Positions 1-64,000 of a stretch of 64,000 nucleotides of DNA are shown here, in pieces (the first letter of the stretch is position 1; every line of letters begins with the position of its first letter). Under the pieces are notes generated by a model. That model ran no database searches. It saw nothing but the letters and a program-made list of their open reading frames with translations, and had not been told where the DNA came from. The translations under genes and the position numbers were made by a program. The stretch covers positions 88,513-152,512 of the forward strand of contig JACMOZ010000038.1 in NCBI GenBank assembly GCA_014377785.1, in the 5' to 3' direction. Origin of the DNA: Aeromicrobium sp. Its GTDB lineage: Bacteria > Actinomycetota > Actinomycetes > Propionibacteriales > Nocardioidaceae.

Positions 1-834
1 GATCAGTTCGAGCGAAGCGCGGGCACAACCAACGGCCATGCCGGCAACCAGCGGGCGAGTGTTGTCGAACGTCGCCATCGCTCCCGCGAAGCCTTCCTTG
101 GGGTCGACGTCGGGGTTGCCGAGAAGGTTTGACTCGTGGACCCGGCAGTTGTCGAGCACGATGACGGCGGTGTCCGAGGCGCGAATGCCTAGTTTGTGTT
201 CAAGCCGCTCCACCCGGATGCCAGGTGTGTTCTTGGTGACGAGGAATGACTTGATCGCCGCGCGGCCAAGTTTCTTGTCGAGGGTCGCCCAGACGACAAC
301 GGAATCGGCGCGATCACCGGAGGTAACGAAGATCTTTTCGCCGTTGAGGACGTAGTATTCGCCGTCCTTCGTCGCGGTGGTTGTGATGGCACCGGAGTCC
401 GAACCGGTTGAGGATTCGGTGATGGCCATGGCGGCCCAGGTGCCCTTGTAACGTGCGAGTTGATCTTCGGTGGCCACCGAGGCGATCGCCGAGTTGCCCA
501 GTCCCTGGCGCGGCATCGTGAGCAGCAGGCCTACGTCGCCCCAGCACATTTCGATGATGGACAGCAGCGATGACATGTTGGTGCCGTTTTTAACTTTGCC
601 TTCCCGCTCCGAGGAATCGGCGTCATCGCGGCGGACACCGGTAGCACCGGCACCCTGACCCTGACCGGAGTCGCTCATACCGTCCACGAGGGAGGCGAGC
701 ATGTCGAGCTCTTTGGGGTACGTGTGCTCGGCGAGGTCATACTTGCGCGAATTGGCGCGCAGAAAATTGTCGGCAACCTTATTGGCCTGATCGATGAAGC
801 CGCGGAACTTACGGGGAGTTTCGAGATTGATCAT
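1..834 (-). CDS. acyl-CoA dehydrogenase, FadE23-like (3' end outside window)
   Basis: This flavoenzyme family oxidises acyl-CoA to trans-2-enoyl-CoA. The reverse strand is open from an ATG at 834 to the window edge (278 codons), so the ORF track missed it. The translation begins MINLETPRKFRGFIDQ. It holds the middle-domain stretch AITESSTGSDSG and then VLNGEKIFVTSGDRAD, both typical of the acyl-CoA dehydrogenase fold; the C-terminal helical domain is cut off. A GGAGAGG ribosome site sits about 7 nt before the ATG. It lies 20 bp downstream of the FadE24-like gene on the same strand, matching the mycobacterial FadE24-FadE23 pair as I remember it. Family is secure; the FadE23 name and any heteromeric partnership are inference. 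Confidence 0.85.
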   Translation of the reverse strand, partial: MINLETPRKFRGFIDQANKVADNFLRANSRKYDLAEHTYPKELDMLASLVDGMSDSGQGQGAGATGVRRDDADSSEREGKVKNGTNMSSLLSIIEMCWGDVGLLLTMPRQGLGNSAIASVATEDQLARYKGTWAAMAITESSTGSDSGAITTTATKDGEYYVLNGEKIFVTSGDRADSVVVWATLDKKLGRAAIKSFLVTKNTPGIRVERLEHKLGIRASDTAVIVLDNCRVHESNLLGNPDVDPKEGFAGAMATFDNTRPLVAGMAVGCARASLELI

Positions 835-854
835 GGTTATGTCCTCTCCACCCC

Positions 855-2216
855 TCAAACGAGGAGTGTGCCTTCCATGACGCCGACGGCGCGCAGATCG
901 CGGTACCAGCGTTCGACCGGATGTTCCTTGACGAAGCCGTGGCCACCGAGCAACTGGACACCATCGGTGCCGATCTTCATGCCATATTCGGAACTCAACC
1001 GGCGGGCGAGGGCGACTTCGCGGGCGAAGTCAAGTCCTTGCTCCGCGCGCGAAGCGGCTTTGTAGGTGACAAGGCGCATGCCTTCGAGTTCGATCGCCAT
1101 GTTGGCGACCATGAACGCGACGGACTGACGGTGAGCGATCGGTTCGCCGAAGGCGGTGCGCCCCTTGACGTATTCGGCAACGTAGTCGAGGACGGCGCGA
1201 CCCGTGCCGAGCGCGAGCGAAGCCCACGCCAGCCTCGACAGCCGAACACATTCGCGGTAGTCATCCGCCGAACCGTCACCCAGCAGGGCAAGGACGGAAA
1301 CCTTGACATCGTTGAGCACGAGCCTGCTCAACGCCGCGGCGCGCAACCCCATGGAGGGGTCGGACTCGATGGTGACGCCTTCGGTGCTGGACTCGATGAT
1401 GAACAGCGCGGGGCCATTGCCGTCAAGGTCGGCACTGACGATGAAGAGTTCGGCCTCGGCACCGCGGACGACAGCGGTCTTGAGGCCGTTGAGGGTGTAA
1501 CCATCAGCCGTCGTGGTCGCCGTGGTCTCGAGCACAAACGGGTCGAACAAGACCCGGGGCTCGGCGATCGTGAGAGCCGCCGTCGGGATGTCCCCGCTGG
1601 CGAAAGCCGGCAAATAGGTTTCCTGCTGCTCGGCCGATCCCCACAGCGACAGCGCAGTCGCGACTGCGGCCGGCGCGAGGCAGGCAACCGCCTGGCCCAT
1701 GTCGCCTTCGGCGAGGGCTTCGGCAACCAGGACGCCGGTCACTGCGGAACGGTCTTCGGAAAGTCCGCCGAGGGCCTCAGGGATGTTGAGCAAGGTCAGC
1801 CCGAATTCGCTGGTCTGCTCGAGGACTTCCTTGGGAGTGTCGTTGGAAACTTCGGCCGTTCCGGCGCCGGGACGGAGGATCTCCTTGGCGAAGTTGGTGA
1901 TGACCTCCACTATCATCTTCTGATCTTCGGTCGGCGACAAGTCGAAGACGCCCGAATCCTTGGTGCGCGACAGACGGGTCGGTTTGCCCGACGACGTCAC
2001 TCGCTTGAACGTGCGGTTGACCGCACCCGCAGTCTGGAAGCCCGACTTCGCACCGTGATAGACGGCCTTCTCAGTTGTCTTGCGCAAACCGAGTTTGTCG
2101 ATGGCGGGCATACTCGCGATGCGATTGAGCACCTGCAAGCCAATACCCATGGGATCTTTGCGATTCGCCACAAGGAACTCCTGGAAAAGCGTTTGGGCGC
2201 CGAATTGGTCACCCAT
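855..2216 (-). CDS. fadE24: acyl-CoA dehydrogenase, FadE24-like
   Basis: FAD-dependent acyl-CoA dehydrogenase of beta-oxidation, 453 aa from the chosen start. An N-terminal extension of about 100 residues (DKLGLRKTTEKAVYHGAK) precedes the catalytic core, as in mycobacterial FadE24. Core landmarks are LTIAEPRVLFDP, the helix GRTAFGEPIAHRQSVAF, LLGGHGFVKEHPVERWYRD and a C-terminal MEGTLLV. The Glu of EGT sits where the catalytic base of medium-chain enzymes lies. The track starts at a GTG (2243), but TACACT lies exactly 7 nt before the ATG at 2216, the spacing of a leaderless promoter, so I take 2216. It is followed 20 bp later by a second dehydrogenase and probably forms an operon with it. Substrate unknown. 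Confidence 0.88.
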   Translation of the reverse strand: MGDQFGAQTLFQEFLVANRKDPMGIGLQVLNRIASMPAIDKLGLRKTTEKAVYHGAKSGFQTAGAVNRTFKRVTSSGKPTRLSRTKDSGVFDLSPTEDQKMIVEVITNFAKEILRPGAGTAEVSNDTPKEVLEQTSEFGLTLLNIPEALGGLSEDRSAVTGVLVAEALAEGDMGQAVACLAPAAVATALSLWGSAEQQETYLPAFASGDIPTAALTIAEPRVLFDPFVLETTATTTADGYTLNGLKTAVVRGAEAELFIVSADLDGNGPALFIIESSTEGVTIESDPSMGLRAAALSRLVLNDVKVSVLALLGDGSADDYRECVRLSRLAWASLALGTGRAVLDYVAEYVKGRTAFGEPIAHRQSVAFMVANMAIELEGMRLVTYKAASRAEQGLDFAREVALARRLSSEYGMKIGTDGVQLLGGHGFVKEHPVERWYRDLRAVGVMEGTLLV

Positions 2217-2223
2217 TGCCAAA

Positions 2224-2229
2224 AGTGTA
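2224..2229 (-). promoter_or_regulatory. -10 hexamer, leaderless start of fadE24-like gene
   Basis: TACACT on the minus strand, 7 nt before the ATG at 2216. It fits the TANNNT -10 pattern of actinobacterial leaderless transcripts. Confidence 0.5.
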
Positions 2230-2345
2230 ACTCCGAGTTGCACTTTGCTTTGTGTTCGCGCCCTGTGGGTTCTCTCACGTGGGACGGTGCGGCGCCCACG
2301 ATACCGTCCGATAAACTCGCCCGAGTCAGAAACAAGGAGTTTTGA

Positions 2346-2933
2346 GTGTCAGCGTCGCAATCACGTCCCCTGCCCGAAGGCGGCCAACCCCGCCCAATAA
2401 CACGGTGGGGAGCTCCGGTCATGCATCGCGAGCTCAACGACGTCGAGCACTTTGACGACAACCTCGAAACCCTCGTTAAAGACATGGCTGCCACGATGTA
2501 TGCGGCCCAGGGTGTTGGACTTGCCGCCAACCAGGTCGGCGAAGACTTCAAGGTTTTCGTCTTCGATTGCCCCGATGACGACGGCGAACGCGTCACCGGC
2601 GTCGTCTGCAACCCAGTCTTGATCCTGCCCGAAGGCAAGGACCGCGAACTCGACGAGGACGACGAAGGCTGCCTGTCACTCCCCGGTGCGTTCGCGTCGT
2701 GCGCCCGGCCCGATGTCTCGACTGTCAGAGGTACCGATCACACCGGTGCTCCCGTCGAGTTCCATGGCACCGGGCTCCTCGCTCGTTGCCTCCAGCACGA
2801 AACCGACCACCTGTTCGGCATGGTCTTCGGCGACCGCATTCCCGAGCGAGCCCGCAAGAAGCTCTACAAACTGCACAAACAACTCATCGAGGACTACCCC
2901 GACGACTGGCCGGCTTCGATCACTCCGCTTTAG
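2346..2933 (+). CDS. def: peptide deformylase
   Basis: Removes the N-formyl group from nascent proteins; a cytoplasmic metalloprotease-like enzyme. All three family motifs are intact: GVGLAANQVG (residues 56-65), EGCLSLPG (107-114, metal-binding Cys) and QHETDHLFG (about 150, the HEXXH metal and catalytic site). Length (195 aa) is normal for the actinobacterial type. The start is a GTG with AAGGAG about 7 nt upstream. It is transcribed away from the acyl-CoA dehydrogenases, so 2217-2345 is a divergent promoter region. The usual partner fmt is not adjacent. Confidence 0.95.
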   Translation: MSASQSRPLPEGGQPRPITRWGAPVMHRELNDVEHFDDNLETLVKDMAATMYAAQGVGLAANQVGEDFKVFVFDCPDDDGERVTGVVCNPVLILPEGKDRELDEDDEGCLSLPGAFASCARPDVSTVRGTDHTGAPVEFHGTGLLARCLQHETDHLFGMVFGDRIPERARKKLYKLHKQLIEDYPDDWPASITPL

Positions 2934-2952
2934 TGCCAAACGAGGAGCCATC

Positions 2953-3598
2953 ATGCCGAAACTGCGAGTGCACAACCTGTCGCTCTCCGCCGACGGGTAC
3001 GCCGCCGGCCCGAATCAGGGCCTCGATGATCCGCTGGGTGTGGGCGGCCTGCGATTGCACGACTGGGCGTTCGCCACCCGGACGTTCCATCGGGCCTTCG
3101 GCACGGATGAAGGCGAAAAGGGCCTCGATGACGAATTCGCCGCGGAGGGTGACGTCGGCATCGGTGCGACGATCATGGGGCGCAACATGTTCGGCCCGAT
3201 CCGTGGCGACTGGCTTGATGACGAATGGAGGGGCTGGTGGGGTGACGAGCCACTCTTCCACCATCCGGTGTTCGTTCTGACTCATCACCCGCGGGAATCG
3301 ATCTCGATGCAGGGTGGCACCACGTTCCGTTTCGTCACCGACGGCATCCACTCCGCCATCGAGAAGGCGTTCGACGTCGCCGCACCCCACGACGTGCGGG
3401 TCGGCGGCGGGTGCGGCCACCGTCCAGCAGTATCTCCGTGCGGGCCTGATCGACGAGATGCACGTGGTGCTCACGCCCCTCGTGCTCGGCAGCGGTGAGC
3501 GGATCTTCGACGACCTGGACGCCGGCCCCGAGGGTTACGCCTGCGTCGAGCGCCTCCCCTCGGCGTCGGTCGTACACGCGCGTTTCGTCCGCTCCTAA
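2953..3598 (+). pseudogene. DHFR/RibD C-terminal-like reductase, frameshifted
   Basis: Two overlapping frames together encode one dihydrofolate-reductase-like (RibD C-terminal family) protein. The first reads MPKLRVHNLSLSADGYAAGP, through IGATIMGRNMFGP, to DVRVGGG. The second continues AATVQQYLRAGLIDEMHV, then VLTPLVLGSGERIF, to the TAA at 3596-3598. The break is at a G-run near 3403-3411 (GGCGGCGGG); deleting one G restores an intact frame of about 214 codons. Sequence on both sides is well conserved, so this is either a very recent mutation or a sequencing or assembly error. An AGGAG site precedes the ATG, 20 bp after def. The end overlaps the convergent downstream gene by 4 bp. Substrate unknown. 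Confidence 0.8.
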
Positions 3599-3867
3599 CG
3601 CGCGGCTTCGCGTTCCTCGTCAGGACGCCAGTCGTCCACCCGGTTCTTGGCGTCGAGCAAAGACAATCCGGTATTGAGACGAAGCAGTTTGATTGCCTTG
3701 ACCTGCTTCTTGTCGCTGATCAGCGTCGTGATCTCCTCGACTGCGGCTAGTTTCAACCTGGCCACCTGACTTGCCGGGCGGTTCCTGGCGTTTCGCTTCT
3801 CCCACCACGCATAGCCCATGCCGATGGCGAATCCGGCAAATGCGGTCCACAGCCACAGGGGAATCAT
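3595..3867 (-). CDS. membrane-anchored protein with ribosomal L7/L12 C-terminal-like domain
   Basis: A 90-aa protein. Residues 3-20 (LWLWTAFAGFAIGMGYAW) form one hydrophobic helix. Residues about 45-80 contain KKQVKAIKLLRLNTGLSLLD and AKNRVDDW, resembling the L7/L12 C-terminal fold in which a VIK..R..TGLGLKEAK-like helix contacts translation factors. Similar small membrane-plus-L7/L12 proteins occur in Actinobacteria with no known function. TAGACT lies 6 nt before the ATG, so it is probably leaderless. The last 4 bp overlap the convergent reductase gene. The domain call is by eye. Confidence 0.7.
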   Translation of the reverse strand: MIPLWLWTAFAGFAIGMGYAWWEKRNARNRPASQVARLKLAAVEEITTLISDKKQVKAIKLLRLNTGLSLLDAKNRVDDWRPDEEREAAR

Positions 3868-3873
3868 GGCTCG

Positions 3874-3879
3874 AGTCTA
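3874..3879 (-). promoter_or_regulatory. -10 hexamer, leaderless start of L7/L12-like gene
   Basis: TAGACT on the minus strand, 6 nt before the ATG at 3867. Confidence 0.5.
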
Positions 3880-3889
3880 GACGGGGCTA

Positions 3890-4690
3890 TTACGCGCGAA
3901 GTTCCCAACAGGCGACAGCCACCGAAGCTGCGACGTTGAGTGAGTCGATCTCCGGCGCCATCGGGATCTTGACCCTGAAGTCGGCGCCCGCTGCCCAGCG
4001 TTCGGTCAGGCCGTGACCCTCCGAACCGACGATCAACGCAAGTTTGGCGACGTCTTTCGGGACTTCGTCCAGCGGCATCGAGTCGTCGGACAACGTCATC
4101 GCATACGTCGTGAAACCGGCGGCCTTCAGCAGCTCGGGAGCACCGTACCAATCCGCGATCCGCGCATACGGCAACCAGAACACCGAACCCATCGACACCT
4201 TGATTGCGCGACGATAAAGCGGGTCCGCGCAGCGTGGCGAGAGAAGTATGGCGTCGAAGCCGAGGGCAGCAACGCTGCGGAAGATGGCACCGACATTGGT
4301 GTGGTCCATCAGGTCCTCGACCAGAACGATCCGTTTGGCGCCGGCGAGGATTGTTGCGGGTTCGGGAAGTTCGGGGCGCTCAAGCGAGGCGAGCGCACCG
4401 CGATGGACATGGAAGCCGGTCAGCGATTCGATCGCTGCGTCGTTGAGGACAAAGCATGGAGCCTCGCTGACTTCGAGTACGTCGGCGAGGGTTTCCACCC
4501 AGCGTGGCGACATGAGGAACGAACGGGGCGTGTTGCCCGACTCGATCGCGCGCCGGATCACCTTCTCCCCCTCAGCCAGGAAGATGCCCCGCTCGGTCTC
4601 GAGGAGTTTGCGCAGGTGCACATCGCGCAGATCGACGTAATCGCGCAGTCTCTGATCCTGCGCGTCGGACACTTCAAAGATCTTGGCCAC
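3890..4690 (-). CDS. SpoU-family RNA 2'-O-methyltransferase
   Basis: Transfers methyl from S-adenosylmethionine to the 2'-OH of a nucleotide in rRNA or tRNA. The protein (266 aa) has an N-terminal substrate-binding region with GIFLAEGEKVIRRA, then a knotted SPOUT domain with all three motifs: DHTNVGAIFRSVAALG (the N and R of motif 1), IVGSEGHGL (motif 2) and IPMAPEIDSLNVAASVAVA (motif 3). The GTG start has TAGGCT exactly 6 nt upstream, hence leaderless. It is divergent from the PEBP gene with only 17 bp between start codons. The target nucleotide cannot be read from the sequence. Confidence 0.9.
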   Translation of the reverse strand: MAKIFEVSDAQDQRLRDYVDLRDVHLRKLLETERGIFLAEGEKVIRRAIESGNTPRSFLMSPRWVETLADVLEVSEAPCFVLNDAAIESLTGFHVHRGALASLERPELPEPATILAGAKRIVLVEDLMDHTNVGAIFRSVAALGFDAILLSPRCADPLYRRAIKVSMGSVFWLPYARIADWYGAPELLKAAGFTTYAMTLSDDSMPLDEVPKDVAKLALIVGSEGHGLTERWAAGADFRVKIPMAPEIDSLNVAASVAVACWELRA

Positions 4691-4695
4691 CGGGT

Positions 4696-4702
4696 TAGCC
4701 TA
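4696..4702. promoter_or_regulatory. shared divergent -10 hexamers (SpoU methyltransferase / PEBP)
   Basis: The heptamer TAGCCTA contains TAGCCT on the plus strand (6 nt before the ATG at 4708) and TAGGCT on the minus strand (6 nt before the GTG at 4690). Both fit TANNNT, so two leaderless promoters overlap almost completely. Confidence 0.55.
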
Positions 4703-4707
4703 AAGCC

Positions 4708-5235
4708 ATGAGCCTCGATCGCCCCGTGTCCCCCGATCCCTACGACCTGCTTCCGGCCGTTGACTCGTTCGCTGTGACCAGCGAGGACGTTGTCGATGGT
4801 CAGCCGGTCAAGCACGAACAAGTCAACGAGTTCGGCGACACCTCGCCGCAATTATCGTGGTCAGGCGCACCCGAAGGCACCAAGAGTTTTGTCATCACGT
4901 GCTTTGACCCCGACGCTCCCATCGTCTCCGGCTTCTGGCACTGGGTGCTGGTCGATGTGCCCGCCGACGTGACATCGCTGGCGGTCGGTGCGGGCAGAGT
5001 AGGTGGCGAACTTCCCGGCAACGCCTTCCACGTACGCAATGACGGCGGCGGACTCGGCTACATGGGCTGCGCACCGCCGGCCAACGACCAGGTGCACCGC
5101 TATTTTTACGTCGTGCACGCCGTCGGAGCAGAGTCGTTGGGCGTCGATGCGGCCGCGAGCCCGGCCGTCGTCGGTTTCAACCTGGCCTTCAAGACACTGG
5201 GCCGCGCCATCATCCGCGGTACCTACCAACACTGA
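4708..5235 (+). CDS. YbhB/YbcL-family PEBP protein
   Basis: Phosphatidylethanolamine-binding / Raf-kinase-inhibitor-like family, 175 aa, cytoplasmic (no signal peptide seen). Family marks are TSPQLSWSGAPEGTKSF (residues about 46-62), the ligand-pocket motif DPDAP with the following FWHWVLVDVPA, and VHRYFYVVHAV near residue 130 (the second conserved segment). Bacterial members have no agreed function. The ATG at 4708 is set by TAGCCT 6 nt upstream. It converges on the SPFH gene, with a palindromic element between the two stop codons. Confidence 0.9.
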   Translation: MSLDRPVSPDPYDLLPAVDSFAVTSEDVVDGQPVKHEQVNEFGDTSPQLSWSGAPEGTKSFVITCFDPDAPIVSGFWHWVLVDVPADVTSLAVGAGRVGGELPGNAFHVRNDGGGLGYMGCAPPANDQVHRYFYVVHAVGAESLGVDAAASPAVVGFNLAFKTLGRAIIRGTYQH

Positions 5236-5257
5236 CCCGGCGCCCGCGCCGACATAC

Positions 5258-5321
5258 CCGAGATTTGTGCGCTGACGGCCGTTTCAGCAAGGAATATTGG
5301 CCGTATGAGCACAAATCTGGG
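5258..5321. repeat. 64-bp palindromic element, copy 1
   Basis: Arms at 5261-5280 and 5299-5318 match in 17 of 20 positions (AGATTTGTGCGCTGACGGCC against the complement of the right arm), with an 18-nt loop. It lies between the convergent PEBP and SPFH stop codons. A second, better-conserved copy is at 21385-21448. Confidence 0.8.
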
Positions 5322-5328
5322 GGCTGGG

Positions 5329-6420
5329 TCAGTTCGCGGGCGGCTCGTCGGGCTCCGGCAACCTGGGAGCCGAGCCACCAACGGCGGTCGATGCATCCTT
5401 GGCCGCTTCCAGTGCGGCTTCGACGGCCTTCTGGGTCGCCGACTCATCGGGTGCATCGTCGACGACCGGCGCATCCATCTCGACGCGCTTCTTGCTGCCG
5501 CCGCCATCGAGTGGGATCTTGCCGATAGTTCCGCCGATGCTTTCCATGGCCTTCGTCAGCTCGGCCGGAATGATCCACATGGTGCTGCCTTCGCCCTCGG
5601 CGATACGGGGCAGCATCTGGAGGTACTGGTAGGCCAACAACTTCTGGTCCGGGTTGCCTTCGTGGATGGCCTGGAACACGGTCAGGATGGCTTGTCCCTC
5701 ACCCTGGGCACGCAGGATCGCGGCCTGGCGGTCGGCCTGCGCACGGAGGATCGCAGCCTGACGCTCACCCTCGGCGGTCAGGATCGACGACTGCTTCTGG
5801 CCTTCGGCCCGCAGGATCGACGACTGGCGTTCACCTTCGGCGGTCAGGATGACTGCACGCTTGTCACGGTCGGCCCGCATCTGCTTTTCCATCGCGTCCT
5901 TGATGGACGGCGGCGGGTCGATGCCCTTGAGCTCGACACGGTTGACGCGAATGCCCCATTTGCCGGTCGCACCATCGAGTTCGCCGCGGAGAGCATTGTT
6001 GATCTGGTCTCGGCTCGTCAGCGCGTGCTCAAGGGTCATACCGCCGATGATGTTGCGGAGCGTGGTCATCGTGAGTTGTTCGATGGCCTGGATGTAGTTG
6101 GCGATCTCGTAAGTTGCTGCGACCGGGTCGGTCACCTGGAAATAGATGACAGTATCGATCGAGACGACCAGGTTGTCCTCGGTAATGACCGGCTGAGGCG
6201 GGAACGACACCACCTGTTCGCGCAGATCGATCATGTAGCGGACTTTGTCCACAAATGGCATCACGATGTTCAGGCCCGCCGGCAGCGTTGCACGGTATTT
6301 GCCAAATCGTTCGACGATCCCGGTGCGTGCCTGCGGCACGATCTTGACCGTCATGCTGATGACCACGATCGCGAGAAGCGCGAGCAGGACCAAAAACACA
6401 GTTAGCGCGGATGCAATCAT
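5329..6420 (-). CDS. SPFH/band-7 membrane protein (stomatin/paraslipin type)
   Basis: A 363-aa protein with one N-terminal membrane helix (TVFLVLLALLAIVVISMTV), then an SPFH domain starting IVPQARTGIVERFGKY, with ALTSRDQINNALRGELD near its end. Residues about 180-240 carry five 11-residue repeats of the type ILTAEGERQSS, a predicted right-handed coiled coil used for oligomerisation in this family. The tail is acidic and proline-rich. SPFH proteins scaffold membrane microdomains and often work with NfeD partners. The ATG overlaps the nfeD stop (ATGA), so the two are translationally coupled. Confidence 0.9.
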   Translation of the reverse strand: MIASALTVFLVLLALLAIVVISMTVKIVPQARTGIVERFGKYRATLPAGLNIVMPFVDKVRYMIDLREQVVSFPPQPVITEDNLVVSIDTVIYFQVTDPVAATYEIANYIQAIEQLTMTTLRNIIGGMTLEHALTSRDQINNALRGELDGATGKWGIRVNRVELKGIDPPPSIKDAMEKQMRADRDKRAVILTAEGERQSSILRAEGQKQSSILTAEGERQAAILRAQADRQAAILRAQGEGQAILTVFQAIHEGNPDQKLLAYQYLQMLPRIAEGEGSTMWIIPAELTKAMESIGGTIGKIPLDGGGSKKRVEMDAPVVDDAPDESATQKAVEAALEAAKDASTAVGGSAPRLPEPDEPPAN

Positions 6421-6881
6421 GGCATTGCCTTCCTGGTGACGACGGCAGTTGCGCCGTCGATGTGCATGACAAGCACGTCCGTGCCTGCTTCAAAACTTTC
6501 CGATTTGGACTCGGTGCGCGCCGACCAGATTTCGCTGGCGAGCTGGATCCGGCCGCCCTGCCAATCGACGCGTTCGACGACCTCGCCGGTATGGCCGACG
6601 AGGGCCTGGTGTCCCTGAGTGAGTGTTGGGCCGTCGTGGAGCCTAGCAACGATCGAGGGCCGCGCGAAGAACAGCAGACCGAGAGAGACAACGGCGAAGA
6701 TGAGAACCGCGAGCCACAACGGCCCGCCGAATCCGGCGATGAGGGCGGCAGCCAGGGCGCCGAGGGCGAACATCAGCAACACCAGGTCCATGCTCATCAA
6801 TTCAATGATCGACAAGACGACGGCACCACCGACCCACGCGACCCATTGGTGGTCGGCGATCCAATTGCCCAGTTCATTCAT
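6417..6881 (-). CDS. NfeD-family membrane protein
   Basis: A 154-aa partner of SPFH proteins. Several hydrophobic segments (WVAWVGGAVVLSIIELMSMD, LVLLMFALGALAAALIAGF, LAVLIFAVVSLGLLFFARP) are followed by a C-terminal OB-fold-like region containing LVGHTGEVVERVDWQGGRIQ. The track start at 6974 is rejected: the ATG at 6881 has a GCGGAG ribosome site about 7 nt upstream, and the extra N-terminus is not hydrophobic. The stop overlaps the downstream SPFH start by 4 bp. It probably forms a three-gene operon with the ABC ATPase upstream (35-bp gap). Confidence 0.88.
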   Translation of the reverse strand: MNELGNWIADHQWVAWVGGAVVLSIIELMSMDLVLLMFALGALAAALIAGFGGPLWLAVLIFAVVSLGLLFFARPSIVARLHDGPTLTQGHQALVGHTGEVVERVDWQGGRIQLASEIWSARTESKSESFEAGTDVLVMHIDGATAVVTRKAMP

Positions 6882-6915
6882 GCTGTTTCTCCGCTCCCCG
6901 TCGGTTGTGCGGGAA

Positions 6916-7728
6916 TCATGGTGCACCCGATGCGCGATGACCGTATGCCGCGCGACGTGCCGTGTAGCGGCCATCGGTTTCAGTCAAATCTAGCCGCATG
7001 CCGAAGGCACCGCCCAGATTGGTTGCCGTCAGCGTCGTCGAAATCGGTCCCGATGCCACAATTCGGCCGTCGCTCATGATCAGCACGTGGGTGAATCCCA
7101 GCGGGATCTCCTCGACGTGATGGGACACCATGACCAGCACTGGCGCTTGTTCGGCGCCGGCGAGCATTTCCAGGCTGAGCAGCAAATCTTCACGCGCACC
7201 GAGGTCGAGTCCCCCACCGGGTTCGTCGAGGAGCAGCAGTTCGGGGTCGGTCATCAATGCGCGGGCAATGAGGACACGTTTGCGTTCGCCCTCGCTCAAC
7301 GTGCCGAACGTGCGATCGGCCAGGGAAGCGATGCGCAGTTCGCCCATAATTTGGTCAGCACGAGAAAAATCTTCGGCATCATACTTTTCGTTCCAGCGGC
7401 CGAGGACGGCGTAGGCGGCCGAGACGACCGCGTCTCGCACGGATTCACCCGGCGGGATGCCGTCGGCGACCGCGGTGCTCGTATGGCCGATGCGCGTGCG
7501 CAAATCGAAGACGTCGACACGCCCGAGGCGTTCGCCCAGAATGCGGACCTTGCCGGAGCTGGGGTGCATGGCCGCGCCGACGATCTGCAGAAGAGTGGTT
7601 TTGCCGGCGCCGTTGGGGCCGAGAATGACCCATCGTTCGCCCGGATTGACTGTCCAGTTGACCCGATCGAGGAGAATTTTGCCCGGACGTACGACGCTTA
7701 CGTTTTTGAGGTCGATCGCTGTCCGCAT
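6916..7728 (-). CDS. ABC transporter ATP-binding protein
   Basis: A 270-aa nucleotide-binding domain: Walker A GPNGAGKTT (about residue 37), signature LSEGERKR, Walker B LLLLDEP and switch His in MVSHHVEEIP. The signature LSEGE in place of LSGGQ resembles the ATPase clade annotated as YlmA/ModF-like in Actinobacteria. No permease is adjacent; it lies upstream of nfeD and the SPFH gene on the same strand. The ATG has GGGAGG 5 nt upstream. Cargo unknown; it could also be a non-transport ATPase. Confidence 0.88.
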   Translation of the reverse strand: MRTAIDLKNVSVVRPGKILLDRVNWTVNPGERWVILGPNGAGKTTLLQIVGAAMHPSSGKVRILGERLGRVDVFDLRTRIGHTSTAVADGIPPGESVRDAVVSAAYAVLGRWNEKYDAEDFSRADQIMGELRIASLADRTFGTLSEGERKRVLIARALMTDPELLLLDEPGGGLDLGAREDLLLSLEMLAGAEQAPVLVMVSHHVEEIPLGFTHVLIMSDGRIVASGPISTTLTATNLGGAFGMRLDLTETDGRYTARRAAYGHRASGAP

Positions 7729-7794
7729 ACACCCTCCCGTGAGTAGTCCAACCGTTCAGAGCAAACCTATCGCGAGCCCGTCACCGACGAGCGA

Positions 7795-7800
7795 TAGCCT
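7795..7800 (+). promoter_or_regulatory. -10 hexamer, leaderless start of serB
   Basis: TAGCCT, 7 nt before the ATG at 7808. It favours that ATG over the in-frame GTG at 7802. Confidence 0.5.
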
Positions 7801-7807
7801 CGTGTCG

Positions 7808-9043
7808 ATGACAGAGCATGTGCCCACCGTGCACCTCACCGATCCCACCGTCCTGGTCACCCTGACCGGACCGGACCAAAGTGGCGTCAGTACGCGATTG
7901 TTTTCGGAGATGGCGGCATTCGGCGTCGAGATCATCGACATCGAACAATTGGTGTTGCGCGGACGCCTCGTGCTCGGTGTGTTGTTGACAGTAGCCGACG
8001 AACGCGACGCTTTCGAACGCTCAGTGCGCAACGTGGGCGAAAAGTTCGGTCTCGACGTCGCGGTCGAATACGGCACCGGTGACAACCGGGCCCGGAGGGT
8101 CGGCCGGTCGCAAGTCACGATCCTCGGTGCCCCCCTTTATCCGGGTGCCCTCGCCGCGATGACCGCACGCATCAAAGGCGCCGGCGGCAACATCGACCGC
8201 ATCCTTCGGCTGGCCCGTTATCCGGTCACCGCGATCAAGATGGAAGTGTCCGGCGCCGAACCCGAAGTCCTGCAGGTGGAGCTTGCCGCCGAAGCCGCAG
8301 CCCAAGGCGTCGACGTGGCGGTGCAGGAGCACGGCATCCTGCGCCATGCGCAGCGGCTTATAGTGATGGACGTCGATTCGACCCTTATCCAGGGCGAAGT
8401 CATCGAGATGATCGCCGCCCGCGCCGGTTTCGCAGAAGAGGTCGCCGCCGTGACGTCAGCGGCTATGAAGGGCGAACTCGATTTCGGCGCCTCGCTCGAA
8501 TCGCGGGTGGCATTGCTTGCCGGGGTCGACTCTGCGGCCCTCGACGAGATCTACGAATCGCTCGTCTACGCCCCTGGCGCCCGTACGATGATCCGCACGC
8601 TCAAGCGCCTCGGTTACAAATTCGCCTTGGTCAGCGGCGGGTTCACCCAGATCATCGAGCGCATCGCCGAGGCCCTCGAAATCGACTACTTTGCCGCCAA
8701 CGAACTCGAAGTCATCGACGGCTTGCTCACCGGCAAGATCGTCGGCCCGATCGTCGATCGTGCCGGCAAAGCTGATGCGTTGAGGCGTTTTGCCGCGCTC
8801 GCCAACATCTCGGTCAAGAACACGGTGGCGATCGGAGACGGCGCCAACGACCTCGACATGCTCGCCGCCGCCGGTCTGGGCATCGCCTTCAACGCCAAAC
8901 CCCAAGTGCGTGACAAGGCCCATACCTCGCTCAACGTGCCGTATCTCGACGCAATCATCTATCTGCTCGGGATCACCAGAGAAGAAGTCGAAGCCGCCGA
9001 TGAAGCAGACGATGAAGCAGGCCGAGGTGCGCCCAGTGGTTGA
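7808..9043 (+). CDS. serB: phosphoserine phosphatase with N-terminal ACT domains
   Basis: Last step of serine synthesis: hydrolyses O-phosphoserine. The 411-aa protein has two ACT-like regions (residues about 12-85 and 100-175, beginning VLVTLTGPDQSGVSTRLF and VTILGAPLYPGALAAM) that may bind serine. A HAD phosphatase follows: DVDSTL (nucleophile Asp188 and Asp190), LVSGGFTQI, and GDGANDLDML near the end. This ACT-HAD layout is the actinobacterial SerB2 type. The track ORF begins 351 bp too early. The stop codon lies inside a palindromic repeat, so the repeat supplies the last two residues. Confidence 0.95.
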   Translation: MTEHVPTVHLTDPTVLVTLTGPDQSGVSTRLFSEMAAFGVEIIDIEQLVLRGRLVLGVLLTVADERDAFERSVRNVGEKFGLDVAVEYGTGDNRARRVGRSQVTILGAPLYPGALAAMTARIKGAGGNIDRILRLARYPVTAIKMEVSGAEPEVLQVELAAEAAAQGVDVAVQEHGILRHAQRLIVMDVDSTLIQGEVIEMIAARAGFAEEVAAVTSAAMKGELDFGASLESRVALLAGVDSAALDEIYESLVYAPGARTMIRTLKRLGYKFALVSGGFTQIIERIAEALEIDYFAANELEVIDGLLTGKIVGPIVDRAGKADALRRFAALANISVKNTVAIGDGANDLDMLAAAGLGIAFNAKPQVRDKAHTSLNVPYLDAIIYLLGITREEVEAADEADDEAGRGAPSG

Positions 9044-9184
9044 GGTGCGGAGCGAAGCGGAGCCTCGAAACCACCGTGGGCCCACGTCGTATCGTCGGCT
9101 CACGTGGTTTCGACAATCGGACGCCTGCGGCGTGACGCGCTCTACCTGAGTAGACGCTCGTCGCTGCGCTCCTCGGTCTACTCA
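9036..9184. repeat. composite intergenic palindromic repeat between serB and dodecin
   Basis: Three palindromes lie in a row. GTGGTTGAGG pairs with CCTCGAAACCAC (9036-9074). CGTGGGCCCACG is a perfect 12-mer (9075-9086). TGAGTAGAC pairs with GTCTACTCA (9147-9155 and 9176-9184). A further GTGGTTTCGACA lies between. The serB TGA is in the first and the dodecin TAG in the last. The GGTTGAG...CTCGAAACC theme is one I associate with dispersed repeats in Nocardioides-type genomes. It may also act as a two-way terminator. Confidence 0.75.
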
Positions 9185-9393
9185 TCATCTTCGAGGCGGA
9201 AGCCGATCTTCATCGTCACCTGGTAGTGCGAAACATCGGTGCCGGTGATTTGCCCGCGGACTCCGGTGACTTCGAACCAATCAAGGTGGCGGAGGGTCTC
9301 GCCGGCCCTTGTGACACCGTTCTGGACGGCGTCGTTGATGCTCTCGGAGGAGGTGCCTACGATTTCACTGATGCGGTACGTGCGATTGCTCAT
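9178..9393 (-). CDS. dodecin
   Basis: A 71-aa flavin-binding dodecamer protein that stores and protects free flavin. The whole family signature is present: YRISEIVGTSSESINDAVQ, the flavin-stacking LRHLDWFEV (Trp about residue 39), VRGQI and HYQVTMKIGFRLE. Length is typical. It converges on serB; its TAG is inside a palindromic repeat shared with the serB end. It stands alone, with DUF3099 divergent 44 bp away. Confidence 0.93.
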   Translation of the reverse strand: MSNRTYRISEIVGTSSESINDAVQNGVTRAGETLRHLDWFEVTGVRGQITGTDVSHYQVTMKIGFRLEDDE

Positions 9394-9424
9394 GTGCTTA
9401 TCATGTCGGATTGCTCGAAGCGGG

Positions 9425-9430
9425 TACCGT
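9425..9430 (+). promoter_or_regulatory. -10 hexamer, leaderless start of DUF3099 gene
   Basis: TACCGT, 7 nt before the ATG at 9438. Confidence 0.5.
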
Positions 9431-9437
9431 TGACGGT

Positions 9438-9755
9438 ATGGACAGCAAGCCGAACCGCCGTGAGCAACAGGTTTTCAGCATCACGTCGGCCAGCACTTCG
9501 CAAAGCGAAGAGATCGGCAAACGGCAGAAACGCTACGCCATTTCGATGGGCATCCGCACACTGTGCTTTGTTCTTGCTGTGGTTTTCTGGTCGCACGTTC
9601 TCTGGCTTGCTGTCGTGTTCATCATGGGAGCGTTGATTCTTCCGTATACGTCGGTGATCCTGGCGAATTCCGGCGTCCAGAAGAAAGGCGCCGGTCCCAG
9701 CCCGTTTTTGCCCGAAGCCCGCACCGAACTTCCTCCGGGCGAAAAGAATGACTGA
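9438..9755 (+). CDS. DUF3099 membrane protein
   Basis: A 105-aa protein with the DUF3099 layout: a soluble N-terminus (FSITSASTSQSEEIGKRQKR), then two adjacent membrane helices (MGIRTLCFVLAVVFWSHVLW and LAVVFIMGALILPYTSVILA), then a short polar tail. The family is restricted to Actinobacteria and has no known role. The ATG at 9438 is chosen over the track TTG because TACCGT sits 7 nt before it. Its stop overlaps the next gene by 8 bp, so the two are coupled. Confidence 0.85.
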   Translation: MDSKPNRREQQVFSITSASTSQSEEIGKRQKRYAISMGIRTLCFVLAVVFWSHVLWLAVVFIMGALILPYTSVILANSGVQKKGAGPSPFLPEARTELPPGEKND

Positions 9756-9951
9756 CGAGCTCATCTGTTCAGCCCGCAGTTGCGGCGAAGCGGCAACATA
9801 CGAGCTTGTGTGGAACAACCCCAAGGTGCATACACCCGACCGCCGCAAGATCTGGCTCGCTTGCGATGTGCACGAAGAAACACTCCGCGCTTTCTTGAGC
9901 GCCCGCGGTTTCTGGAAAGAAACAGTCCCGATGGCGTCCGACGCCTTTTAG
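9748..9951 (+). CDS. small Cys/His-rich actinobacterial protein
   Basis: A 67-aa protein with CSARSC (Cys7, Cys12) and a later CDVH pair (Cys39, His42), so a four-ligand zinc site is plausible. Between them is LVWNNPKVHTPDRRKIW, which I recognise from small actinobacterial proteins that databases often mislabel acetone carboxylase. It overlaps DUF3099 by 8 bp, which is a common pairing as far as I recall. Function unknown. Confidence 0.75.
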   Translation: MTDELICSARSCGEAATYELVWNNPKVHTPDRRKIWLACDVHEETLRAFLSARGFWKETVPMASDAF

Positions 9952-10040
9952 CCGCCGATAGCGAACGGGGAGGCTCGCGACGGCACTGTCGCCGAAGCAC
10001 TGACGGCCACGGGCCCGGTCGCGGCGACTTAGCCGCCGGC

Positions 10041-11042
10041 TCAACCGCCAATGGCAGACATAGGCCGAGTCGGTTGCAGGAAGGCCGGGTCGTTGATGCC
10101 GTGACCCGGGAGTTTGGCCCAAATCGCCGTTCGCCAGCGTTCGGCAATAAGTTCGTCACTCGCGCCGGTGCGCAAGGCTGTCCGAAGATCGGATTCGTCC
10201 CGGGCGAAAAGGCAATTGCGGATCTGACCGTCGGCCGTGAGGCGCACGCGGTTGCAGTCGCCGCAGAACGGCCTGGTGACCGAACCGATGATCCCGACCG
10301 TATGCGGTCCACCGTCGATCAGGAACTTCTCCGCCGGCGCCGAACCGCGGCCGTCCATCTGTGTGAGAGTGAACGATTCCCCCAGCAAGCTGAGCGTCTC
10401 GCCGGCTGTAACCATGGCATCGCGATTCCAGTTGTGTTGGGCATCGAGCGGCATCTGTTCGATGAAACGCAGTTCATAATCGTTGTCCATGCACCAACGA
10501 AGCAACTCGGGCGCATCGCCGTCGTTGATGCCACGCAGGAGGACAGCGTTGATCTTGACCGGCTTGAGCCCGGCCTCGCGTGCCGCGGCCAGCCCCTCGA
10601 CGACATCGGGGAGGCGATCGCGTCGAGTGATCTTGGCGAACGATTCGCGATTGATCGTGTCGAGGCTGATGTTGACCCGGTCGAGACCGGCTTCTGCGAG
10701 GTCCTTCGCCATGTGTTTGAGACCAAGGCCGTTGGAGGTCATGGCCGTACGCGGTCGTGACGGCAGGGCCTTCGTCTCGGCGACGATCTTGGGCAGGCTC
10801 CGGCGTAACAAGGGCTCACCGCCGGTGAAACGCACATCGCGGACACCAAGCATTTCGACAGCGATAGCAATCAGCCGGATGAGTTCAACGTCGGTGAGCG
10901 TCTCATCCGACGGCAACCAATCGAGACCCTCAGCAGGCATACAGTATTCGCAACGCAGGTTGCAGCGGTCGGTCAGCGACACACGGAGGTCTGTCGCGAC
11001 TCGACCGTGTTGATCGATGAGACCTTGCTGGGTGCTGTCCAT
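10041..11042 (-). CDS. moaA: GTP 3',8-cyclase MoaA
   Basis: Radical-SAM enzyme for the first step of molybdenum cofactor synthesis. In this 333-aa protein the SAM cluster motif is CNLRCEYC (Cys27, Cys31, Cys34), followed by FTGGEPLLRR. The C-terminal second cluster is CGDCNRVRLTADGQIRNC. The chain ends in the GG dipeptide needed in MoaA. The track ORF starts far upstream inside surf1; the ATG at 11042 has TAAGAT 7 nt before it. No other mo genes are nearby. Confidence 0.95.
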   Translation of the reverse strand: MDSTQQGLIDQHGRVATDLRVSLTDRCNLRCEYCMPAEGLDWLPSDETLTDVELIRLIAIAVEMLGVRDVRFTGGEPLLRRSLPKIVAETKALPSRPRTAMTSNGLGLKHMAKDLAEAGLDRVNISLDTINRESFAKITRRDRLPDVVEGLAAAREAGLKPVKINAVLLRGINDGDAPELLRWCMDNDYELRFIEQMPLDAQHNWNRDAMVTAGETLSLLGESFTLTQMDGRGSAPAEKFLIDGGPHTVGIIGSVTRPFCGDCNRVRLTADGQIRNCLFARDESDLRTALRTGASDELIAERWRTAIWAKLPGHGINDPAFLQPTRPMSAIGG

Positions 11043-11049
11043 ACGCGCA

Positions 11050-11055
11050 ATCTTA
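11050..11055 (-). promoter_or_regulatory. -10 hexamer, leaderless start of moaA
   Basis: TAAGAT on the minus strand, 7 nt before the moaA ATG at 11042. Confidence 0.5.
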
Positions 11056-11099
11056 AGCGTTCCGGGCAGCCCTGCAGCGTCGGCCTTGGTAGGGCCAAC

Positions 11100-11105
11100 T
11101 ACGGT
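11100..11105 (+). promoter_or_regulatory. -10 hexamer, leaderless start of surf1
   Basis: TACGGT, 6 nt before the GTG at 11112. It supports this start over the track start at 11007. Confidence 0.45.
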
Positions 11106-11111
11106 CATGGT

Positions 11112-11897
11112 GTGTTTCGCTTCCTTCTGAGCCGTCGCTGGATCGGATTCGCGATTTTTGTCATGGTCTTGTCGGCAGGTTGCTACCAGCTCGGACTCTG
11201 GCAATGGCACCGGCTCGATACCCGACTCGCTCAAAACAAAGTCATAAGCAAACACTTCAAAACCACACCGGTAGCTCTCGACACGGTGCTCAAGGTCGGC
11301 ACGCCACAAACCGACGCACAGCAGTGGACACGCCTGCGCGTCACCGGCACGTATGACGTCTCGCAGCAGATCACTGTGCGGTTTTCGACACGGGACGGTG
11401 CTCCCGGTGCCGATGTCGTCACTCCGCTCGTTCTCCCGTCGGGAGCGGCAGTTCTCGTCGATCGAGGCTGGATCGCCACCGACAACAACTCGATGGCCCC
11501 CACCGGCGTGCCCGCGCCTCCTTCGGGCACTGTCACGATCACCGGCTGGCTTCGCGCCAACAACGGCGAACGCCAGCAAGCCAACACGCCTACTGACAAT
11601 CAGGTACGAGCCATCTCGAGCGAGGGGGTCAAGTCATCAGTCCCCTACAAGCTGTATGACGGTTATCTCAACCTACGCGAGCAGTCACCTGCTGCGACGG
11701 AGAAGCTCTCACTGGAACCGCCCCCTGAACTCGGCCAGGGTCCGCACCTTTATTACGCCCTGCAGTGGTGGTTTTTCGCAATCCTCGCGACCTTCGGCTG
11801 GTTCTATTTTGCCTGGATCGAGGAAAAAGAGCGTCGCAAACAGCTCGCTTTGGCTGAACACCGGAGCAACCTGCCCAGCGAAGTGCCGGACGCCTAA
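11112..11897 (+). CDS. SURF1-family cytochrome oxidase assembly protein
   Basis: SURF1 helps insert heme into the aa3 oxidase. The 261-aa protein has the family hairpin topology: an N-terminal membrane helix (RWIGFAIFVMVLSAGCYQLG, followed by WQWHRLD), a large extracytoplasmic domain with VLVDRGWIAT, and a C-terminal helix (HLYYALQWWFFAILATFGWF). The start is a GTG giving MFRFLLSRRW; the track ORF reads on into the moaA 5' end. The end overlaps the convergent enoyl-CoA hydratase by 4 bp. ctaA and ctaB are elsewhere in the window. Confidence 0.9.
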   Translation: MFRFLLSRRWIGFAIFVMVLSAGCYQLGLWQWHRLDTRLAQNKVISKHFKTTPVALDTVLKVGTPQTDAQQWTRLRVTGTYDVSQQITVRFSTRDGAPGADVVTPLVLPSGAAVLVDRGWIATDNNSMAPTGVPAPPSGTVTITGWLRANNGERQQANTPTDNQVRAISSEGVKSSVPYKLYDGYLNLREQSPAATEKLSLEPPPELGQGPHLYYALQWWFFAILATFGWFYFAWIEEKERRKQLALAEHRSNLPSEVPDA

Positions 11898-12679
11898 TTT
11901 CCGCCGAACATCCTTGCGAGGGCGCGGAAGCGGCCGCGTTGCGAGATACGTTCGCGAGCGCACTGATCTTCATATGACTCGTCTGCGGCGCCGGTAAGCA
12001 GGTCCTTCAGCGCGATGACCGAATCATGTTGTGGGGCTAGCAGAGCGGCCGTGAGGTCGGCAACTGTGTCGTCGAGTTCGCCGCGCGGGACACTCGCAAG
12101 GGCAAGGCCGATGGCCTGCGCTTCGGGTCCGCCAACGATGCGGCTTGTCGCACAGATTTCCAGGGCTCGCTGATAGCCAACGGCTTCGACGAGCGGTTTG
12201 GTGCCGCCAAGGTCGGGGACAAGTCCCAGCGCGGTTTCCTTCATGTTGAACATGACGTCATCGGCAACGATGCGGATGTCGCAGGCAAGTGCGAGCTGGA
12301 AGCCGGCACCGATCGCATGACCCTGGATGGCTGCGATGGATACGAACTGAGGATTGCGCCACCAGGTGAAACCCTCCTGGTAGACCGCGATGGCCGCATC
12401 GAAGCCGGCGTCGCTGTCTGAAGCCAGCTCGGTGAAAGCCCGTTCGCCGTCGATGCCTTCGGGTGTGAGCATCCGCCGGTCGAGGCCGGCCGAGAACGAC
12501 TCCCCCGCGCCTCTGAGGACGACAACGCGCACCGACCGGTCGACGGTGCCGCCGACGTCGGCGAGCGCCCGCCACATGGCAGGCGTCTGCGCATTACGCG
12601 CATCCGGGCGATTCAGGGTGATGGTCAGGACGGCGTCTTCTTGTTCGACAAGGATTCCCGCAGCTTCATAGTCAGTCAC
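11894..12679 (-). CDS. enoyl-CoA hydratase/isomerase family protein
   Basis: Crotonase fold, 261 aa. It opens LTITLNRPDARNAQTP. The first oxyanion-hole segment is GAGESFSAGLDRRML and the second is IQGHAIGAGFQLALACD. The catalytic-Glu position follows in MKETALGLVPDLGGTKPL. Most likely a hydratase of acyl-CoA breakdown, but family members vary and the substrate is unknown. The GTG start has TACCCT 6 nt before it. It converges on surf1 with a 4-bp overlap. Confidence 0.88.
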   Translation of the reverse strand: MTDYEAAGILVEQEDAVLTITLNRPDARNAQTPAMWRALADVGGTVDRSVRVVVLRGAGESFSAGLDRRMLTPEGIDGERAFTELASDSDAGFDAAIAVYQEGFTWWRNPQFVSIAAIQGHAIGAGFQLALACDIRIVADDVMFNMKETALGLVPDLGGTKPLVEAVGYQRALEICATSRIVGGPEAQAIGLALASVPRGELDDTVADLTAALLAPQHDSVIALKDLLTGAADESYEDQCARERISQRGRFRALARMFGGN

Positions 12680-12685
12680 CCGCCG

Positions 12686-12691
12686 AGGGTA
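12686..12691 (-). promoter_or_regulatory. -10 hexamer, leaderless start of enoyl-CoA hydratase
   Basis: TACCCT on the minus strand, 6 nt before the GTG at 12679. Confidence 0.45.
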
Positions 12692-12711
12692 TCTGACTCC
12701 TCACCGAGGAC

Positions 12712-12717
12712 TAGATT
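12712..12717 (+). promoter_or_regulatory. -10 hexamer, leaderless start of 82-aa protein
   Basis: TAGATT, 6 nt before the ATG at 12724. Confidence 0.45.
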
Positions 12718-12723
12718 TGCGAC

Positions 12724-12972
12724 ATGACAATCAACGGCAGTGACAAGTCCCCGAAGGAATGGTGGAGCGGCCTGAACAAGTACCAGCAGAGTGCGGTTGC
12801 GGCGCTCGGCTGTCTCGAGATCGTTCTCACGACGGCAACCATCCGGGACCTCGCCCGCCGACCCTCGACGCAAGTGCGTGGTCCCAAGGCGCTGTGGTGG
12901 CTGGCGTCCGCCGTCCAGCCCGTCGGGCCGATGGCCTACCTCGCCTTCGGCAGGAGCCGAGAGCAGAATTAG
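12724..12972 (+). CDS. small membrane protein, PLDc_N-like
   Basis: An 82-aa protein. An N-terminal polar stretch (PKEWWSGLNKYQQ) leads to a hydrophobic segment AVAALGCLEIVLTTATIRDL and a second one WWLASAVQPVGPMAYLAFGR. The second resembles the PLDc_N domain (phospholipase D nuclease N-terminal membrane motif), which also occurs as a stand-alone small protein. Role unknown. It stands alone between the hydratase and the ABC-F gene. Confidence 0.65.
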   Translation: MTINGSDKSPKEWWSGLNKYQQSAVAALGCLEIVLTTATIRDLARRPSTQVRGPKALWWLASAVQPVGPMAYLAFGRSREQN

Positions 12973-13008
12973 TGGGCTACGCCTGCGCTATCTGATCAGT
13001 CCCGCGCG

Positions 13009-14607
13009 CTAGGCGAGGCTGACGAGGTCGGCGTAGGTGTCGTTCCAGAGGTCCTCGTCGCCGTCAGGGAGCAACAGCACCCGATCGGGCTCCAGAGCCT
13101 GCACGGCGCCCTCGTCGTGCGACACGAGCACGATCGCGCCCTCATAGTTGCGGATGGCGCCCAACACTTCTTCACGCGAAGCCGGGTCAAGGTTGTTGGT
13201 GGGTTCGTCGAGGAGCAACACGTTGGCGCTGGAGACTATGAGGCTGGCCAGGGCGAGGCGGGTCTTTTCGCCACCGGACAGAACGCCGGCGGGCTTTTGC
13301 GAATCGTCGCCGGTGAACAGGAACGAACCGAGCACACTGCGGGCCTGGGTGTCGGTCAACTGGGGCGCCGCGGACTGCATGTTTTCGAGGACGGTGCGCT
13401 CGGTGTCGAGGGTTTCGTGTTCCTGGGCGTAATAGCCGATCTTGAGCCCGTGGCCGGGAATGATCTCGCCCGTGTCGGACTTGTCGGCGCCGCTCAGGAT
13501 GCGGAGCAGGGTCGTCTTGCCGGCGCCGTTCAGGCCAAGGACAACAACGCGGCTGCCCTTGTCGATCGCCAAGTCGACATCGGTGAAGATCTCGAGAGAC
13601 CCATAGGACTTGGACAGTTCCCTCGCCATGAGCGGCGTCTTGCCACACGCGGCCGGGGTCGGGAACTTGATTCTTGCGACCTTGTCATGAACGCGTACGT
13701 CTTCGAGACCCGAAACCATCTTCTCGGCGCGCTTGAGCATGCTCTGGGCGGCCGTGGCCTTGCTGGCCTTGGCCCGCATCCGGTTGGCCTGCTCGGTCAG
13801 CCGGTCGGCCGTCTTGACCGTGATGGCACGCTCGCGCTTGCGCCGCTGTTCATCGGTTTCGCGCTGGGCAAGGTAATTTTTCCAACTCATGTTGTAGACG
13901 TCGATCTCGGCCCGGTTGCCGTCGAGGTGCAAGACCTTGTTGACCGTTTCCTCGAGCAGGGAGTTGTCGTGACTGATCACTATCAGTCCGCCCTTGTGGT
14001 TCTTGAGGAAGCTGCGAAGCCACACGATGGAGTCGGCGTCCAGGTGGTTGGTCGGTTCGTCGAGGAGCAGTGTGTCGGCATCGGAGAACAGGATGCGTGC
14101 GAGCTCGACCCGGCGGCGCTGACCGCCCGAAAGCGTAGACAGCGGTTGGTCGAGGATGCGGTCGGGCAGTCCCAGGCTTTTGGCAATGATCGCGGCCTCG
14201 GACTCGGCGGCATAACCGCCGCCGGCGTGGAGTTCGGCGTCGGCGCGGGTGAAACGCCGCATCGCCTTTTCGGCGACCTTCGGGTCGTCAGATCCCATGT
14301 CGGTTTCGGCGGCACGCATGTTTCGTACCGCCGTATCAATGCCGCGAGCCGAAAGTATGCGGTCCTGGGCGGTCGTAGTCAGGTCGCCCGTACGCGGATC
14401 CTGCGGCAAATAGCCGATCGTGCCCGAGTTGGTGATCGTGCCCGATGCCGGTTCGCCGACGCCCGAAAGGATGCGCGTCAGCGTGGTCTTGCCCGAACCG
14501 TTGCGGCCCACGAGGCCGACCTTGTCGCCGTTGCCCACGCGAAAATTGACACCCGACATGAGGAGTCGGGCGCCAATGCGCAGTTCTACATTCGAAACGG
14601 TGAGCAT
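13009..14607 (-). CDS. ABC-F family ATPase
   Basis: A 532-aa soluble protein with two fused nucleotide-binding domains and no membrane part. NBD1 has GRNGSGKTT, LSGGQRRRVELARI and LLLDEPTNHLD; NBD2 has GLNGAGKTT, LSGGEKTRLALA and LLLDEPTNNLD. The linker between them (residues about 245-330) is the Arg/Lys-rich ABC-F signature region (QRRKRERAITVKTADRL). ABC-F proteins act on the ribosome, either as translation factors or for antibiotic protection; the sequence alone does not say which. I take the ATG at 14607 (MLTVSNVELRIG); the track extension from 14721 covers the hairpin leader. Confidence 0.92.
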   Translation of the reverse strand: MLTVSNVELRIGARLLMSGVNFRVGNGDKVGLVGRNGSGKTTLTRILSGVGEPASGTITNSGTIGYLPQDPRTGDLTTTAQDRILSARGIDTAVRNMRAAETDMGSDDPKVAEKAMRRFTRADAELHAGGGYAAESEAAIIAKSLGLPDRILDQPLSTLSGGQRRRVELARILFSDADTLLLDEPTNHLDADSIVWLRSFLKNHKGGLIVISHDNSLLEETVNKVLHLDGNRAEIDVYNMSWKNYLAQRETDEQRRKRERAITVKTADRLTEQANRMRAKASKATAAQSMLKRAEKMVSGLEDVRVHDKVARIKFPTPAACGKTPLMARELSKSYGSLEIFTDVDLAIDKGSRVVVLGLNGAGKTTLLRILSGADKSDTGEIIPGHGLKIGYYAQEHETLDTERTVLENMQSAAPQLTDTQARSVLGSFLFTGDDSQKPAGVLSGGEKTRLALASLIVSSANVLLLDEPTNNLDPASREEVLGAIRNYEGAIVLVSHDEGAVQALEPDRVLLLPDGDEDLWNDTYADLVSLA

Positions 14608-14631
14608 GAGGTCTTTCGGGTGGTGTGCGTA

Positions 14632-14707
14632 TGGAGCGTGGCAGACTGCCGCTCCACGCGGGAAGTTTCCCCCGTGGAGTGTTCTATTACCACGTTCTCG
14701 TGGTAAT
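14632..14707 (-). promoter_or_regulatory. hairpin cluster: SUF operon end / ABC-F leader
   Basis: In minus-strand order: ATTACCACG-loop-CGTGGTAAT (14686-14707, 9-bp stem, 4-nt loop); CTCCACG with GGGAA/TTCCC inside and CGTGGAG (14652-14679, 12 pairs, one C-C mismatch); and TGGAGCG pairing with CGCTCCA just downstream. The second and third share bases and cannot form together. No T-run follows, so this may be a weak terminator for the SUF operon or an attenuator for the ABC-F gene. Confidence 0.55.
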
Positions 14708-14717
14708 CCGCAGCGGC

Positions 14718-15086
14718 TCAACCAACGTTGAAGCCGAGGGCTCGCAGCATTTCGCGGCCGTCGTCGGTGATCTTATCCGGACCCCACGGCGGCATCCATA
14801 CCCAGTTGATGCGGAACTCGTTGACGAGTCCTTCGAGTGCCGCGCGGGTCTGGTCCTCGATCACGTCGGTCAACGGGCAGGCCGCCGACGTCAAGGTCAT
14901 CGAAAGCACGGTGTTGCTGTGCTCGTCGACGTCAACGCCATAGACGAGTCCTAAGTCAACGACGTTGATGCCGAGTTCGGGATCGACGACATCCTTCATC
15001 GCCTCCATGATGTCGTCTTCGCTCGTCGGCTTCGGCGCCGAAAGGTCGACTTCGGGAAGGTCGGTCTGCGCGACTTGTTCGGTCAT
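14718..15086 (-). CDS. sufT: SufT-like MIP18/DUF59 Fe-S assembly factor
   Basis: Helps mature Fe-S proteins in SUF systems. The 122-aa protein has the DUF59 core DIMEAMKDVVDPELGINVVD, LGLVYGVDVD and the conserved Cys in TSAACPLTDVIEDQ. Its end, WVWMPPWGPDKITDDGREML, is typical of actinobacterial SUF-linked members. It overlaps sufU by 4 bp and is the last gene of the SUF operon. AGGAG lies before the ATG. Confidence 0.9.
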   Translation of the reverse strand: MTEQVAQTDLPEVDLSAPKPTSEDDIMEAMKDVVDPELGINVVDLGLVYGVDVDEHSNTVLSMTLTSAACPLTDVIEDQTRAALEGLVNEFRINWVWMPPWGPDKITDDGREMLRALGFNVG

Positions 15087-15571
15087 AACTTCTCCTCAGA
15101 TGGGGCGAGTTCCTCAGATTTGGCGAGTTCCTCAGTTGCGGCGAGCGCTTGTGCAACAGCGTCTTTCCAGGCCATCCAGGAAAGCAGCGCACATTTCACG
15201 CGGGCAGGAAACTTGGCGACACCCGCGAAGGCTATGCCATCTTCGAGAGTGTCTTCGTTGGGTTCGATCTTTCCGCGACTCTGCATGAGTTCGCTGAACT
15301 CGGCATGCAACGACAAACCCTCCTGGACAGTCTTGCCCAGGATCAGGTCGTTGAGCACGGAGGCCGACGCTTGGCTGATCGAGCATCCCTCGGAGGCATA
15401 CGAAATGTCGGCGACCTTGTCGCCCTCAAGGTGGACGCGCATAGTGATTTCGTCGCCACAAGTCGGGTTGACGTGATGGACCTCGGCCTCGAAGGGCTCG
15501 CGAAGTCCGGCACCGTGCGGGTGCTTGTAGTGATCCAGGATAATTTCCTGGTAGAGCAGATTGAGATCCAT
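15083..15571 (-). CDS. sufU: SufU zinc-dependent sulfur-transfer protein
   Basis: Accepts sulfur from SufS and passes it to the SufBCD scaffold. The zinc ligands are present: Cys38 and Asp40 (NPTCGD), Cys63 (EGCSIS) and Cys127 (VKCALL), with the helical insert between the second and third that marks SufU rather than IscU. Total 162 aa. The last 15 residues (EELAKSEELAPSEE) come from a tandem 18-bp DNA repeat. It overlaps sufT by 4 bp and follows sufS by 11 bp. Confidence 0.95.
   Translation of the reverse strand: MDLNLLYQEIILDHYKHPHGAGLREPFEAEVHHVNPTCGDEITMRVHLEGDKVADISYASEGCSISQASASVLNDLILGKTVQEGLSLHAEFSELMQSRGKIEPNEDTLEDGIAFAGVAKFPARVKCALLSWMAWKDAVAQALAATEELAKSEELAPSEEKL
15087..15140. repeat. 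18-bp tandem repeat in the sufU 3' end
   Basis: About three copies of an 18-bp unit of the form TCCTCAGATTTGGCGAGT. They encode the EELAKS/EELAPS acidic tail of SufU. Confidence 0.7.
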
Positions 15572-15582
15572 GTAGCTGCGTC

Positions 15583-16836
15583 CTAGACCTTGAAAAACGT
15601 CTTCGTGTAATCCAACGCCTCAACGAGTGCATCAATTTCCTCACGCACGGTATAGAGGTAGAAAGACGCACGAGTCGTCGATTGGACGCCGAAGCGCAAA
15701 TGGGCCGGCTTGGCACAGTGGTGACCTGCGCGAACGGCCACACCTTGTGAATCGAGCAGTTGGCTGACGTCGTGGGGGTGCACACCATCGAGAGTGAAAC
15801 TGATCGCCCCACCACGCATCACGGCCTCTTTGGGGCCGACCACGGTGAGCCCGCCGACCTCGTGGAGACGATCAAGTGCGTAGGCGGTGATCTCGCGCTC
15901 GTGCTCGGCGACGTTGTGCATGCCGAGGGTGCTGAGGTAGTCGACCGCGGCACCCAGACCAATGGCCTGGGCGATCGGCGGGGTGCCTGCTTCGAAACGG
16001 GAGGGAGGAGCCGCGTAGGTCGAACGCTCCATGGTGACAGTTTCGATCATTTCGCCGCCGCCGAGAAATGGCGGGAGTTCGGCGAGCAGTTCATAACGAC
16101 CCCATAGGACGCCGATGCCGGTCGGCCCGAGCATTTTGTGACCGGTGAACGCCACGAAGTCTGCACCAAGGGCGGCCATGTCGACCGGGAGCTGGGGCAC
16201 CGCTTGCGAACCGTCGACCACGACGAGCGCTCCGACCGAATGCGCCTTCGCGATGATCTGGTCAAGCGGATTGACGGTGCCGAGCATATTGGACACCCAC
16301 GTCACCGAGACGACCTTGGTGCGCTCGGTGATCAGGCTGTCGATGTTGGACAGGTCCAACCGGCCTTCATCGGTCACGCCAAACCACGTGAGAGTGGCTC
16401 CGGTCCGCTGCGTGAGCAGTTGCCACGGCACGATGTTGGAGTGATGCTCCATCTCGGTGATCACAACATCATCGCCGGGACCCACGCGGCCAGCGTCGCC
16501 GAGGACGCGGGCCACCAGGTTGAGCGCTTCGGAAGCGTTCTTGGTGAACACGACTTCGTCGCGGCTGGGTGCGCCGATGAACGCTGCGACCTTGTCACGG
16601 GCGTCTTCAAAAGCAGCGCTCGCTTCGGCGCCGAGTTGGTGCATCGCCCGGGCGACATTGGCGTTGTGCATCCGGTAATGATCGTCAATCGCAGCAATCA
16701 CGCTTGCCGGCTTCTGCGAAGTGTTGGCGCTGTCGAGATAGACCAAGGGTTTGTCGTCGGCAAGGCGGCGCGACAAAATCGGGAAGTCTTCCCGGATTTT
16801 TGTCACGTCGTAGGTCGACGCCTTGGCCTCAATCAC
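15583..16836 (-). CDS. sufS: cysteine desulfurase SufS
   Basis: PLP enzyme that takes sulfur from cysteine for Fe-S cluster assembly, 417 aa. Lys234 in FTGHKMLGPTG forms the PLP aldimine. His131-His132 (MEHHSNIVPW) and the region VVVDGSQAVPQ line the cofactor site. The active-site Cys374 is in RAGHHCAKP, the short-loop type of group II (SufS) enzymes that need SufU. The start is a GTG with GGGAG about 6 nt upstream. It lies 67 bp after sufC, a gap filled by two direct repeats. Confidence 0.96.
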   Translation of the reverse strand: MIEAKASTYDVTKIREDFPILSRRLADDKPLVYLDSANTSQKPASVIAAIDDHYRMHNANVARAMHQLGAEASAAFEDARDKVAAFIGAPSRDEVVFTKNASEALNLVARVLGDAGRVGPGDDVVITEMEHHSNIVPWQLLTQRTGATLTWFGVTDEGRLDLSNIDSLITERTKVVSVTWVSNMLGTVNPLDQIIAKAHSVGALVVVDGSQAVPQLPVDMAALGADFVAFTGHKMLGPTGIGVLWGRYELLAELPPFLGGGEMIETVTMERSTYAAPPSRFEAGTPPIAQAIGLGAAVDYLSTLGMHNVAEHEREITAYALDRLHEVGGLTVVGPKEAVMRGGAISFTLDGVHPHDVSQLLDSQGVAVRAGHHCAKPAHLRFGVQSTTRASFYLYTVREEIDALVEALDYTKTFFKV

Positions 16837-16844
16837 ACTTTCTC

Positions 16845-16890
16845 CCTTTTGCGAGCAAAGCTCACTGTGTCCTTTTTGCGAGCAAAGCTC
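16845..16890. repeat. two direct repeats between sufC and sufS
   Basis: CCTTTTGCGAGCAAAGCTC at 16845-16863 and CCTTTTTGCGAGCAAAGCTC at 16871-16890, offset 26 bp. Each contains the small inverted repeat GAGC-AAA-GCTC. This is the only sizeable gap inside the otherwise tight SUF operon. Confidence 0.75.
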
Positions 16891-16903
16891 CCAGCGCCTA
16901 TTG

Positions 16904-17665
16904 TCACCGTGCGGCGGCCTTCACGTACTTGTCGTAGCCCTCGGCCTCGAGCTGGTCGGCAAGTTCCCGGCCGCCCTGCTCGGCAACGCGACCAGCCACG
17001 AACACGTGGACGAAGTCGGGCTTGATGTATTGCAGGATGCGGGTGTAGTGAGTGATGAGAAGTACGCCGCGGTCGCCCTGTGCGCTAAAGCGGTTGACGC
17101 CGGCCGACACGATGCGCAGAGCGTCGATGTCCAGACCAGAATCGGTCTCATCGAGAACCGCGAATTTGGGGTTGAGGAGTTCCAGCTGGGCGATCTCGTG
17201 GCGTTTCTTTTCGCCACCGGAGAATCCCTCATTGACGCTGCGCTGCGCGAATTCCTTGTCCAGCGTGACGCGCGCGAGCGCTTCATTGACGTCCTTGATC
17301 CAGGTGCGGAGCTTCGGGGCTTCACCGTCGATCGCGGTCTTGGCAGTCCGAAGGAAGTTGGCGACCGAGACGCCGGGAACCTCGACGGGATACTGCATGG
17401 CAAGGAACAAACCCGCGCGGGCGCGCTCGTCGACCTTCATCGACAAGATGTCGACGCCGTCGAGAGTGGCCGAACCGCCGGTGACCTTGTATTTGGGATG
17501 ACCTGCGATCGAATAGGCAAGTGTCGACTTGCCCGAACCGTTGGGACCCATGATGGCGTGAATTTCACCGGTCTTCACGGTCAGATCGACACCGCGAAGG
17601 ATCTCCTTTGAGCCCTCTTCGGTATCAACCGAGACGTGAAGGTCCTTGATTTCCAAGGTGGCCAT
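16904..17665 (-). CDS. sufC: SufC ATPase of the SufBCD scaffold
   Basis: ABC-type ATPase that drives conformational change in SufB/SufD during cluster assembly; soluble. The 253-aa chain has Walker A GPNGSGKST, signature FSGGEKKRHEIAQ, Walker B VLDETDSGLD and switch His in LITHYTRIL. The E-T-D-S-G-L-D form of Walker B is typical of SufC. It follows the Rieske gene by 6 bp. Confidence 0.96.
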   Translation of the reverse strand: MATLEIKDLHVSVDTEEGSKEILRGVDLTVKTGEIHAIMGPNGSGKSTLAYSIAGHPKYKVTGGSATLDGVDILSMKVDERARAGLFLAMQYPVEVPGVSVANFLRTAKTAIDGEAPKLRTWIKDVNEALARVTLDKEFAQRSVNEGFSGGEKKRHEIAQLELLNPKFAVLDETDSGLDIDALRIVSAGVNRFSAQGDRGVLLITHYTRILQYIKPDFVHVFVAGRVAEQGGRELADQLEAEGYDKYVKAAAR

Positions 17666-17671
17666 GTGTTC

Positions 17672-18034
17672 TCAACTCCTGTGCATGGAGAGGTCGACCA
17701 GAACGGCGTCCCCCTCTAATTTGGTGGGATAAGTCTGTACGGGTTCGGTGGCGGGCAAGTTGAGCACCGCGCCGGTGCGGACATCGAAGCGGGAGCCGTG
17801 CAACCAGCATTCGATTTCACAGCCTTCGACGTCACCTTCGGATAGTGGGATCGCCGCGTGCGAGCATTCGTCCCGGATGGCATAGACATCGTCGCCGTCG
17901 CGCACGAGGGCGATCTCAACTCCGTCGACTTCGACGGCGAGAACACCTCCCTGAGGGACATCGGCGAATGCAACTGCCATCACAAAGTCCTCGGACTTAG
18001 TGGGCAGCGCAGCACCGGTATCGAAATCACTCAC
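17672..18034 (-). CDS. Rieske-type [2Fe-2S] ferredoxin of the SUF operon
   Basis: A 120-aa soluble ferredoxin-like protein. Rieske ligands: Cys57 and His59 in CSHAAIPL, Cys76 and His79 in CWLHGSRFD. It resembles the ferredoxin part of non-heme ring oxygenases and sits between sufD and sufC in many actinobacterial SUF operons. A role in electron supply or as a cluster client is inference. It overlaps sufD by 4 bp. Confidence 0.92.
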   Translation of the reverse strand: MSDFDTGAALPTKSEDFVMAVAFADVPQGGVLAVEVDGVEIALVRDGDDVYAIRDECSHAAIPLSEGDVEGCEIECWLHGSRFDVRTGAVLNLPATEPVQTYPTKLEGDAVLVDLSMHRS

Positions 18035-19200
18035 GCGATACTTCCGGCATTCTTGGCTAGTTCACCTTCGACTGCCGACATCAGCCGTGCTTCGATCTGA
18101 TCGACTCCAATGCGGCGGATGATGGCGTTGAAAAAACCGTGCACCACGAGGTTGCGGGCTTCGGCTTCGGTGATTCCTCGGCTCTGCAAATAGAACAAGT
18201 GCTCGTCGTCGAAGCGTCCCGTCGTGCTCGAGTGGCCGGCGCCTTGGATCTCGCCGGTCTCGATCTCGAGGTTCGGGATCGAGTCGGCACGGCAACCGTC
18301 GGTCAACACGAGGTTGTCGTTGCTCTCGAACGTGTCGATGCCTTCGGCCTCCTTGCGGATGAGCACGTCACCGACCCATACGGCGTGTGCGCCCTTGCCC
18401 TGCAAAGCGCCTTTGTATTCGACCTTGCTCTTGGTCTTGGGCGCGTTGTGGTCGACAAACAGTCGGTGTTCGATGTGCTGGCCGGCATCGGCGAAATAGA
18501 CGCCAAGCATTTCGGCCTGGCCACCGGGTCCCGCAAAGTCGACCGAACAGTTGAGGCGTACGAGGTTGCCGCCGAGCGAGACCGCGACGTGCTTGTAGGT
18601 CGCATCGCGGCCGACATTGCCGTGGTGATGAGCCACGTGAACCGCGTCATCGTCCCAGTCCTGGATCGACACAAGCGTCAGGTTGGCACCGTCGTTGACC
18701 TTGACCTCGACGTTGGCCGCAACGACGGCGCTGCCGACATGGTCGAGAATGATCGTGGCCTTGGCGAACTGGCCGATCTCGATGAAGATGTGGCCGAAAC
18801 TGGTGCCATCGATGCCTTCGCCGCGCAGCGTAAGATTGATCGGTTCGGCGATCTCGGCGTTGGCCGGGATGTCGATGATGGTCGCCTTGCCGAAACTGTG
18901 CCATGCCTGAGCGCTGACACGATCGGTCGGCGTGTAGACCGAACCGAGGCGGGCGTCATCGCGGCCCACGGCCTGGAAAGTGACCCGGGGATCGGCGTCG
19001 ACGGTTGCAACGATCTTGCCGTCGGCCGCGAAGGACCCGTCGTGCAGACCCTTGAGTCGTTTGATTGGAGTGAACCGCCAGGCCTCCTCCATGCCCTTGG
19101 GCACCTCAAAATGATCGAGATCGAAGGACCCCGGTGCGTGGAGATACTCGCGCCCGCTCGGGGTCTCGATGGCCTCGGCAACGTTGTTGGTGACGGTCAA
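18031..19200 (-). CDS. sufD: SufD scaffold subunit
   Basis: Partner of SufB in the SufBC2D complex that builds Fe-S clusters. The 389-aa chain carries the beta-helix core of the family ([20 protein letters not shown]) and the helical C-terminus ([19 protein letters not shown]). Near the end of the core, [12 protein letters not shown] contains the His that corresponds to the SufD cluster-site His. It overlaps both neighbours by 4 bp. Confidence 0.95.
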
Positions 19201-20636
19201 CCGACTGCGCCTTCCATTTGAAGTTCGATAAGACGGTTGAGCTCGAGGGCGTACTCCATCGGGAGTTCGCGCGCGATGGGCTCGACGAACCCACGGACGA
19301 TCATCGCCATCGCTTCGTCTTCTTCCATACCCCGGCTCATGAAGTAGAACAACTGGTCATCGCTGAGCTTGGACACCGTGGCCTCATGGCCGAGCGTGAC
19401 ATCGTCTTCACGTACGTCGACATACGGGTAGGTGTCTGAGCGGCTGATCTGGTCGACAAGGAGCGCATCGCACTTGACAGTGCTCTTGGAGCCCTTGGCG
19501 CCTTCGAGCACCTGCAGCAGTCCGCGGTAGGACGAACGTCCGCCGCCGCGGGCCACCGACTTGCTCAGGATCGAGCTCGACGTGTTGGGGGCGGCATGCA
19601 CCATCTTGGCGCCGGCGTCCTGGTGCTGTCCTTCACCCGAGAAAGCAACCGACAGCGTCTCGCCACGAGCGTGTTCGCCCATCAGGTAGACGGCGGGGTA
19701 CTTCATAGTGACCTTGGAGCCGATATTGCCGTCGACCCATTCCATCGTCGCGCCTTCTTCACAGACGGCGCGCTTGGTGACGAGGTTGTAGACGTTGTTC
19801 GACCAGTTCTGGATCGTCGTGTAGCGGCAACGGCCGCCCTTTTTGACGATGATCTCGACGACGGCGGAGTGCAATGAGTCCGAGGAGTAGATCGGCGCGG
19901 TGCAGCCTTCGACGTAATGCACGTAGGCGCCTTCATCGACGATGATCAGCGTGCGCTCGAACTGGCCCATGTTCTCGGTATTGATCCGGAAGTAGGCCTG
20001 CAATGGGATGTCGACGTGGACACCCTTGGGCACGTAAATGAACGAGCCGCCGGACCATACGGCCGAGTTGAGCGCGGAGAACTTGTTGTCGCCGATCGGG
20101 ATGATCGTCGCGAAGTATTCGCGGAACAATTCGGGCTGTTCCTTGAGCGCCGTATCTGTGTCGAGGAAGAGTACGCCTTGTTCTTCGAGGTCTTTGCGGA
20201 TCGAGTGATAGACGACTTCGGATTCATACTGAGCAGCGACGCCAGAGACGAGGCGCTGCTTCTCGGCTTCGGGGATGCCCAGGCGATCGTAGGTGTTCTT
20301 GATGTCTGCGGGCAGGTCATCCCAGGTGGCGGCCTGCTTTTCGGTCGAGCGCACGAAATATTTGATGTTGTCGAAGTGGATGCCGCTGAGGTCCGCACCC
20401 CAATTGGGCATCGGCTTGCGGCCGAAGAGTTTGAGGCCCTTCAGACGCATATCGAGCATCCATTCGGGTTCGCTCTTGAGTGCCGAGATGTTGCGTACGA
20501 CGTCTTCGGAAAGACCGCGCTTCGCGTTGGCTCCGGACGTGTCGTTGTCGGACCAGCCGAAGTCATAGTGGCCGAGGTCCTTGAGTTGTGGGTTTGCCTG
20601 CTCAACCTTGTTTGGCGCACTCGTGGTCGAAGTCAT
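19197..20636 (-). CDS. sufB: SufB scaffold subunit
   Basis: Main Fe-S scaffold of the SUF system, 479 aa. Family landmarks: an N-terminal [52 protein letters not shown] with the conserved Cys, [17 protein letters not shown] and the C-terminal [19 protein letters not shown]. The track start at 20684 lies inside sufR; the ATG at 20636 has GAGAGGG upstream and overlaps the sufR stop by 4 bp. Confidence 0.96.
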
Positions 20637-21319
20637 GTGTTGGCCCTCTCTTCTGCGGAAAAATGCGGGATGTTGGTCGTGCACACGCCATCGCCGTGGG
20701 CGATGGTGGCAAGTCGCTGGACGTGGCTGCCGAGCAGTCGCGAGAACATTTCGGCCTCGGCTTCACACAATTGGGGGAATTCCTCGGCCACATGGGCAAC
20801 CGGGCAGTGGTGCTGGCAGACCTGCGAGCCGCTGGGCGCATTTTTGGCCGAGGCGGCATAACCGTCCTGGCTCAGGGCTTCGGCGAGGATCCCGGCGTGG
20901 TGTTCGGGCGCGGCGGCCTGGATCAGTGGGCGTATGCGGGCCTCGAGTTCGACGACCCGTTGGCGGGCGAAGGCCTGCACGGCCGCGTCTCCCCCGGTGC
21001 TCTGCAGATATCGCAGCGCGTCGGTGGCCAGATCGTCATAAGCCTGATCGAAATGATCGCGACCGGCGTCGGTCACGACAAAGACCTTGGCCGGTCGGCC
21101 GCGTCCCCGTGCACCGTTGATGCGCTGGTCACGCGCTTCGATAACGCCATCGGCAAGTAGGACGTCGAGATGCCGGCGCACCGCGGCCGGGGTTAGCCGG
21201 AGTCTCTGGGCAAGGTCGACCGCCGTGGACGGGCCCTCAGTCATGATCGAATTGGCGACTCGTTCACGGGTAGGCGCGTCGTCAACAGACGACGCCTGCT
21301 CGACCCGGATGTTTTTCAC
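20633..21319 (-). CDS. sufR: SufR transcriptional repressor
   Basis: Fe-S-sensing regulator that heads actinobacterial SUF operons. The 228-aa protein has an N-terminal winged helix-turn-helix ([20 protein letters not shown], then [16 protein letters not shown]) and a C-terminal cluster site with Cys168, Cys172 (CQHHC), Cys185 and Cys213. The GTG start lies inside a candidate operator and has no ribosome site, so it may be leaderless. First gene of the operon; 4-bp overlap with sufB. Autoregulation is expected from the family and not proven here. Confidence 0.93.
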
Positions 21320-21368
21320 TACACAAGTGTGCCTTTAATCATCTGAGCGTTCAACAAAGGTATGCCTT
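21316..21368. promoter_or_regulatory. candidate SufR operator region
   Basis: TCACT-ACACA-AGTGT (21316-21330) is an inverted repeat covering the sufR GTG. A 14-bp direct repeat, CACAAGTGTGCCTT (21322-21335) and CAAAGGTATGCCTT (21355-21368), matches in 11 of 14 positions with an offset of 33 bp, about three helical turns. The ACACT-N5-AGTGA form resembles the mycobacterial SufR site as I recall it. Confidence 0.45.
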
Positions 21369-21384
21369 AGTAGTGCCGCTCGCC

Positions 21385-21448
21385 CCCAGATTTGTGCGCA
21401 TACGGCCACAATCTTGGAAAAAAATCGCCGTCTGCGCACAAATCTGGG
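21385..21448. repeat. 64-bp palindromic element, copy 2
   Basis: Arms 21385-21406 and 21427-21448 match in 21 of 22 positions (consensus CCCAGATTTGTGCGCATACG, then GC), separated by 20 nt. It lies between the divergent sufR and primase-polymerase genes. Copy 1 is at 5258-5321. Confidence 0.85.
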
Positions 21449-21452
21449 CCGT

Positions 21453-21458
21453 TAGAGT
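21453..21458 (+). promoter_or_regulatory. -10 hexamer, leaderless start of primase-polymerase
   Basis: TAGAGT, 7 nt before the ATG at 21466 and only 4 bp after the palindromic element. Confidence 0.5.
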
Positions 21459-21465
21459 GCTTGCC

Positions 21466-22518
21466 ATGGCATCTGAGGCAGTTGAGATCGACGCGGGCGG
21501 GCGCTCCGTTCGAGTGTCCAGCCCCTCACGGGTGATCTTCCCCGCGACGGAACGGACCACCGAGATCACCAAACTCGAGGTGGCGCAATTTTATGTCGAC
21601 GTCGAAGACGGTCTTATGCGCGCGCTCCGCAATCGGCCGACGACCCTGGAACGCTGGCCAAAGGGCGTCCTCGCGGGTATGAAACTCTCGACCGCCGGCA
21701 GCACCGGTGATGCGTTTTATCAAAAACGGGTACCCCGCGGCGCGCCCCCGTACCTCGAGACGGCCCGCATCACGTTCCCTTCCGGTCGCGAAGCCGACGA
21801 GGTATGTCCTACCGAGATTGCCTCTGCCGCCTGGGCTGCGCACATGGGCACAATTACTTTTCATCCCTGGCCGGTGCGCCGCGACCGGCCCGACCATCCC
21901 GACGAATTACGGATCGACCTCGACCCGCAGCCCGGGACCGATTTCCACGACGCCGTTCGTGTCGCCGGCGACCTCCATAGTTTGCTCGACGAAATCGGCA
22001 TCACGGCATACCCGAAGACGAGTGGAAACCGAGGCGTCCATGTATTCATACGCATCGAACCGCGCTGGACGTTCGTGGACGTGCGGCACGCCGCCATTGC
22101 ACTCGGGCGCGAACTGGCGCGGCGTTCGAACGGCGTGACGATGAATTGGTGGAAAGAAGAGCGCGGTGCCAACATTTTTGTCGACTTCAACCAGAATTGC
22201 CGCGATCGAACGATGGCCAGCGCTTATAGCCTGCGCTCGATCGCGGGAGCGCCCGTTTCCACGCCGGTGACTTGGGACGAATTGACCGACGTCAAGGATC
22301 CTCGCGACTTCAACCTGCATACCGTACCTTCGCGCCTGGCCAAAATTGGCGATCCGCACGCCACGATCGATGACGTGGAGCATTCGCTCGACACGCTGCT
22401 CGAGTGGTGGGAGCGAGATCTCAGTAACGGTCTCGGCGAAATGCCGTTCCCGCCCGACTACCCAAAAATGCCCGGCGAGCCAAAACGAGTCCAGCCCAGC
22501 AAGGCCAAGTCCCCGTAA
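21466..22518 (+). CDS. LigD-type primase-polymerase domain protein (PrimPol)
   Basis: Stand-alone archaeo-eukaryotic-primase-type polymerase related to the LigD polymerase domain, 350 aa. Visible family marks: TTLERWPKGV, FYQKRVPRGAPPYL, then DELRIDLDPQPGTDFHD with the two metal-binding Asp (DLD), KTSGNRGVHVFI, and LARRSNGVTMNWWKEERG. Mycobacterial homologues (PrimPol-C / LigD2-like) work with LigC in gap-filling excision repair. It converges on such a ligase here. The track start at 21373 runs through the palindromic element; the ATG at 21466 has TAGAGT 7 nt upstream. Confidence 0.9.
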   Translation: MASEAVEIDAGGRSVRVSSPSRVIFPATERTTEITKLEVAQFYVDVEDGLMRALRNRPTTLERWPKGVLAGMKLSTAGSTGDAFYQKRVPRGAPPYLETARITFPSGREADEVCPTEIASAAWAAHMGTITFHPWPVRRDRPDHPDELRIDLDPQPGTDFHDAVRVAGDLHSLLDEIGITAYPKTSGNRGVHVFIRIEPRWTFVDVRHAAIALGRELARRSNGVTMNWWKEERGANIFVDFNQNCRDRTMASAYSLRSIAGAPVSTPVTWDELTDVKDPRDFNLHTVPSRLAKIGDPHATIDDVEHSLDTLLEWWERDLSNGLGEMPFPPDYPKMPGEPKRVQPSKAKSP

Positions 22519-22563
22519 CGTCATAAAAAACGTGGCTTCTGGGCCGCCGCTTTTATGACGTTA
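22516..22563. terminator. bidirectional terminator-like inverted repeat
   Basis: TAACGTCATAAAA (22516-22528) and TTTTATGACGTTA (22551-22563) are perfect complements, with A/T runs facing a GC-rich centre. Each outer end is the TAA stop of one convergent gene (PrimPol and LigC-like). Confidence 0.7.
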
Positions 22564-23649
22564 TGAGGTGAGGACGTCCTTGAGGTCGTATTTGACGATC
22601 TCTTCAAGTTGGCCGTATCCGCAGGATTCGGGTTCGCGATCGGGGCGCCAGCGTTTGAATTGCGCCGTATGACGAAAACGCGTGCCCTCCATGTGTTCGT
22701 AGCCGACTTCGGCGACCCGTGTCGGTGCGAGGGGTACGAACGTCAAATCCTTGCCCGAACTCCATCGGGTCGTCGCGCCGGGCAGCCGGTCGTCAGCATG
22801 AGCGTCGGCGTCTTGCCAGCGGGCCCAGGGATGTTCGAAAAGATCCACCCGGAGTTCTGCAAGTTCGTCGATCAACTCGGCGCGCCGCGCATCCGTGAAC
22901 GAGGCGGCGACCCCCACATGCTGCAAACCGCCTTGTTCGTCATAAAGGCCGAGAAGCATCGATCCGAGCAGCGGCCGCTCTTCGCTCGAGGCCTTGTGAA
23001 GGCGATAACCGGCGACGACAACATCGGCTGTCCGGGCGTGCTTGATCTTGAGCATGGTGCGTCCGTTGGGGGCATACGGTTTGCCAAGAGGTTTGGCGAC
23101 GACTCCGTCGAGGCCGGCTCCTTCGAATTGTTCGAACCATTTCGCCGCCTTCGCGGGGTCCGTCGTCGTCCTGGTGACATGGATCGGCGGCTCCACCCCG
23201 GCGAGAGCCAACTCGAGTTGGCCGCGGCGTGCGGAAAACGGTTCGTCCATCAACGACTTGTCGCCGAGGGCCAACATGTCGAAAGCCACGAAGGAGGCCG
23301 GCGCCTCCGTTGCAAGAAGATTCACCCGTGACGCCGCTGGGTGGATCCGATCTGACAACCGATCGAATTCGAGTCGATCGCCGATCGCGATGAAGATCTC
23401 GCCGTCGAGGACACAACGCTGCGGCAACTGTGCCTTGAGCGCCTCAACCAGCTCGGGGAAATAGCGATTGAGTTCCTTGGTGGACCGGCTGGCGAGGACG
23501 ATCTCGTCGCCGTCGCGGAACACCAGGCAACGGAAACCATCCCATTTGGGCTCATAAGACAAGCCGCCGTCGAACTTCTGCGGGTCGGGAATCCCCTTGA
23601 CCGACTTCGCCAACATTGGCTTGACCGGCGGCATCACCGGGAGCTGCAT
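22561..23649 (-). CDS. ligC: ATP-dependent DNA ligase, LigC-like
   Basis: Nucleotidyltransferase plus OB-fold ligase, 362 aa, without primase or nuclease domains. Motif I is EPKWDGFR (AMP-accepting Lys), then VLASRSTKELNRYFPE (motif Ia/II), VLDGEIFIA (III), FVAFDMLALG (IIIa), GLDGVVAKPLGKPY (IV) and MLKIKHARTADVVV (V). This compact form matches LigC of mycobacteria, which acts with a PrimPol partner. No Ku gene is in the window. GAGG precedes the ATG; the TAA is in the shared terminator. Confidence 0.92.
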   Translation of the reverse strand: MQLPVMPPVKPMLAKSVKGIPDPQKFDGGLSYEPKWDGFRCLVFRDGDEIVLASRSTKELNRYFPELVEALKAQLPQRCVLDGEIFIAIGDRLEFDRLSDRIHPAASRVNLLATEAPASFVAFDMLALGDKSLMDEPFSARRGQLELALAGVEPPIHVTRTTTDPAKAAKWFEQFEGAGLDGVVAKPLGKPYAPNGRTMLKIKHARTADVVVAGYRLHKASSEERPLLGSMLLGLYDEQGGLQHVGVAASFTDARRAELIDELAELRVDLFEHPWARWQDADAHADDRLPGATTRWSSGKDLTFVPLAPTRVAEVGYEHMEGTRFRHTAQFKRWRPDREPESCGYGQLEEIVKYDLKDVLTS

Positions 23650-23773
23650 CTCGGCCTCGATTCGTATGGACGGGTGCCCTTCAGCCTAGGGCAAATGAGC
23701 AGCTTCGGCGGGAGCCGCATGGGTCCCGAACGCCGGCAATAAACCGGCATTGGTACCTCCCTACAATGGTCGG
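23650..23773. promoter_or_regulatory. divergent promoter region, ligC / ABC exporter
   Basis: Contains GCCGG-CAATAAA-CCGGC (a hairpin near 23735), and TAGGCT on the minus strand as a possible -10 for the ligase. On the plus strand TACAAT (23762-23767) lies 6 nt before the GTG at 23774, the best -10 match in the window. Confidence 0.5.
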
Positions 23774-24694
23774 GTGACTCAGCCCGCCGTCGAGGTCCTC
23801 GACCTTGCCATGCATTATGGCGCCGTCACCGCGGTTGACGGCCTCAACCTCGCGGTCTTCCCGGGAACAGTTACCGCCATTCTCGGTCCCAACGGCGCGG
23901 GCAAGACCACGACGATCGAAACCTGTGAGGGCTTCCGCAAGCCGCAGTCCGGCTCAGTCCGCGTCCTCGGCCTCGATCCGCGCGGAGACTCTCGCGAGCT
24001 CAGGCCCCGCGTTGGCGTCATGCTTCAAAACGGCGGCTCTTGGTCAGGTGTGCGTGCGCACGAGATGCTGCGCCACATCGCTTCGCTCCATGCCCATCCT
24101 CTCGATGTCGATGCCCTGATCGAGAGACTCGGCCTCGGTTCGTGCGGACGTACCCCTTATCGCCGTATGTCCGGTGGGCAACAACAGCGGCTCAGCCTGG
24201 CAATGGCGATCGTCGGCAGGCCCGAACTCGTGTTCCTCGACGAACCGACCGCCGGTCTCGATCCGCAAGCCCGCCACGCGACCTGGGACATCATCGGCGA
24301 ACTCCGGGACAACGGCGTGACCACGGTTTTGACCACGCACTTCATGAACGAAGCCGAGTCGCTTTCGGATTTCATCCACATCGTCGATGCCGGCAAGGTC
24401 ATCGCCTCGGGCACACCGGCCGAACTCAGCGGGTCCGGTGCCCGCAACACAGTGCGATTCACCGCTCACCCCGGCCTCGATGTCATCAGCCTGATGGCCG
24501 CACTTCCCCAGGGCACCAAGGTCGAGGAAGTCGGTGCGGGCGCCTACGTCATCTCCGGAGCCGTCGACCCGGCGCTCCTCGCGACGTTCACCGCGTGGTG
24601 TGCGGCCCACAACGTCCTCGCCGAATCCATGCTCGTCGAGCGCCAGACTCTCGAGGACCGTTTCCTCGACCTCACCGGAAGGGGTTTGCGATGA
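23774..24694 (+). CDS. ABC exporter ATP-binding subunit
   Basis: A 306-aa ATPase of the drug/oxidase-assembly exporter type: Walker A GPNGAGKTT, signature MSGGQQQRLSLAM, Walker B LVFLDEPTAGLD, switch His in LTTHFMNEAE, and a C-terminal regulatory extension of about 90 residues. Coupled by an ATGA overlap to its permease, and next to ctaA. In Actinobacteria this pair often sits beside heme A synthase genes; a link to oxidase biogenesis is inference. The GTG start is preferred to the track start because TACAAT is 6 nt before it. Confidence 0.9.
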   Translation: MTQPAVEVLDLAMHYGAVTAVDGLNLAVFPGTVTAILGPNGAGKTTTIETCEGFRKPQSGSVRVLGLDPRGDSRELRPRVGVMLQNGGSWSGVRAHEMLRHIASLHAHPLDVDALIERLGLGSCGRTPYRRMSGGQQQRLSLAMAIVGRPELVFLDEPTAGLDPQARHATWDIIGELRDNGVTTVLTTHFMNEAESLSDFIHIVDAGKVIASGTPAELSGSGARNTVRFTAHPGLDVISLMAALPQGTKVEEVGAGAYVISGAVDPALLATFTAWCAAHNVLAESMLVERQTLEDRFLDLTGRGLR

Positions 24695-25464
24695 GCCTCG
24701 ATTTCGCCCCTCGTCCCGGAGCCGCCCCGCTGTCGGCCATGATCCGTTCGCAAACCGGCATCGAGCTCCGGTTGTTGGTACGCAACGGCGAACAGTTGCT
24801 GCTCGCCCTCGTCATTCCGCTGCTCCTCCTGATCGCCGGCACACATTCGGGCCGGGTCGTCGACCTCGGTTCGGGCCGATCGATCGACATCATCACTCCC
24901 GGCGTGCTCGCCCTCGCCATCTTGTCGACGTCCTTCACATCCCTGGCGATCGCCACCGGCTTCGAACGACGATATGGCGTCATCAAACGTCTTGGCGCCT
25001 CTCCCCTGCCGCGTTCGGGGCTCATGCTCGGCAAGATCGGTGCTGTCCTCATCGTCGAGGCGATCCAATTGACTGTCTTGTCCCTCGTGGCGTTGGGTCT
25101 TGGCTGGCAGCCTCATGGCGGCGTTGCGGCAGTCGGCTGGCTCATACTCCTCGCGCTGTTGGGCACCGCCGCCTTCGGCGCACTCGGACTGCTGATTGCC
25201 GGCACTCTTCGCGCCGAGGCCACTCTTGCCTTCGCAAACCTCGTATACGTGTTGTTGCTCGTCGGTGGCGGAGTTCTCGTGCCGTTGAGCCGTTATCCTG
25301 CCGGTGCCCGCACCGCTCTGGAGTGGCTGCCGTCGGGAGCCCTCGGCCAGGGTCTGCGCGATGTCGTTGCAGGTTCGGCACCCGGCATCTTCCCGATCGC
25401 GGTCTTGCTGATCTGGGCAATCGTGGCCGGAATCCTCACCGCCAAAACATTTGAATGGGAGTGA
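24691..25464 (+). CDS. ABC exporter permease subunit
   Basis: ABC-2 type permease, 257 aa, with about six hydrophobic helices, for example LLLALVIPLLLLIAG, ITPGVLALAILSTSFTSLAI and FPIAVLLIWAIVAGILTA. The segment FERRYGVIKRLGASPLPRSG after helix 2 is the typical ABC-2 coupling region. It overlaps the ATPase by 4 bp and ctaA by 10 bp. The track ORF begins much too early, in another gene's frame. Confidence 0.9.
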   Translation: MSLDFAPRPGAAPLSAMIRSQTGIELRLLVRNGEQLLLALVIPLLLLIAGTHSGRVVDLGSGRSIDIITPGVLALAILSTSFTSLAIATGFERRYGVIKRLGASPLPRSGLMLGKIGAVLIVEAIQLTVLSLVALGLGWQPHGGVAAVGWLILLALLGTAAFGALGLLIAGTLRAEATLAFANLVYVLLLVGGGVLVPLSRYPAGARTALEWLPSGALGQGLRDVVAGSAPGIFPIAVLLIWAIVAGILTAKTFEWE

Positions 25465-26369
25465 CCGTGGGTTTTCACACCCCTGACCGCCGATTCGCCC
25501 TCCGCTGGGCGTGGGCCTCGCTGGTCGCCAACGCCGCGTTGGTGCTGACCGGCGGCCTCGTACGCCTCACCGCTTCCGGGCTCGGTTGCCCGACGTGGCC
25601 CAAATGCACCGACGATTCCTTTGTCCCTCATCGCGCCCTCGGCATCAACGGCGTCATCGAGTTCGGCAACCGGATGCTGACCTACGTGTTGGTCGCGATT
25701 GCCATCGGCACGTTCTTCGCCGTATGGCGTTGGGTTGGTGCCGACCGGTCGATGCGCCGACTCGTGTTGTTGATGGGCCTCGGCATTCCGTTGCAGGCGG
25801 TCATCGGTGGCATCTCCGTGCTGACCGATCTCAATCCGTGGATTGTGTCACTTCACCTGTTGTTGTCGATGGTGCTTATCGCCGCGGCAGTGCTCCTTGT
25901 CATGCAGATTCGAGGCGCCGCGGCCGAGCCCGTCGACGTGACGCAGGCCTGGCTCGTCCGGGTGACGTATGTCGTGTTGTGGGCCGTCGTCTATCTCGGC
26001 ACGATCGTCACCGGGAGCGGCCCGCACGCCGGTGCTGCCGATGCGCCGCGCAACGGTCTCGATCCTGCGGACATCAGCCAACTCCACGCCGATGCCGTAT
26101 TCCTGCTGGTCGGCCTCACGTTCGCCTGTTGGCTGGTGCTTCGCGGCTCCGCGCCGGTCGCTGCCCGGTCCGCCTTGGTCGTTCTCGTCGTCGAGTTGGC
26201 CCAAGGGTTGATCGGCTATGTGCAATATGCGACCGACTTGCCGATCGCTCTCGTGGCGGCCCACCTCGTCGGCGCTTCGGTCCTCATAGCCGCGGGGACT
26301 CACTTGTTGCTGGCGGTCAGCCCATCGCGGCTGGTCCCGACCGATCTTGAGGGTTTGCGGCAGTCCTGA
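25455..26369 (+). CDS. ctaA: heme A synthase CtaA
   Basis: Membrane enzyme that oxidises the heme O methyl group to give heme A for aa3 oxidase. The 304-aa chain has eight likely helices. Heme-ligand histidines are in VSLHLLLSMVL, ADISQLHADAV and LVAAHLVGASV, with the paired cysteines of GLGCPTWPKC in the first external loop. It overlaps the ABC permease by 10 bp and is the last gene of that operon. ctaB lies 0.6 kb away on the other strand. Confidence 0.93.
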   Translation: MGVTVGFHTPDRRFALRWAWASLVANAALVLTGGLVRLTASGLGCPTWPKCTDDSFVPHRALGINGVIEFGNRMLTYVLVAIAIGTFFAVWRWVGADRSMRRLVLLMGLGIPLQAVIGGISVLTDLNPWIVSLHLLLSMVLIAAAVLLVMQIRGAAAEPVDVTQAWLVRVTYVVLWAVVYLGTIVTGSGPHAGAADAPRNGLDPADISQLHADAVFLLVGLTFACWLVLRGSAPVAARSALVVLVVELAQGLIGYVQYATDLPIALVAAHLVGASVLIAAGTHLLLAVSPSRLVPTDLEGLRQS

Positions 26370-26413
26370 CAGCCCTAATCCTCAAGATTCGCCACCATCG
26401 GGTCAAAAGCGGG

Positions 26414-26887
26414 TCAGGCGAGACGAGTCATGGTGCGACAGCCTTCGTCGTCTACACAACCGGACTGCAGCACAAAGCCCTGCGACTCGTATGTCGTCAT
26501 CGCGGCCATATTGCCGTCGATGACACGCAGATGCAGTGCGCGATGGCCGGCCCAGTCGATGACGGCATCGATGAGTTGACCGCCCAGACCCTGGCGCCGG
26601 CCCTCGGCGGCAACCCACATCGAGATCAGTTCGACGCCGGCATCATCTGGTTGAGCGCCGACCATACCGACCGGCGCGGCGCCGTCATAGGCAAGAAAAC
26701 ATGCTCCGGGTGAGGACAACCGTGAACGCCAATTGGCTTCGGTGTCACGGTCGCCGGTCCACATGATCACTGAACTCGCGAAGGCCTCGGGGTTTTCGGT
26801 CAACGAACGCAGCCGCAAATGCCGCCAATCGGACCAGTCGTCGGGGCCAACAATACTTACATCCATAACCGCATTCTGGCCGATCAC
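26414..26887 (-). CDS. GNAT-family N-acetyltransferase
   Basis: A 157-aa GCN5-related acetyltransferase. The acetyl-CoA loop is WVAAEGRRQGLGGQLIDAVI (the Q/R-x-x-G-x-G motif), preceded by the beta strand GVELISMWV and followed by HLRVIDGNMAAMTTYESQGF. The substrate cannot be predicted. Two starts are possible: the track GTG at 26887, or the ATG at 26866 (MDVSIVGPDDW), which fits the usual N-terminus better. No clear ribosome site. Confidence 0.82.
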   Translation of the reverse strand: MIGQNAVMDVSIVGPDDWSDWRHLRLRSLTENPEAFASSVIMWTGDRDTEANWRSRLSSPGACFLAYDGAAPVGMVGAQPDDAGVELISMWVAAEGRRQGLGGQLIDAVIDWAGHRALHLRVIDGNMAAMTTYESQGFVLQSGCVDDEGCRTMTRLA

Positions 26888-26905
26888 GACGCACGACCCG
26901 AGGCG

Positions 26906-26987
26906 GCGGTGACATAGGCACCACGGGATCGCCTCTGGTAGTGCCTAACCCACCGGCCCTGCAGGACGGTAGTGCCTAACTCACCGC
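26906..26987. repeat. three-copy GCGGTGA/TCACCGC repeat element
   Basis: Copy A, GCGGTGACATAGGCACCAC (26906-26924), is inverted relative to copy B, GGTAGTGCCTAACCCACCG (26937-26955), and copy C, GGTAGTGCCTAACTCACCGC (26968-26987). A and C form near-perfect terminal inverted repeats; B is a direct repeat of C. The element fills the gap between the GNAT gene and ctaB. Confidence 0.75.
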
Positions 26988-27004
26988 CGAACGGGGGAGG
27001 GCTC

Positions 27005-27952
27005 TCAGCGCAGGAACGGATCGATCGCTGCGGAGACGAACAGCAACGCGAGATAGGCGTTGGACCAGTGGAAGAGTCGCATCGGTTTGATGACGGACAA
27101 CTCTTCGCTGTCTTGCGAGCGCGCCTTGAGGCCGTGGGCCTCGACGAGAAAAGCGACACCGAGAGCGAGTGCCGCGACGGGATAGAACCATCCGGTGGGC
27201 GTGATCGGCCACAGCAACAATGACGTGCCGACCATGACCCAGGCATAGATGACGATCTGTTTGGCGACGACCTTGGACGATGCGATGGAAGGCAACATGG
27301 GGACGCTGGCCGCGGAATAGTCTTCGCGATAACGCATAGCGAGCGCCCAAAAATGCGGTGGCGTCCAGAAGAAGACGACCATGAACAGCACGACCGGCGC
27401 CCAGGCGAGCTCGTTGGTGATCGCGGTCCAGCCGATCAGGGCCGGGAAGCAACCCGCCGCTCCGCCCCACACGATGTTTTGCGAGGTCCGGCGCTTGAGG
27501 ATCATCGTGTAGCCGACCACGTAGAAGACGTTGGCGGCCAGAGCCAGCAGCGCCGACAAAGGGTTGACGAGGACCCACAGCCATACGGTCGACACAACGC
27601 CGAGAAGGAGACCGAAGACCAACGCATTGCGGGTAGACACACGGTGTCTGGGCAATGGCCGGCGCTGGGTCCGGCGCATCAATTGGTCGATGTCGGCGTC
27701 GACCACACAGTTGAGCGCATTGGCGCTTCCGGCAGACAGCGTGCCACCGACGAAGGTCCAGAGCACGAGGCCGAGAGGAGGCACGCCCTGTTGGGCCAGA
27801 AACATGACCGGCACGGTCGTGAGCAGCAGCAATTCGATGATCCGCGGCTTCATCAGTGCGATGTAGGAACCGACGACATCGCGTACCGATGAGGGACGAC
27901 TAAGGGACGCCGCATCAACGGGCGTAGAAAATTCTGGATCCACCGCAGTCAC
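27005..27952 (-). CDS. ctaB: protoheme IX farnesyltransferase CtaB
   Basis: Converts heme B to heme O, the precursor of heme A. A UbiA-family membrane prenyltransferase of 315 aa with about eight helices. First Asp-rich motif: [15 protein letters not shown], with RPLPRHRVS after it. Second: [15 protein letters not shown]. The track start at 28105 would overlap tkt; the GTG at 27952 has TAGACT exactly 7 nt upstream, so a leaderless start is likely. Divergent from tkt. Confidence 0.95.
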
Positions 27953-27959
27953 GTCATGC

Positions 27960-27965
27960 AGTCTA
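27960..27965 (-). promoter_or_regulatory. -10 hexamer, leaderless start of ctaB
   Basis: TAGACT on the minus strand, 7 nt before the GTG at 27952. Confidence 0.5.
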
Positions 27966-28046
27966 ATGCCAGCCGAGTAGGCTCGTACCGATGGCTCGGA
28001 CAACCCGGCCGGCGACCTAGACGCACGATGAGTTGGAGCCCGCGCT

Positions 28047-30245
28047 GTGACGACAGCTAACAAGTCCCTGGACTGGAACGACCTCGATAAACTGGCTGTT
28101 GACACCGCCAGACTGCTGGCCGCCGACGCGGTCGAAAAGGTCGGACACGGTCACCCCGGCACGGCAATGAGCCTCGCGCCGGCCGCCTATCTCATCTACC
28201 AAAAACTCATGCACCACAACCCCGCGGATCCTCATTGGTTCGCGCGGGATCGTTTCGTCCTCTCGTGCGGACATTCCAGCCTGACGCAATACATCCAGCT
28301 TTATCTCGCCGGCTATGACGTCACGCTCGACGACCTCAAGAGCCTGCGCACGTGGGGAAGCAAGACCCCCGGTCACCCCGAGCACAACCACACCGCCGGC
28401 GTCGAAGTCACCACCGGCCCACTCGGTCAGGGTGTCGGCAACGCGGTCGGGATGGCGATGGCCGCACGCCGCGAACACGGACTGTACGACCCTGAAGCCC
28501 CCCTCGGCGAGAGCATCTTCGACCATCACGTCTACGTCATGTGCTCCGACGGCGACCTCGAGGAAGGCGTCTCCGGCGAAGCCTCCTCGCTCGCCGGTCA
28601 CCAAAAGCTCGGCAACCTCACCGTCCTGTATGACGACAACGAGATTTCGATCGAAGACGACACCGATGTGGCGTTCAGTGAAGATGTCGCCAAGCGATAT
28701 GAGGCCTATGGCTGGCACGTCCAGACCGTCGACTGGACCAATGGCGGCACCGGTTATGAAGAAAACGTCCAGGAACTTTTCGATGCTTTCATCGCCGCCG
28801 ACGCCGTCACCGACAAGCCGAGCTTCATCAAGCTGCGCACCATAATCGCCTGGCCCGCGCCGACCAAGCAGAACACCGGCGCCTCGCACGGTTCGGCTCT
28901 GGGCGCCGAGGAAATCGCGGCCACCAAGAAAATCCTCGGATTCGATCCTGAACAGTCCTTCGCCGTCGACGACGCCGTCATTGCCCATACCCGTTCGGCC
29001 CGCACCCGCGGTACCGAACTCCAGGCCGCTTGGCAGCAGGAGTTCGACGACTGGTCGGCCACTCATGCCGAAGGCACGGCTCTCCTCCAACGCCTGGCCG
29101 CACGGGTTCTGCCCAACGGTTGGGAAGCAGATCTGCCGATTTACGAGGCGAGCGACAAGGGTGTCGCCACCCGCGTTGCGTCCGGCGAGTTCCTCACTGC
29201 TGCGGCCAAGGTGTTGCCCGAGCTCTGGGGCGGTTCAGCCGACCTTGCCGGCTCCAACAACACGACGCCCAAGGGCCAACCGTCATTCATTCCGCCGGAG
29301 CGCTCAACGAAGTTGTTCAAGGGCGACTGGTTCGGCCGGGTCCTTCACTTCGGCATCCGCGAACACGCCATGGGCGCCGTGCTCAACGGCATCGCCTTGC
29401 ACGGACCCACGCGCGTCTACGGCGGCACGTTCCTTGTGTTCAGCGATTACATGCGTCCCTCGGTGCGCCTCGCGGCGTTACAGGAACTCGCTATCACGTA
29501 TGTGTGGACGCACGACTCGATCGGACTTGGTGAAGACGGCCCGACACACCAGCCGGTCGAACACCTCGCCGCCCTGCGTGCGATCCCCGGCCTCGACGTG
29601 ATCCGCCCCGCGGATGCCAATGAAACCGTCGCGGCCTGGAAAGCTGTGCTTGCCATCAACGACCGTCCCACGGCTTTGGCCCTGAGTCGTCAAAACGTTC
29701 CCACCTTTCCTCGTGGCACCGATGACAGCACCGGACAGCACTGGGCGAGCGTCGATAATGTTTCCAAGGGCGCCTACACACTGCTCGACACAGAGGGCGA
29801 GCCCGATGTCGTCCTCATCGGCACCGGCTCCGAAGTGCAGTTGGCGGTTGCGGCCCGCGAGACCCTGGCCGCCGAAGGCATCAGGGCGCGCGTCGTCTCG
29901 ATGCCATGCCGCGAATGGTTCGAGCAGCAAGACGAGGATTACCGCAACACGGTCATTCCGCCAGCCGTGCGTGCCCGGGTCAGCGTCGAAGCCGGCATCA
30001 GCCTCGGTTGGCGTGACTTCGTCGGCGACGCCGGCCGCATCGTTAGCCTCGAGCACTACGGATCCTCGGCCAATTTCGCCAAGCTTTATGACGCATTCGG
30101 CACCACCGCCGACGCCGTTGCTGCCGCTGCCCGCGAATCGATTGATACTGCTGCACGCATCGGTGGCGGCCCCGTGCCCATCCATACCCGCCCTGCCGGC
30201 CCGTTCGGCCCGAGCGACAACCCTGACTCCCCGTCCTCGATCTGA
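28047..30245 (+). CDS. tkt: transketolase
   Basis: TPP enzyme that moves two-carbon units between pentose-phosphate and glycolytic sugars. The 732-aa chain is somewhat longer than the usual 660-700. TPP and substrate residues are seen in [50 protein letters not shown]...YDDNEIS and [17 protein letters not shown]; the catalytic Glu is in FGIREHAMG. The GTG start has GGAG 8 nt upstream. First gene of the tkt-tal-pgi-zwf-opcA-pgl operon and divergent from ctaB. Confidence 0.97.
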
Positions 30246-30301
30246 GCGACATTCCTACACATGAACACTGCACATTTTGAACACAGCATCAAGGAGATGG
30301 C

Positions 30302-31390
30302 ATGAACGAACGACTCCAGGCACTAGCCGACGCAGGAGTATCGATCTGGCTCGATGATCTTTCGCGCGAACGCATAGCCTCGGGCAACCTCGCCCAACTC
30401 GTCGCCGAATCCAACGTCGTGGGCGTCACAACCAACCCGACGATCTTCGCAAACGCCTTGTCTCAAGGCGATCGTTATGGCGAGCAGGTCTCCGAGTTGA
30501 AGGCCACCGGCATGGGCGTCGACGATGTCGTCTTCGAACTCACCACCACCGATGTCCAGCAGGGCTGCGATGTCCTGCGGCCCGCTTTTGACGCGAGCAA
30601 TGGCGTCGACGGCCGTGTGTCGATCGAGGTCGAGCCGGGCCTCGCCCGCGACACCGACGAGACGGTTCACACTGCCGCCAAATTGTGGGCCAAGGTCGAT
30701 CGACCCAATCTTTTCATCAAGATCCCAGCGACCCATGAAGGCCTACCTGCCATCGCAGCCACGATCTCCGAGGGCATCAGCGTCAACATCACTCTCATCT
30801 TTGCCCTCGGTCGATACCGCGAAGTGATGGATGCCTACCTTTACGGGCTCGAGCAAGCCGCTGCCGAAGGCCGCGATCTCAGCGCCATCCACTCGGTGGC
30901 CTCGTTCTTCGTCAGCCGCGTCGACTCCGAGGTCGACAAGCGCCTTGACGCCGACAGCCCGCTTCGCGGCAAGGCCGGCATCGCCAATGCCCGACTCGCC
31001 TACGAAGCCTACGAAGAAGTCTTTGGCAGTGAGCGTTTCGCAGCTCTCGCGGCCAAGGGCGCCAACAAGCAGCGCCCGCTGTGGGCTTCGACCGGTGTCA
31101 AGGACCCTGCCTATCCGGACACGATGTATGTCAGCGAACTGGTCGTCACCAACACCGTCAACACGATGCCCGAAAAGACGATGCAGGCCTTCGCCGACCA
31201 CGGTGAAGTCCGCGGAGACGCCGTCACCGGTACGTATGACGAAGCTCGCGAACTCATAGTCGCTCTCGAGGAACAAGGCATTTCCTATGACGAAGTCGTC
31301 GACCTGCTCGAAACCGAGGGCCTCGACAAGTTCGACAAATCCTGGGCTGAACTCGTGGCGACGGTCCAGAACGAGTTGGACAAGGCCTGA
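30302..31390 (+). CDS. tal: transaldolase
   Basis: Moves a dihydroxyacetone unit between sugar phosphates through a Schiff base. The Lys is in NLFIKIPAT. Other marks: [15 protein letters not shown] near the N-terminus, [10 protein letters not shown], and [12 protein letters not shown]. Length 362 aa is normal for the actinobacterial subtype. An AAGGAG site precedes the ATG. Second gene of the operon, 56 bp after tkt. Confidence 0.96.
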
Positions 31391-31394
31391 CACC

Positions 31395-32975
31395 ATGACC
31401 GCTCTGGCGATCTCGACGCTGTCAACGCACGCATACGACACTGCTTTGCGCCAGGCGATCAGCGACAAGGTCGCCTCGCGACTGGCTGCTCAGGATCCAA
31501 CACTATGGGGGCATGACGCCGAGGACGAGGCAAGCATCCGGCTCTCCTGGATCGACCTCGCCGAGGCCTCGCGACCTCTGGTGACAGAGATCGAGGCCCT
31601 TCGTGCCGATTTCAAAGCCAAAGGGCTCGATCATGTCGTGTTGTGCGGTATGGGCGGTTCGTCGCTGGCTCCCGAAGTCATCTGCCGGGCCGCCGAGGTC
31701 GAACTCACGGTTCTCGATTCCTCCCATCCGGACATGGTTCGTGGCGCACTGGCCGACCGGCTCGAACGCAGCATCGTCGTCGTGTCGAGCAAGTCCGGTG
31801 GGACAGTCGAAACAGATTCCCAACGCCGCGCCTATGAGGCGGCCTTCACCGCAGCCGGATTGAATCCCGTCGATCACATCGTCGTCGTCACCGATCCCGA
31901 TTCACCGCTCGACGAGGAAGCCACCGCAGCCGGTTATCGCGTCTTCCATGCCGATCCACACGTCGGCGGTCGCTATTCGGCGCTCACGGCATTCGGGCTG
32001 GTCCCAAGCGGACTGGCCGGCGCACCGATCGGCCAACTTCTCGATGACGCCGAAGAAGTCGCCGCCCATCAGGGCCACGACGACGCCGACAATCCCGGTC
32101 TTCGGCTCGGCACGCTCTTGGGCGTTGCCAATCACGCCGGTGTCGACAAACTCGTCATCGCCGACCAGACCCGCCACGGCATCGGCGACTGGATCGAACA
32201 ATTGGTCGCCGAATCGACTGGCAAAGAGGGCAAAGGTATCCTGCCCGTCGTCGTGCCGTTCGAAAACGCCGTCAACTTCAATCCCAACAATCAAGACTCC
32301 ATCCTCGTCGAGATCGGTGGCAAAAACGCGCCCGAATCCTTGTCGGGATATTCGGTCGCGCTCGAAGGCGGACTGGGCGCTCTGTTCATGATCTGGGAAG
32401 ACGCGGTGGCAATTGCCGGCCGCGCGATCGGGATCAATCCTTTCGACCAACCCGACGTCGAGAGCGCAAAGAAAGCCGCCCGCGAACTCCTTGGCGCAAG
32501 TAACACAACCCCGCAGCCGGTGTTCACCGAAGACGGCATCGACGTCTTCGGCACCGACCGCGACACGCTCGAAGACGCCATCCTCGACCTGCTCATCCAC
32601 AGCGACCTTAGTCAGGGTTACCTAGCCGTTCAGGCTTATCTGAATCGGCATAAGTATGCCGATTTCGCCGGCATCCGCGAAGTCCTCGCGCTGCGCACTG
32701 GTCGACCTGTGACGTTCGGCTGGGGTCCACGATTCCTGCACTCCACCGGTCAATATCACAAGGGCGGCCCGCCGAACGGACTGTTCCTGCAGATCACCGG
32801 CGATGCCCATGAGGACCTCGCGGTGCCCGGTCGCGACTTCACCTTCGGTGACTTCATCGGCTCGCAGGCCGCCGGTGACGCCAAGGTCCTGCGCGATCAC
32901 GGCCGCCCGGTCCTGCGCCTGCATTTGCGCGACGTAGCCGCCGCTCTTCCGCGGCTTCGCGAGGTCCTCGCGTGA
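31395..32975 (+). CDS. pgi: glucose-6-phosphate isomerase
   Basis: Interconverts glucose-6-phosphate and fructose-6-phosphate. The 526-aa chain has two SIS-like halves: VVLCGMGGSSLAPEV and VVVSSKSGGTVETDSQ bind the phosphate, and RYSALTAFGLVPSGLAG and GKNAPESLSG follow. The C-terminal WGPRFLHSTGQYHKGGPPN carries the conserved His and Lys. This is the divergent actinobacterial form found between tal and zwf, with a weaker match to the E. coli enzyme. The ATG is 5 bp after the tal stop; its end overlaps zwf by 4 bp. Confidence 0.93.
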   Translation: MTALAISTLSTHAYDTALRQAISDKVASRLAAQDPTLWGHDAEDEASIRLSWIDLAEASRPLVTEIEALRADFKAKGLDHVVLCGMGGSSLAPEVICRAAEVELTVLDSSHPDMVRGALADRLERSIVVVSSKSGGTVETDSQRRAYEAAFTAAGLNPVDHIVVVTDPDSPLDEEATAAGYRVFHADPHVGGRYSALTAFGLVPSGLAGAPIGQLLDDAEEVAAHQGHDDADNPGLRLGTLLGVANHAGVDKLVIADQTRHGIGDWIEQLVAESTGKEGKGILPVVVPFENAVNFNPNNQDSILVEIGGKNAPESLSGYSVALEGGLGALFMIWEDAVAIAGRAIGINPFDQPDVESAKKAARELLGASNTTPQPVFTEDGIDVFGTDRDTLEDAILDLLIHSDLSQGYLAVQAYLNRHKYADFAGIREVLALRTGRPVTFGWGPRFLHSTGQYHKGGPPNGLFLQITGDAHEDLAVPGRDFTFGDFIGSQAAGDAKVLRDHGRPVLRLHLRDVAAALPRLREVLA

Positions 32976-34492
32976 TTGCCAACAACCCCCTGCGCGATCC
33001 ACGCGATCGTCGGCTCCCGCAGATTGCCGGGCCGTGCAGCATCGTGATCTTCGGCATCACCGGCGACTTGGCACGCCGCAAGCTCCTCCCGGCGATCTAC
33101 GACCTCACCAACCGTGGGCTGCTGCCGCCGGGATTCGCGCTCATCGGCTTCGCCCGCCATGACACGTCAATTAAAGATTTTGTCAGCGATGTGCGCGATG
33201 CCGTCAAGGCAGGTGCCCGGACGCCGTGGCGCGAAAATATCTGGAAACAGATGGCCGCCGGCCTACGCTTCGTTGGCGGCGCCTTCGACGAAGACGAATC
33301 CTGGGAGCGGCTCGTCACCAGGCTTCAGGAGATCGACGACGAACGCGGCACTGGAGGCAATCACGCTTTTTATCTGTCCACCCCGCCCACCTTGTTTCCG
33401 ATGATCATTGCGAGGCTCAAAAAGCACGGCCTCGCCGAAGCCGGCAATGCGTGGCGCAGGGTTGTTATCGAGAAGCCGTTCGGGCACAACCTCAACTCCG
33501 CCCAGGAACTCAACGCGCTCCTCTCCGATGTTTTTCCACGGGAAAACGTCTTCCGTATCGACCACTACCTCGGCAAGGAGACGGTCCAGAACATCCTGGC
33601 CTTCCGGTTCGCCAACGGCATGTTCGAACCGATCTGGAACTCCAACTATGTCGACCACGTACAGATCACCATGGCCGAAGACATCGGCATCGGTTCGCGT
33701 GCGGGCTACTACGACGGCATCGGCGCAGCCCGTGACGTTATTCAGAACCACTTGTTGCAATTGATGGCCCTCGTTGCCATGGAAGAACCCGTCTCCTTCA
33801 ACGCCTACAGCCTGCGCATCGAAAAGCAGAAGATCCTCGCCAACGCGCGACCACCCGAGCGCATGGACCTACATACGGCTCACGCGCAATATGCCGAAGG
33901 CTGGGCCGGCGGCGAAGAAGTTCCCGGCTATCTGCAAGAGCAGGACATTCCTGCAGACTCGACCACCGAGACGTTTGCCGCGATGCGCATCGACATCGCG
34001 ACCCGCCGCTGGGCCGGCGTCCCCTTTTATTTGCGTGCCGGCAAGAGGCTCGGTCGTCGCGTGACCGAGGTCGCCGTGGTGTTCAAGCGTGCACCGCACC
34101 AACCCTTCGGCAGCAACGACGTCGAAGAGCTCGGCCAGAATTCCCTCGTCATGCGCATCCAGCCCGACGAAGGCGTGACCCTGCGATTCGGGGCGAAGGT
34201 TCCCGGCACAGCCATGGAGATCCGCGACGTCAACATGGACTTCGCCTACGGCGGTGCCTTTGTCGAAAGCAGCCCCGAGGCGTATGAACGCCTCATCCTC
34301 GACGTGCTGCTCGGCGACCCACCGCTGTTCCCGCAACTCGAAGAGGTCGAACTGGCCTGGAAGATCCTCGACCCGGTGATCGAATATTGGGCCCGCTGCA
34401 AGAACATCGACACCTACCCATCGGGGACGTGGGGTCCGGTCTCGGCGGACAAGATGCTGGCCCGCGACGGCCGCGTCTGGAGGAGGCCCTAG
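32972..34492 (+). CDS. zwf: glucose-6-phosphate 1-dehydrogenase
   Basis: Entry enzyme of the oxidative pentose-phosphate pathway and an NADPH source. The 506-aa chain has VIFGITGDLARRKLLPAIYD (coenzyme loop), VVIEKPFGHNL and the active-site RIDHYLGKETVQN with its catalytic His. The GTG start overlaps the pgi stop (GTGA). It is followed after 2 bp by opcA, its assembly/allosteric partner in Actinobacteria and cyanobacteria. Confidence 0.97.
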   Translation: MIANNPLRDPRDRRLPQIAGPCSIVIFGITGDLARRKLLPAIYDLTNRGLLPPGFALIGFARHDTSIKDFVSDVRDAVKAGARTPWRENIWKQMAAGLRFVGGAFDEDESWERLVTRLQEIDDERGTGGNHAFYLSTPPTLFPMIIARLKKHGLAEAGNAWRRVVIEKPFGHNLNSAQELNALLSDVFPRENVFRIDHYLGKETVQNILAFRFANGMFEPIWNSNYVDHVQITMAEDIGIGSRAGYYDGIGAARDVIQNHLLQLMALVAMEEPVSFNAYSLRIEKQKILANARPPERMDLHTAHAQYAEGWAGGEEVPGYLQEQDIPADSTTETFAAMRIDIATRRWAGVPFYLRAGKRLGRRVTEVAVVFKRAPHQPFGSNDVEELGQNSLVMRIQPDEGVTLRFGAKVPGTAMEIRDVNMDFAYGGAFVESSPEAYERLILDVLLGDPPLFPQLEEVELAWKILDPVIEYWARCKNIDTYPSGTWGPVSADKMLARDGRVWRRP

Positions 34493-34494
34493 TT

Positions 34495-35403
34495 ATGGAG
34501 ACCGTACTTCTCAATACCAACTCCTCGAAGATCGCCCAATCGATGGTGCGCGCCCGTCGCGCCGCCGGCAGCCCCGCAATGGACATGGTCCTGACACTTG
34601 TCGTCATCACCGACGAGGACGGCGTCGCCGAGACATTGCGCACTGCGACCACCCTGTCCAAGGAACATCCCTCCCGCGTCATCGGAGTGATCCGTGGCTC
34701 GAACCGCGGTCGGGCCAACCTCGATGCCAAGGTCCGGGTCGGCCACGACTCGACCGGCGAATCGATTCTGTTGCGTGTTTCCGGGGAACTGACCAAACAT
34801 GCCGAATCTGTTGTGCTCCCCTTGTTATTGCCCGATTCGCCCGTGGTTGTCTGGTGGCCCAACAAGGCCCCCGAAATTCCGTCCGAGGACGCCATCGGGC
34901 GTTTGGCGCAGCGTCGGCTGACCGATGCAGAGAGCACGGCCTCACCGATCCGTGCGCTGCGTGCCGTGGCGCGCAACTATGCGCCCGGCGACACCGATCT
35001 CTCCTGGACGCGTCTGACGCCTTGGCGGGCCCTGCTGGCTGCCGCGCTTGACCAGACAAGCGCCAAGGTCACCAGCGGCCACCTCGTGACGGGGGCGGGC
35101 AATCCAGCCGCCGAACTGCTCGTCAGTTGGCTCGAAAGTCGGCTGAAGATAAGGCTGACCGTGCAGCGAGGGGACGCCGACCACATTTCCTCGGTGACAC
35201 TCACAACCGCCATCGGTGACGTGACGATCGAGCGCATCAATGACTCGACCTGCAACTTCAGCGTTCCGGGTGCGGCCGATCACCACGTGCCACTTGGGGC
35301 ACGCACCCACGCCGAGCTCCTGGCCGAGGATTTGCGCCGGCTCGACAACGACGAAATCTATGAAGAGACGATCACCCATATGCTGAAAGAACTCGACGCG
35401 TGA
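34495..35403 (+). CDS. opcA: glucose-6-phosphate dehydrogenase assembly protein OpcA
   Basis: Non-catalytic partner of Zwf. A 302-aa protein with the family pattern: DMVLTLVVITDEDGVAETL and ATTLSKEHPSRVIGVI early, LPLLLPDSPVVVWWPNKAPE in the middle and LTPWRALLAAALDQ later. The ATG at 34495 follows zwf by 2 bp with GGAGG upstream, and overlaps pgl by 4 bp (GTGA), so zwf-opcA-pgl are tightly coupled. Confidence 0.95.
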   Translation: METVLLNTNSSKIAQSMVRARRAAGSPAMDMVLTLVVITDEDGVAETLRTATTLSKEHPSRVIGVIRGSNRGRANLDAKVRVGHDSTGESILLRVSGELTKHAESVVLPLLLPDSPVVVWWPNKAPEIPSEDAIGRLAQRRLTDAESTASPIRALRAVARNYAPGDTDLSWTRLTPWRALLAAALDQTSAKVTSGHLVTGAGNPAAELLVSWLESRLKIRLTVQRGDADHISSVTLTTAIGDVTIERINDSTCNFSVPGAADHHVPLGARTHAELLAEDLRRLDNDEIYEETITHMLKELDA

Positions 35404-36098
35404 GCGTTGAGATCTCGGCCGATGCCGCTGCGTTGGCCACCTCGGTTGCCGGACGTATAAACGGTCGGCTCGCGGCGATCCAGGCCGCCGGCACGACCCC
35501 TTCTGTTGTCCTCACGGGTGGCTCGATCGCCATCGCCAGTTATGAGGCGCTCGAAGCCGGCACCGTCGACTGGAAGCACGTCGACTTCTACTGGGGCGAC
35601 GAACGGTTCGTCCCGGCCGGCCATGCAGACCGCAATGACCAGCAGGCGCGCGACTCATTCCTGACCCGGCTCGGTGTTCCCGAGGACCACATCCACGTGA
35701 TGCCGGCTCACGATTGCGCCTACAGCGCCGCCGAGGCGGCCGATGCCTATGCCGGTGAGGTCCCCGAGGCGCCGTTCGACCTGGTGTTGCTCGGCGTCGG
35801 CCCCGACGCACACGTGGCCTCGCTGTTTCCCGGTTTTGCCCAACTCCACGAAACCGAACGCAAAGTCGTCGAGGTCTTCGACTCCCCCAAACCGCCGCCG
35901 GTACGCCTCTCGATGACGATGCCGACGCTCAACCACGCCGACAGCGTGTGGTTCCTTGTGGCCGGCGAGGGAAAGGCCGAGGCTGTCGCGACGGCCCTTG
36001 GGGACGACCCCGTTGTTGTCGACACCCCGGCAAGCGGCGTACATGGCAGCCGTGAAACCCTCTGGCTCCTCGACGAAGCCGCCGCCTCACAACTCTGA
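35400..36098 (+). CDS. pgl: 6-phosphogluconolactonase
   Basis: Hydrolyses 6-phosphogluconolactone made by Zwf. The 232-aa chain has the family sequence SVVLTGGSIAIASYEAL, DWKHVDFYWGDERFVPAGHAD, LVLLGVGPDAHVASLFPG and RLSMTMPTLNHADSVWFLV. Last gene of the operon. The GTG start overlaps opcA. A strong GC hairpin follows between it and the convergent rbpA. Confidence 0.96.
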   Translation: MSVEISADAAALATSVAGRINGRLAAIQAAGTTPSVVLTGGSIAIASYEALEAGTVDWKHVDFYWGDERFVPAGHADRNDQQARDSFLTRLGVPEDHIHVMPAHDCAYSAAEAADAYAGEVPEAPFDLVLLGVGPDAHVASLFPGFAQLHETERKVVEVFDSPKPPPVRLSMTMPTLNHADSVWFLVAGEGKAEAVATALGDDPVVVDTPASGVHGSRETLWLLDEAAASQL

Positions 36099-36160
36099 CT
36101 TGTTGAGCCGAACGCAAGAATTGACCTCATGCCCGCAGGTCGGCCCTCAGGTCGATTCGT

Positions 36161-36178
36161 TCGTCCCCGGGGGGACGA
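36161..36178. terminator. GC hairpin between convergent pgl and rbpA
   Basis: TCGTCCCC-GG-GGGGACGA, an 8-bp perfect stem near the end of the 86-bp gap. It could end transcription from both sides, though no T-run follows. Confidence 0.5.
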
Positions 36179-36184
36179 TCGGGT

Positions 36185-36538
36185 TCAGTAGATGACTTCG
36201 CCGCGCTTACGACGGGTGCGAAGCAGTTGCAATGCCTCGGTCAGGATCTCGGCCGCTTCGGTGTCCGAACGGCGTTCCTTCACATAGGCCAAGTGCGTCT
36301 TGTAAGGGGCGATCTTGGGCGCCGTTGGCGGATTATCCTGATCCAGGCTCGCCGGCATACCGCAGCGAGGGCAGTCCCAGGATTCGGGTGCCTCGGCTTC
36401 AACGGCAAAACTCAACACGGTGTTGTGTTTGTTGTTGCAGAAATAGGCGACAACCTGACGCGGCGCTGCTTCTCCGCGCTCGGCTTCGCCCATGGGGCCT
36501 GAGCCGATTCGGCTGCCCCGGATAGCACCTGCGGCCAC
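36185..36538 (-). CDS. rbpA: RNA polymerase-binding protein RbpA
   Basis: Activator that binds RNA polymerase and the principal sigma factor in Actinobacteria. The 117-aa chain has the N-terminal tail with IRGSRIGSG, the core zinc-type YFCNNKH...WDCPRCGMPA, and the basic linker plus sigma-interacting helix APYKTHLAYVKERRSDTEAA. The GTG directly follows the secG stop with no gap. Placement behind gap-pgk-tpiA-secG suggests shared transcription. Confidence 0.95.
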   Translation of the reverse strand: MAAGAIRGSRIGSGPMGEAERGEAAPRQVVAYFCNNKHNTVLSFAVEAEAPESWDCPRCGMPASLDQDNPPTAPKIAPYKTHLAYVKERRSDTEAAEILTEALQLLRTRRKRGEVIY

Positions 36539-36775
36539 TTATGAGCTCGCCTTCAGGAGCAGTGCAACAACAAATATGCTCACAACCCAGACGATGGCGA
36601 CACCGACGGTGATGCGGTCAAGGTTTCGTTCCGCGACAGAAGAGCTGCCGAGGGAACTCGAAATACCGCCGCCGAACATGGCGGACAGGCCACCACCGCT
36701 TCCTTTGTGCATGAGCACAAGGACGGTTATCAGCAAACTGCTCGCCGCCAAAATGATGGAGAAAATCAAGATCAT
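36539..36775 (-). CDS. secG: preprotein translocase subunit SecG
   Basis: Small membrane subunit of SecYEG, 78 aa. Helix 1 is ILIFSIILAASSLLITVLVL; the loop MHKGSGGGLSAMFGGG is the SecG hallmark; helix 2 is ITVGVAIVWVVSIFVVALLL. AAAGGTAAG precedes the ATG. It lies 34 bp after tpiA, the common actinobacterial order. Confidence 0.95.
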   Translation of the reverse strand: MILIFSIILAASSLLITVLVLMHKGSGGGLSAMFGGGISSSLGSSSVAERNLDRITVGVAIVWVVSIFVVALLLKASS

Positions 36776-36809
36776 TTCTTACCTTTGGTCATAGGTGCGG
36801 AATCCTCCA

Positions 36810-37619
36810 CTATTTGGTGGCGCCTGACAAGTCGGGCATTGAATAGAACCTGGCAATACCGGCGAACTCCGCTGCTTGGAGACTTGCTCCACCGACCAAC
36901 GCACCATCCACATCGGGCTGGGCCATGATCGCTGCGATATTCGCGGCCTTGACTGATCCGCCGTAAAGGATACGCAATGCCGCTGCCGCTTCGGGCGACG
37001 AGGTCACCGAAACGCGTTTTCTGATCGCGCTGCAGACTTCCTGCGCATCATCGGGCGTGGCCACCTCGCCGGTACCAATGGCCCAGATGGGCTCATAGGC
37101 GACAACAAGACCGGCGACCTGATCGGCGCTGAATCCGGCGAGCGAAGCGTCGACCTGGGCGAGCGCGTAGGCAACGTGTTCACCCGACTTGCGTATGTCG
37201 AGCCCCTCACCGACGCAAACGATTGGCGTGATTCCTTGCGCGAGCGCTTTGTGGGCTTTGGCGTTGACGACGGTGTCGCTCTCCTCGTGGTATTCGCGTC
37301 GCTCGCAATGACCGACGACAACGTATGAGCAACCGAGTTTCGCCAGCATCGCCGCCGAGATTTCGCCGGTGTAGGCGCCGCCGTCATGTTCGGACACGTC
37401 TTGAGCGCCATAAGCAATTTTGAGCTGGTCGCCGTCGATGAGCGTCTGCACGCTGCGGATGTCGGTGAACGGCGGGATGACGACGACTTCGGCCTTGGCA
37501 TAGTCGTGCTTCTTGTCTTGCAAGGTCCAGGCGAGCTTCTGGACGAGCACAACGGCTTCCTGGTGGTTGAGGTTCGACTTCCAGTTGCCGGCCATGAGTG
37601 GCACGCGCGCGGCGCTCAT
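36810..37619 (-). CDS. tpiA: triose-phosphate isomerase
   Basis: Interconverts dihydroxyacetone phosphate and glyceraldehyde-3-phosphate. The 269-aa chain has [14 protein letters not shown] (Lys of the phosphate site), the catalytic His in VGHCERREY and the catalytic Glu in [11 protein letters not shown]. The flexible loop reads [14 protein letters not shown], and GGSVKAAN binds phosphate. It overlaps pgk by 4 bp. Confidence 0.97.
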
Positions 37620-38845
37620 ACTTTCCTACCGTCTGTTGATTGGACTTCCAGACTCTGCTGATCGAGAATGGCCAAACCCGGCAAGGTCTTGCCTTCAAGG
37701 TATTCCAGACTTGCACCGCCGCCGGTCGAAATGTGGCTGAAGGCCGAATCCGCGAAGCCCAATTGGCGCACGGCAGCAGCCGAATCGCCGCCGCCAACGA
37801 CGGACAGTCCGTCGACCTCGGTCAGCGCCTGGGCGACCGCTCTGGTGCCGGCCGCGAAGGCCTCCATCTCGAAGACCCCCATCGGGCCATTCCAGAATGC
37901 AGTCTTGGCGCCACGGATGACATCCGCGAACGCTGCTGCCGAGTCGGGTCCGATGTCGAGCCCAATTTGATCGGCGGGAATCTGGTTCGCGGCAACAACC
38001 GTTGCGGCTGAATCGGCCTTCAACTCCGGTGCAACGACGATGTCGGTCGGCAACAGAAGTCGCACGCCCTTTTCGGCGGCCGCGGCGATGTAGCCCCTGG
38101 CGATTTCACGTTGGTCCGCTTCGAGCAACGACTTGCCGACCTCGTGGCCCTGAGCCGCCAAGAAGGTGAACACCATGCCCCCACCGATGATGACCGTGTC
38201 GGCCTTGCTCAGCAGGTTGTCGATGACGCCAAGTTTGTCGGAGACTTTCGAACCGCCCAAGACAACGACATAAGGCCGTTCGGGGTTCTCTGTCAGTTGT
38301 TTGAGTACTTCGACTTCGGCCCGCACAAGGTCGCCGACGGCGGCCGGCAACCGAGTGGCAATGTCATAGACGCTGGCCTGTTTGCGGTGGACGACGCCAA
38401 AACCATCGGAGACGAAGGCGTCGGCGAGTTCGGCAAGTTGGTCGGCGAACGCGCCGCGAACCGTGTCGTCCTTGCTCGTCTCGCCGACGTTGAAACGCAC
38501 ATTCTCGAGCACGGCAATGTCACCGTCACCAAGTCCTGCGACAACTGCCTGAGCATCTTCCCCGACAGTGTCGCGGGCGAAGAACACCTGGGAGTCGAGG
38601 AGTTCGCCGAGACGAACCGCCACGGGGCGCAACGAGTATGCCGGATCCGGCGTACCGTGGGGACGGCCCAGATGAGCCAGCACGATGACCCGGGCGCCGC
38701 CGTCGGCAAGTCCTTTAATGGTGGGGACGCTTGCCCGCAGACGACCGTCGTCGGAGATGGTCGAACCGTCGAGCGGGACATTCAGGTCGCTGCGGACGAG
38801 CACACGTTTGCCGCGCAGATCGCCCAGATCCGAAACCGTTTTCAC
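37616..38845 (-). CDS. pgk: phosphoglycerate kinase
   Basis: Makes ATP from 1,3-bisphosphoglycerate. The 409-aa chain has [49 protein letters not shown] and the C-terminal GGGDSAAAV. The start is a GTG without a good ribosome site, 35 bp after gap. In an operon gap-pgk-tpiA-secG-rbpA. Confidence 0.97.
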
Positions 38846-38880
38846 GACTTAGAAAACTTTGAAGGCATAGGAATCTGACT

Positions 38881-39894
<1,014 letters not shown>

Positions 39895-40006
39895 TTAACT
39901 CCTGAAAATCGATGAGGTGGTGTTACCTATCGTAGCGAGTTGGGTCATCCTTTATGCATTCGCATCGGGACGATCTCACGGCTTGGCAGCCCCATGACTT
40001 CGACCC

Positions 40007-40990
40007 TCAGGCCTCAGGCAGTATCTCTGCATTGAGACTCGCCTCGGTGTCGGGAATCCCGAGCTCTTCGGCATGTTTGTCGGCCATGGCAAGCAAGCGG
40101 CGGATGCGACCCGCGATGGCGTCCTTCGTCAGGACAGGATCGTGTAGTTGGCCGAGCTCTTCCAGACTTGCCTGGCGGTGTTCGACGCGCAGGTTGCCGG
40201 CCATCCGCAAATGATCGGGAACGCCGTCACCGAGGATCTCGAGTGCGCGTTGGGCCCGGGCACCGGCGGCGACGGCAGCGCGTGCCGAGCGGCGCAGGTT
40301 GGCGTCGTCGAAATTGGCGAGCCGGTTGGCTGTTGCGCGTACCTCGCGGCGCATCCGGCGTTCTTCCCATGCCAGCAGGGATTCGTGGGCACCCAGCCGG
40401 GTCAGGAGCGCTCCGATGGCCTCGCCGTCGCGGATGACGACGCGGTCGACGCCGCGTACTTCACGGGCCTTGGATCCGATGCCGAGGCGACGAGCGGCAC
40501 CGACGAGCGCGAGGGCGGCTTCGGGTCCGGGGCAGGTGATCTCCAGAGCCGAAGATCGTCCCGGCTCGGTGAGCGAGCCGTGGGCAAGGAAGGTTCCGCG
40601 CCAGGCGGCAACCGAGTCACAGGAGGCCCCGGAGACAACCTGGGGCGGAAGCCCGCGAACAGGGCGGCCACGCCCGTCGAGCAAACCGGTCTGGCGCGCA
40701 AGTGCTTCGCCGTCCTTGGATACACGAACGATGTATTGGGTTCCCTTGCGAATGCCGGCGCCCTGAACGACGAGAATTTCACTGCCGTGGCCGTAGATTT
40801 CGGCGATATCCTTGCGGAGGCGACGGGCGGCCGCGCCGGTGTCGAGTTCGGCTTCAACAACAATGCGTCCGCTGACGATGTGAAGACCGCCCGCGAAGCG
40901 AAGCATCGACGAAACCTCTGCTTTGCGGCAGCACACCTTGGTGATGGTCGTGCTGGCGAGTTCCGCCTTGACTTGAGCCGTCATTGCCAT
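40007..40990 (-). CDS. whiA: WhiA DNA-binding regulator
   Basis: LAGLIDADG-homing-endonuclease-like protein with a C-terminal helix-turn-helix, needed for sporulation septation in Streptomyces and conserved in Gram-positives. The 327-aa chain opens [13 protein letters not shown] and includes [39 protein letters not shown] and the [23 protein letters not shown]. The ATG at 40990 has GGGAGCGG upstream; the track start is 9 codons too early. It follows yvcK by 45 bp. Confidence 0.95.
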
Positions 40991-41035
40991 GCAGTTATTT
41001 CCGCTCCCTTGGCCCAAAAGTAGGTACGCGACACT

Positions 41036-42010
41036 CTATGCCTGCATCATGATCTGATGAAATGCGGAGGCCAGCCGCAACGGATCGTGTTGAACAGATC
41101 CGGGAGCCATGGAAATGTTGGCTGTCATCAATTCGGCTCCCAGATATTTTGCCGTTGCGGCGAGGCTGCCTGTCCCCTCAACCATAGCGAAATCGGCGAG
41201 CACATAGTCGAGTTCGAGCTCAGGAGCATGGGCGGCGAGAACTTCCAGATGGTTCTCCGGTGAAAAACCCGCGGTCTCCCCGTCCTGCTCACCGAGATTG
41301 AGCACGAGTATGCGTTTAGCCGAGGTCCTGTTGAGCGCCGCGCGGAGGCCCGGGACGAGAAGATTCGGAATGACGCTGGTGAACCACGATCCCGGCCCGA
41401 TGACCACCCAGTCGGCGGCGTCGATCGCCGCAACGGCTTCGGGGCATGCCGGCGGGTCGCTCGGTTCGAGGTGAACTCCCAGAACTGTCCCGTCAGCGGT
41501 GGCAACCTGGACCTGGCCGCTTATTCGAGTTATCTCAGCCGGATTGGCGCGCAAACGTACGTCGGCCGCGATGTTGAGCGGAACCGCTGCCATTGGCAGT
41601 ACCCGCCCCTGGGCACCAAGTAATTGGCCGACCAGATCGAGTCCGGCGACGTGATCGCCCAACTGATCCCAGATCGCGGCAATGAGAAGATTGCCGACAG
41701 CATGCCCGTGAAGAGCACCGTCGCTGGTGAACCGGTGTTGCAACACATCGGCCCAGGTGCGGCCCCAATCGTCGTCTCCGCACAAGGCCGCGAGTGCCAT
41801 CCGCAGATCGCCGGGCGGCAGGACGCCGAGTTCATCGCGCAGCCTTCCTGAGGATCCGCCGTTGTCGGCAACAGTGACAATGCCGGTGACATCGGCCGGC
41901 AACCGGCGCAACGCCGAGAGGGTCGCGGCAAGGCCGTGGCCACCGCCGAGGGCAACGATCTTGATATTTTTTTCGTTGTGCAGCCCCGGGGAAAGAGTTC
42001 GAGCAATCAT
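41036..42010 (-). CDS. yvcK: YvcK-type gluconeogenesis factor / UDP-GlcNAc-binding protein
   Basis: 2-phospho-L-lactate transferase-like fold, 324 aa. The signatures VALGGGHGLAATLSALRRL, VTVADNGGSSGRLRDELGVL and PPGDLRMALAAL bind nucleotide sugars in the family; VVIGPGSWFTSVIPNLLVPG comes later. In Bacillus and mycobacteria (CuvA) it links carbon source to cell-wall synthesis. The ATG overlaps the rapZ stop. Standard rapZ-yvcK-whiA block. Confidence 0.95.
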   Translation of the reverse strand: MIARTLSPGLHNEKNIKIVALGGGHGLAATLSALRRLPADVTGIVTVADNGGSSGRLRDELGVLPPGDLRMALAALCGDDDWGRTWADVLQHRFTSDGALHGHAVGNLLIAAIWDQLGDHVAGLDLVGQLLGAQGRVLPMAAVPLNIAADVRLRANPAEITRISGQVQVATADGTVLGVHLEPSDPPACPEAVAAIDAADWVVIGPGSWFTSVIPNLLVPGLRAALNRTSAKRILVLNLGEQDGETAGFSPENHLEVLAAHAPELELDYVLADFAMVEGTGSLAATAKYLGAELMTANISMAPGSVQHDPLRLASAFHQIMMQA

Positions 42011-42870
42011 TCGCGACCCAGATCACGATGGACGACAAGTGTCTTGACCCCATTGACGCGAAGACGTTCGGCGAAGGCCTCCGACATCGCCACGCTGCGG
42101 TGGCGCCCGCCGGTGCAGCCGAAGGCAATGGTCAGGAAGTGTTTGTCCTCGCGCAGAAAACCGTCGGTCAACAAGGCAACGAGACCCTCGTAGCGGTCGA
42201 GGAACTCCTCGGCCCTCGGCTGGTCGCGGACAAAGTCGCGCACCGGAGTATCAAGACCGCTTTGCGGTCGAAGTCCGTCGACCCAGAACGGATTGGGCAG
42301 GAATCGCATATCGGCAACCATGTCCGCGTCGATCGGGATGCCGTATTTGAACCCGAACGACACCACCGAGGCGCGCAAACCACGCGAATCGGCGTCTTCG
42401 AAGGCCGCGCGGACACGCTGGGCGAGTTGGTTCACGTTGAGGTTGGTCGTGTCGATGACGAGGTTGGCACGGCCTCGCAGGATGCGCAGGAGTTTGCGTT
42501 CACGGTCGAGTCCGTCGATCAGCCGACCCTCGAGGCTCAGCGGGTGCGGTCTGCGGGCGGCTTCCTGCCGGCGAACCAGCACCTCGTCGGCGGCTTCGAG
42601 GAAGAGGATCTGCGCCGTGACCCCCTGCTGACGAAGCTCCACCAACTGGTCGGCAAGTCCGCCGAAGAATTCGCGTGAGCGGGCATCGACGACGACGGCA
42701 AGACGACCAATGTCCTCAGACCGTTGGATCGAGGTGATGGCAGCGCTCAGAAGTTCCGGCGGGAGGTTGTCGATGACATAAAAGCCCAGTTTTTCGAGGA
42801 CTTTTGCCGCGGTGCCTCGGCCCGCCCCTGTCATACCGGTAACAAGGACGAATTCGTCGATGTCGGTCAT
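42007..42870 (-). CDS. rapZ: RapZ-family nucleotide-binding protein
   Basis: P-loop protein that controls cell-wall precursor synthesis in E. coli by binding small RNA; its role in Actinobacteria is unclear. The 287-aa chain has Walker [33 protein letters not shown] and the C-terminal [20 protein letters not shown]. It overlaps uvrC and yvcK by 4 bp each. Confidence 0.94.
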
Positions 42871-44816
42871 TCGTCCTCCATGATCTCACCGGTCATCATG
42901 TTGACCGCTGGCGTCCGGTCCCCATTCTTGCGCGCGAGGGACTCGACTATGGATTGTGCCGTAGATGAGCCGATTCCGGGCACTTCCGCGATTTCGTCCA
43001 CCGTGGCTGCACGGAGTTTTTTGACCGAGCCGAAAACCTTCAGCAAAGCTTTGCGCCGCGTGGGCCCGAGACCGACCACATCGTCGAGCTCACTGCGGAC
43101 CATGGTCTTCGTGCGACGACTGCGGTGATGAGTGATCGCGAAGCGATGGGCTTCGTCGCGGATACGCTGCAGCAAATAGAGTCCCTCGCTCGTGCGCGGC
43201 AAGATGACGGGGTCGACGTCGCCGGGCAGCCAGACTTCTTCGAGCCGTTTCGCCAGTCCGCACAGCGCTATGCCGGTGATGCCCAGTTCGTCCATCGCCT
43301 TTTTGGCCGCGGCGACCTGCGGCGGCCCGCCGTCGACCACCACGAGGGCCGGCGCATACGAAAATTTGCGCGGTCGGCCGGTCTCCGGGTCGATGCCGGG
43401 ACCGTCCTCGTCGTTTTCGGCTTGGACGCGCAACAATCGCTCGAACCGGCGGGTGATCACCTCATGCATTGCGGCGACGTCGTTTTGGCCCTCGAAACGC
43501 ACAGTGAAGCGTCGATATTCGGACTTGCGCGGCAAACCGTCTTCGAACACAACCATTGACGCAACAATTTCGGTGCCCTGAAGATTGGAAACGTCGTAAC
43601 ATTCGATCCGCAACGGTGCCGTCTTGAGGCCAAGGGACTCCTGGATTTCCTCCAGCGCCTTGCTGCGCGTCGTCAAGTCACCGGATCGCTTGGTCTTGTG
43701 GCGGACGAGGGCCTGTTTGGCATTTTGTTCGACGGTCTGCATCAGGGCACGTTTGTCGCCGCGTTGCGGAACCCGAAGGCTCACTTGGGAGCCGCGGGTC
43801 TCTTGAAGCCAGGCTGACAGGATCGGTCGGTTGGACGGAACCACCGGCACCAGCACTTCGCGGGGTATGGAGTCGCTCGGCTCCTCTTCATAAAGCTTGA
43901 CGATCGCACGCTCGACGAGTTCGGCCGTGCCTGCATCGTCGGCCTTGTCTGCCACCCAGCCACGTTGACCCCGGATGCGTCCGCCGCGCACCGAAAAGAT
44001 CTGGACCGCAACTTCGAGCGGATCCTCGGCGAGGGCGATGACATCTGCATCGGTGCCGTCGCCGAAGACGATGGCGTTTTGTTCCAGAACCTTGGTAAGG
44101 GCGGCGATGTCGTCACGCAGGACGGCGGCGCGTTCATACTTCTCCTCGCGGGCCGCGGTTGCCATGTCACGCTCGAGCCGGCGCAGGTACGTCGTGGTCT
44201 GGCCGGCGACAAAACTGGTGAAGTCCTCGACGATGCTGCGGTGCTCCTCTGGTGTCACCCGGCCGACGCAGGGTGCGGCGCACTTGCCGATGTCACCGAG
44301 AAGGCATGGACGGCCGATTTGCTGAGCACGACGGAAGGTCCCCTGGGAACACGAGCGCATGGGAAAGACACGGAGCAGCAGATCGACGGTTTCGCGGATA
44401 GCCCAGGCATGCGTGTAGGGGCCGAAGTAGCGGACGCCCTTGCGGCGGGAACCACGCATGACCATGACGCGCGGGAATTCGTCATTGACCGTCACTGCAA
44501 GCCAGGGGTAGGACTTGTCGTCGCGAAAACGCACGTTGAAACGTGGATTGAATTCTTTGATCCAGGTGTATTCGAGTTGGAGCGCCTCGACCTCAGTGTT
44601 GACGACCGTCCAGTCGACCCCCGTCGCCGTGGTCACCATGTGCTGAGTGCGCGGGTGGAGTCCGGCAAGGTCCTGAAAATAGGAATTGAGTCGCGAGCGG
44701 AGCGACTTTGCTTTGCCGACATAGATCACCCGGCGCTCTGCGTCGCTGAAGCGATAGACGCCGGGTTCATCGGGGATTTCTCCCGTCGCCGGGCGGTAAG
44801 TCGCAGGATCAGCCAC
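42867..44816 (-). CDS. uvrC: excinuclease ABC subunit C
   Basis: Makes the two incisions of nucleotide excision repair. The 649-aa chain has a GIY-YIG domain ([20 protein letters not shown]), the Cys-rich [14 protein letters not shown], a UvrB-binding UVR region ([20 protein letters not shown]), an RNase H-like domain ([20 protein letters not shown]) and a C-terminal helix-hairpin-helix pair ending [14 protein letters not shown]. The GTG start has TAGGCT 6 nt upstream. First gene of the uvrC-rapZ-yvcK-whiA operon. Confidence 0.96.
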
Positions 44817-44822
44817 AACACC

Positions 44823-44828
44823 AGCCTA
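44823..44828 (-). promoter_or_regulatory. -10 hexamer, leaderless start of uvrC
   Basis: TAGGCT on the minus strand, 6 nt before the GTG at 44816. Confidence 0.5.
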
Positions 44829-44873
44829 CGGGGTGGCGAGGACAGTTCGGCGGGCCCAATCAGAGGACGGAGC

Positions 44874-45296
44874 TCAACCGAGGGTGAGAGTGCCGTTCTT
44901 GTCGGTCACAGTCGCGGAAGGGAGGGCTGTTGTCGCCGGGCCGGCGACGACCGAACCATCCTTGATCGAGTAGGCGCTGCCATGGCAAGCGCATTGGATT
45001 TCGGACTTGTCGATCGAACTCACGATACAGCCCTGATGAGTGCATACGGCCGAATACGCCTTGAAATCACCTGCTGTGAGTTGCGTGACCACAACCTTTT
45101 GATCGGCGAAGATCTTGCCACTTCCGACCGGAACATCGGCGGCCTTGCCGACCGGCGTGCCTGCTGCCGGCGTATCGGAGGTCGACTCGCCGCCGCTCGA
45201 GGACGGACCTGCGCCACAAGCGGTCAGGGCAGCACCCGCACCAATCACCGCGACTCCTCGTAGAACGGTGCGTCGGTCAGAGGGATCAAAACTCAT
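44874..45296 (-). CDS. Rieske [2Fe-2S] lipoprotein, Tat-exported
   Basis: A 140-aa secreted protein. The twin-arginine start is SDRRTVLRGVAVIGAGAAL, with a lipobox LTAC giving a lipid-anchored Cys. A Ser/Gly/Thr-rich linker follows (GPSSSGGESTSDTPAAG), then a Rieske domain with CTHQGCIV and CACHGSAYS (two Cys-His pairs). Small lipid-anchored Rieske proteins of this type are common in Actinobacteria; the redox partner is unknown. The ATG at 45296 has AAGGGA 6 nt upstream; the track ATG is two codons earlier. Confidence 0.88.
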   Translation of the reverse strand: MSFDPSDRRTVLRGVAVIGAGAALTACGAGPSSSGGESTSDTPAAGTPVGKAADVPVGSGKIFADQKVVVTQLTAGDFKAYSAVCTHQGCIVSSIDKSEIQCACHGSAYSIKDGSVVAGPATTALPSATVTDKNGTLTLG

Positions 45297-45302
45297 CGAC
45301 AT

Positions 45303-45414
45303 TCCCTTAAATTCGGGTTGGTATTCATTCGGTTGGGTTCAGCTGCTTGAGTGCTTCGTGTCGGCCGGAGATTCCATTGTGCCCGCTTGACCTCATTGGA
45401 ACCTTTAAAACAGG
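45303..45414 (-). promoter_or_regulatory. gap between uvrA end and Rieske gene
   Basis: 112 bp, unusually AT-rich for the window. AACC-TGTTTTAAA-GGTT just after the uvrA stop may be a weak terminator. No clear promoter hexamers; it must carry the Rieske promoter unless transcription reads through from uvrA. Confidence 0.3.
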
Positions 45415-48282
<2,868 letters not shown>

Positions 48283-48380
48283 GTGTTCCCCTGAATGTGT
48301 GCGTATTTGTGGCCACCTTTATCTTATAGAGCGGGTCAGACAAAACCGAAGGCGGAAGCCCATCTGGCACGCTTAGCGCT
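48283..48380. promoter_or_regulatory. divergent promoter region, uvrA / metallo-hydrolase
   Basis: 98 bp. On the minus strand TATAAGAT (near 48321-48330) is the best -10 candidate for uvrA. I see no TCGAAC-N4-GTTCGA LexA box. Confidence 0.4.
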
Positions 48381-49034
48381 ATGACGTATCTAGGCGACGT
48401 GGCCGTTGGCGGCCCCAGCGACACCCGTGAACTCGACGATTTGAGCATCACCAAGGTCGAAGTCGGACCGATGGCCAACAACGCATACCTTTTGCGGTGC
48501 AATCTCACCGGCGAACAAGTGCTCATCGATGCGGCCAACGACGCGGACACGCTGCTTGCTTTGATCGGCGAGAAGGGATTGTCGAAAGTCGTCACGACGC
48601 ACCAGCATGGCGACCATTGGCAAGCGCTCGAAGCGGTCGTCGCGGCCACCGGGGCCGAGACGGTTGCCGGCGAGGCCGATGCCGATGCACTCCCCGTCCC
48701 GGTCACCACGCGGGTCACCGACGGTGCGCGCATCCTCGTCGGTTCGTGCGAACTCGAAGTCATCCACCTCGTTGGGCATACACCCGGTTCGATCGGACTT
48801 CTGTATGACGATCCCGACGGCTTCGCGCACCTGTTCACCGGTGACAGCCTGTTCCCCGGCGGTATCGGAAAAACGTGGTCTCCCGATGACTTCACGACCC
48901 TGATCGACGACGTCGGGTCCAAGATCTTCGACCGTCTCCCCGACGACACCTGGGTCTACCCGGGCCACGGCAGCGATACGACGCTGGGAACGGAGCGGCC
49001 TCACCTCGCCGAATGGCGCGAACGCGGGTGGTGA
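48381..49034 (+). CDS. MBL-fold metallo-hydrolase
   Basis: A 217-aa metallo-beta-lactamase-fold hydrolase, glyoxalase II-like. The metal motif is THQHGDHWQ (HxHxDH), with further ligands in LVGHTPGSIG and FTGDSLFPGG, then the terminal YPGHGSDTTLG. The N-terminal MANNAYLLRC matches hydroxyacylglutathione hydrolase-type proteins. The substrate may be a mycothiol or other thioester; unproven. Divergent from uvrA. Confidence 0.9.
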   Translation: MTYLGDVAVGGPSDTRELDDLSITKVEVGPMANNAYLLRCNLTGEQVLIDAANDADTLLALIGEKGLSKVVTTHQHGDHWQALEAVVAATGAETVAGEADADALPVPVTTRVTDGARILVGSCELEVIHLVGHTPGSIGLLYDDPDGFAHLFTGDSLFPGGIGKTWSPDDFTTLIDDVGSKIFDRLPDDTWVYPGHGSDTTLGTERPHLAEWRERGW

Positions 49035-49088
49035 TGACCGAACTCGTGTGGCCGCGCGAGATCCTTGGTTCAGGGGAATAATGAAGTC

Positions 49089-49268
49089 ATGCCCCGCGAA
49101 GATGGTGACTCGTTCATGTGCTCGTGTTGCGGGCGTTCGTTGGCCCGGAGGTCGTTGCATGCCCTCGGCGAGGAGCCGACATTCATTTGTCGACGGTGCG
49201 GTTTGTGGGTTGCCTTCAGGATCGGCAGGGATTCAGTCGTCGTGCACGAAACTGGCGCCCGCCAATGA
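49089..49268 (+). CDS. small zinc-ribbon protein
   Basis: A 59-aa protein with two CxxC pairs (MCSCCGRS and FICRRCGLW), enough for one zinc ribbon. Start chosen as the ATG at 49089 (MPREDGDSF); the track TTG at 49065 is also possible. The stop overlaps the next ATG by 4 bp. Function unknown. Confidence 0.6.
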   Translation: MPREDGDSFMCSCCGRSLARRSLHALGEEPTFICRRCGLWVAFRIGRDSVVVHETGARQ

Positions 49269-49702
49269 TCGCGAGAAACTCACCCCGTATCCAGGGCGTT
49301 AAACCGGTCGGTGCCCTCGTGCTGCTCGCCGTCCTGGCCGGCTGCGGCTCGACGAGCACATCGAATTCCAAAGACGCCGTCGCGAAAAATGCCACGTCCA
49401 TGGCGGCTGTGTGTGTCGAGGTCAGGGCGGGCATCGCCTCCTACAACTCCGGGGATCTTGAAAGCGTCCAGCCTCGTTTCGTCAAAGCCGAGGTCGCTGC
49501 CAAAAAGTATGCGAAGGCGAGCAGCAGCTCCAGGGCCGACGATCTCCTCGAGGCGGTAAAATTCTTCGCCGCGGTGCCGCCGGCCAGCTATTCGGAGGAT
49601 GCCAGAGCTCGCAAACTGTTCCAAAAATACAGGGCCATCACTCTCGGGTATTGCGAGCAAGACGGTGGCGCGACGCCAACCGACCCTGGCCAGCAGACCT
49701 GA
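49265..49702 (+). CDS. putative lipoprotein
   Basis: A 145-aa protein with a lipoprotein signal (PVGALVLLAVLAGC, lipobox LAGC) and a Ser/Thr linker. A helical region with AKKYAKASSSSRADDLLEAV follows. The ATG overlaps the zinc-ribbon stop by 4 bp. The track ORF starts 147 bp too early. No family recognised. Confidence 0.75.
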   Translation: MIARNSPRIQGVKPVGALVLLAVLAGCGSTSTSNSKDAVAKNATSMAAVCVEVRAGIASYNSGDLESVQPRFVKAEVAAKKYAKASSSSRADDLLEAVKFFAAVPPASYSEDARARKLFQKYRAITLGYCEQDGGATPTDPGQQT

Positions 49703-49741
49703 GTGCTGCGTCGCGCCTTCTCACCCCGGCCGGGGGCAGGG

Positions 49742-51028
49742 TTAGAACGTCACGGGGAGTTCGTCGACTCCAAAGACGAACGACAACGGCCGGAAATTGA
49801 GCTCTTCCTGAGGCTTGGCGACGGCAAGGTCGGGAAAGCGTTTCAGCAACTTGGGCATGACGATCCGCAATTCCATCCGTGCGAGTTCGGCGCCGACGCA
49901 GCGGTGGACACCGTGGCCGAACGCCAGATGTGCCGACTTCGGCAGCCGGTAGGGATCGAAATCTTCGGGGTTCTCCCCCGCCGACCCGGGATCGCGATTG
50001 GCACCACTGAGCGAACACAGGATCACGTCGCCCGCCTTGATCTTGGTGCCGAACAGCAACATGTCCCGCTTGGCGAACCGCGGGAAAGCGACCTGGACGA
50101 CCGTGAGATAACGCAAAAGCTCGTCGATCACCCGACCGACCTCTTCGCGTGAACCGTTGCGCACGAGTTCGGCATGCTCGGGATTGCGGAGCAACACGAG
50201 AGTGCCGAGCGAAATCATCCCGGCCGTCGTCTCGTAACCGCCAGTGAACACACCATCGGCGAGTCCGGCGAGATCGGTATCGGAAATCGCCGCTCCTTCG
50301 TCCCGGATGATCTGGCCGATGAGTCCTGTGCCCGGCTCCAGTCGTTGACGTGCAACGGCGTCGAAGAGGAATTCACGTTGGGCAGAAACGGCGCCGAACG
50401 CCGCCGCCGCACCGTTGGTGGCGTCGAAGCGTGCACTGCCAAGTTTGCCGAACGCGTCACGGTCGTCGTAGTCGAGGCCCAATAGTGCACAAATGGTCTG
50501 GAATGGGACCGGGAAGGCAAGATGTTTGGCCAGGTCGGCGCCGGACCCGGCCTGTTCAAGCACATCAAGCTGGAGGTCCGCGATGCCCTCGATCATTGGC
50601 TCGAGACGGGCGAGTCGACGCATAGTGAATTCGGGGGTGACGATTTTGCGCAACCGCGTATGCAGCGGTGCGTCGGTGAAACCGAGACCGCCGATGTCGT
50701 CAGCCGTGGCCGGCCCGTCGCCGCTGAACATATGCCGGATGTCGTTGCTGTAACTGTCGCGATCGGTCAACACCCGGCGCGACTCCTCATACCCCGTCAC
50801 CAGATAGGCAGTGAAGTCAAAGGGAAGCTCGAGCTTGTGCATCGGCTCTGTCGCACGGATTTCGGCCAGCCGCGGTACTGGATCGGTGCCGATACGCTGA
50901 AGCGGAACCTTCGTCATTTCGGCGAGAATAGAGATCCGTGAGAGGTCGATACCCTTCTTTTGGATTCGTCTGACGACGAGCTTGCCCGCCCAGACGCTGA
51001 CCCGTGATCTCAACTGCAACACGGTCAT
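49742..51028 (-). CDS. cytochrome P450
   Basis: Heme-thiolate monooxygenase, 428 aa, soluble. The I-helix oxygen motif is FTGGYETTAGM, the ExxR is in IDELLRYL, and the heme-binding loop is FGHGVHRCVGAELAR with the axial Cys. The N-terminal 60 residues are longer and more basic than in many actinobacterial P450s. No ferredoxin or reductase is adjacent. Its ATG is 4 nt after the stop of a 37-codon ORF. Substrate unknown. Confidence 0.93.
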   Translation of the reverse strand: MTVLQLRSRVSVWAGKLVVRRIQKKGIDLSRISILAEMTKVPLQRIGTDPVPRLAEIRATEPMHKLELPFDFTAYLVTGYEESRRVLTDRDSYSNDIRHMFSGDGPATADDIGGLGFTDAPLHTRLRKIVTPEFTMRRLARLEPMIEGIADLQLDVLEQAGSGADLAKHLAFPVPFQTICALLGLDYDDRDAFGKLGSARFDATNGAAAAFGAVSAQREFLFDAVARQRLEPGTGLIGQIIRDEGAAISDTDLAGLADGVFTGGYETTAGMISLGTLVLLRNPEHAELVRNGSREEVGRVIDELLRYLTVVQVAFPRFAKRDMLLFGTKIKAGDVILCSLSGANRDPGSAGENPEDFDPYRLPKSAHLAFGHGVHRCVGAELARMELRIVMPKLLKRFPDLAVAKPQEELNFRPLSFVFGVDELPVTF

Positions 51029-51032
51029 GAAA

Positions 51033-51146
51033 CTACACCGCTCCCCAGCCGAGTCGGCCGATAAGTAGGACAGCGGGAACGAATTCTTTAGCCGTCCGGC
51101 CCCACCCCCGGGGAGGCTTCACGACTACCGAGCCGAAACGGGTCAT
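51033..51146 (-). CDS. possible 37-aa peptide coupled to the P450
   Basis: A short ORF, MTRFGSVVVKPPRGWGRT to LIGRLGWGAV, with AGGAG 8 nt before its ATG and its TAG 4 nt before the P450 ATG. Two Trp residues; no Cys. It is too short to judge by similarity. It could be a coupled leader, a P450-modified peptide precursor, or chance. The rest of 51147-51293 shows no supported gene. Confidence 0.3.
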   Translation of the reverse strand: MTRFGSVVVKPPRGWGRTAKEFVPAVLLIGRLGWGAV

Positions 51147-51293
51147 GGCCCAAACTCCTGCTCTTCGTCGGAGGCATCGTCGGCACCGGTGTGTTGACAG
51201 GACCGGCAAACTGCCCTGCCCGAGGGTGTCACGACCTGGGTGCCCGCCGCGGTCGCCTTGCTCGACCTTCCCCAACCGTTTCAGGCCCGCACC

Positions 51294-52280
51294 TCAGGCG
51301 GCCTTCTCGCGGCGCGCGCTCACCACAAGGCTGACAGCCGCGGTGATCGTGAGCGTCGCGACGAGGACCCCGAGGCTCAGGACCGTCGAGATCTCCGGCA
51401 CGCCGACAGCTTCGCCGCCATTGATGAATGGAACCTCGTTCTCGTGGAGCGCGTGGAGCACCAGCTTGACTCCGATGAACGCGAGCAGGAAAGCGAGGCC
51501 CTGGGAGAGATAAATCAGGCGTTTGAGCAGGTCTCCGAGCAGGAAGTACAACTGGCGAAGGCCCATGAGCGCGAAGACGTTGGCCGTGAAAACGAGGTAA
51601 GGCTCGCTTGTCAGACCATAAATCGCGGGAATGGAGTCGAGGGCGAAGAGAAGGTCGGTCGTGCCCAGCGAAAGGATCACCAGGAACATCGGCGTGATGA
51701 ACGTCTTGCCGTTCTTCTTGACGAACATTTTGAGTCCGAGCCACTCGTCGGTGGTGTTGAAGTAGCGACGGGCAAATCGCACCACGCCGTTCTCGGCGTC
51801 ATCGTCGTGGTCCGTGTCGCGAACGAGTTTGATTGCCGTATAGAGCAGAAAGGCACCGAAGGCGTAGAAGATCCAGGAAAACTGATCAATGGCCACTGCT
51901 CCGAGCGCGATGAAGATTCCACGGAAGATCAGCGCCAGGATGATGCCGACGAGCAGCGCCTCCTGCTGGAATTTCCGCGGCACATTAAAGCTCGCCATGA
52001 TGATGAGGAAGATGAAGAGGTTGTCGACCGACAGGCTGTATTCAGTCAACCAGCCCGCAAAGAACTGCAGCCCGTAATCACCATCGGGCCCGGAAGTGTT
52101 GTGGAAGATCGCAACCCATATGCCGAAAGCGATTGCAAATCCGACATAAATGCCCAGATAGGTCGCGCATTCCTTGATCGTCGGCTCATGTGGACGACGT
52201 GCGACCACCACGACGTCGAAAAGTAGGACTGCAACGGTCACTCCGACGGTGATGGCCCATTCAAGTAGGGAAACCTGCAT
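51294..52280 (-). CDS. TerC-family membrane protein (Mn export type)
   Basis: Integral membrane protein, 328 aa, about nine helices. TerC signatures: YSLSVDNLFIFLII (the Asp-Asn motif) and LFALDSIPAIYGLT (second Asp motif); KFQQEALLVGIILALIFRG lies between. TerC/Alx-like members are linked to Mn2+ export and to metalation of secreted proteins. GGAGG lies 7 nt before the ATG. The 5' leader contains a yybP-ykoY Mn2+ riboswitch. Confidence 0.92.
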   Translation of the reverse strand: MQVSLLEWAITVGVTVAVLLFDVVVVARRPHEPTIKECATYLGIYVGFAIAFGIWVAIFHNTSGPDGDYGLQFFAGWLTEYSLSVDNLFIFLIIMASFNVPRKFQQEALLVGIILALIFRGIFIALGAVAIDQFSWIFYAFGAFLLYTAIKLVRDTDHDDDAENGVVRFARRYFNTTDEWLGLKMFVKKNGKTFITPMFLVILSLGTTDLLFALDSIPAIYGLTSEPYLVFTANVFALMGLRQLYFLLGDLLKRLIYLSQGLAFLLAFIGVKLVLHALHENEVPFINGGEAVGVPEISTVLSLGVLVATLTITAAVSLVVSARREKAA

Positions 52281-52287
52281 ACAAAAT

Positions 52288-52404
52288 CCTCCGGTCGGTG
52301 CACTACCGGAGGTCTCTTCCGCCGCTGTTGACGACCCGCGACACCGGAGCGCCCACAAGGACGGTCGTGATGACGACACCGCGGCCGAGGAATACTCCCC
52401 TCCG
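52288..52404 (-). ncRNA. yybP-ykoY Mn2+ riboswitch in the terC leader
   Basis: In the terC leader: CGGAGGGGAGTATTCC, then CGTCATCACG, GGTCGTCAACAGCGG and GGAAGAGACCTCCGG, the conserved order of the actinobacterial yybP-ykoY class. The 5' CGGAGG can pair with CCTCCG to close the aptamer. The same CCTCCGGT is an 8-bp perfect complement of ACCGGAGG, which contains the terC ribosome site 16 nt further on. Mn2+ binding should therefore free the ribosome site and turn terC on. The region 52405-52531 holds the promoter; I see no strong hexamers. Confidence 0.8.
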
Positions 52405-52531
52405 TGGCCCATTGTTTCAGCCCTCGGCCTGCGGCACGAATCGGGTCGTGCGTCGGCGACTCCGGGGCGAAGGATCTTGAGGGCTTTGGGTTGCCGAGCC
52501 TACCTAAAACCCTCAATATGCGCCGGAACGG

Positions 52532-54619
52532 TCAGATTTCGGCGGCGATCATGCCGCGGAGTTCCTTTTTGAGTTCGCTGATCTCATCACGGAGTCTTGC
52601 CGCGACTTCGAACTGGAGCGCGGCAGCCGAAGCGTGCATCTGCTCACTGAGCTCGGCGATGAGCTCGGCCAGCTCGCCGGCCGGTCGGTCTGCGAGCGAA
52701 GCCGTGTGCTGGCCGATCGGAGACGCCGCCCTCCTGCCACCCTTGCGTCCACCGGTCTGCGCCAGCAGCGTCGACGTGTCGGCATCCTCACGGGCCAGCA
52801 TGTCGGTGATGTCGCCGATCTTTTTGCGCAATGGCGTCGGATCGATGCCGTGGGCCGTGTTGTAGGCGACTTGGATCTCGCGGCGACGATTGGTCTCGTC
52901 GATCGCCAGTTCCATCGACGCCGTGATCTTGTCGGCGTACATGATGACCTGGCCGGAGACATTTCGTGCGGCTCGCCCAATCGTCTGGATGAGCGACCGT
53001 CCCGACCGCAAAAAGCCTTCCTTGTCGGCATCGAGGATCGCCACCAGGCTCACCTCGGGAAGATCCAGACCCTCACGCAGCAAGTTGATGCCGACGAGGA
53101 CGTCATAGTCCCCCATCCGCAATTCGCGCAGCAATTCGACTCGCCTGAGAGTGTCGACTTCGCTGTGGAGGTAGCGCGTGCGGATGCCGGCTTCGAGGAG
53201 ATAGTCGGTCAGATCTTCGGACATCTTCTTGGTCAGCGTCGTCACGAGAATGCGTTCTTGCCGCTCGACCCGCAACCGGATCTGTGCGATGAGGTCGTCA
53301 ATCTGGCCCTTGGTCGGCTTGACTATGACTTCGGGGTCGATGAGTCCGGTCGGTCGAATTATCTGTTGGACGATCTCGCCGCCGGTCTTCTCCGTCTCAT
53401 AAGGCCCTGGCGTTGCCGAGAGGTAGACGGTCTGGCCGACTCGATCGAGGAATTCGGGCCACCGCAACGGCCGGTTGTCCATCGCGCTCGGCAGTCGGAA
53501 ACCGTGTTCGACGAGGGTGCGCTTGCGCGACATGTCGCCTTCATACATGGCACCGATTTGCGGCACCGTCACATGCGACTCGTCGATCACAAGCAGGAAG
53601 TCTTCGGGGAAATAGTCGAGCAGGCAGTTGGGCGCCGACCCCGGCGTGCGCTGGTCCATGTGACGCGAATAGTTTTCGATGCCCGCGCAAGTGCCGATCT
53701 GCTGCATCATCTCGATGTCGTATGTCGTGCGCATGCGCAGGCGCTGGGCCTCAAGAAGTTTGCCCTCGCCTTCGAGCACAGCAAGCCTCTCGGCGAGCTC
53801 GGCCCGAATCGTGGGAATGGCACGTTCCATGATCTCCGGGCCGACCGCGTAGTGGGTCGCGGCGCCGACATAAAGCTCAGGCTCGTCACTGAGGATTTCA
53901 CCCGTGAGCGGATGGAGGGTCATCAGTCTTTCGACTTCGTCGCCGAAGAACTCCAGTCGAACTGCGAGCTCTTGGTAGACCGGAAAGATCTCGATCGTGT
54001 CGCCCTTGACCCTGAACGTGCCGCGGGTGCTGGCGATGTCGTTTCGCGCGTACTGGGCCTGCACGAGGGTTTTGAGGAGTTCGGAACGCGGCATCTCGGT
54101 GCCGACCTTGAAATGCATCATCCGGTTGAGATATTCCTCGGCGGAACCGAGGCCATAAATGCAGGAGACGGTTGCCACGACGACAACATCGCGACGCGTC
54201 AACAACGACCAGGTCGCCGAGTGCCGCAGACGCTCGACCTCCTCGTTGACCGAGGAGTCCTTTTCGATGTAGGTGTCGGTCTGCGGGACATAGGCCTCGG
54301 GTTGGTAGTAGTCGTAATACGACACGAAATATTCGACAGCATTGTCGGGGAAATATCCACGGAGTTCGTTGGCGAACTGTGCCGCAAGCGTCTTGTTGGG
54401 CTGCAACACCAAAACGGGACGCTGTATGCGCTCGGTGAGCCACGCGATCGTTGCCGTCTTGCCGGTGCCGGTCGCACCGAGAAGGAGGACATCCTGTTCG
54501 CCGGAGTTGATCCTACGTTCGAGTTCGGCGATCGCGGTCGGCTGATCGCCACCGGGTTGGAAGTCGGAAACGACGTGCAGGGGCGCCACCTGCCGGCGCA
54601 AATCGTCAAGCGGTCTCAT
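52532..54619 (-). CDS. uvrB: excinuclease ABC subunit B
   Basis: Helicase-like core of nucleotide excision repair, 695 aa. Walker A is GATGTGKT. The beta-hairpin region has [12 protein letters not shown] and [34 protein letters not shown] is the DEAD-like motif, [15 protein letters not shown] and [10 protein letters not shown] are motifs V and VI. The UvrC-binding C-terminal domain contains [21 protein letters not shown] use the ATG ([10 protein letters not shown]); the track TTG is seven codons earlier. Confidence 0.96.
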
Positions 54620-54675
54620 AGTTATCGAGCCTACGGGCAAGGAGAGACAGTTTCGCGTCGAGGCATAGCCCCGTC

Positions 54676-54681
54676 TACGCT
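54676..54681 (+). promoter_or_regulatory. -10 hexamer, leaderless start of tetR
   Basis: TACGCT, 6 nt before the ATG at 54688. Confidence 0.5.
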
Positions 54682-54687
54682 TAGCCC

Positions 54688-55353
54688 ATGGTCAACTCGC
54701 CACGTCGGATTCAGCGCGAGCAGGAAATTCTCGCTGCCACCAGAGTGCTTTTCGACGAACGCGGCCTGCGTGACGCCCAGATCGAGGACATTGCCAAGGC
54801 CGTCGGCATTAATCGCGCCATCATTTATCGCCACTTCAACGGCAAAGAAGAACTCTTCGCGATGACCCTTGTCGGTTATCTCAACGAACTCGACGCCGCC
54901 CTGTCCCTGGATGACCATCCCGAGGGAGACCCGACAGAGCGATTGCGCCGCGTGACCGGCGCGTTTCTGGAGTTCGGCGAGACGTACCCGGCATTCGTGG
55001 ACTGCGCCCATTCACTGTTGCGCCGACGTGGTGACGAACTGATGGCCGAGATCAGCGAAGCCGTGATGTTCCGCCTAGGGCGCAGTATGACCGCGTGTCT
55101 CAACCACGTGGTCGAAGCGCTGGAAGCCGGTGTCAAGAGCGGTGACTTCGAGGTCCGCGATCCGTTCCTGCTCGCCAACATCTTCTACAATCAGGCCCTT
55201 GGAGGACTCAACCTCGCGCGATTGCAACTGACCGTACGCGAAGGCAATCCCGGTCTGCCCACCGTCGATCAGGTGTCCTTCGACGAAGTGAAGTCCTACA
55301 TCGTCGAGGGAGCCGTCGCGATGGCTCGCGGCGTCGGCGCCCAGACGTTATAA
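54688..55353 (+). CDS. TetR-family regulator
   Basis: A 221-aa repressor-type protein. The N-terminal HTH is [20 protein letters not shown], followed by [10 protein letters not shown]. The ligand domain is helical with [16 protein letters not shown]. It is placed next to the FadA2-like, FabG4-like and HtdX-like genes, so it is a candidate regulator of that lipid cluster (inference). The ATG has TACGCT 6 nt before it. Converges on the thiolase gene. Confidence 0.9.
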
Positions 55354-55416
55354 CACCGTCCCGATAACACCGTCCGGATAGTTGCCGCCTGCCCGCCTAC
55401 CCGGAGGAGAGGGGGA

Positions 55417-56778
55417 TCAGCTTTCGATGATGGCGGTGACGCCCTGACCGCCGGCAGCACAAATCGAGATGATGCCGCGGCCGCCGCCTCTTTTCTCCGA
55501 AATGAGCTTCGCGAGGTTGGCGATGATGCGTCCGCCTGTTGCTGCGAAGGGATGACCCGCCGCGAGCGACGAACCGTTGACATTGAGTTTGCTTCGGTCG
55601 ATCGCGCCGAGCGGCTTGTCGAGTCCGAGGCGTTCCTTGCAGAAAATCGGGTTTTCCCAGGCCTGCAGCGTGGCCAGCACCTGTGAAGCGAAGGCTTCAT
55701 GGATCTCGTAGAAGTCGAAGTCCTGCAGGCTCAGGCCATTGCGGGCCAGCATGCGCGGCATCGCGTAGACGGGAGCCATCAGCAGGCCATCAACGCCGTT
55801 GACGTAGTCCACTGCGGCCGTCTCATAGTCCTTGAAATAGGCAAGGGGTTTCCAGCCCCGCTTCCTGGCTTCATCGTCCGAAGCGAGAAGCACAACCGAG
55901 GCGCCGTCGGTCAGGGGTGTCGAGTTCGCGGCCGTCATGGTCGCGCCCTCGCCCTTACCGAACACGGGCTTGAGTGTCGCAAGCCTGTCGATCGTCGATC
56001 CGGCACGAAGGTTCTGATCGCGATCGAGGCCGAGGTACGGCGTCAGTAGGTCCTCTTGGAAACCACGGTCGTACGCAGCCGCGAGGTTCTTGTGCGACAA
56101 AACAGTCAGTTCGTCCTGATCTTCACGTCTGATGCCCATTTCGAGGGCGGTGATTGCCGCGCTGTCACCCATCGAAAGACCCGTACGAGGTTCGCTGTTT
56201 TGCGGGATCGATGGGACGAGGTCGCCCGGGCGCACCTTGATGAGGGCGGTGATGCGTCCCTTGATGTCCTTGGCGCGGTTGGCTTCGAGCAAGATCTTGC
56301 GGAGTTTTTCGCCGACGGCAATCGGCGCATCGGACGTCGTGTCCGACCCGCCGGCGATGCCGGACTCGATGCGGCCGAGGGCGATCTTGTTGGCAACCTG
56401 GATGGCCGCCTGAATGCCGGTGTCACACGCCTGCTGGATGTCATTGGCGGGAGTGGTGGGCGAAAGTTTGGAACCAAGCACCGCTTCACGGGCCAGGTTG
56501 AAGTCGCGACTGTGCTTGAGAACGGCACCAGCGACAAACTCGCCGACTGATTCGCCTTCGAGCCCGAAACGCTCGACCAGGCCATCGAGAGCGAAAGTGA
56601 GCATGTCCTGATTGGAGGCATACGAATAGGCCGTGTTGGACCGGGCGAACGGAATGCGGTTGCCGCCGATGATGGCAACACGGCGGACCCCGTTTGGCAA
56701 TTTTTTACCGGCTGTCGCAGCGCTCCCGCTCTCCACAGTCTTCCTTGCCGTCTTCTTCGCTGCTGTGGTGCCGGCCAT
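55417..56778 (-). CDS. fadA2: acetyl-CoA acyltransferase (thiolase), FadA2-like
   Basis: Thiolase, 453 aa, for the last step of beta-oxidation or its reverse. The catalytic Cys is in QQACDTGIQA, the conserved His in EIHEAFASQ and NGSSLAAGHPFAATGGR, and the second Cys in CAAGGQGV. An Ala/Lys-rich N-terminal tail of about 30 residues is like mycobacterial FadA2. AGGAG is 6 nt before the ATG. Divergent from fabG4; palindromes fill the gap. This gene order matches the Rv0241c-Rv0243 block of M. tuberculosis. Confidence 0.93.
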   Translation of the reverse strand: MAGTTAAKKTARKTVESGSAATAGKKLPNGVRRVAIIGGNRIPFARSNTAYSYASNQDMLTFALDGLVERFGLEGESVGEFVAGAVLKHSRDFNLAREAVLGSKLSPTTPANDIQQACDTGIQAAIQVANKIALGRIESGIAGGSDTTSDAPIAVGEKLRKILLEANRAKDIKGRITALIKVRPGDLVPSIPQNSEPRTGLSMGDSAAITALEMGIRREDQDELTVLSHKNLAAAYDRGFQEDLLTPYLGLDRDQNLRAGSTIDRLATLKPVFGKGEGATMTAANSTPLTDGASVVLLASDDEARKRGWKPLAYFKDYETAAVDYVNGVDGLLMAPVYAMPRMLARNGLSLQDFDFYEIHEAFASQVLATLQAWENPIFCKERLGLDKPLGAIDRSKLNVNGSSLAAGHPFAATGGRIIANLAKLISEKRGGGRGIISICAAGGQGVTAIIES

Positions 56779-56809
56779 TGCGTTCTCCTGGTTCTTCGCG
56801 AACGATGTT

Positions 56810-56828
56810 GTTCGAACCTAGTTCGAAC
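56810..56828. promoter_or_regulatory. candidate operator GTTCGAAC-N3-GTTCGAAC
   Basis: Two GTTCGAAC palindromes 11 bp apart, 32 bp before the fadA2 ATG. They are centred like a TetR-type site. The spacer is 3 bp, one short of the mycobacterial LexA consensus, so LexA is less likely. Confidence 0.45.
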
Positions 56829-56838
56829 GTTATGGAAC

Positions 56839-56915
56839 CCACACCCGATTGTGTGGACTGGTGTTGTAACAAAAGGTTACAGTTTTGACACTAATTCAGA
56901 TACCGCTGGTATGCG
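56839..56915. promoter_or_regulatory. fabG4 promoter region with two palindromes
   Basis: CCACAC-CCGATT-GTGTGG (56839-56856) and TGTAAC-AAAAG-GTTACA (56865-56881) precede a consensus -35 TTGACA (56885-56890). The -10 candidate TATGCG (56910-56915) is 19 bp away, a long spacer. Confidence 0.4.
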
Positions 56916-56936
56916 AGAGATAGGACACACACCACC

Positions 56937-58283
56937 ATGAGCGACCGTTATCAGTCACTTGCACACAATCCGATCGGCAAGTTCCTGGTCAAGAACCTTG
57001 GTCTGCCCAACCCTCCCTACCTCGAACGCTGGGAAGAGGGAGCTCCCCTTGTCAACGGAACCGTGCTCATCGGCGCCGCTAAAGGCAGTGTTTTGGGCAA
57101 AAAGCTCGCCGACACGCTCAAGGCCAGCCGCATCGTAACCGCCGCCAAGAACGTCGAGGGTGACAAATACAAGGGGCTCGTCTTCGACGCCACCGGAATC
57201 GGCAACGCCGCAGACCTCGTTGCCATCACCAAATTCTTCACCCCCGTGCTTCGAAGCCTCAGGGTGTGCGGACGGGTCGTCGTCATCGGCACTCTTCCCG
57301 AGGCCACCACGACCGACGGCTCCTCGATCGCCCAGCGCGCCCTCGAAGGCTTCGTCCGTTCACTTGCCAAGGAAGTCGGCCGCGGCAGTTCGGCAAACCT
57401 GGTCTATGTAGGCAAGGGCGCCGAGGAGTCGCTCGGCTCGACCCTTGAGTTCCTGTTGTCCCCCAAGTCGGCGTATGTGTCCGGCCAGGTCGTACGCCTC
57501 GGCGCCACGCATCTTGTCGCGGCCGACAAAGTCACCGATCCGGCCAAGCCGCTCGCTGGCAAGGTCGCCCTCGTGACCGGCGCTTCGCGCGGACTCGGCG
57601 CCGCCATGGCACGCACCCTGCACCGCGACGGGGCGACCATCGTCGGCCTTGACGTCCCCCAACTGGGGGCCGACCTCACAAAACTCACCGAAGAACTGGG
57701 TGGGGGGTCGATCACCGTCGACATCACCGGTAAGGATGCGCCGCAACGGATTGCGAAATATCTCAAGGACAACTACCAGGGTGTCGATATCGTCGTCCAC
57801 AACGCTGGCATTACGCGCGACAAGCGACTCATGAACATGAAGCGCGAGAACTGGAGCCTGGTCGTCGACATCAGCGTGGGTGCCCCGCAACGCATCACTG
57901 CTGAACTTCTCAAGCAAGGGCTCATCCACAAAGGCGGCCGGGTCATCGGCGTCTCGTCGATAGCGGGCATCGCCGGCAACAATGGGCAGACCAACTACGG
58001 CACCGCCAAGGCCGGCGTCATCGGTTTCGTCAATGATCTGTCCAAGCGCGCCGCGGCCGACGGCATCAGTGTCAATGCCGTTGCCCCGGGCTTCATCGAG
58101 ACCGACATGGTCAAGACGATCCCACTCGGCATCCGCGAAGCCGGTCGGCGGATGAACTCGATGTCGCAAGGCGGGTTGCCGATCGACGTCGCCGAAGCCA
58201 TCGCCTGGTATGCCAACCCCGGCTCGTCGGCCGTCAGCGGCAACACGGTCCGGGTCTGCGGCCAGAGCCTGCTCGGTGCCTGA
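56937..58283 (+). CDS. fabG4: FabG4-type 3-oxoacyl reductase (two-domain)
   Basis: High-molecular-weight FabG that reduces 3-oxoacyl chains, 448 aa. The N-terminal 200 residues are a Rossmann-like domain without a catalytic triad. The C-terminal SDR domain has GASRGLGAAMA (coenzyme), HNAGITRD, VSSIAGIAGNNG (catalytic Ser) and YGTAKAG (Tyr and Lys), then APGFIETDM. This architecture matches mycobacterial FabG4 (Rv0242c). The dehydratase gene follows directly. Confidence 0.93.
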   Translation: MSDRYQSLAHNPIGKFLVKNLGLPNPPYLERWEEGAPLVNGTVLIGAAKGSVLGKKLADTLKASRIVTAAKNVEGDKYKGLVFDATGIGNAADLVAITKFFTPVLRSLRVCGRVVVIGTLPEATTTDGSSIAQRALEGFVRSLAKEVGRGSSANLVYVGKGAEESLGSTLEFLLSPKSAYVSGQVVRLGATHLVAADKVTDPAKPLAGKVALVTGASRGLGAAMARTLHRDGATIVGLDVPQLGADLTKLTEELGGGSITVDITGKDAPQRIAKYLKDNYQGVDIVVHNAGITRDKRLMNMKRENWSLVVDISVGAPQRITAELLKQGLIHKGGRVIGVSSIAGIAGNNGQTNYGTAKAGVIGFVNDLSKRAAADGISVNAVAPGFIETDMVKTIPLGIREAGRRMNSMSQGGLPIDVAEAIAWYANPGSSAVSGNTVRVCGQSLLGA

Positions 58284-58284
58284 C

Positions 58285-59166
58285 ATGACAACCCGCAGCT
58301 TCGCGAAGGCTCCGTCGGGAATCCCGCTTTATCTCAAGGCGGTGCTTCCCGCGCTTCCCGTGATCGGCAGGCTCCCCGGCATCAAACACGCCGAGGGAGT
58401 CATTCCAGATCTCGTCCTTGAGCGCACGGGCGTCACGACGGACCCGGCTCATTTGGGGGCCTACAACGACGTATGCGGTTTCGCCCGTGGCGATTCGTTG
58501 CCGGTCACCTATCCCAATCTTGCGGCGTTCGGGCTGCACATGGCCTTGATGACCGACACGGCCTTCCCGTTCGCACCGATGGGTCTCGTGCACCTGCGCA
58601 ACTCGATCACTCAGCGCCGGCCGATCGGCGTCGGCGAAGCATTCGATGTCTCCGTACACGCCGCAGATCTGCGCCCGCATCCCAAGGGCAAACTTGTCGA
58701 TCTGCTCACGTCGGTGTCCATCGATGGCGAAATCGTGTGGGAAGAAGTCACCACCTTGTTCAGCCGCGGCAAGGGAGGTGCCAAGGAGGATTCCCCGGCA
58801 CCGCTCGCCGGAGTCGACGCCCCCGATGGAATCGTGCACTGGCGGATGGGCGGCAACCTGGGCCGCCGCTATGGCGCCGTTTCCGGCGACCGCAATCCAA
58901 TCCACCTCTACCCGGTGACCGCCAAGGCTTTCGGCTTCTCGAGCAACATCGCGCACGGCATGTGGACGAAGGCACATTGTCTTGCCGCGCTGCAGAACAG
59001 ACTGCCCGACGCCTACACGGTGCACGTCGAGTCCAAGAAGCCGATCCTGTTGCCCAACACCACCATCTTCGGTTCCGAACCGACCGTCGACGGCTTCCTG
59101 TTCGGGGTCAAAGACTCGAAGAAGCCGGTTACTCACCTCACCGGGCGGATCATGAACGCCAGGTAA
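58285..59166 (+). CDS. htdX: MaoC-like 3-hydroxyacyl dehydratase, HtdX-like
   Basis: A 293-aa double hot-dog dehydratase. The N-terminal half contains YNDVCGFARGDSLPVTYPNL; the catalytic MaoC motif is in RRYGAVSGDRNPIHLYPVTA with AFGFSSNIAHGMWTKA. Matches mycobacterial HtdX (Rv0241c). The ATG is 1 bp after the fabG4 stop. Together with FabG4 and FadA2 it covers reduction, dehydration and thiolysis of acyl chains. Confidence 0.92.
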   Translation: MTTRSFAKAPSGIPLYLKAVLPALPVIGRLPGIKHAEGVIPDLVLERTGVTTDPAHLGAYNDVCGFARGDSLPVTYPNLAAFGLHMALMTDTAFPFAPMGLVHLRNSITQRRPIGVGEAFDVSVHAADLRPHPKGKLVDLLTSVSIDGEIVWEEVTTLFSRGKGGAKEDSPAPLAGVDAPDGIVHWRMGGNLGRRYGAVSGDRNPIHLYPVTAKAFGFSSNIAHGMWTKAHCLAALQNRLPDAYTVHVESKKPILLPNTTIFGSEPTVDGFLFGVKDSKKPVTHLTGRIMNAR

Positions 59167-59173
59167 ATGGTTG

Positions 59174-60046
59174 TCAGGACTTCGGCACGATGTGCCGGAT
59201 CAGGCCTTCCTGAGCGACACTGGCGACGAGCGCGCCGTCCTGAGAGAACACGCTTGCGGTGCAGAGTCCGCGGGCGCCCGATGCCGACGGAGATGTCTGG
59301 TCGTAGAGCAGCCATTGATCGACCGCGATCGGTCGGTGGAACCAGATCGTATGGTCGAGGGAGGCAGGCTGGACACTGGGTGAGCCAATGAACTGACCGT
59401 GCGGCACGAGGGCAGCGCCGAGCAGACTCAAGTCGCTGATGTAGGTGAATGCCGCATTGTGCAGGTTCGATGACGCGGGCAAAGTTCCATCGGCGCGAAA
59501 CCACAACCGCTGGCAGACCGGCACGAAGGCACGCTGCGGATCATCGGGCAAACGGTTGTCGCCGACGTAGCGCATGTCGAAGGCCGCCCACTCCTTCTTC
59601 CAGTCAGTTTCGTACTGCGTCCCGCGCAATTTGATGATGTCGGAGAGCGGCGCAGTCTCTTCGGGCGGCGGCACGATGGGCATCGCGTCCTGGTGGTCCC
59701 AGCCGTCTTCGTGCTTCTGGAACGATGCCGTCATGTAGAAAATGATCTCGCCGTGTTGGCGGGCGGCAACCCGCCGGGTGTTGAAGGATCCACCGTCGCG
59801 AACATTCTCGACGTCATAGACGATCGGGATCCGCGGATCTCCGCCGAGGATGAAATACAGGTGCATGGAATGCACGTGCCGTTCATCGGGAACTGTGAGC
59901 TGGGCCGCCATCAACGCCTGGGCGGCCACTTGTCCGCCGAAGACACGTTTCAGCGACGAGGACTCCGGTTGCCGACCGCGATAGAGACCGACTTCGAGTT
60001 GCTCAAGGTCGAGGAGGCCGACGATTTCTTCGAGTGAGGAGGGCAT
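59174..60046 (-). CDS. tesB: acyl-CoA thioesterase II (TesB-like)
   Basis: Hydrolyses acyl-CoA to free acid. The 290-aa double hot-dog protein has LKRVFGGQVAAQALMAA near residue 33, HSMHLYFILGGDP, and SLDHTIWFHRP with the catalytic Asp near residue 235. The ATG has TAGGAT 6 nt before it. It converges on htdX with a 7-bp gap. Confidence 0.92.
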   Translation of the reverse strand: MPSSLEEIVGLLDLEQLEVGLYRGRQPESSSLKRVFGGQVAAQALMAAQLTVPDERHVHSMHLYFILGGDPRIPIVYDVENVRDGGSFNTRRVAARQHGEIIFYMTASFQKHEDGWDHQDAMPIVPPPEETAPLSDIIKLRGTQYETDWKKEWAAFDMRYVGDNRLPDDPQRAFVPVCQRLWFRADGTLPASSNLHNAAFTYISDLSLLGAALVPHGQFIGSPSVQPASLDHTIWFHRPIAVDQWLLYDQTSPSASGARGLCTASVFSQDGALVASVAQEGLIRHIVPKS

Positions 60047-60052
60047 CCGATC

Positions 60053-60058
60053 ATCCTA
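60053..60058 (-). promoter_or_regulatory. -10 hexamer, leaderless start of tesB
   Basis: TAGGAT on the minus strand, 6 nt before the ATG at 60046. Confidence 0.5.
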
Positions 60059-60105
60059 GTGAACTCGCCGTTCGGCACGCGAGCGGCAAAACCGTGAGTT
60101 CGGAC

Positions 60106-61017
60106 TCAGTTGTCATCATTCTTGCGCGTTCGCGCGAGGAATTGCTCAAATTGTTTGGCCAACTCGTCGCCGCTGGGGAGCTCTTCGTCGCTCGCCAGGA
60201 GCGACTCGGCCGCTCCTCTGGTGAAGGCGTCGTATTGCTGTTCGAGGCCGCTGAGCAGTTCGCCACCATCCTGGTCGGCGATCTGCTGCTCGATCTCGGC
60301 CATTGCGGTGCCTTGACGCAGGCGCAACTCCTCGAGGTCAAGGCGCAGGTCGGTGCGGTCGGAGACGGCATCGAGAAGGGCAAGAGCGGCAGTCGGGTAG
60401 TCGATCTGCGCGAGATAATGTGGCACATGGACGACATAACCCGCGGCATCGTGGCCCAACTGGCCGAGCCGATATTCGAGCAACGCCTGTGCCGACGACG
60501 GGATGGTCACTTGTGCCGACCACAGGTTTTTGCGGTCGACGAGTTGAGGCCGGGTGCCGTGCGACGTGATCATGAGCGGACGCGTATGCGGCACGCCCAT
60601 CGGCACCGAACCGAGGCCGAGCGTCAGCGATACGTCGAATTCTTCGACGACGTCATGAAGTTCGGAGATGAAGCGTTCCCATTGGAAATCTGGTTCGGGT
60701 CCGGCCAGAAGGAGATAGGGCCGGTCGTCGAGATCGTGTTCAAGCACGACGTCGAGGGCCGGCTCGTCATAGTCCTCGTAGTGGTCACCGCGGAACGTGA
60801 TGAGCGGTCGACGGGCGCGATAGTCGTAATAAGAATCGGCATCGAAACTGTAGAGCACCTCGCCTTCACCCGAACTCAACTCGGCTGCAGCGATGCGCGG
60901 CGCGGAGCCAGCGCCGAGAAATCCGTCAAGGGCGTGAATCAGCACCGGCCGCTCGGAAAACCGGCGGGCGTCGTCATCACTTTTTCTGTCACTAATACGT
61001 CGTTGAAGCCACTTCAT
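60106..61017 (-). CDS. PAC2-family protein
   Basis: Proteasome-assembly-chaperone-like (PAC2) family, 303 aa. The family pattern PVLIHALDGFLGAGSAP and RPLITFRGDHYEDYDEPALD is followed by GLGSVPMGVPHTRPLMIT and QVTIPSSAQALLEYRLGQLG, then a C-terminal coiled-coil region with LEELRLRQGTAMAEIEQQI. No role is known for the bacterial proteins. ATG chosen at 61017 with GAGG 8 nt upstream; it follows dxs by 10 bp. Confidence 0.85.
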   Translation of the reverse strand: MKWLQRRISDRKSDDDARRFSERPVLIHALDGFLGAGSAPRIAAAELSSGEGEVLYSFDADSYYDYRARRPLITFRGDHYEDYDEPALDVVLEHDLDDRPYLLLAGPEPDFQWERFISELHDVVEEFDVSLTLGLGSVPMGVPHTRPLMITSHGTRPQLVDRKNLWSAQVTIPSSAQALLEYRLGQLGHDAAGYVVHVPHYLAQIDYPTAALALLDAVSDRTDLRLDLEELRLRQGTAMAEIEQQIADQDGGELLSGLEQQYDAFTRGAAESLLASDEELPSGDELAKQFEQFLARTRKNDDN

Positions 61018-61027
61018 AGTCAATGCC

Positions 61028-62926
61028 TCAGATCACGCCGATATTCCCGGACCGGGCGGCATTCGCGTTTAATACTGCTTCGGTGTCCGCGGCGATCGCG
61101 GTGGGGGTCAGACCGAGTCGTTCGAGTATCACTGCACGCTTGGCGTGGAGATAGAACTGCTGGTCGACGGCGTGCACCCGAATGGGCGTGTTGATGTCGG
61201 CATCGAGCAGGGCCTGGGTGAACATCGAACCGACGCCCCCGTTGCGACCATTGTCCTCGACCGTCACGACCAGGCCGAAATCGGCCGCCATCGCTATGAG
61301 CTCCGAATCGAGGGGCTTGACCCAGCGCGGATCGGCGACGGTGACGCCGTGACCTGCGGAGCGAAGGATTTCGGCGGCTTCGACGCAGGTATGGGCAAGC
61401 GAGCCGATGGCAACGATCAGGACGTCTTTGGCGTCGTCACGCGACAACACGTCGAACGACCCGATGCGTTCCAACGCTACGAGATCGTCGGCGACAGGTC
61501 CCTTGGCGAAACGGACCGCCGTCGGCGCATCGCTGACATCGACGGCTTCGCGCAGTTGTTCGCGCAGTTGGGCGCCGTCGCGCGGTGCGGCAAGGCGCAG
61601 CGTCGGAACGATCTGGAGCAACGACATGTCCCACATACCGTTGTGGCTTGCACCGTCGTCACCGGTGACTCCGGCACGGTCGAGCACAAACGTCACTCCG
61701 CATTTGTGCAGAGCGACATCGAGAAGAACCTGGTCAAATGCCCGATTGAGGAACGTCGAATACAGCGCGACGACCGGGTGTAAACCGCCCATCGCGAGGC
61801 CGGCAGCACTCGTCACCGCATGCTGTTCAGCGATGCCGACGTCGAACACGCGGTCCGGAAATTTATCGGCAAAAGCATCGAGGCCGACCGGATAAAGCAT
61901 GGCTGCGGTGATGCCGACGATATCGGGTCGTTCATCGGCGATACGGACGATCTCGTCACGAAACACCGATGTCCAGCCCGCGGGCGCCATGCTGATGGCT
62001 TCGCCCGTATGCCGGTCGAAGGGGTTGGCCTGGTGCATCTGGTCGTTTTCGTTGTTGACCGCGATGTCATAGCCGTGGCCCTTGGTGGTGAGGACATGGA
62101 CCAGCACCGGACCGTTGAACTTCTTGGCCCGAGTCAGCGCAAGTTCGACCGATTCGAGGTCATGACCGTCGATCGGCCCGAGGTATTTGATGCCGAGATC
62201 CTCGAACATGCCCTGGGGCGCAAGGACGTCCTTAATGCCCTTCTTGATGGCATGCAGTGCGTCATACGCGACCGGTCCGACGCGGCTGGTGCGGTTGAGC
62301 CGTTCCTTGATCGCGTGCAACGTCGGTTCGTAGCGCGGATTGGTGCGAATGCTGGTGAGGTGGTTCGCGAGTCCGCCGACGGTCGGTGTGTAGGAGCGGC
62401 CGTTGTCGTTGACGACGATGACGAGTTTGCGGCTCTTGTCGGCGGCGATATTGTTGAGGGCCTCCCACGCCATACCGCCCGTGAGCGCTCCGTCGCCGAT
62501 GACAGCGACGACGTGATCGTCCTTGCCAAGGATCGCGTTGGCCTTCGCCATACCGTCGGCATAGGACAAGCTCGTCGATGCGTGCGAGTTCTCAACCCAG
62601 TCGTGCTCAGACTCGGCTTGGCAGGGATAACCCGACAGTCCGCCTTCGGTGCGCAAGGTGGCGAATTCACCCGCCCTCCCGGTGAGCATTTTGTGTACGT
62701 ACGCCTGGTGGCCGGTATCCCACACGATCCGATCCGCTGGCGACTCAAAAACGCGATGAATGGCCATCGTCAGTTCGACGACACCGAGGTTGGGACCGAG
62801 GTGACCGCCGTTGGCTGCGACGGAGGCGACGAGGCGCTCGCGTATTTCGGCGGCAAGCTCGGTCAATTGGGCCGTCGTCAGGGTGCGCAGATCTGCCGGC
62901 CCGACGATTGTGTCGAGAACACTCAT
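61028..62926 (-). CDS. dxs: 1-deoxy-D-xylulose-5-phosphate synthase
   Basis: First step of the MEP isoprenoid pathway; TPP enzyme. The 632-aa chain has [17 protein letters not shown] (substrate His), [16 protein letters not shown] (TPP/Mg), [13 protein letters not shown], and [18 protein letters not shown] with the catalytic Glu. The ATG at 62926 has GGGAG 7 nt upstream; the track start is in a shadow frame of the neighbour. Confidence 0.96.
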
Positions 62927-62963
62927 ACGGTCTCCCTTCCGTTTTCCAACGTAACGATTCAGT

Positions 62964-63968
62964 CTACCGGGGTGTCGCGGAGGGCACGTCCAAGACGGCG
63001 ATGGTGGTCTGTTCGAAACTACCCAGCCAAACCTTGTCGCCCAACTGCCGGACACCCGTGGCCTTGCCGAAGCGCTCATTCTTGCCGTCGATGTTGTGGA
63101 CCAGTTTGCCTGCGGGATCAAAAGCCTGGATCTGCACGAGGGACTTGGCTTGCGGCTGAAACTTTTGTGGCAACGCCCAGATGGCAGTGCGTATCGCCGG
63201 ATGCCTCGGCAATGCCAGGTCGAGGGCCTTGTCGCGCGGAGACGCGATGGCCACCCAGATATTGCCGTCCTCGCCGGTCGAGATGTTGTCGGGGAAGCCC
63301 TTGAGGACCTGGCCGAAGGGCTCGGTCGTGCCATGCTGGGGTCCGGTGAGCCAATGCCGTTTGAGCGAGTAGCCGGCCGTCTCGGCGACGACGACGAACG
63401 ACTCGTCAAGCGACAACGCAACGCCGTTGGCGAAAGCAAGGCCCCTGAGGATCAGCTCAACGGTGCCGTCGGGGTTCCGGCGGAAAAGTCGCCCGGTCGG
63501 GTCATGTTCGAGCAGATCGCCGCGCCAATGGTCGAAGCCGAACTTACGGCTGGAGTCGGTGAAATATATAGTGCCGTCCTTGCTGACGGCCGCGTTGTTG
63601 CAGAACACATAGGGAGTATCTTCGTATTCGGCGGACAGCCTCGTGATCGTGCCGGAGTCCACGTCGACGTGAAGAAGTCCGCGGTACGCGTCACAGACCA
63701 CCAGGCCGCCGTCGGGATGGCGTTCGATTCCCAGTGGCCGGCCGCCGGTGTCCACGATGACCGTTTCGGCGCCGGAGCCGGCACCGATGGCGACAATCCG
63801 GCCGTCGAGCAGGCCGGTGACGATCCGACCGTCGGCGAGTTGGTGAACGTCTTCTGGGCCATAACCCGAGACGTCATACACCCGCATGTTGGTTGGTTCT
63901 GTCGTCGCCGAGGATGGCGCCGGGGCAGGTGGGCTCCACCGCTGCGGCTCAATGCTGGGTTTGCTCAT
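62964..63968 (-). CDS. SMP-30/strictosidine-synthase-like protein
   Basis: Six-bladed beta-propeller, 334 aa. Blade-type repeats: [74 protein letters not shown] and [20 protein letters not shown]. The last contains the NI/DN metal residues of the family. Function unknown; lactonase-like is possible. No signal peptide. The ATG has TAATGT 7 nt before it. It precedes dxs by 37 bp on the same strand. Confidence 0.85.
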
Positions 63969-63975
63969 GCGGACA

Positions 63976-63981
63976 ACATTA
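63976..63981 (-). promoter_or_regulatory. -10 hexamer, leaderless start of SMP-30-like gene
   Basis: TAATGT on the minus strand, 7 nt before the ATG at 63968. Confidence 0.5.
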
Positions 63982-64000
63982 CGGGGCAGCCAGACGCGCC

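Follow-up and report, generated by a model that had tools for sequence, protein, structure and literature searches.

Intergenic palindromes in Nocardioidaceae genomes form one part of a two-part arrangement, in which a nuclease cassette is accompanied by dispersed palindromes that are matched to it genome by genome and turn over between species. The DNA analyzed here (the window) is a 64,000-nucleotide stretch from an Aeromicrobium sp., and its palindromes are probably non-autonomous miniature elements that are spread or homogenized by a cognate DUF559 nuclease. We infer that the nuclease recognizes and cuts its own palindrome, and that this drives copying and homogenization.

One solo palindrome of what will be called the 72-bp family occupies positions 21381-21452 (covariance-model match of 73.8 bits, E 8e-20), with arms at 21383-21406 and 21427-21450 around a variable 20-nt center (21407-21426), and a second occupies positions 5254-5325 (68.5 bits, E 4e-18). 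The original prediction had described a near-perfect palindrome at 21385-21448, whose arms (21385-21406 and 21427-21448) are indeed separated by a 20-nt center and differ at only one of their 22 positions (21 of 22 matching), and a copy at 5258-5321, the arms of which are indeed identical to those of the first at 17 of 20 positions. Both copies are present, but the proposed length of 64 bp was too short for a family whose copies measure ~68-72 bp, and the family extends beyond these two copies, being found at ~12 places in the 5.0-Mb, 519-contig Nocardioidaceae genome. When the window was searched with the 20-nt arm at up to three mismatches, there were exactly four arm matches and none were expected (100 shuffles), which rules out a chance origin of the window palindromes. 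The two palindromes have folding z-scores of -7.7 and -6.2 relative to shuffled sequence.

The neighbors of the two copies are as they had been described. The first (21383-21450) lies between divergent starts, that of a winged-helix regulator gene at 21319 (20633-21319, minus strand; Pfam HTH_24/HTH_5) and that of a LigD-type primase-polymerase gene at 21466 (21466-22518, plus strand; Pfam LigD_Prim-Pol, E 9.5e-84). The second (5256-5323) lies between convergent stops, just 3' of the end at 5235 of a phosphatidylethanolamine-binding protein (PEBP) family gene (4708-5235, plus strand; Pfam PBP, E 3.8e-35) and just before the end at 5329 of an SPFH/Band 7 family gene (5329-6420, minus strand; Pfam Band_7, E 5.7e-42). 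The palindromes form strong hairpins on either strand and one copy is between convergent genes, as might be expected of bidirectional transcription terminators or RNA structures. This reading is nevertheless very improbable: nothing in the window matches Rfam at the gathering threshold, no U-tract or T-run lies beside the arms, the primary sequence of the arms is conserved across copies far beyond pairing, the other copy is between divergent starts, and the palindromes are paired with a nuclease gene (see below). Elsewhere in the window, an 18/24 palindrome between convergent gene ends at 22512-22567 (CCCGTAACGTCATAAAAA...TTTTATGACGTTATGAG) is likely to be either a terminator or one copy of a further palindrome family, and another 18/24 palindrome lies near a gene boundary at 52468-52525.

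A genome search for the 72-bp family recovered 10 exact-arm copies, an eleventh copy and one degenerate copy, and all except the degenerate copy have one constant length. In the exact-arm search, which permitted gap variation of 30 bp, the distance from GATTTGTGC to GCACAAATC was a constant 56 bp in 10 of 10 copies. The family consensus has the ends CCCCGAGATTTG...CAAATCTCGGGG and reads CCCCGAGATTTGTGCGC-NN-ACGGC-(20 nt, often TTTT..AAAA)-GCCGT-NN-GCGCACAAATCTCGGGG. Half-sites at one mismatch or less are located inside palindromes in 22 of 23 cases (21 in full copies and one in the degenerate copy), the remaining one being a chance coding match, and this argues that the unit is the palindrome rather than the half-site. 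Half-site sequence is strongly conserved and the arms vary independently; arm covariation was looked for in this family and none was detected. The original suggestion of a small dispersed repeat family (REP/MITE-like) is borne out by these copies, which are intergenic wherever this was checked, and by the presence/absence differences between species seen for equivalent families. The covariance model also matched an 83-bp family (GATTTGGCC...) at 11 places, as well as single members of other families. A solo palindrome of yet another family (GGCGGTGACATAGGCACCAC...GTGCCTAACTCACCGCC; GGTGGTGCCTAACTCACCG type) was detected in the window by a palindrome scan at 26904-26989, flanked by a GNAT gene and a UbiA gene; the nuclease cassette of that family is locus L119 on contig C423.

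Comparison of the open reading frames around palindromes yielded one recurrent neighbor, found at six loci and always adjoining a palindrome. On contig C258, palindromes of the window's 72-bp family bound both sides of a ~310-aa DUF559-type nuclease ORF. The ORF has a same-family palindrome on either side at L057 (on C258) and L065, both in this genome, and at L103, and its stop codon falls inside one of the pair. The cassette is ~1.1 kb long and consists of a palindrome, ~0.1 kb of DNA, the ORF of ~310 aa, and a second palindrome that overlaps or abuts the stop codon. L119 and L324 are among the cassettes with compound ends, in which three or more half-palindromes follow one another, such as GGTGGTG...CACCGG repeats or three GGGCCCAGATAATCCGCC units.

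The C-terminus of the cassette protein is a DUF559/MTES_1575 domain, a Vsr-like PD-(D/E)XK nuclease, and PF04480 scores above its cut-off in five of six proteins. An active-site-like D-x(8-14)-E-x-D-G-x-x-H is present in most close homologs; by pattern, D..E-x-DG-x-x-H is found in 47 of 72 homologs, mainly the close ones. The nuclease also has a weak profile match (E 0.22) to PDB 3r3p, a 'mobile intron protein'. The N-terminus is an AbiEi-like winged helix, ~150 residues of which match AbiEi profiles (up to E 1.8e-16), and no AbiEii partner gene was noticed in the cassettes. A single-sequence structure model of the protein had a pLDDT of 35. The identity of this partner gene bears on the possibility that the palindromes are canonical REP/REPIN sequences mobilized by a RAYT (Y1 HUH) transposase, or MITEs of an insertion sequence. 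They are of the same style, being short, dispersed, palindromic and intergenic, but such an assignment is scarcely credible. The original prediction noted correctly that no transposase is near in the window, and genome-wide there is also no match to Y1_Tnp (PF01797) and no RAYT, in a search that was positive in 5 of 14 control genomes. Furthermore, what the cassettes carry is a DUF559 gene, not a transposase, and the arms have no GTAG/CGTC-type foot.

The pairing of nuclease gene and palindromes recurs throughout the family. The window's genome contains 10 DUF559-type homologs, most of them flanked by a different palindrome pair of their own, and homologs are present in 120 of 121 Nocardioidaceae genomes, usually several per genome. 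Matching palindromes were found by script both upstream and downstream at 32 of 39 Nocardioidaceae loci, compared with 0 of 620 pseudo-gene placements within the window; a match was defined as a similarity of at least 19, and the maximum in the 620 placements was 17. At two further loci, L116 and L123, both cassette ends were recognized by covariance model or by eye. No recognizable palindromes were found at the DUF559 homologs L121 and L148. The sequence of the palindrome differs locus by locus, each nuclease locus having its own. Covariance-model matches occur in 14 of the 121 genomes, each with its own arm sequence, and the genomes that best match the model of the window palindrome belong to the same family, the Nocardioidaceae. 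An exact arm-pair scan of the genome collection returned mostly unrelated bacteria, and only an Aeromicrobium match was clearly of the same kind. Aeromicrobium sp. Leaf350 encodes such a nuclease protein at about 697196-698086 of NZ_CAKASL010000001.1. The prediction had considered that the repeat might be a chance or local duplication, with only two copies and arms not conserved in relatives; the copies number about a dozen, and although the arm sequence is indeed genome-specific, the palindrome-nuclease arrangement is conserved.

Outside the Nocardioidaceae, matched palindromes were found at 10 of 29 loci of distant homologs in a phylum-wide sample (a count that leaves out an eleventh script-counted locus, where the palindrome had matched itself), and about two thirds of the loci lacked recognizable palindromes. 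Cassettes outside the family include WP_170181047.1 of Tsukamurella tyrosinosolvens, whose CATCTTTCGAAGCGTTCTG palindromes match at 20 places, counting both strands, in 8 records that all come from that strain, and WP_054009319.1 of Arthrobacter sp. ERGS1:01. A 72-nt stem-loop family, Myt-1, has been reported from M. tuberculosis (PMC2267715) and is a candidate for pairing with a DUF559 gene. Two Acidimicrobiales MAG loci (L020 and L021) have possibly related palindromes with AGATTTGTGC arms, and L021 has a further GAGATTTGTGCAGAAA half-site close by. In an unbiased scan of 1.6 Mb of genome G113 (53% of that genome), four of five DUF559 genes had palindromes that recur elsewhere in the scanned DNA. 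Strong palindromes numbered 62 in the 1.6 Mb, and the 400-kb block that was compared gave 4, versus 0 in a Markov control. Two of the G113 families, FAM2 (GATGATGCATTCGGGTAGC, 16 members) and FAM5 (CGGTGAGCCAGCAACC, 10 members), are without a DUF559 partner in the scanned 53%; the partner may be in the rest of the genome or may be another gene. No relatives were found in viral contigs and phage records, and three plasmid records match this genome's nuclease protein, arguing that the nuclease is not typical horizontally carried cargo.

Solo palindromes tend to match the cassette of the genome in which they reside. For 37 of 62 solos the best cassette match is in their own genome, compared to a mean of 13.4 and a maximum of 22 in label shuffles, in a test that leans to the window's genome, where most of the own cassettes were compared (usually one for other genomes). 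All of the solos in the window's genome (23 of 23) best match a cassette from that genome. The three in the window illustrate the specificity of the match: the palindromes at 21381-21452 and 5254-5325 both have the L116/C258 cassette as their best match (score 34 vs 21 for the best cassette of another genome, and 42 vs 17, respectively), and the palindrome at 26904-26989 best matches the L119/C423 cassette (45 vs 11). Most misses involve either a pair of sister species or a genome for which the comparison did not include the cognate cassette.

Six species of one genus share an orthologous intergenic site: in five of them it holds palindrome, gene and palindrome, and in the sixth (G085) a lone palindrome, for which recombination between the flanking pair, with loss of the gene, is the simplest explanation. 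The five orthologs of the nuclease gene at this shared site have a dN/dS of 0.23-0.37, which indicates purifying selection. The solo sites of G085 are empty in some relatives and occupied in others, and one relative (G020) has an apparent internally deleted remnant at a G085 solo site. Palindromes at orthologous sites exist in species-specific versions. In this genus, covariation between the inner arms of a copy was also detected. The junctions are too diverged for a target-site duplication or insertion point to be read, and the comparisons revealed no excision or transposition event.

These data bear on the main rival explanation, according to which the AbiEi-like domain acts as a transcription factor on palindromic operators, located upstream of its own gene and at other genes, and the nuclease domain is incidental. 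AbiEi domains bind inverted repeats, and the winged-helix domain alone could account for binding without mobility. The AbiEi-like N-terminus of the protein would fit such a regulon, as would the strongly conserved half-sites and independently varying arms of the window's family and the location of one window copy next to divergent starts. However, a regulon does not account for the second palindrome of the cassette, at the stop codon of the gene, for the 5254-5325 copy between convergent stops, or for the gain, loss and concerted change of type that solo sites undergo between species; the nuclease motif is also kept in most close homologs. A regulon is therefore considered unlikely.

Under the preferred explanation, the two-part system of nuclease and miniature elements, the ~1.1-kb cassette would be the autonomous or master part. 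The AbiEi-like winged helix would read the inverted half-sites. The protein would bind its own palindrome, which may be extruded into a hairpin on the lagging strand or else be bound in duplex form by a protein dimer, and would then cut or nick it. Repair or copying of the break from another copy could occasionally seed new intergenic sites with solo palindromes, and could convert existing palindromes to the current type; in this way, it is proposed, each genome's palindromes stay matched to its own nuclease. Where the two palindromes of a cassette recombine, the gene could be lost and only one palindrome would stay behind. A more limited version invokes homing-type gene conversion only, with the nuclease cutting existing palindromes and homogenizing them or re-inserting the cassette in solo sites, and new sites arising by ordinary duplication. 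The species-specific versions at orthologous sites, the alternation of cassette and solo at one site, and the weak profile match to 3r3p, a mobile-intron (homing) nuclease, are all compatible with this version, but it is improbable that conversion is the whole story, because the ~12-20 dispersed copies with unrelated flanks and the several empty sites in relatives suggest that new sites are seeded.

To our knowledge, REPIN-RAYT is the main example of palindromic replicators that persist through an enzyme inherited vertically. If the proposal is true, there would be a second such system, built on an unrelated nuclease, as an independent replicate of it, and several questions would become comparative: why the enzyme stays single-copy, how the match between repeats and enzyme is maintained, and whether the host benefits. 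The large and unstudied DUF559-type gene family of actinobacteria would gain a testable role, and a class of unannotated intergenic palindromes would be explained by pairing with DUF559. The titles, abstracts and term counts of open-access papers that mention DUF559 gave no link to dispersed palindromes.

The pairing of palindromes with DUF559 has the look of a counterpart to the REP/RAYT system, and one that seems not to have been reported. In the 'REPtrons' of that system, a vertically kept enzyme gene is flanked by palindromes, many genome-specific solos are matched to the local enzyme, and several pairs can coexist in a genome (PMC3116915, PMC6006769). The same architecture is found here, in that palindromes flank a dedicated enzyme gene (32 of 39 loci vs 0 of 620 controls), dispersed solo copies are genome-specific and matched to the local enzyme, and genomes contain several distinct enzyme/palindrome pairs. 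Membership nonetheless fails: there is no Y1 HUH transposase, and the unrelated enzyme joins an AbiEi winged helix to DUF559 (Vsr-like PD-(D/E)XK). The palindromes are single quasi-palindromes of 60-85 bp, their arm consensus (CCCCGAGATTTGTGCGC..ACGGC) is without a GTAG/CGTC foot, and copies number ~10-20 here rather than hundreds. The Vsr-like (EDxHD) homing endonucleases such as 3r3p belong to the same nuclease superfamily, judging by the weak profile match, and homing-like gene conversion is possible in both; unlike them, the cassette is outside any intron or intein, and has a winged-helix domain and flanking palindromes with dispersed solos. Type IV toxin-antitoxin AbiEi antitoxins share the N-terminal ~150 residues, but the protein here has a nuclease C-terminus and its cassettes no noticed AbiEii partner. 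By analogy, the non-autonomous, end-only copies resemble MITEs and solo LTRs, and the reduction of a cassette-sized locus to one end resembles the formation of solo LTRs, whereas the ends here are themselves palindromic, no target-site duplication was seen in the diverged junctions, and there is no transposase or integrase. Set against IS elements and MITEs, the cassettes have flanking palindromes, with a nuclease in place of the transposase. The chances appear about even that DUF559 PD-(D/E)XK cassettes are a separate, phylum-wide class of mobile element, which arose independently of REPIN-RAYT and both replicates and homogenizes the palindromes at its flanks, these being miniature replicators resident in the genome; several distinct enzyme/palindrome pairs would then coexist in each genome.
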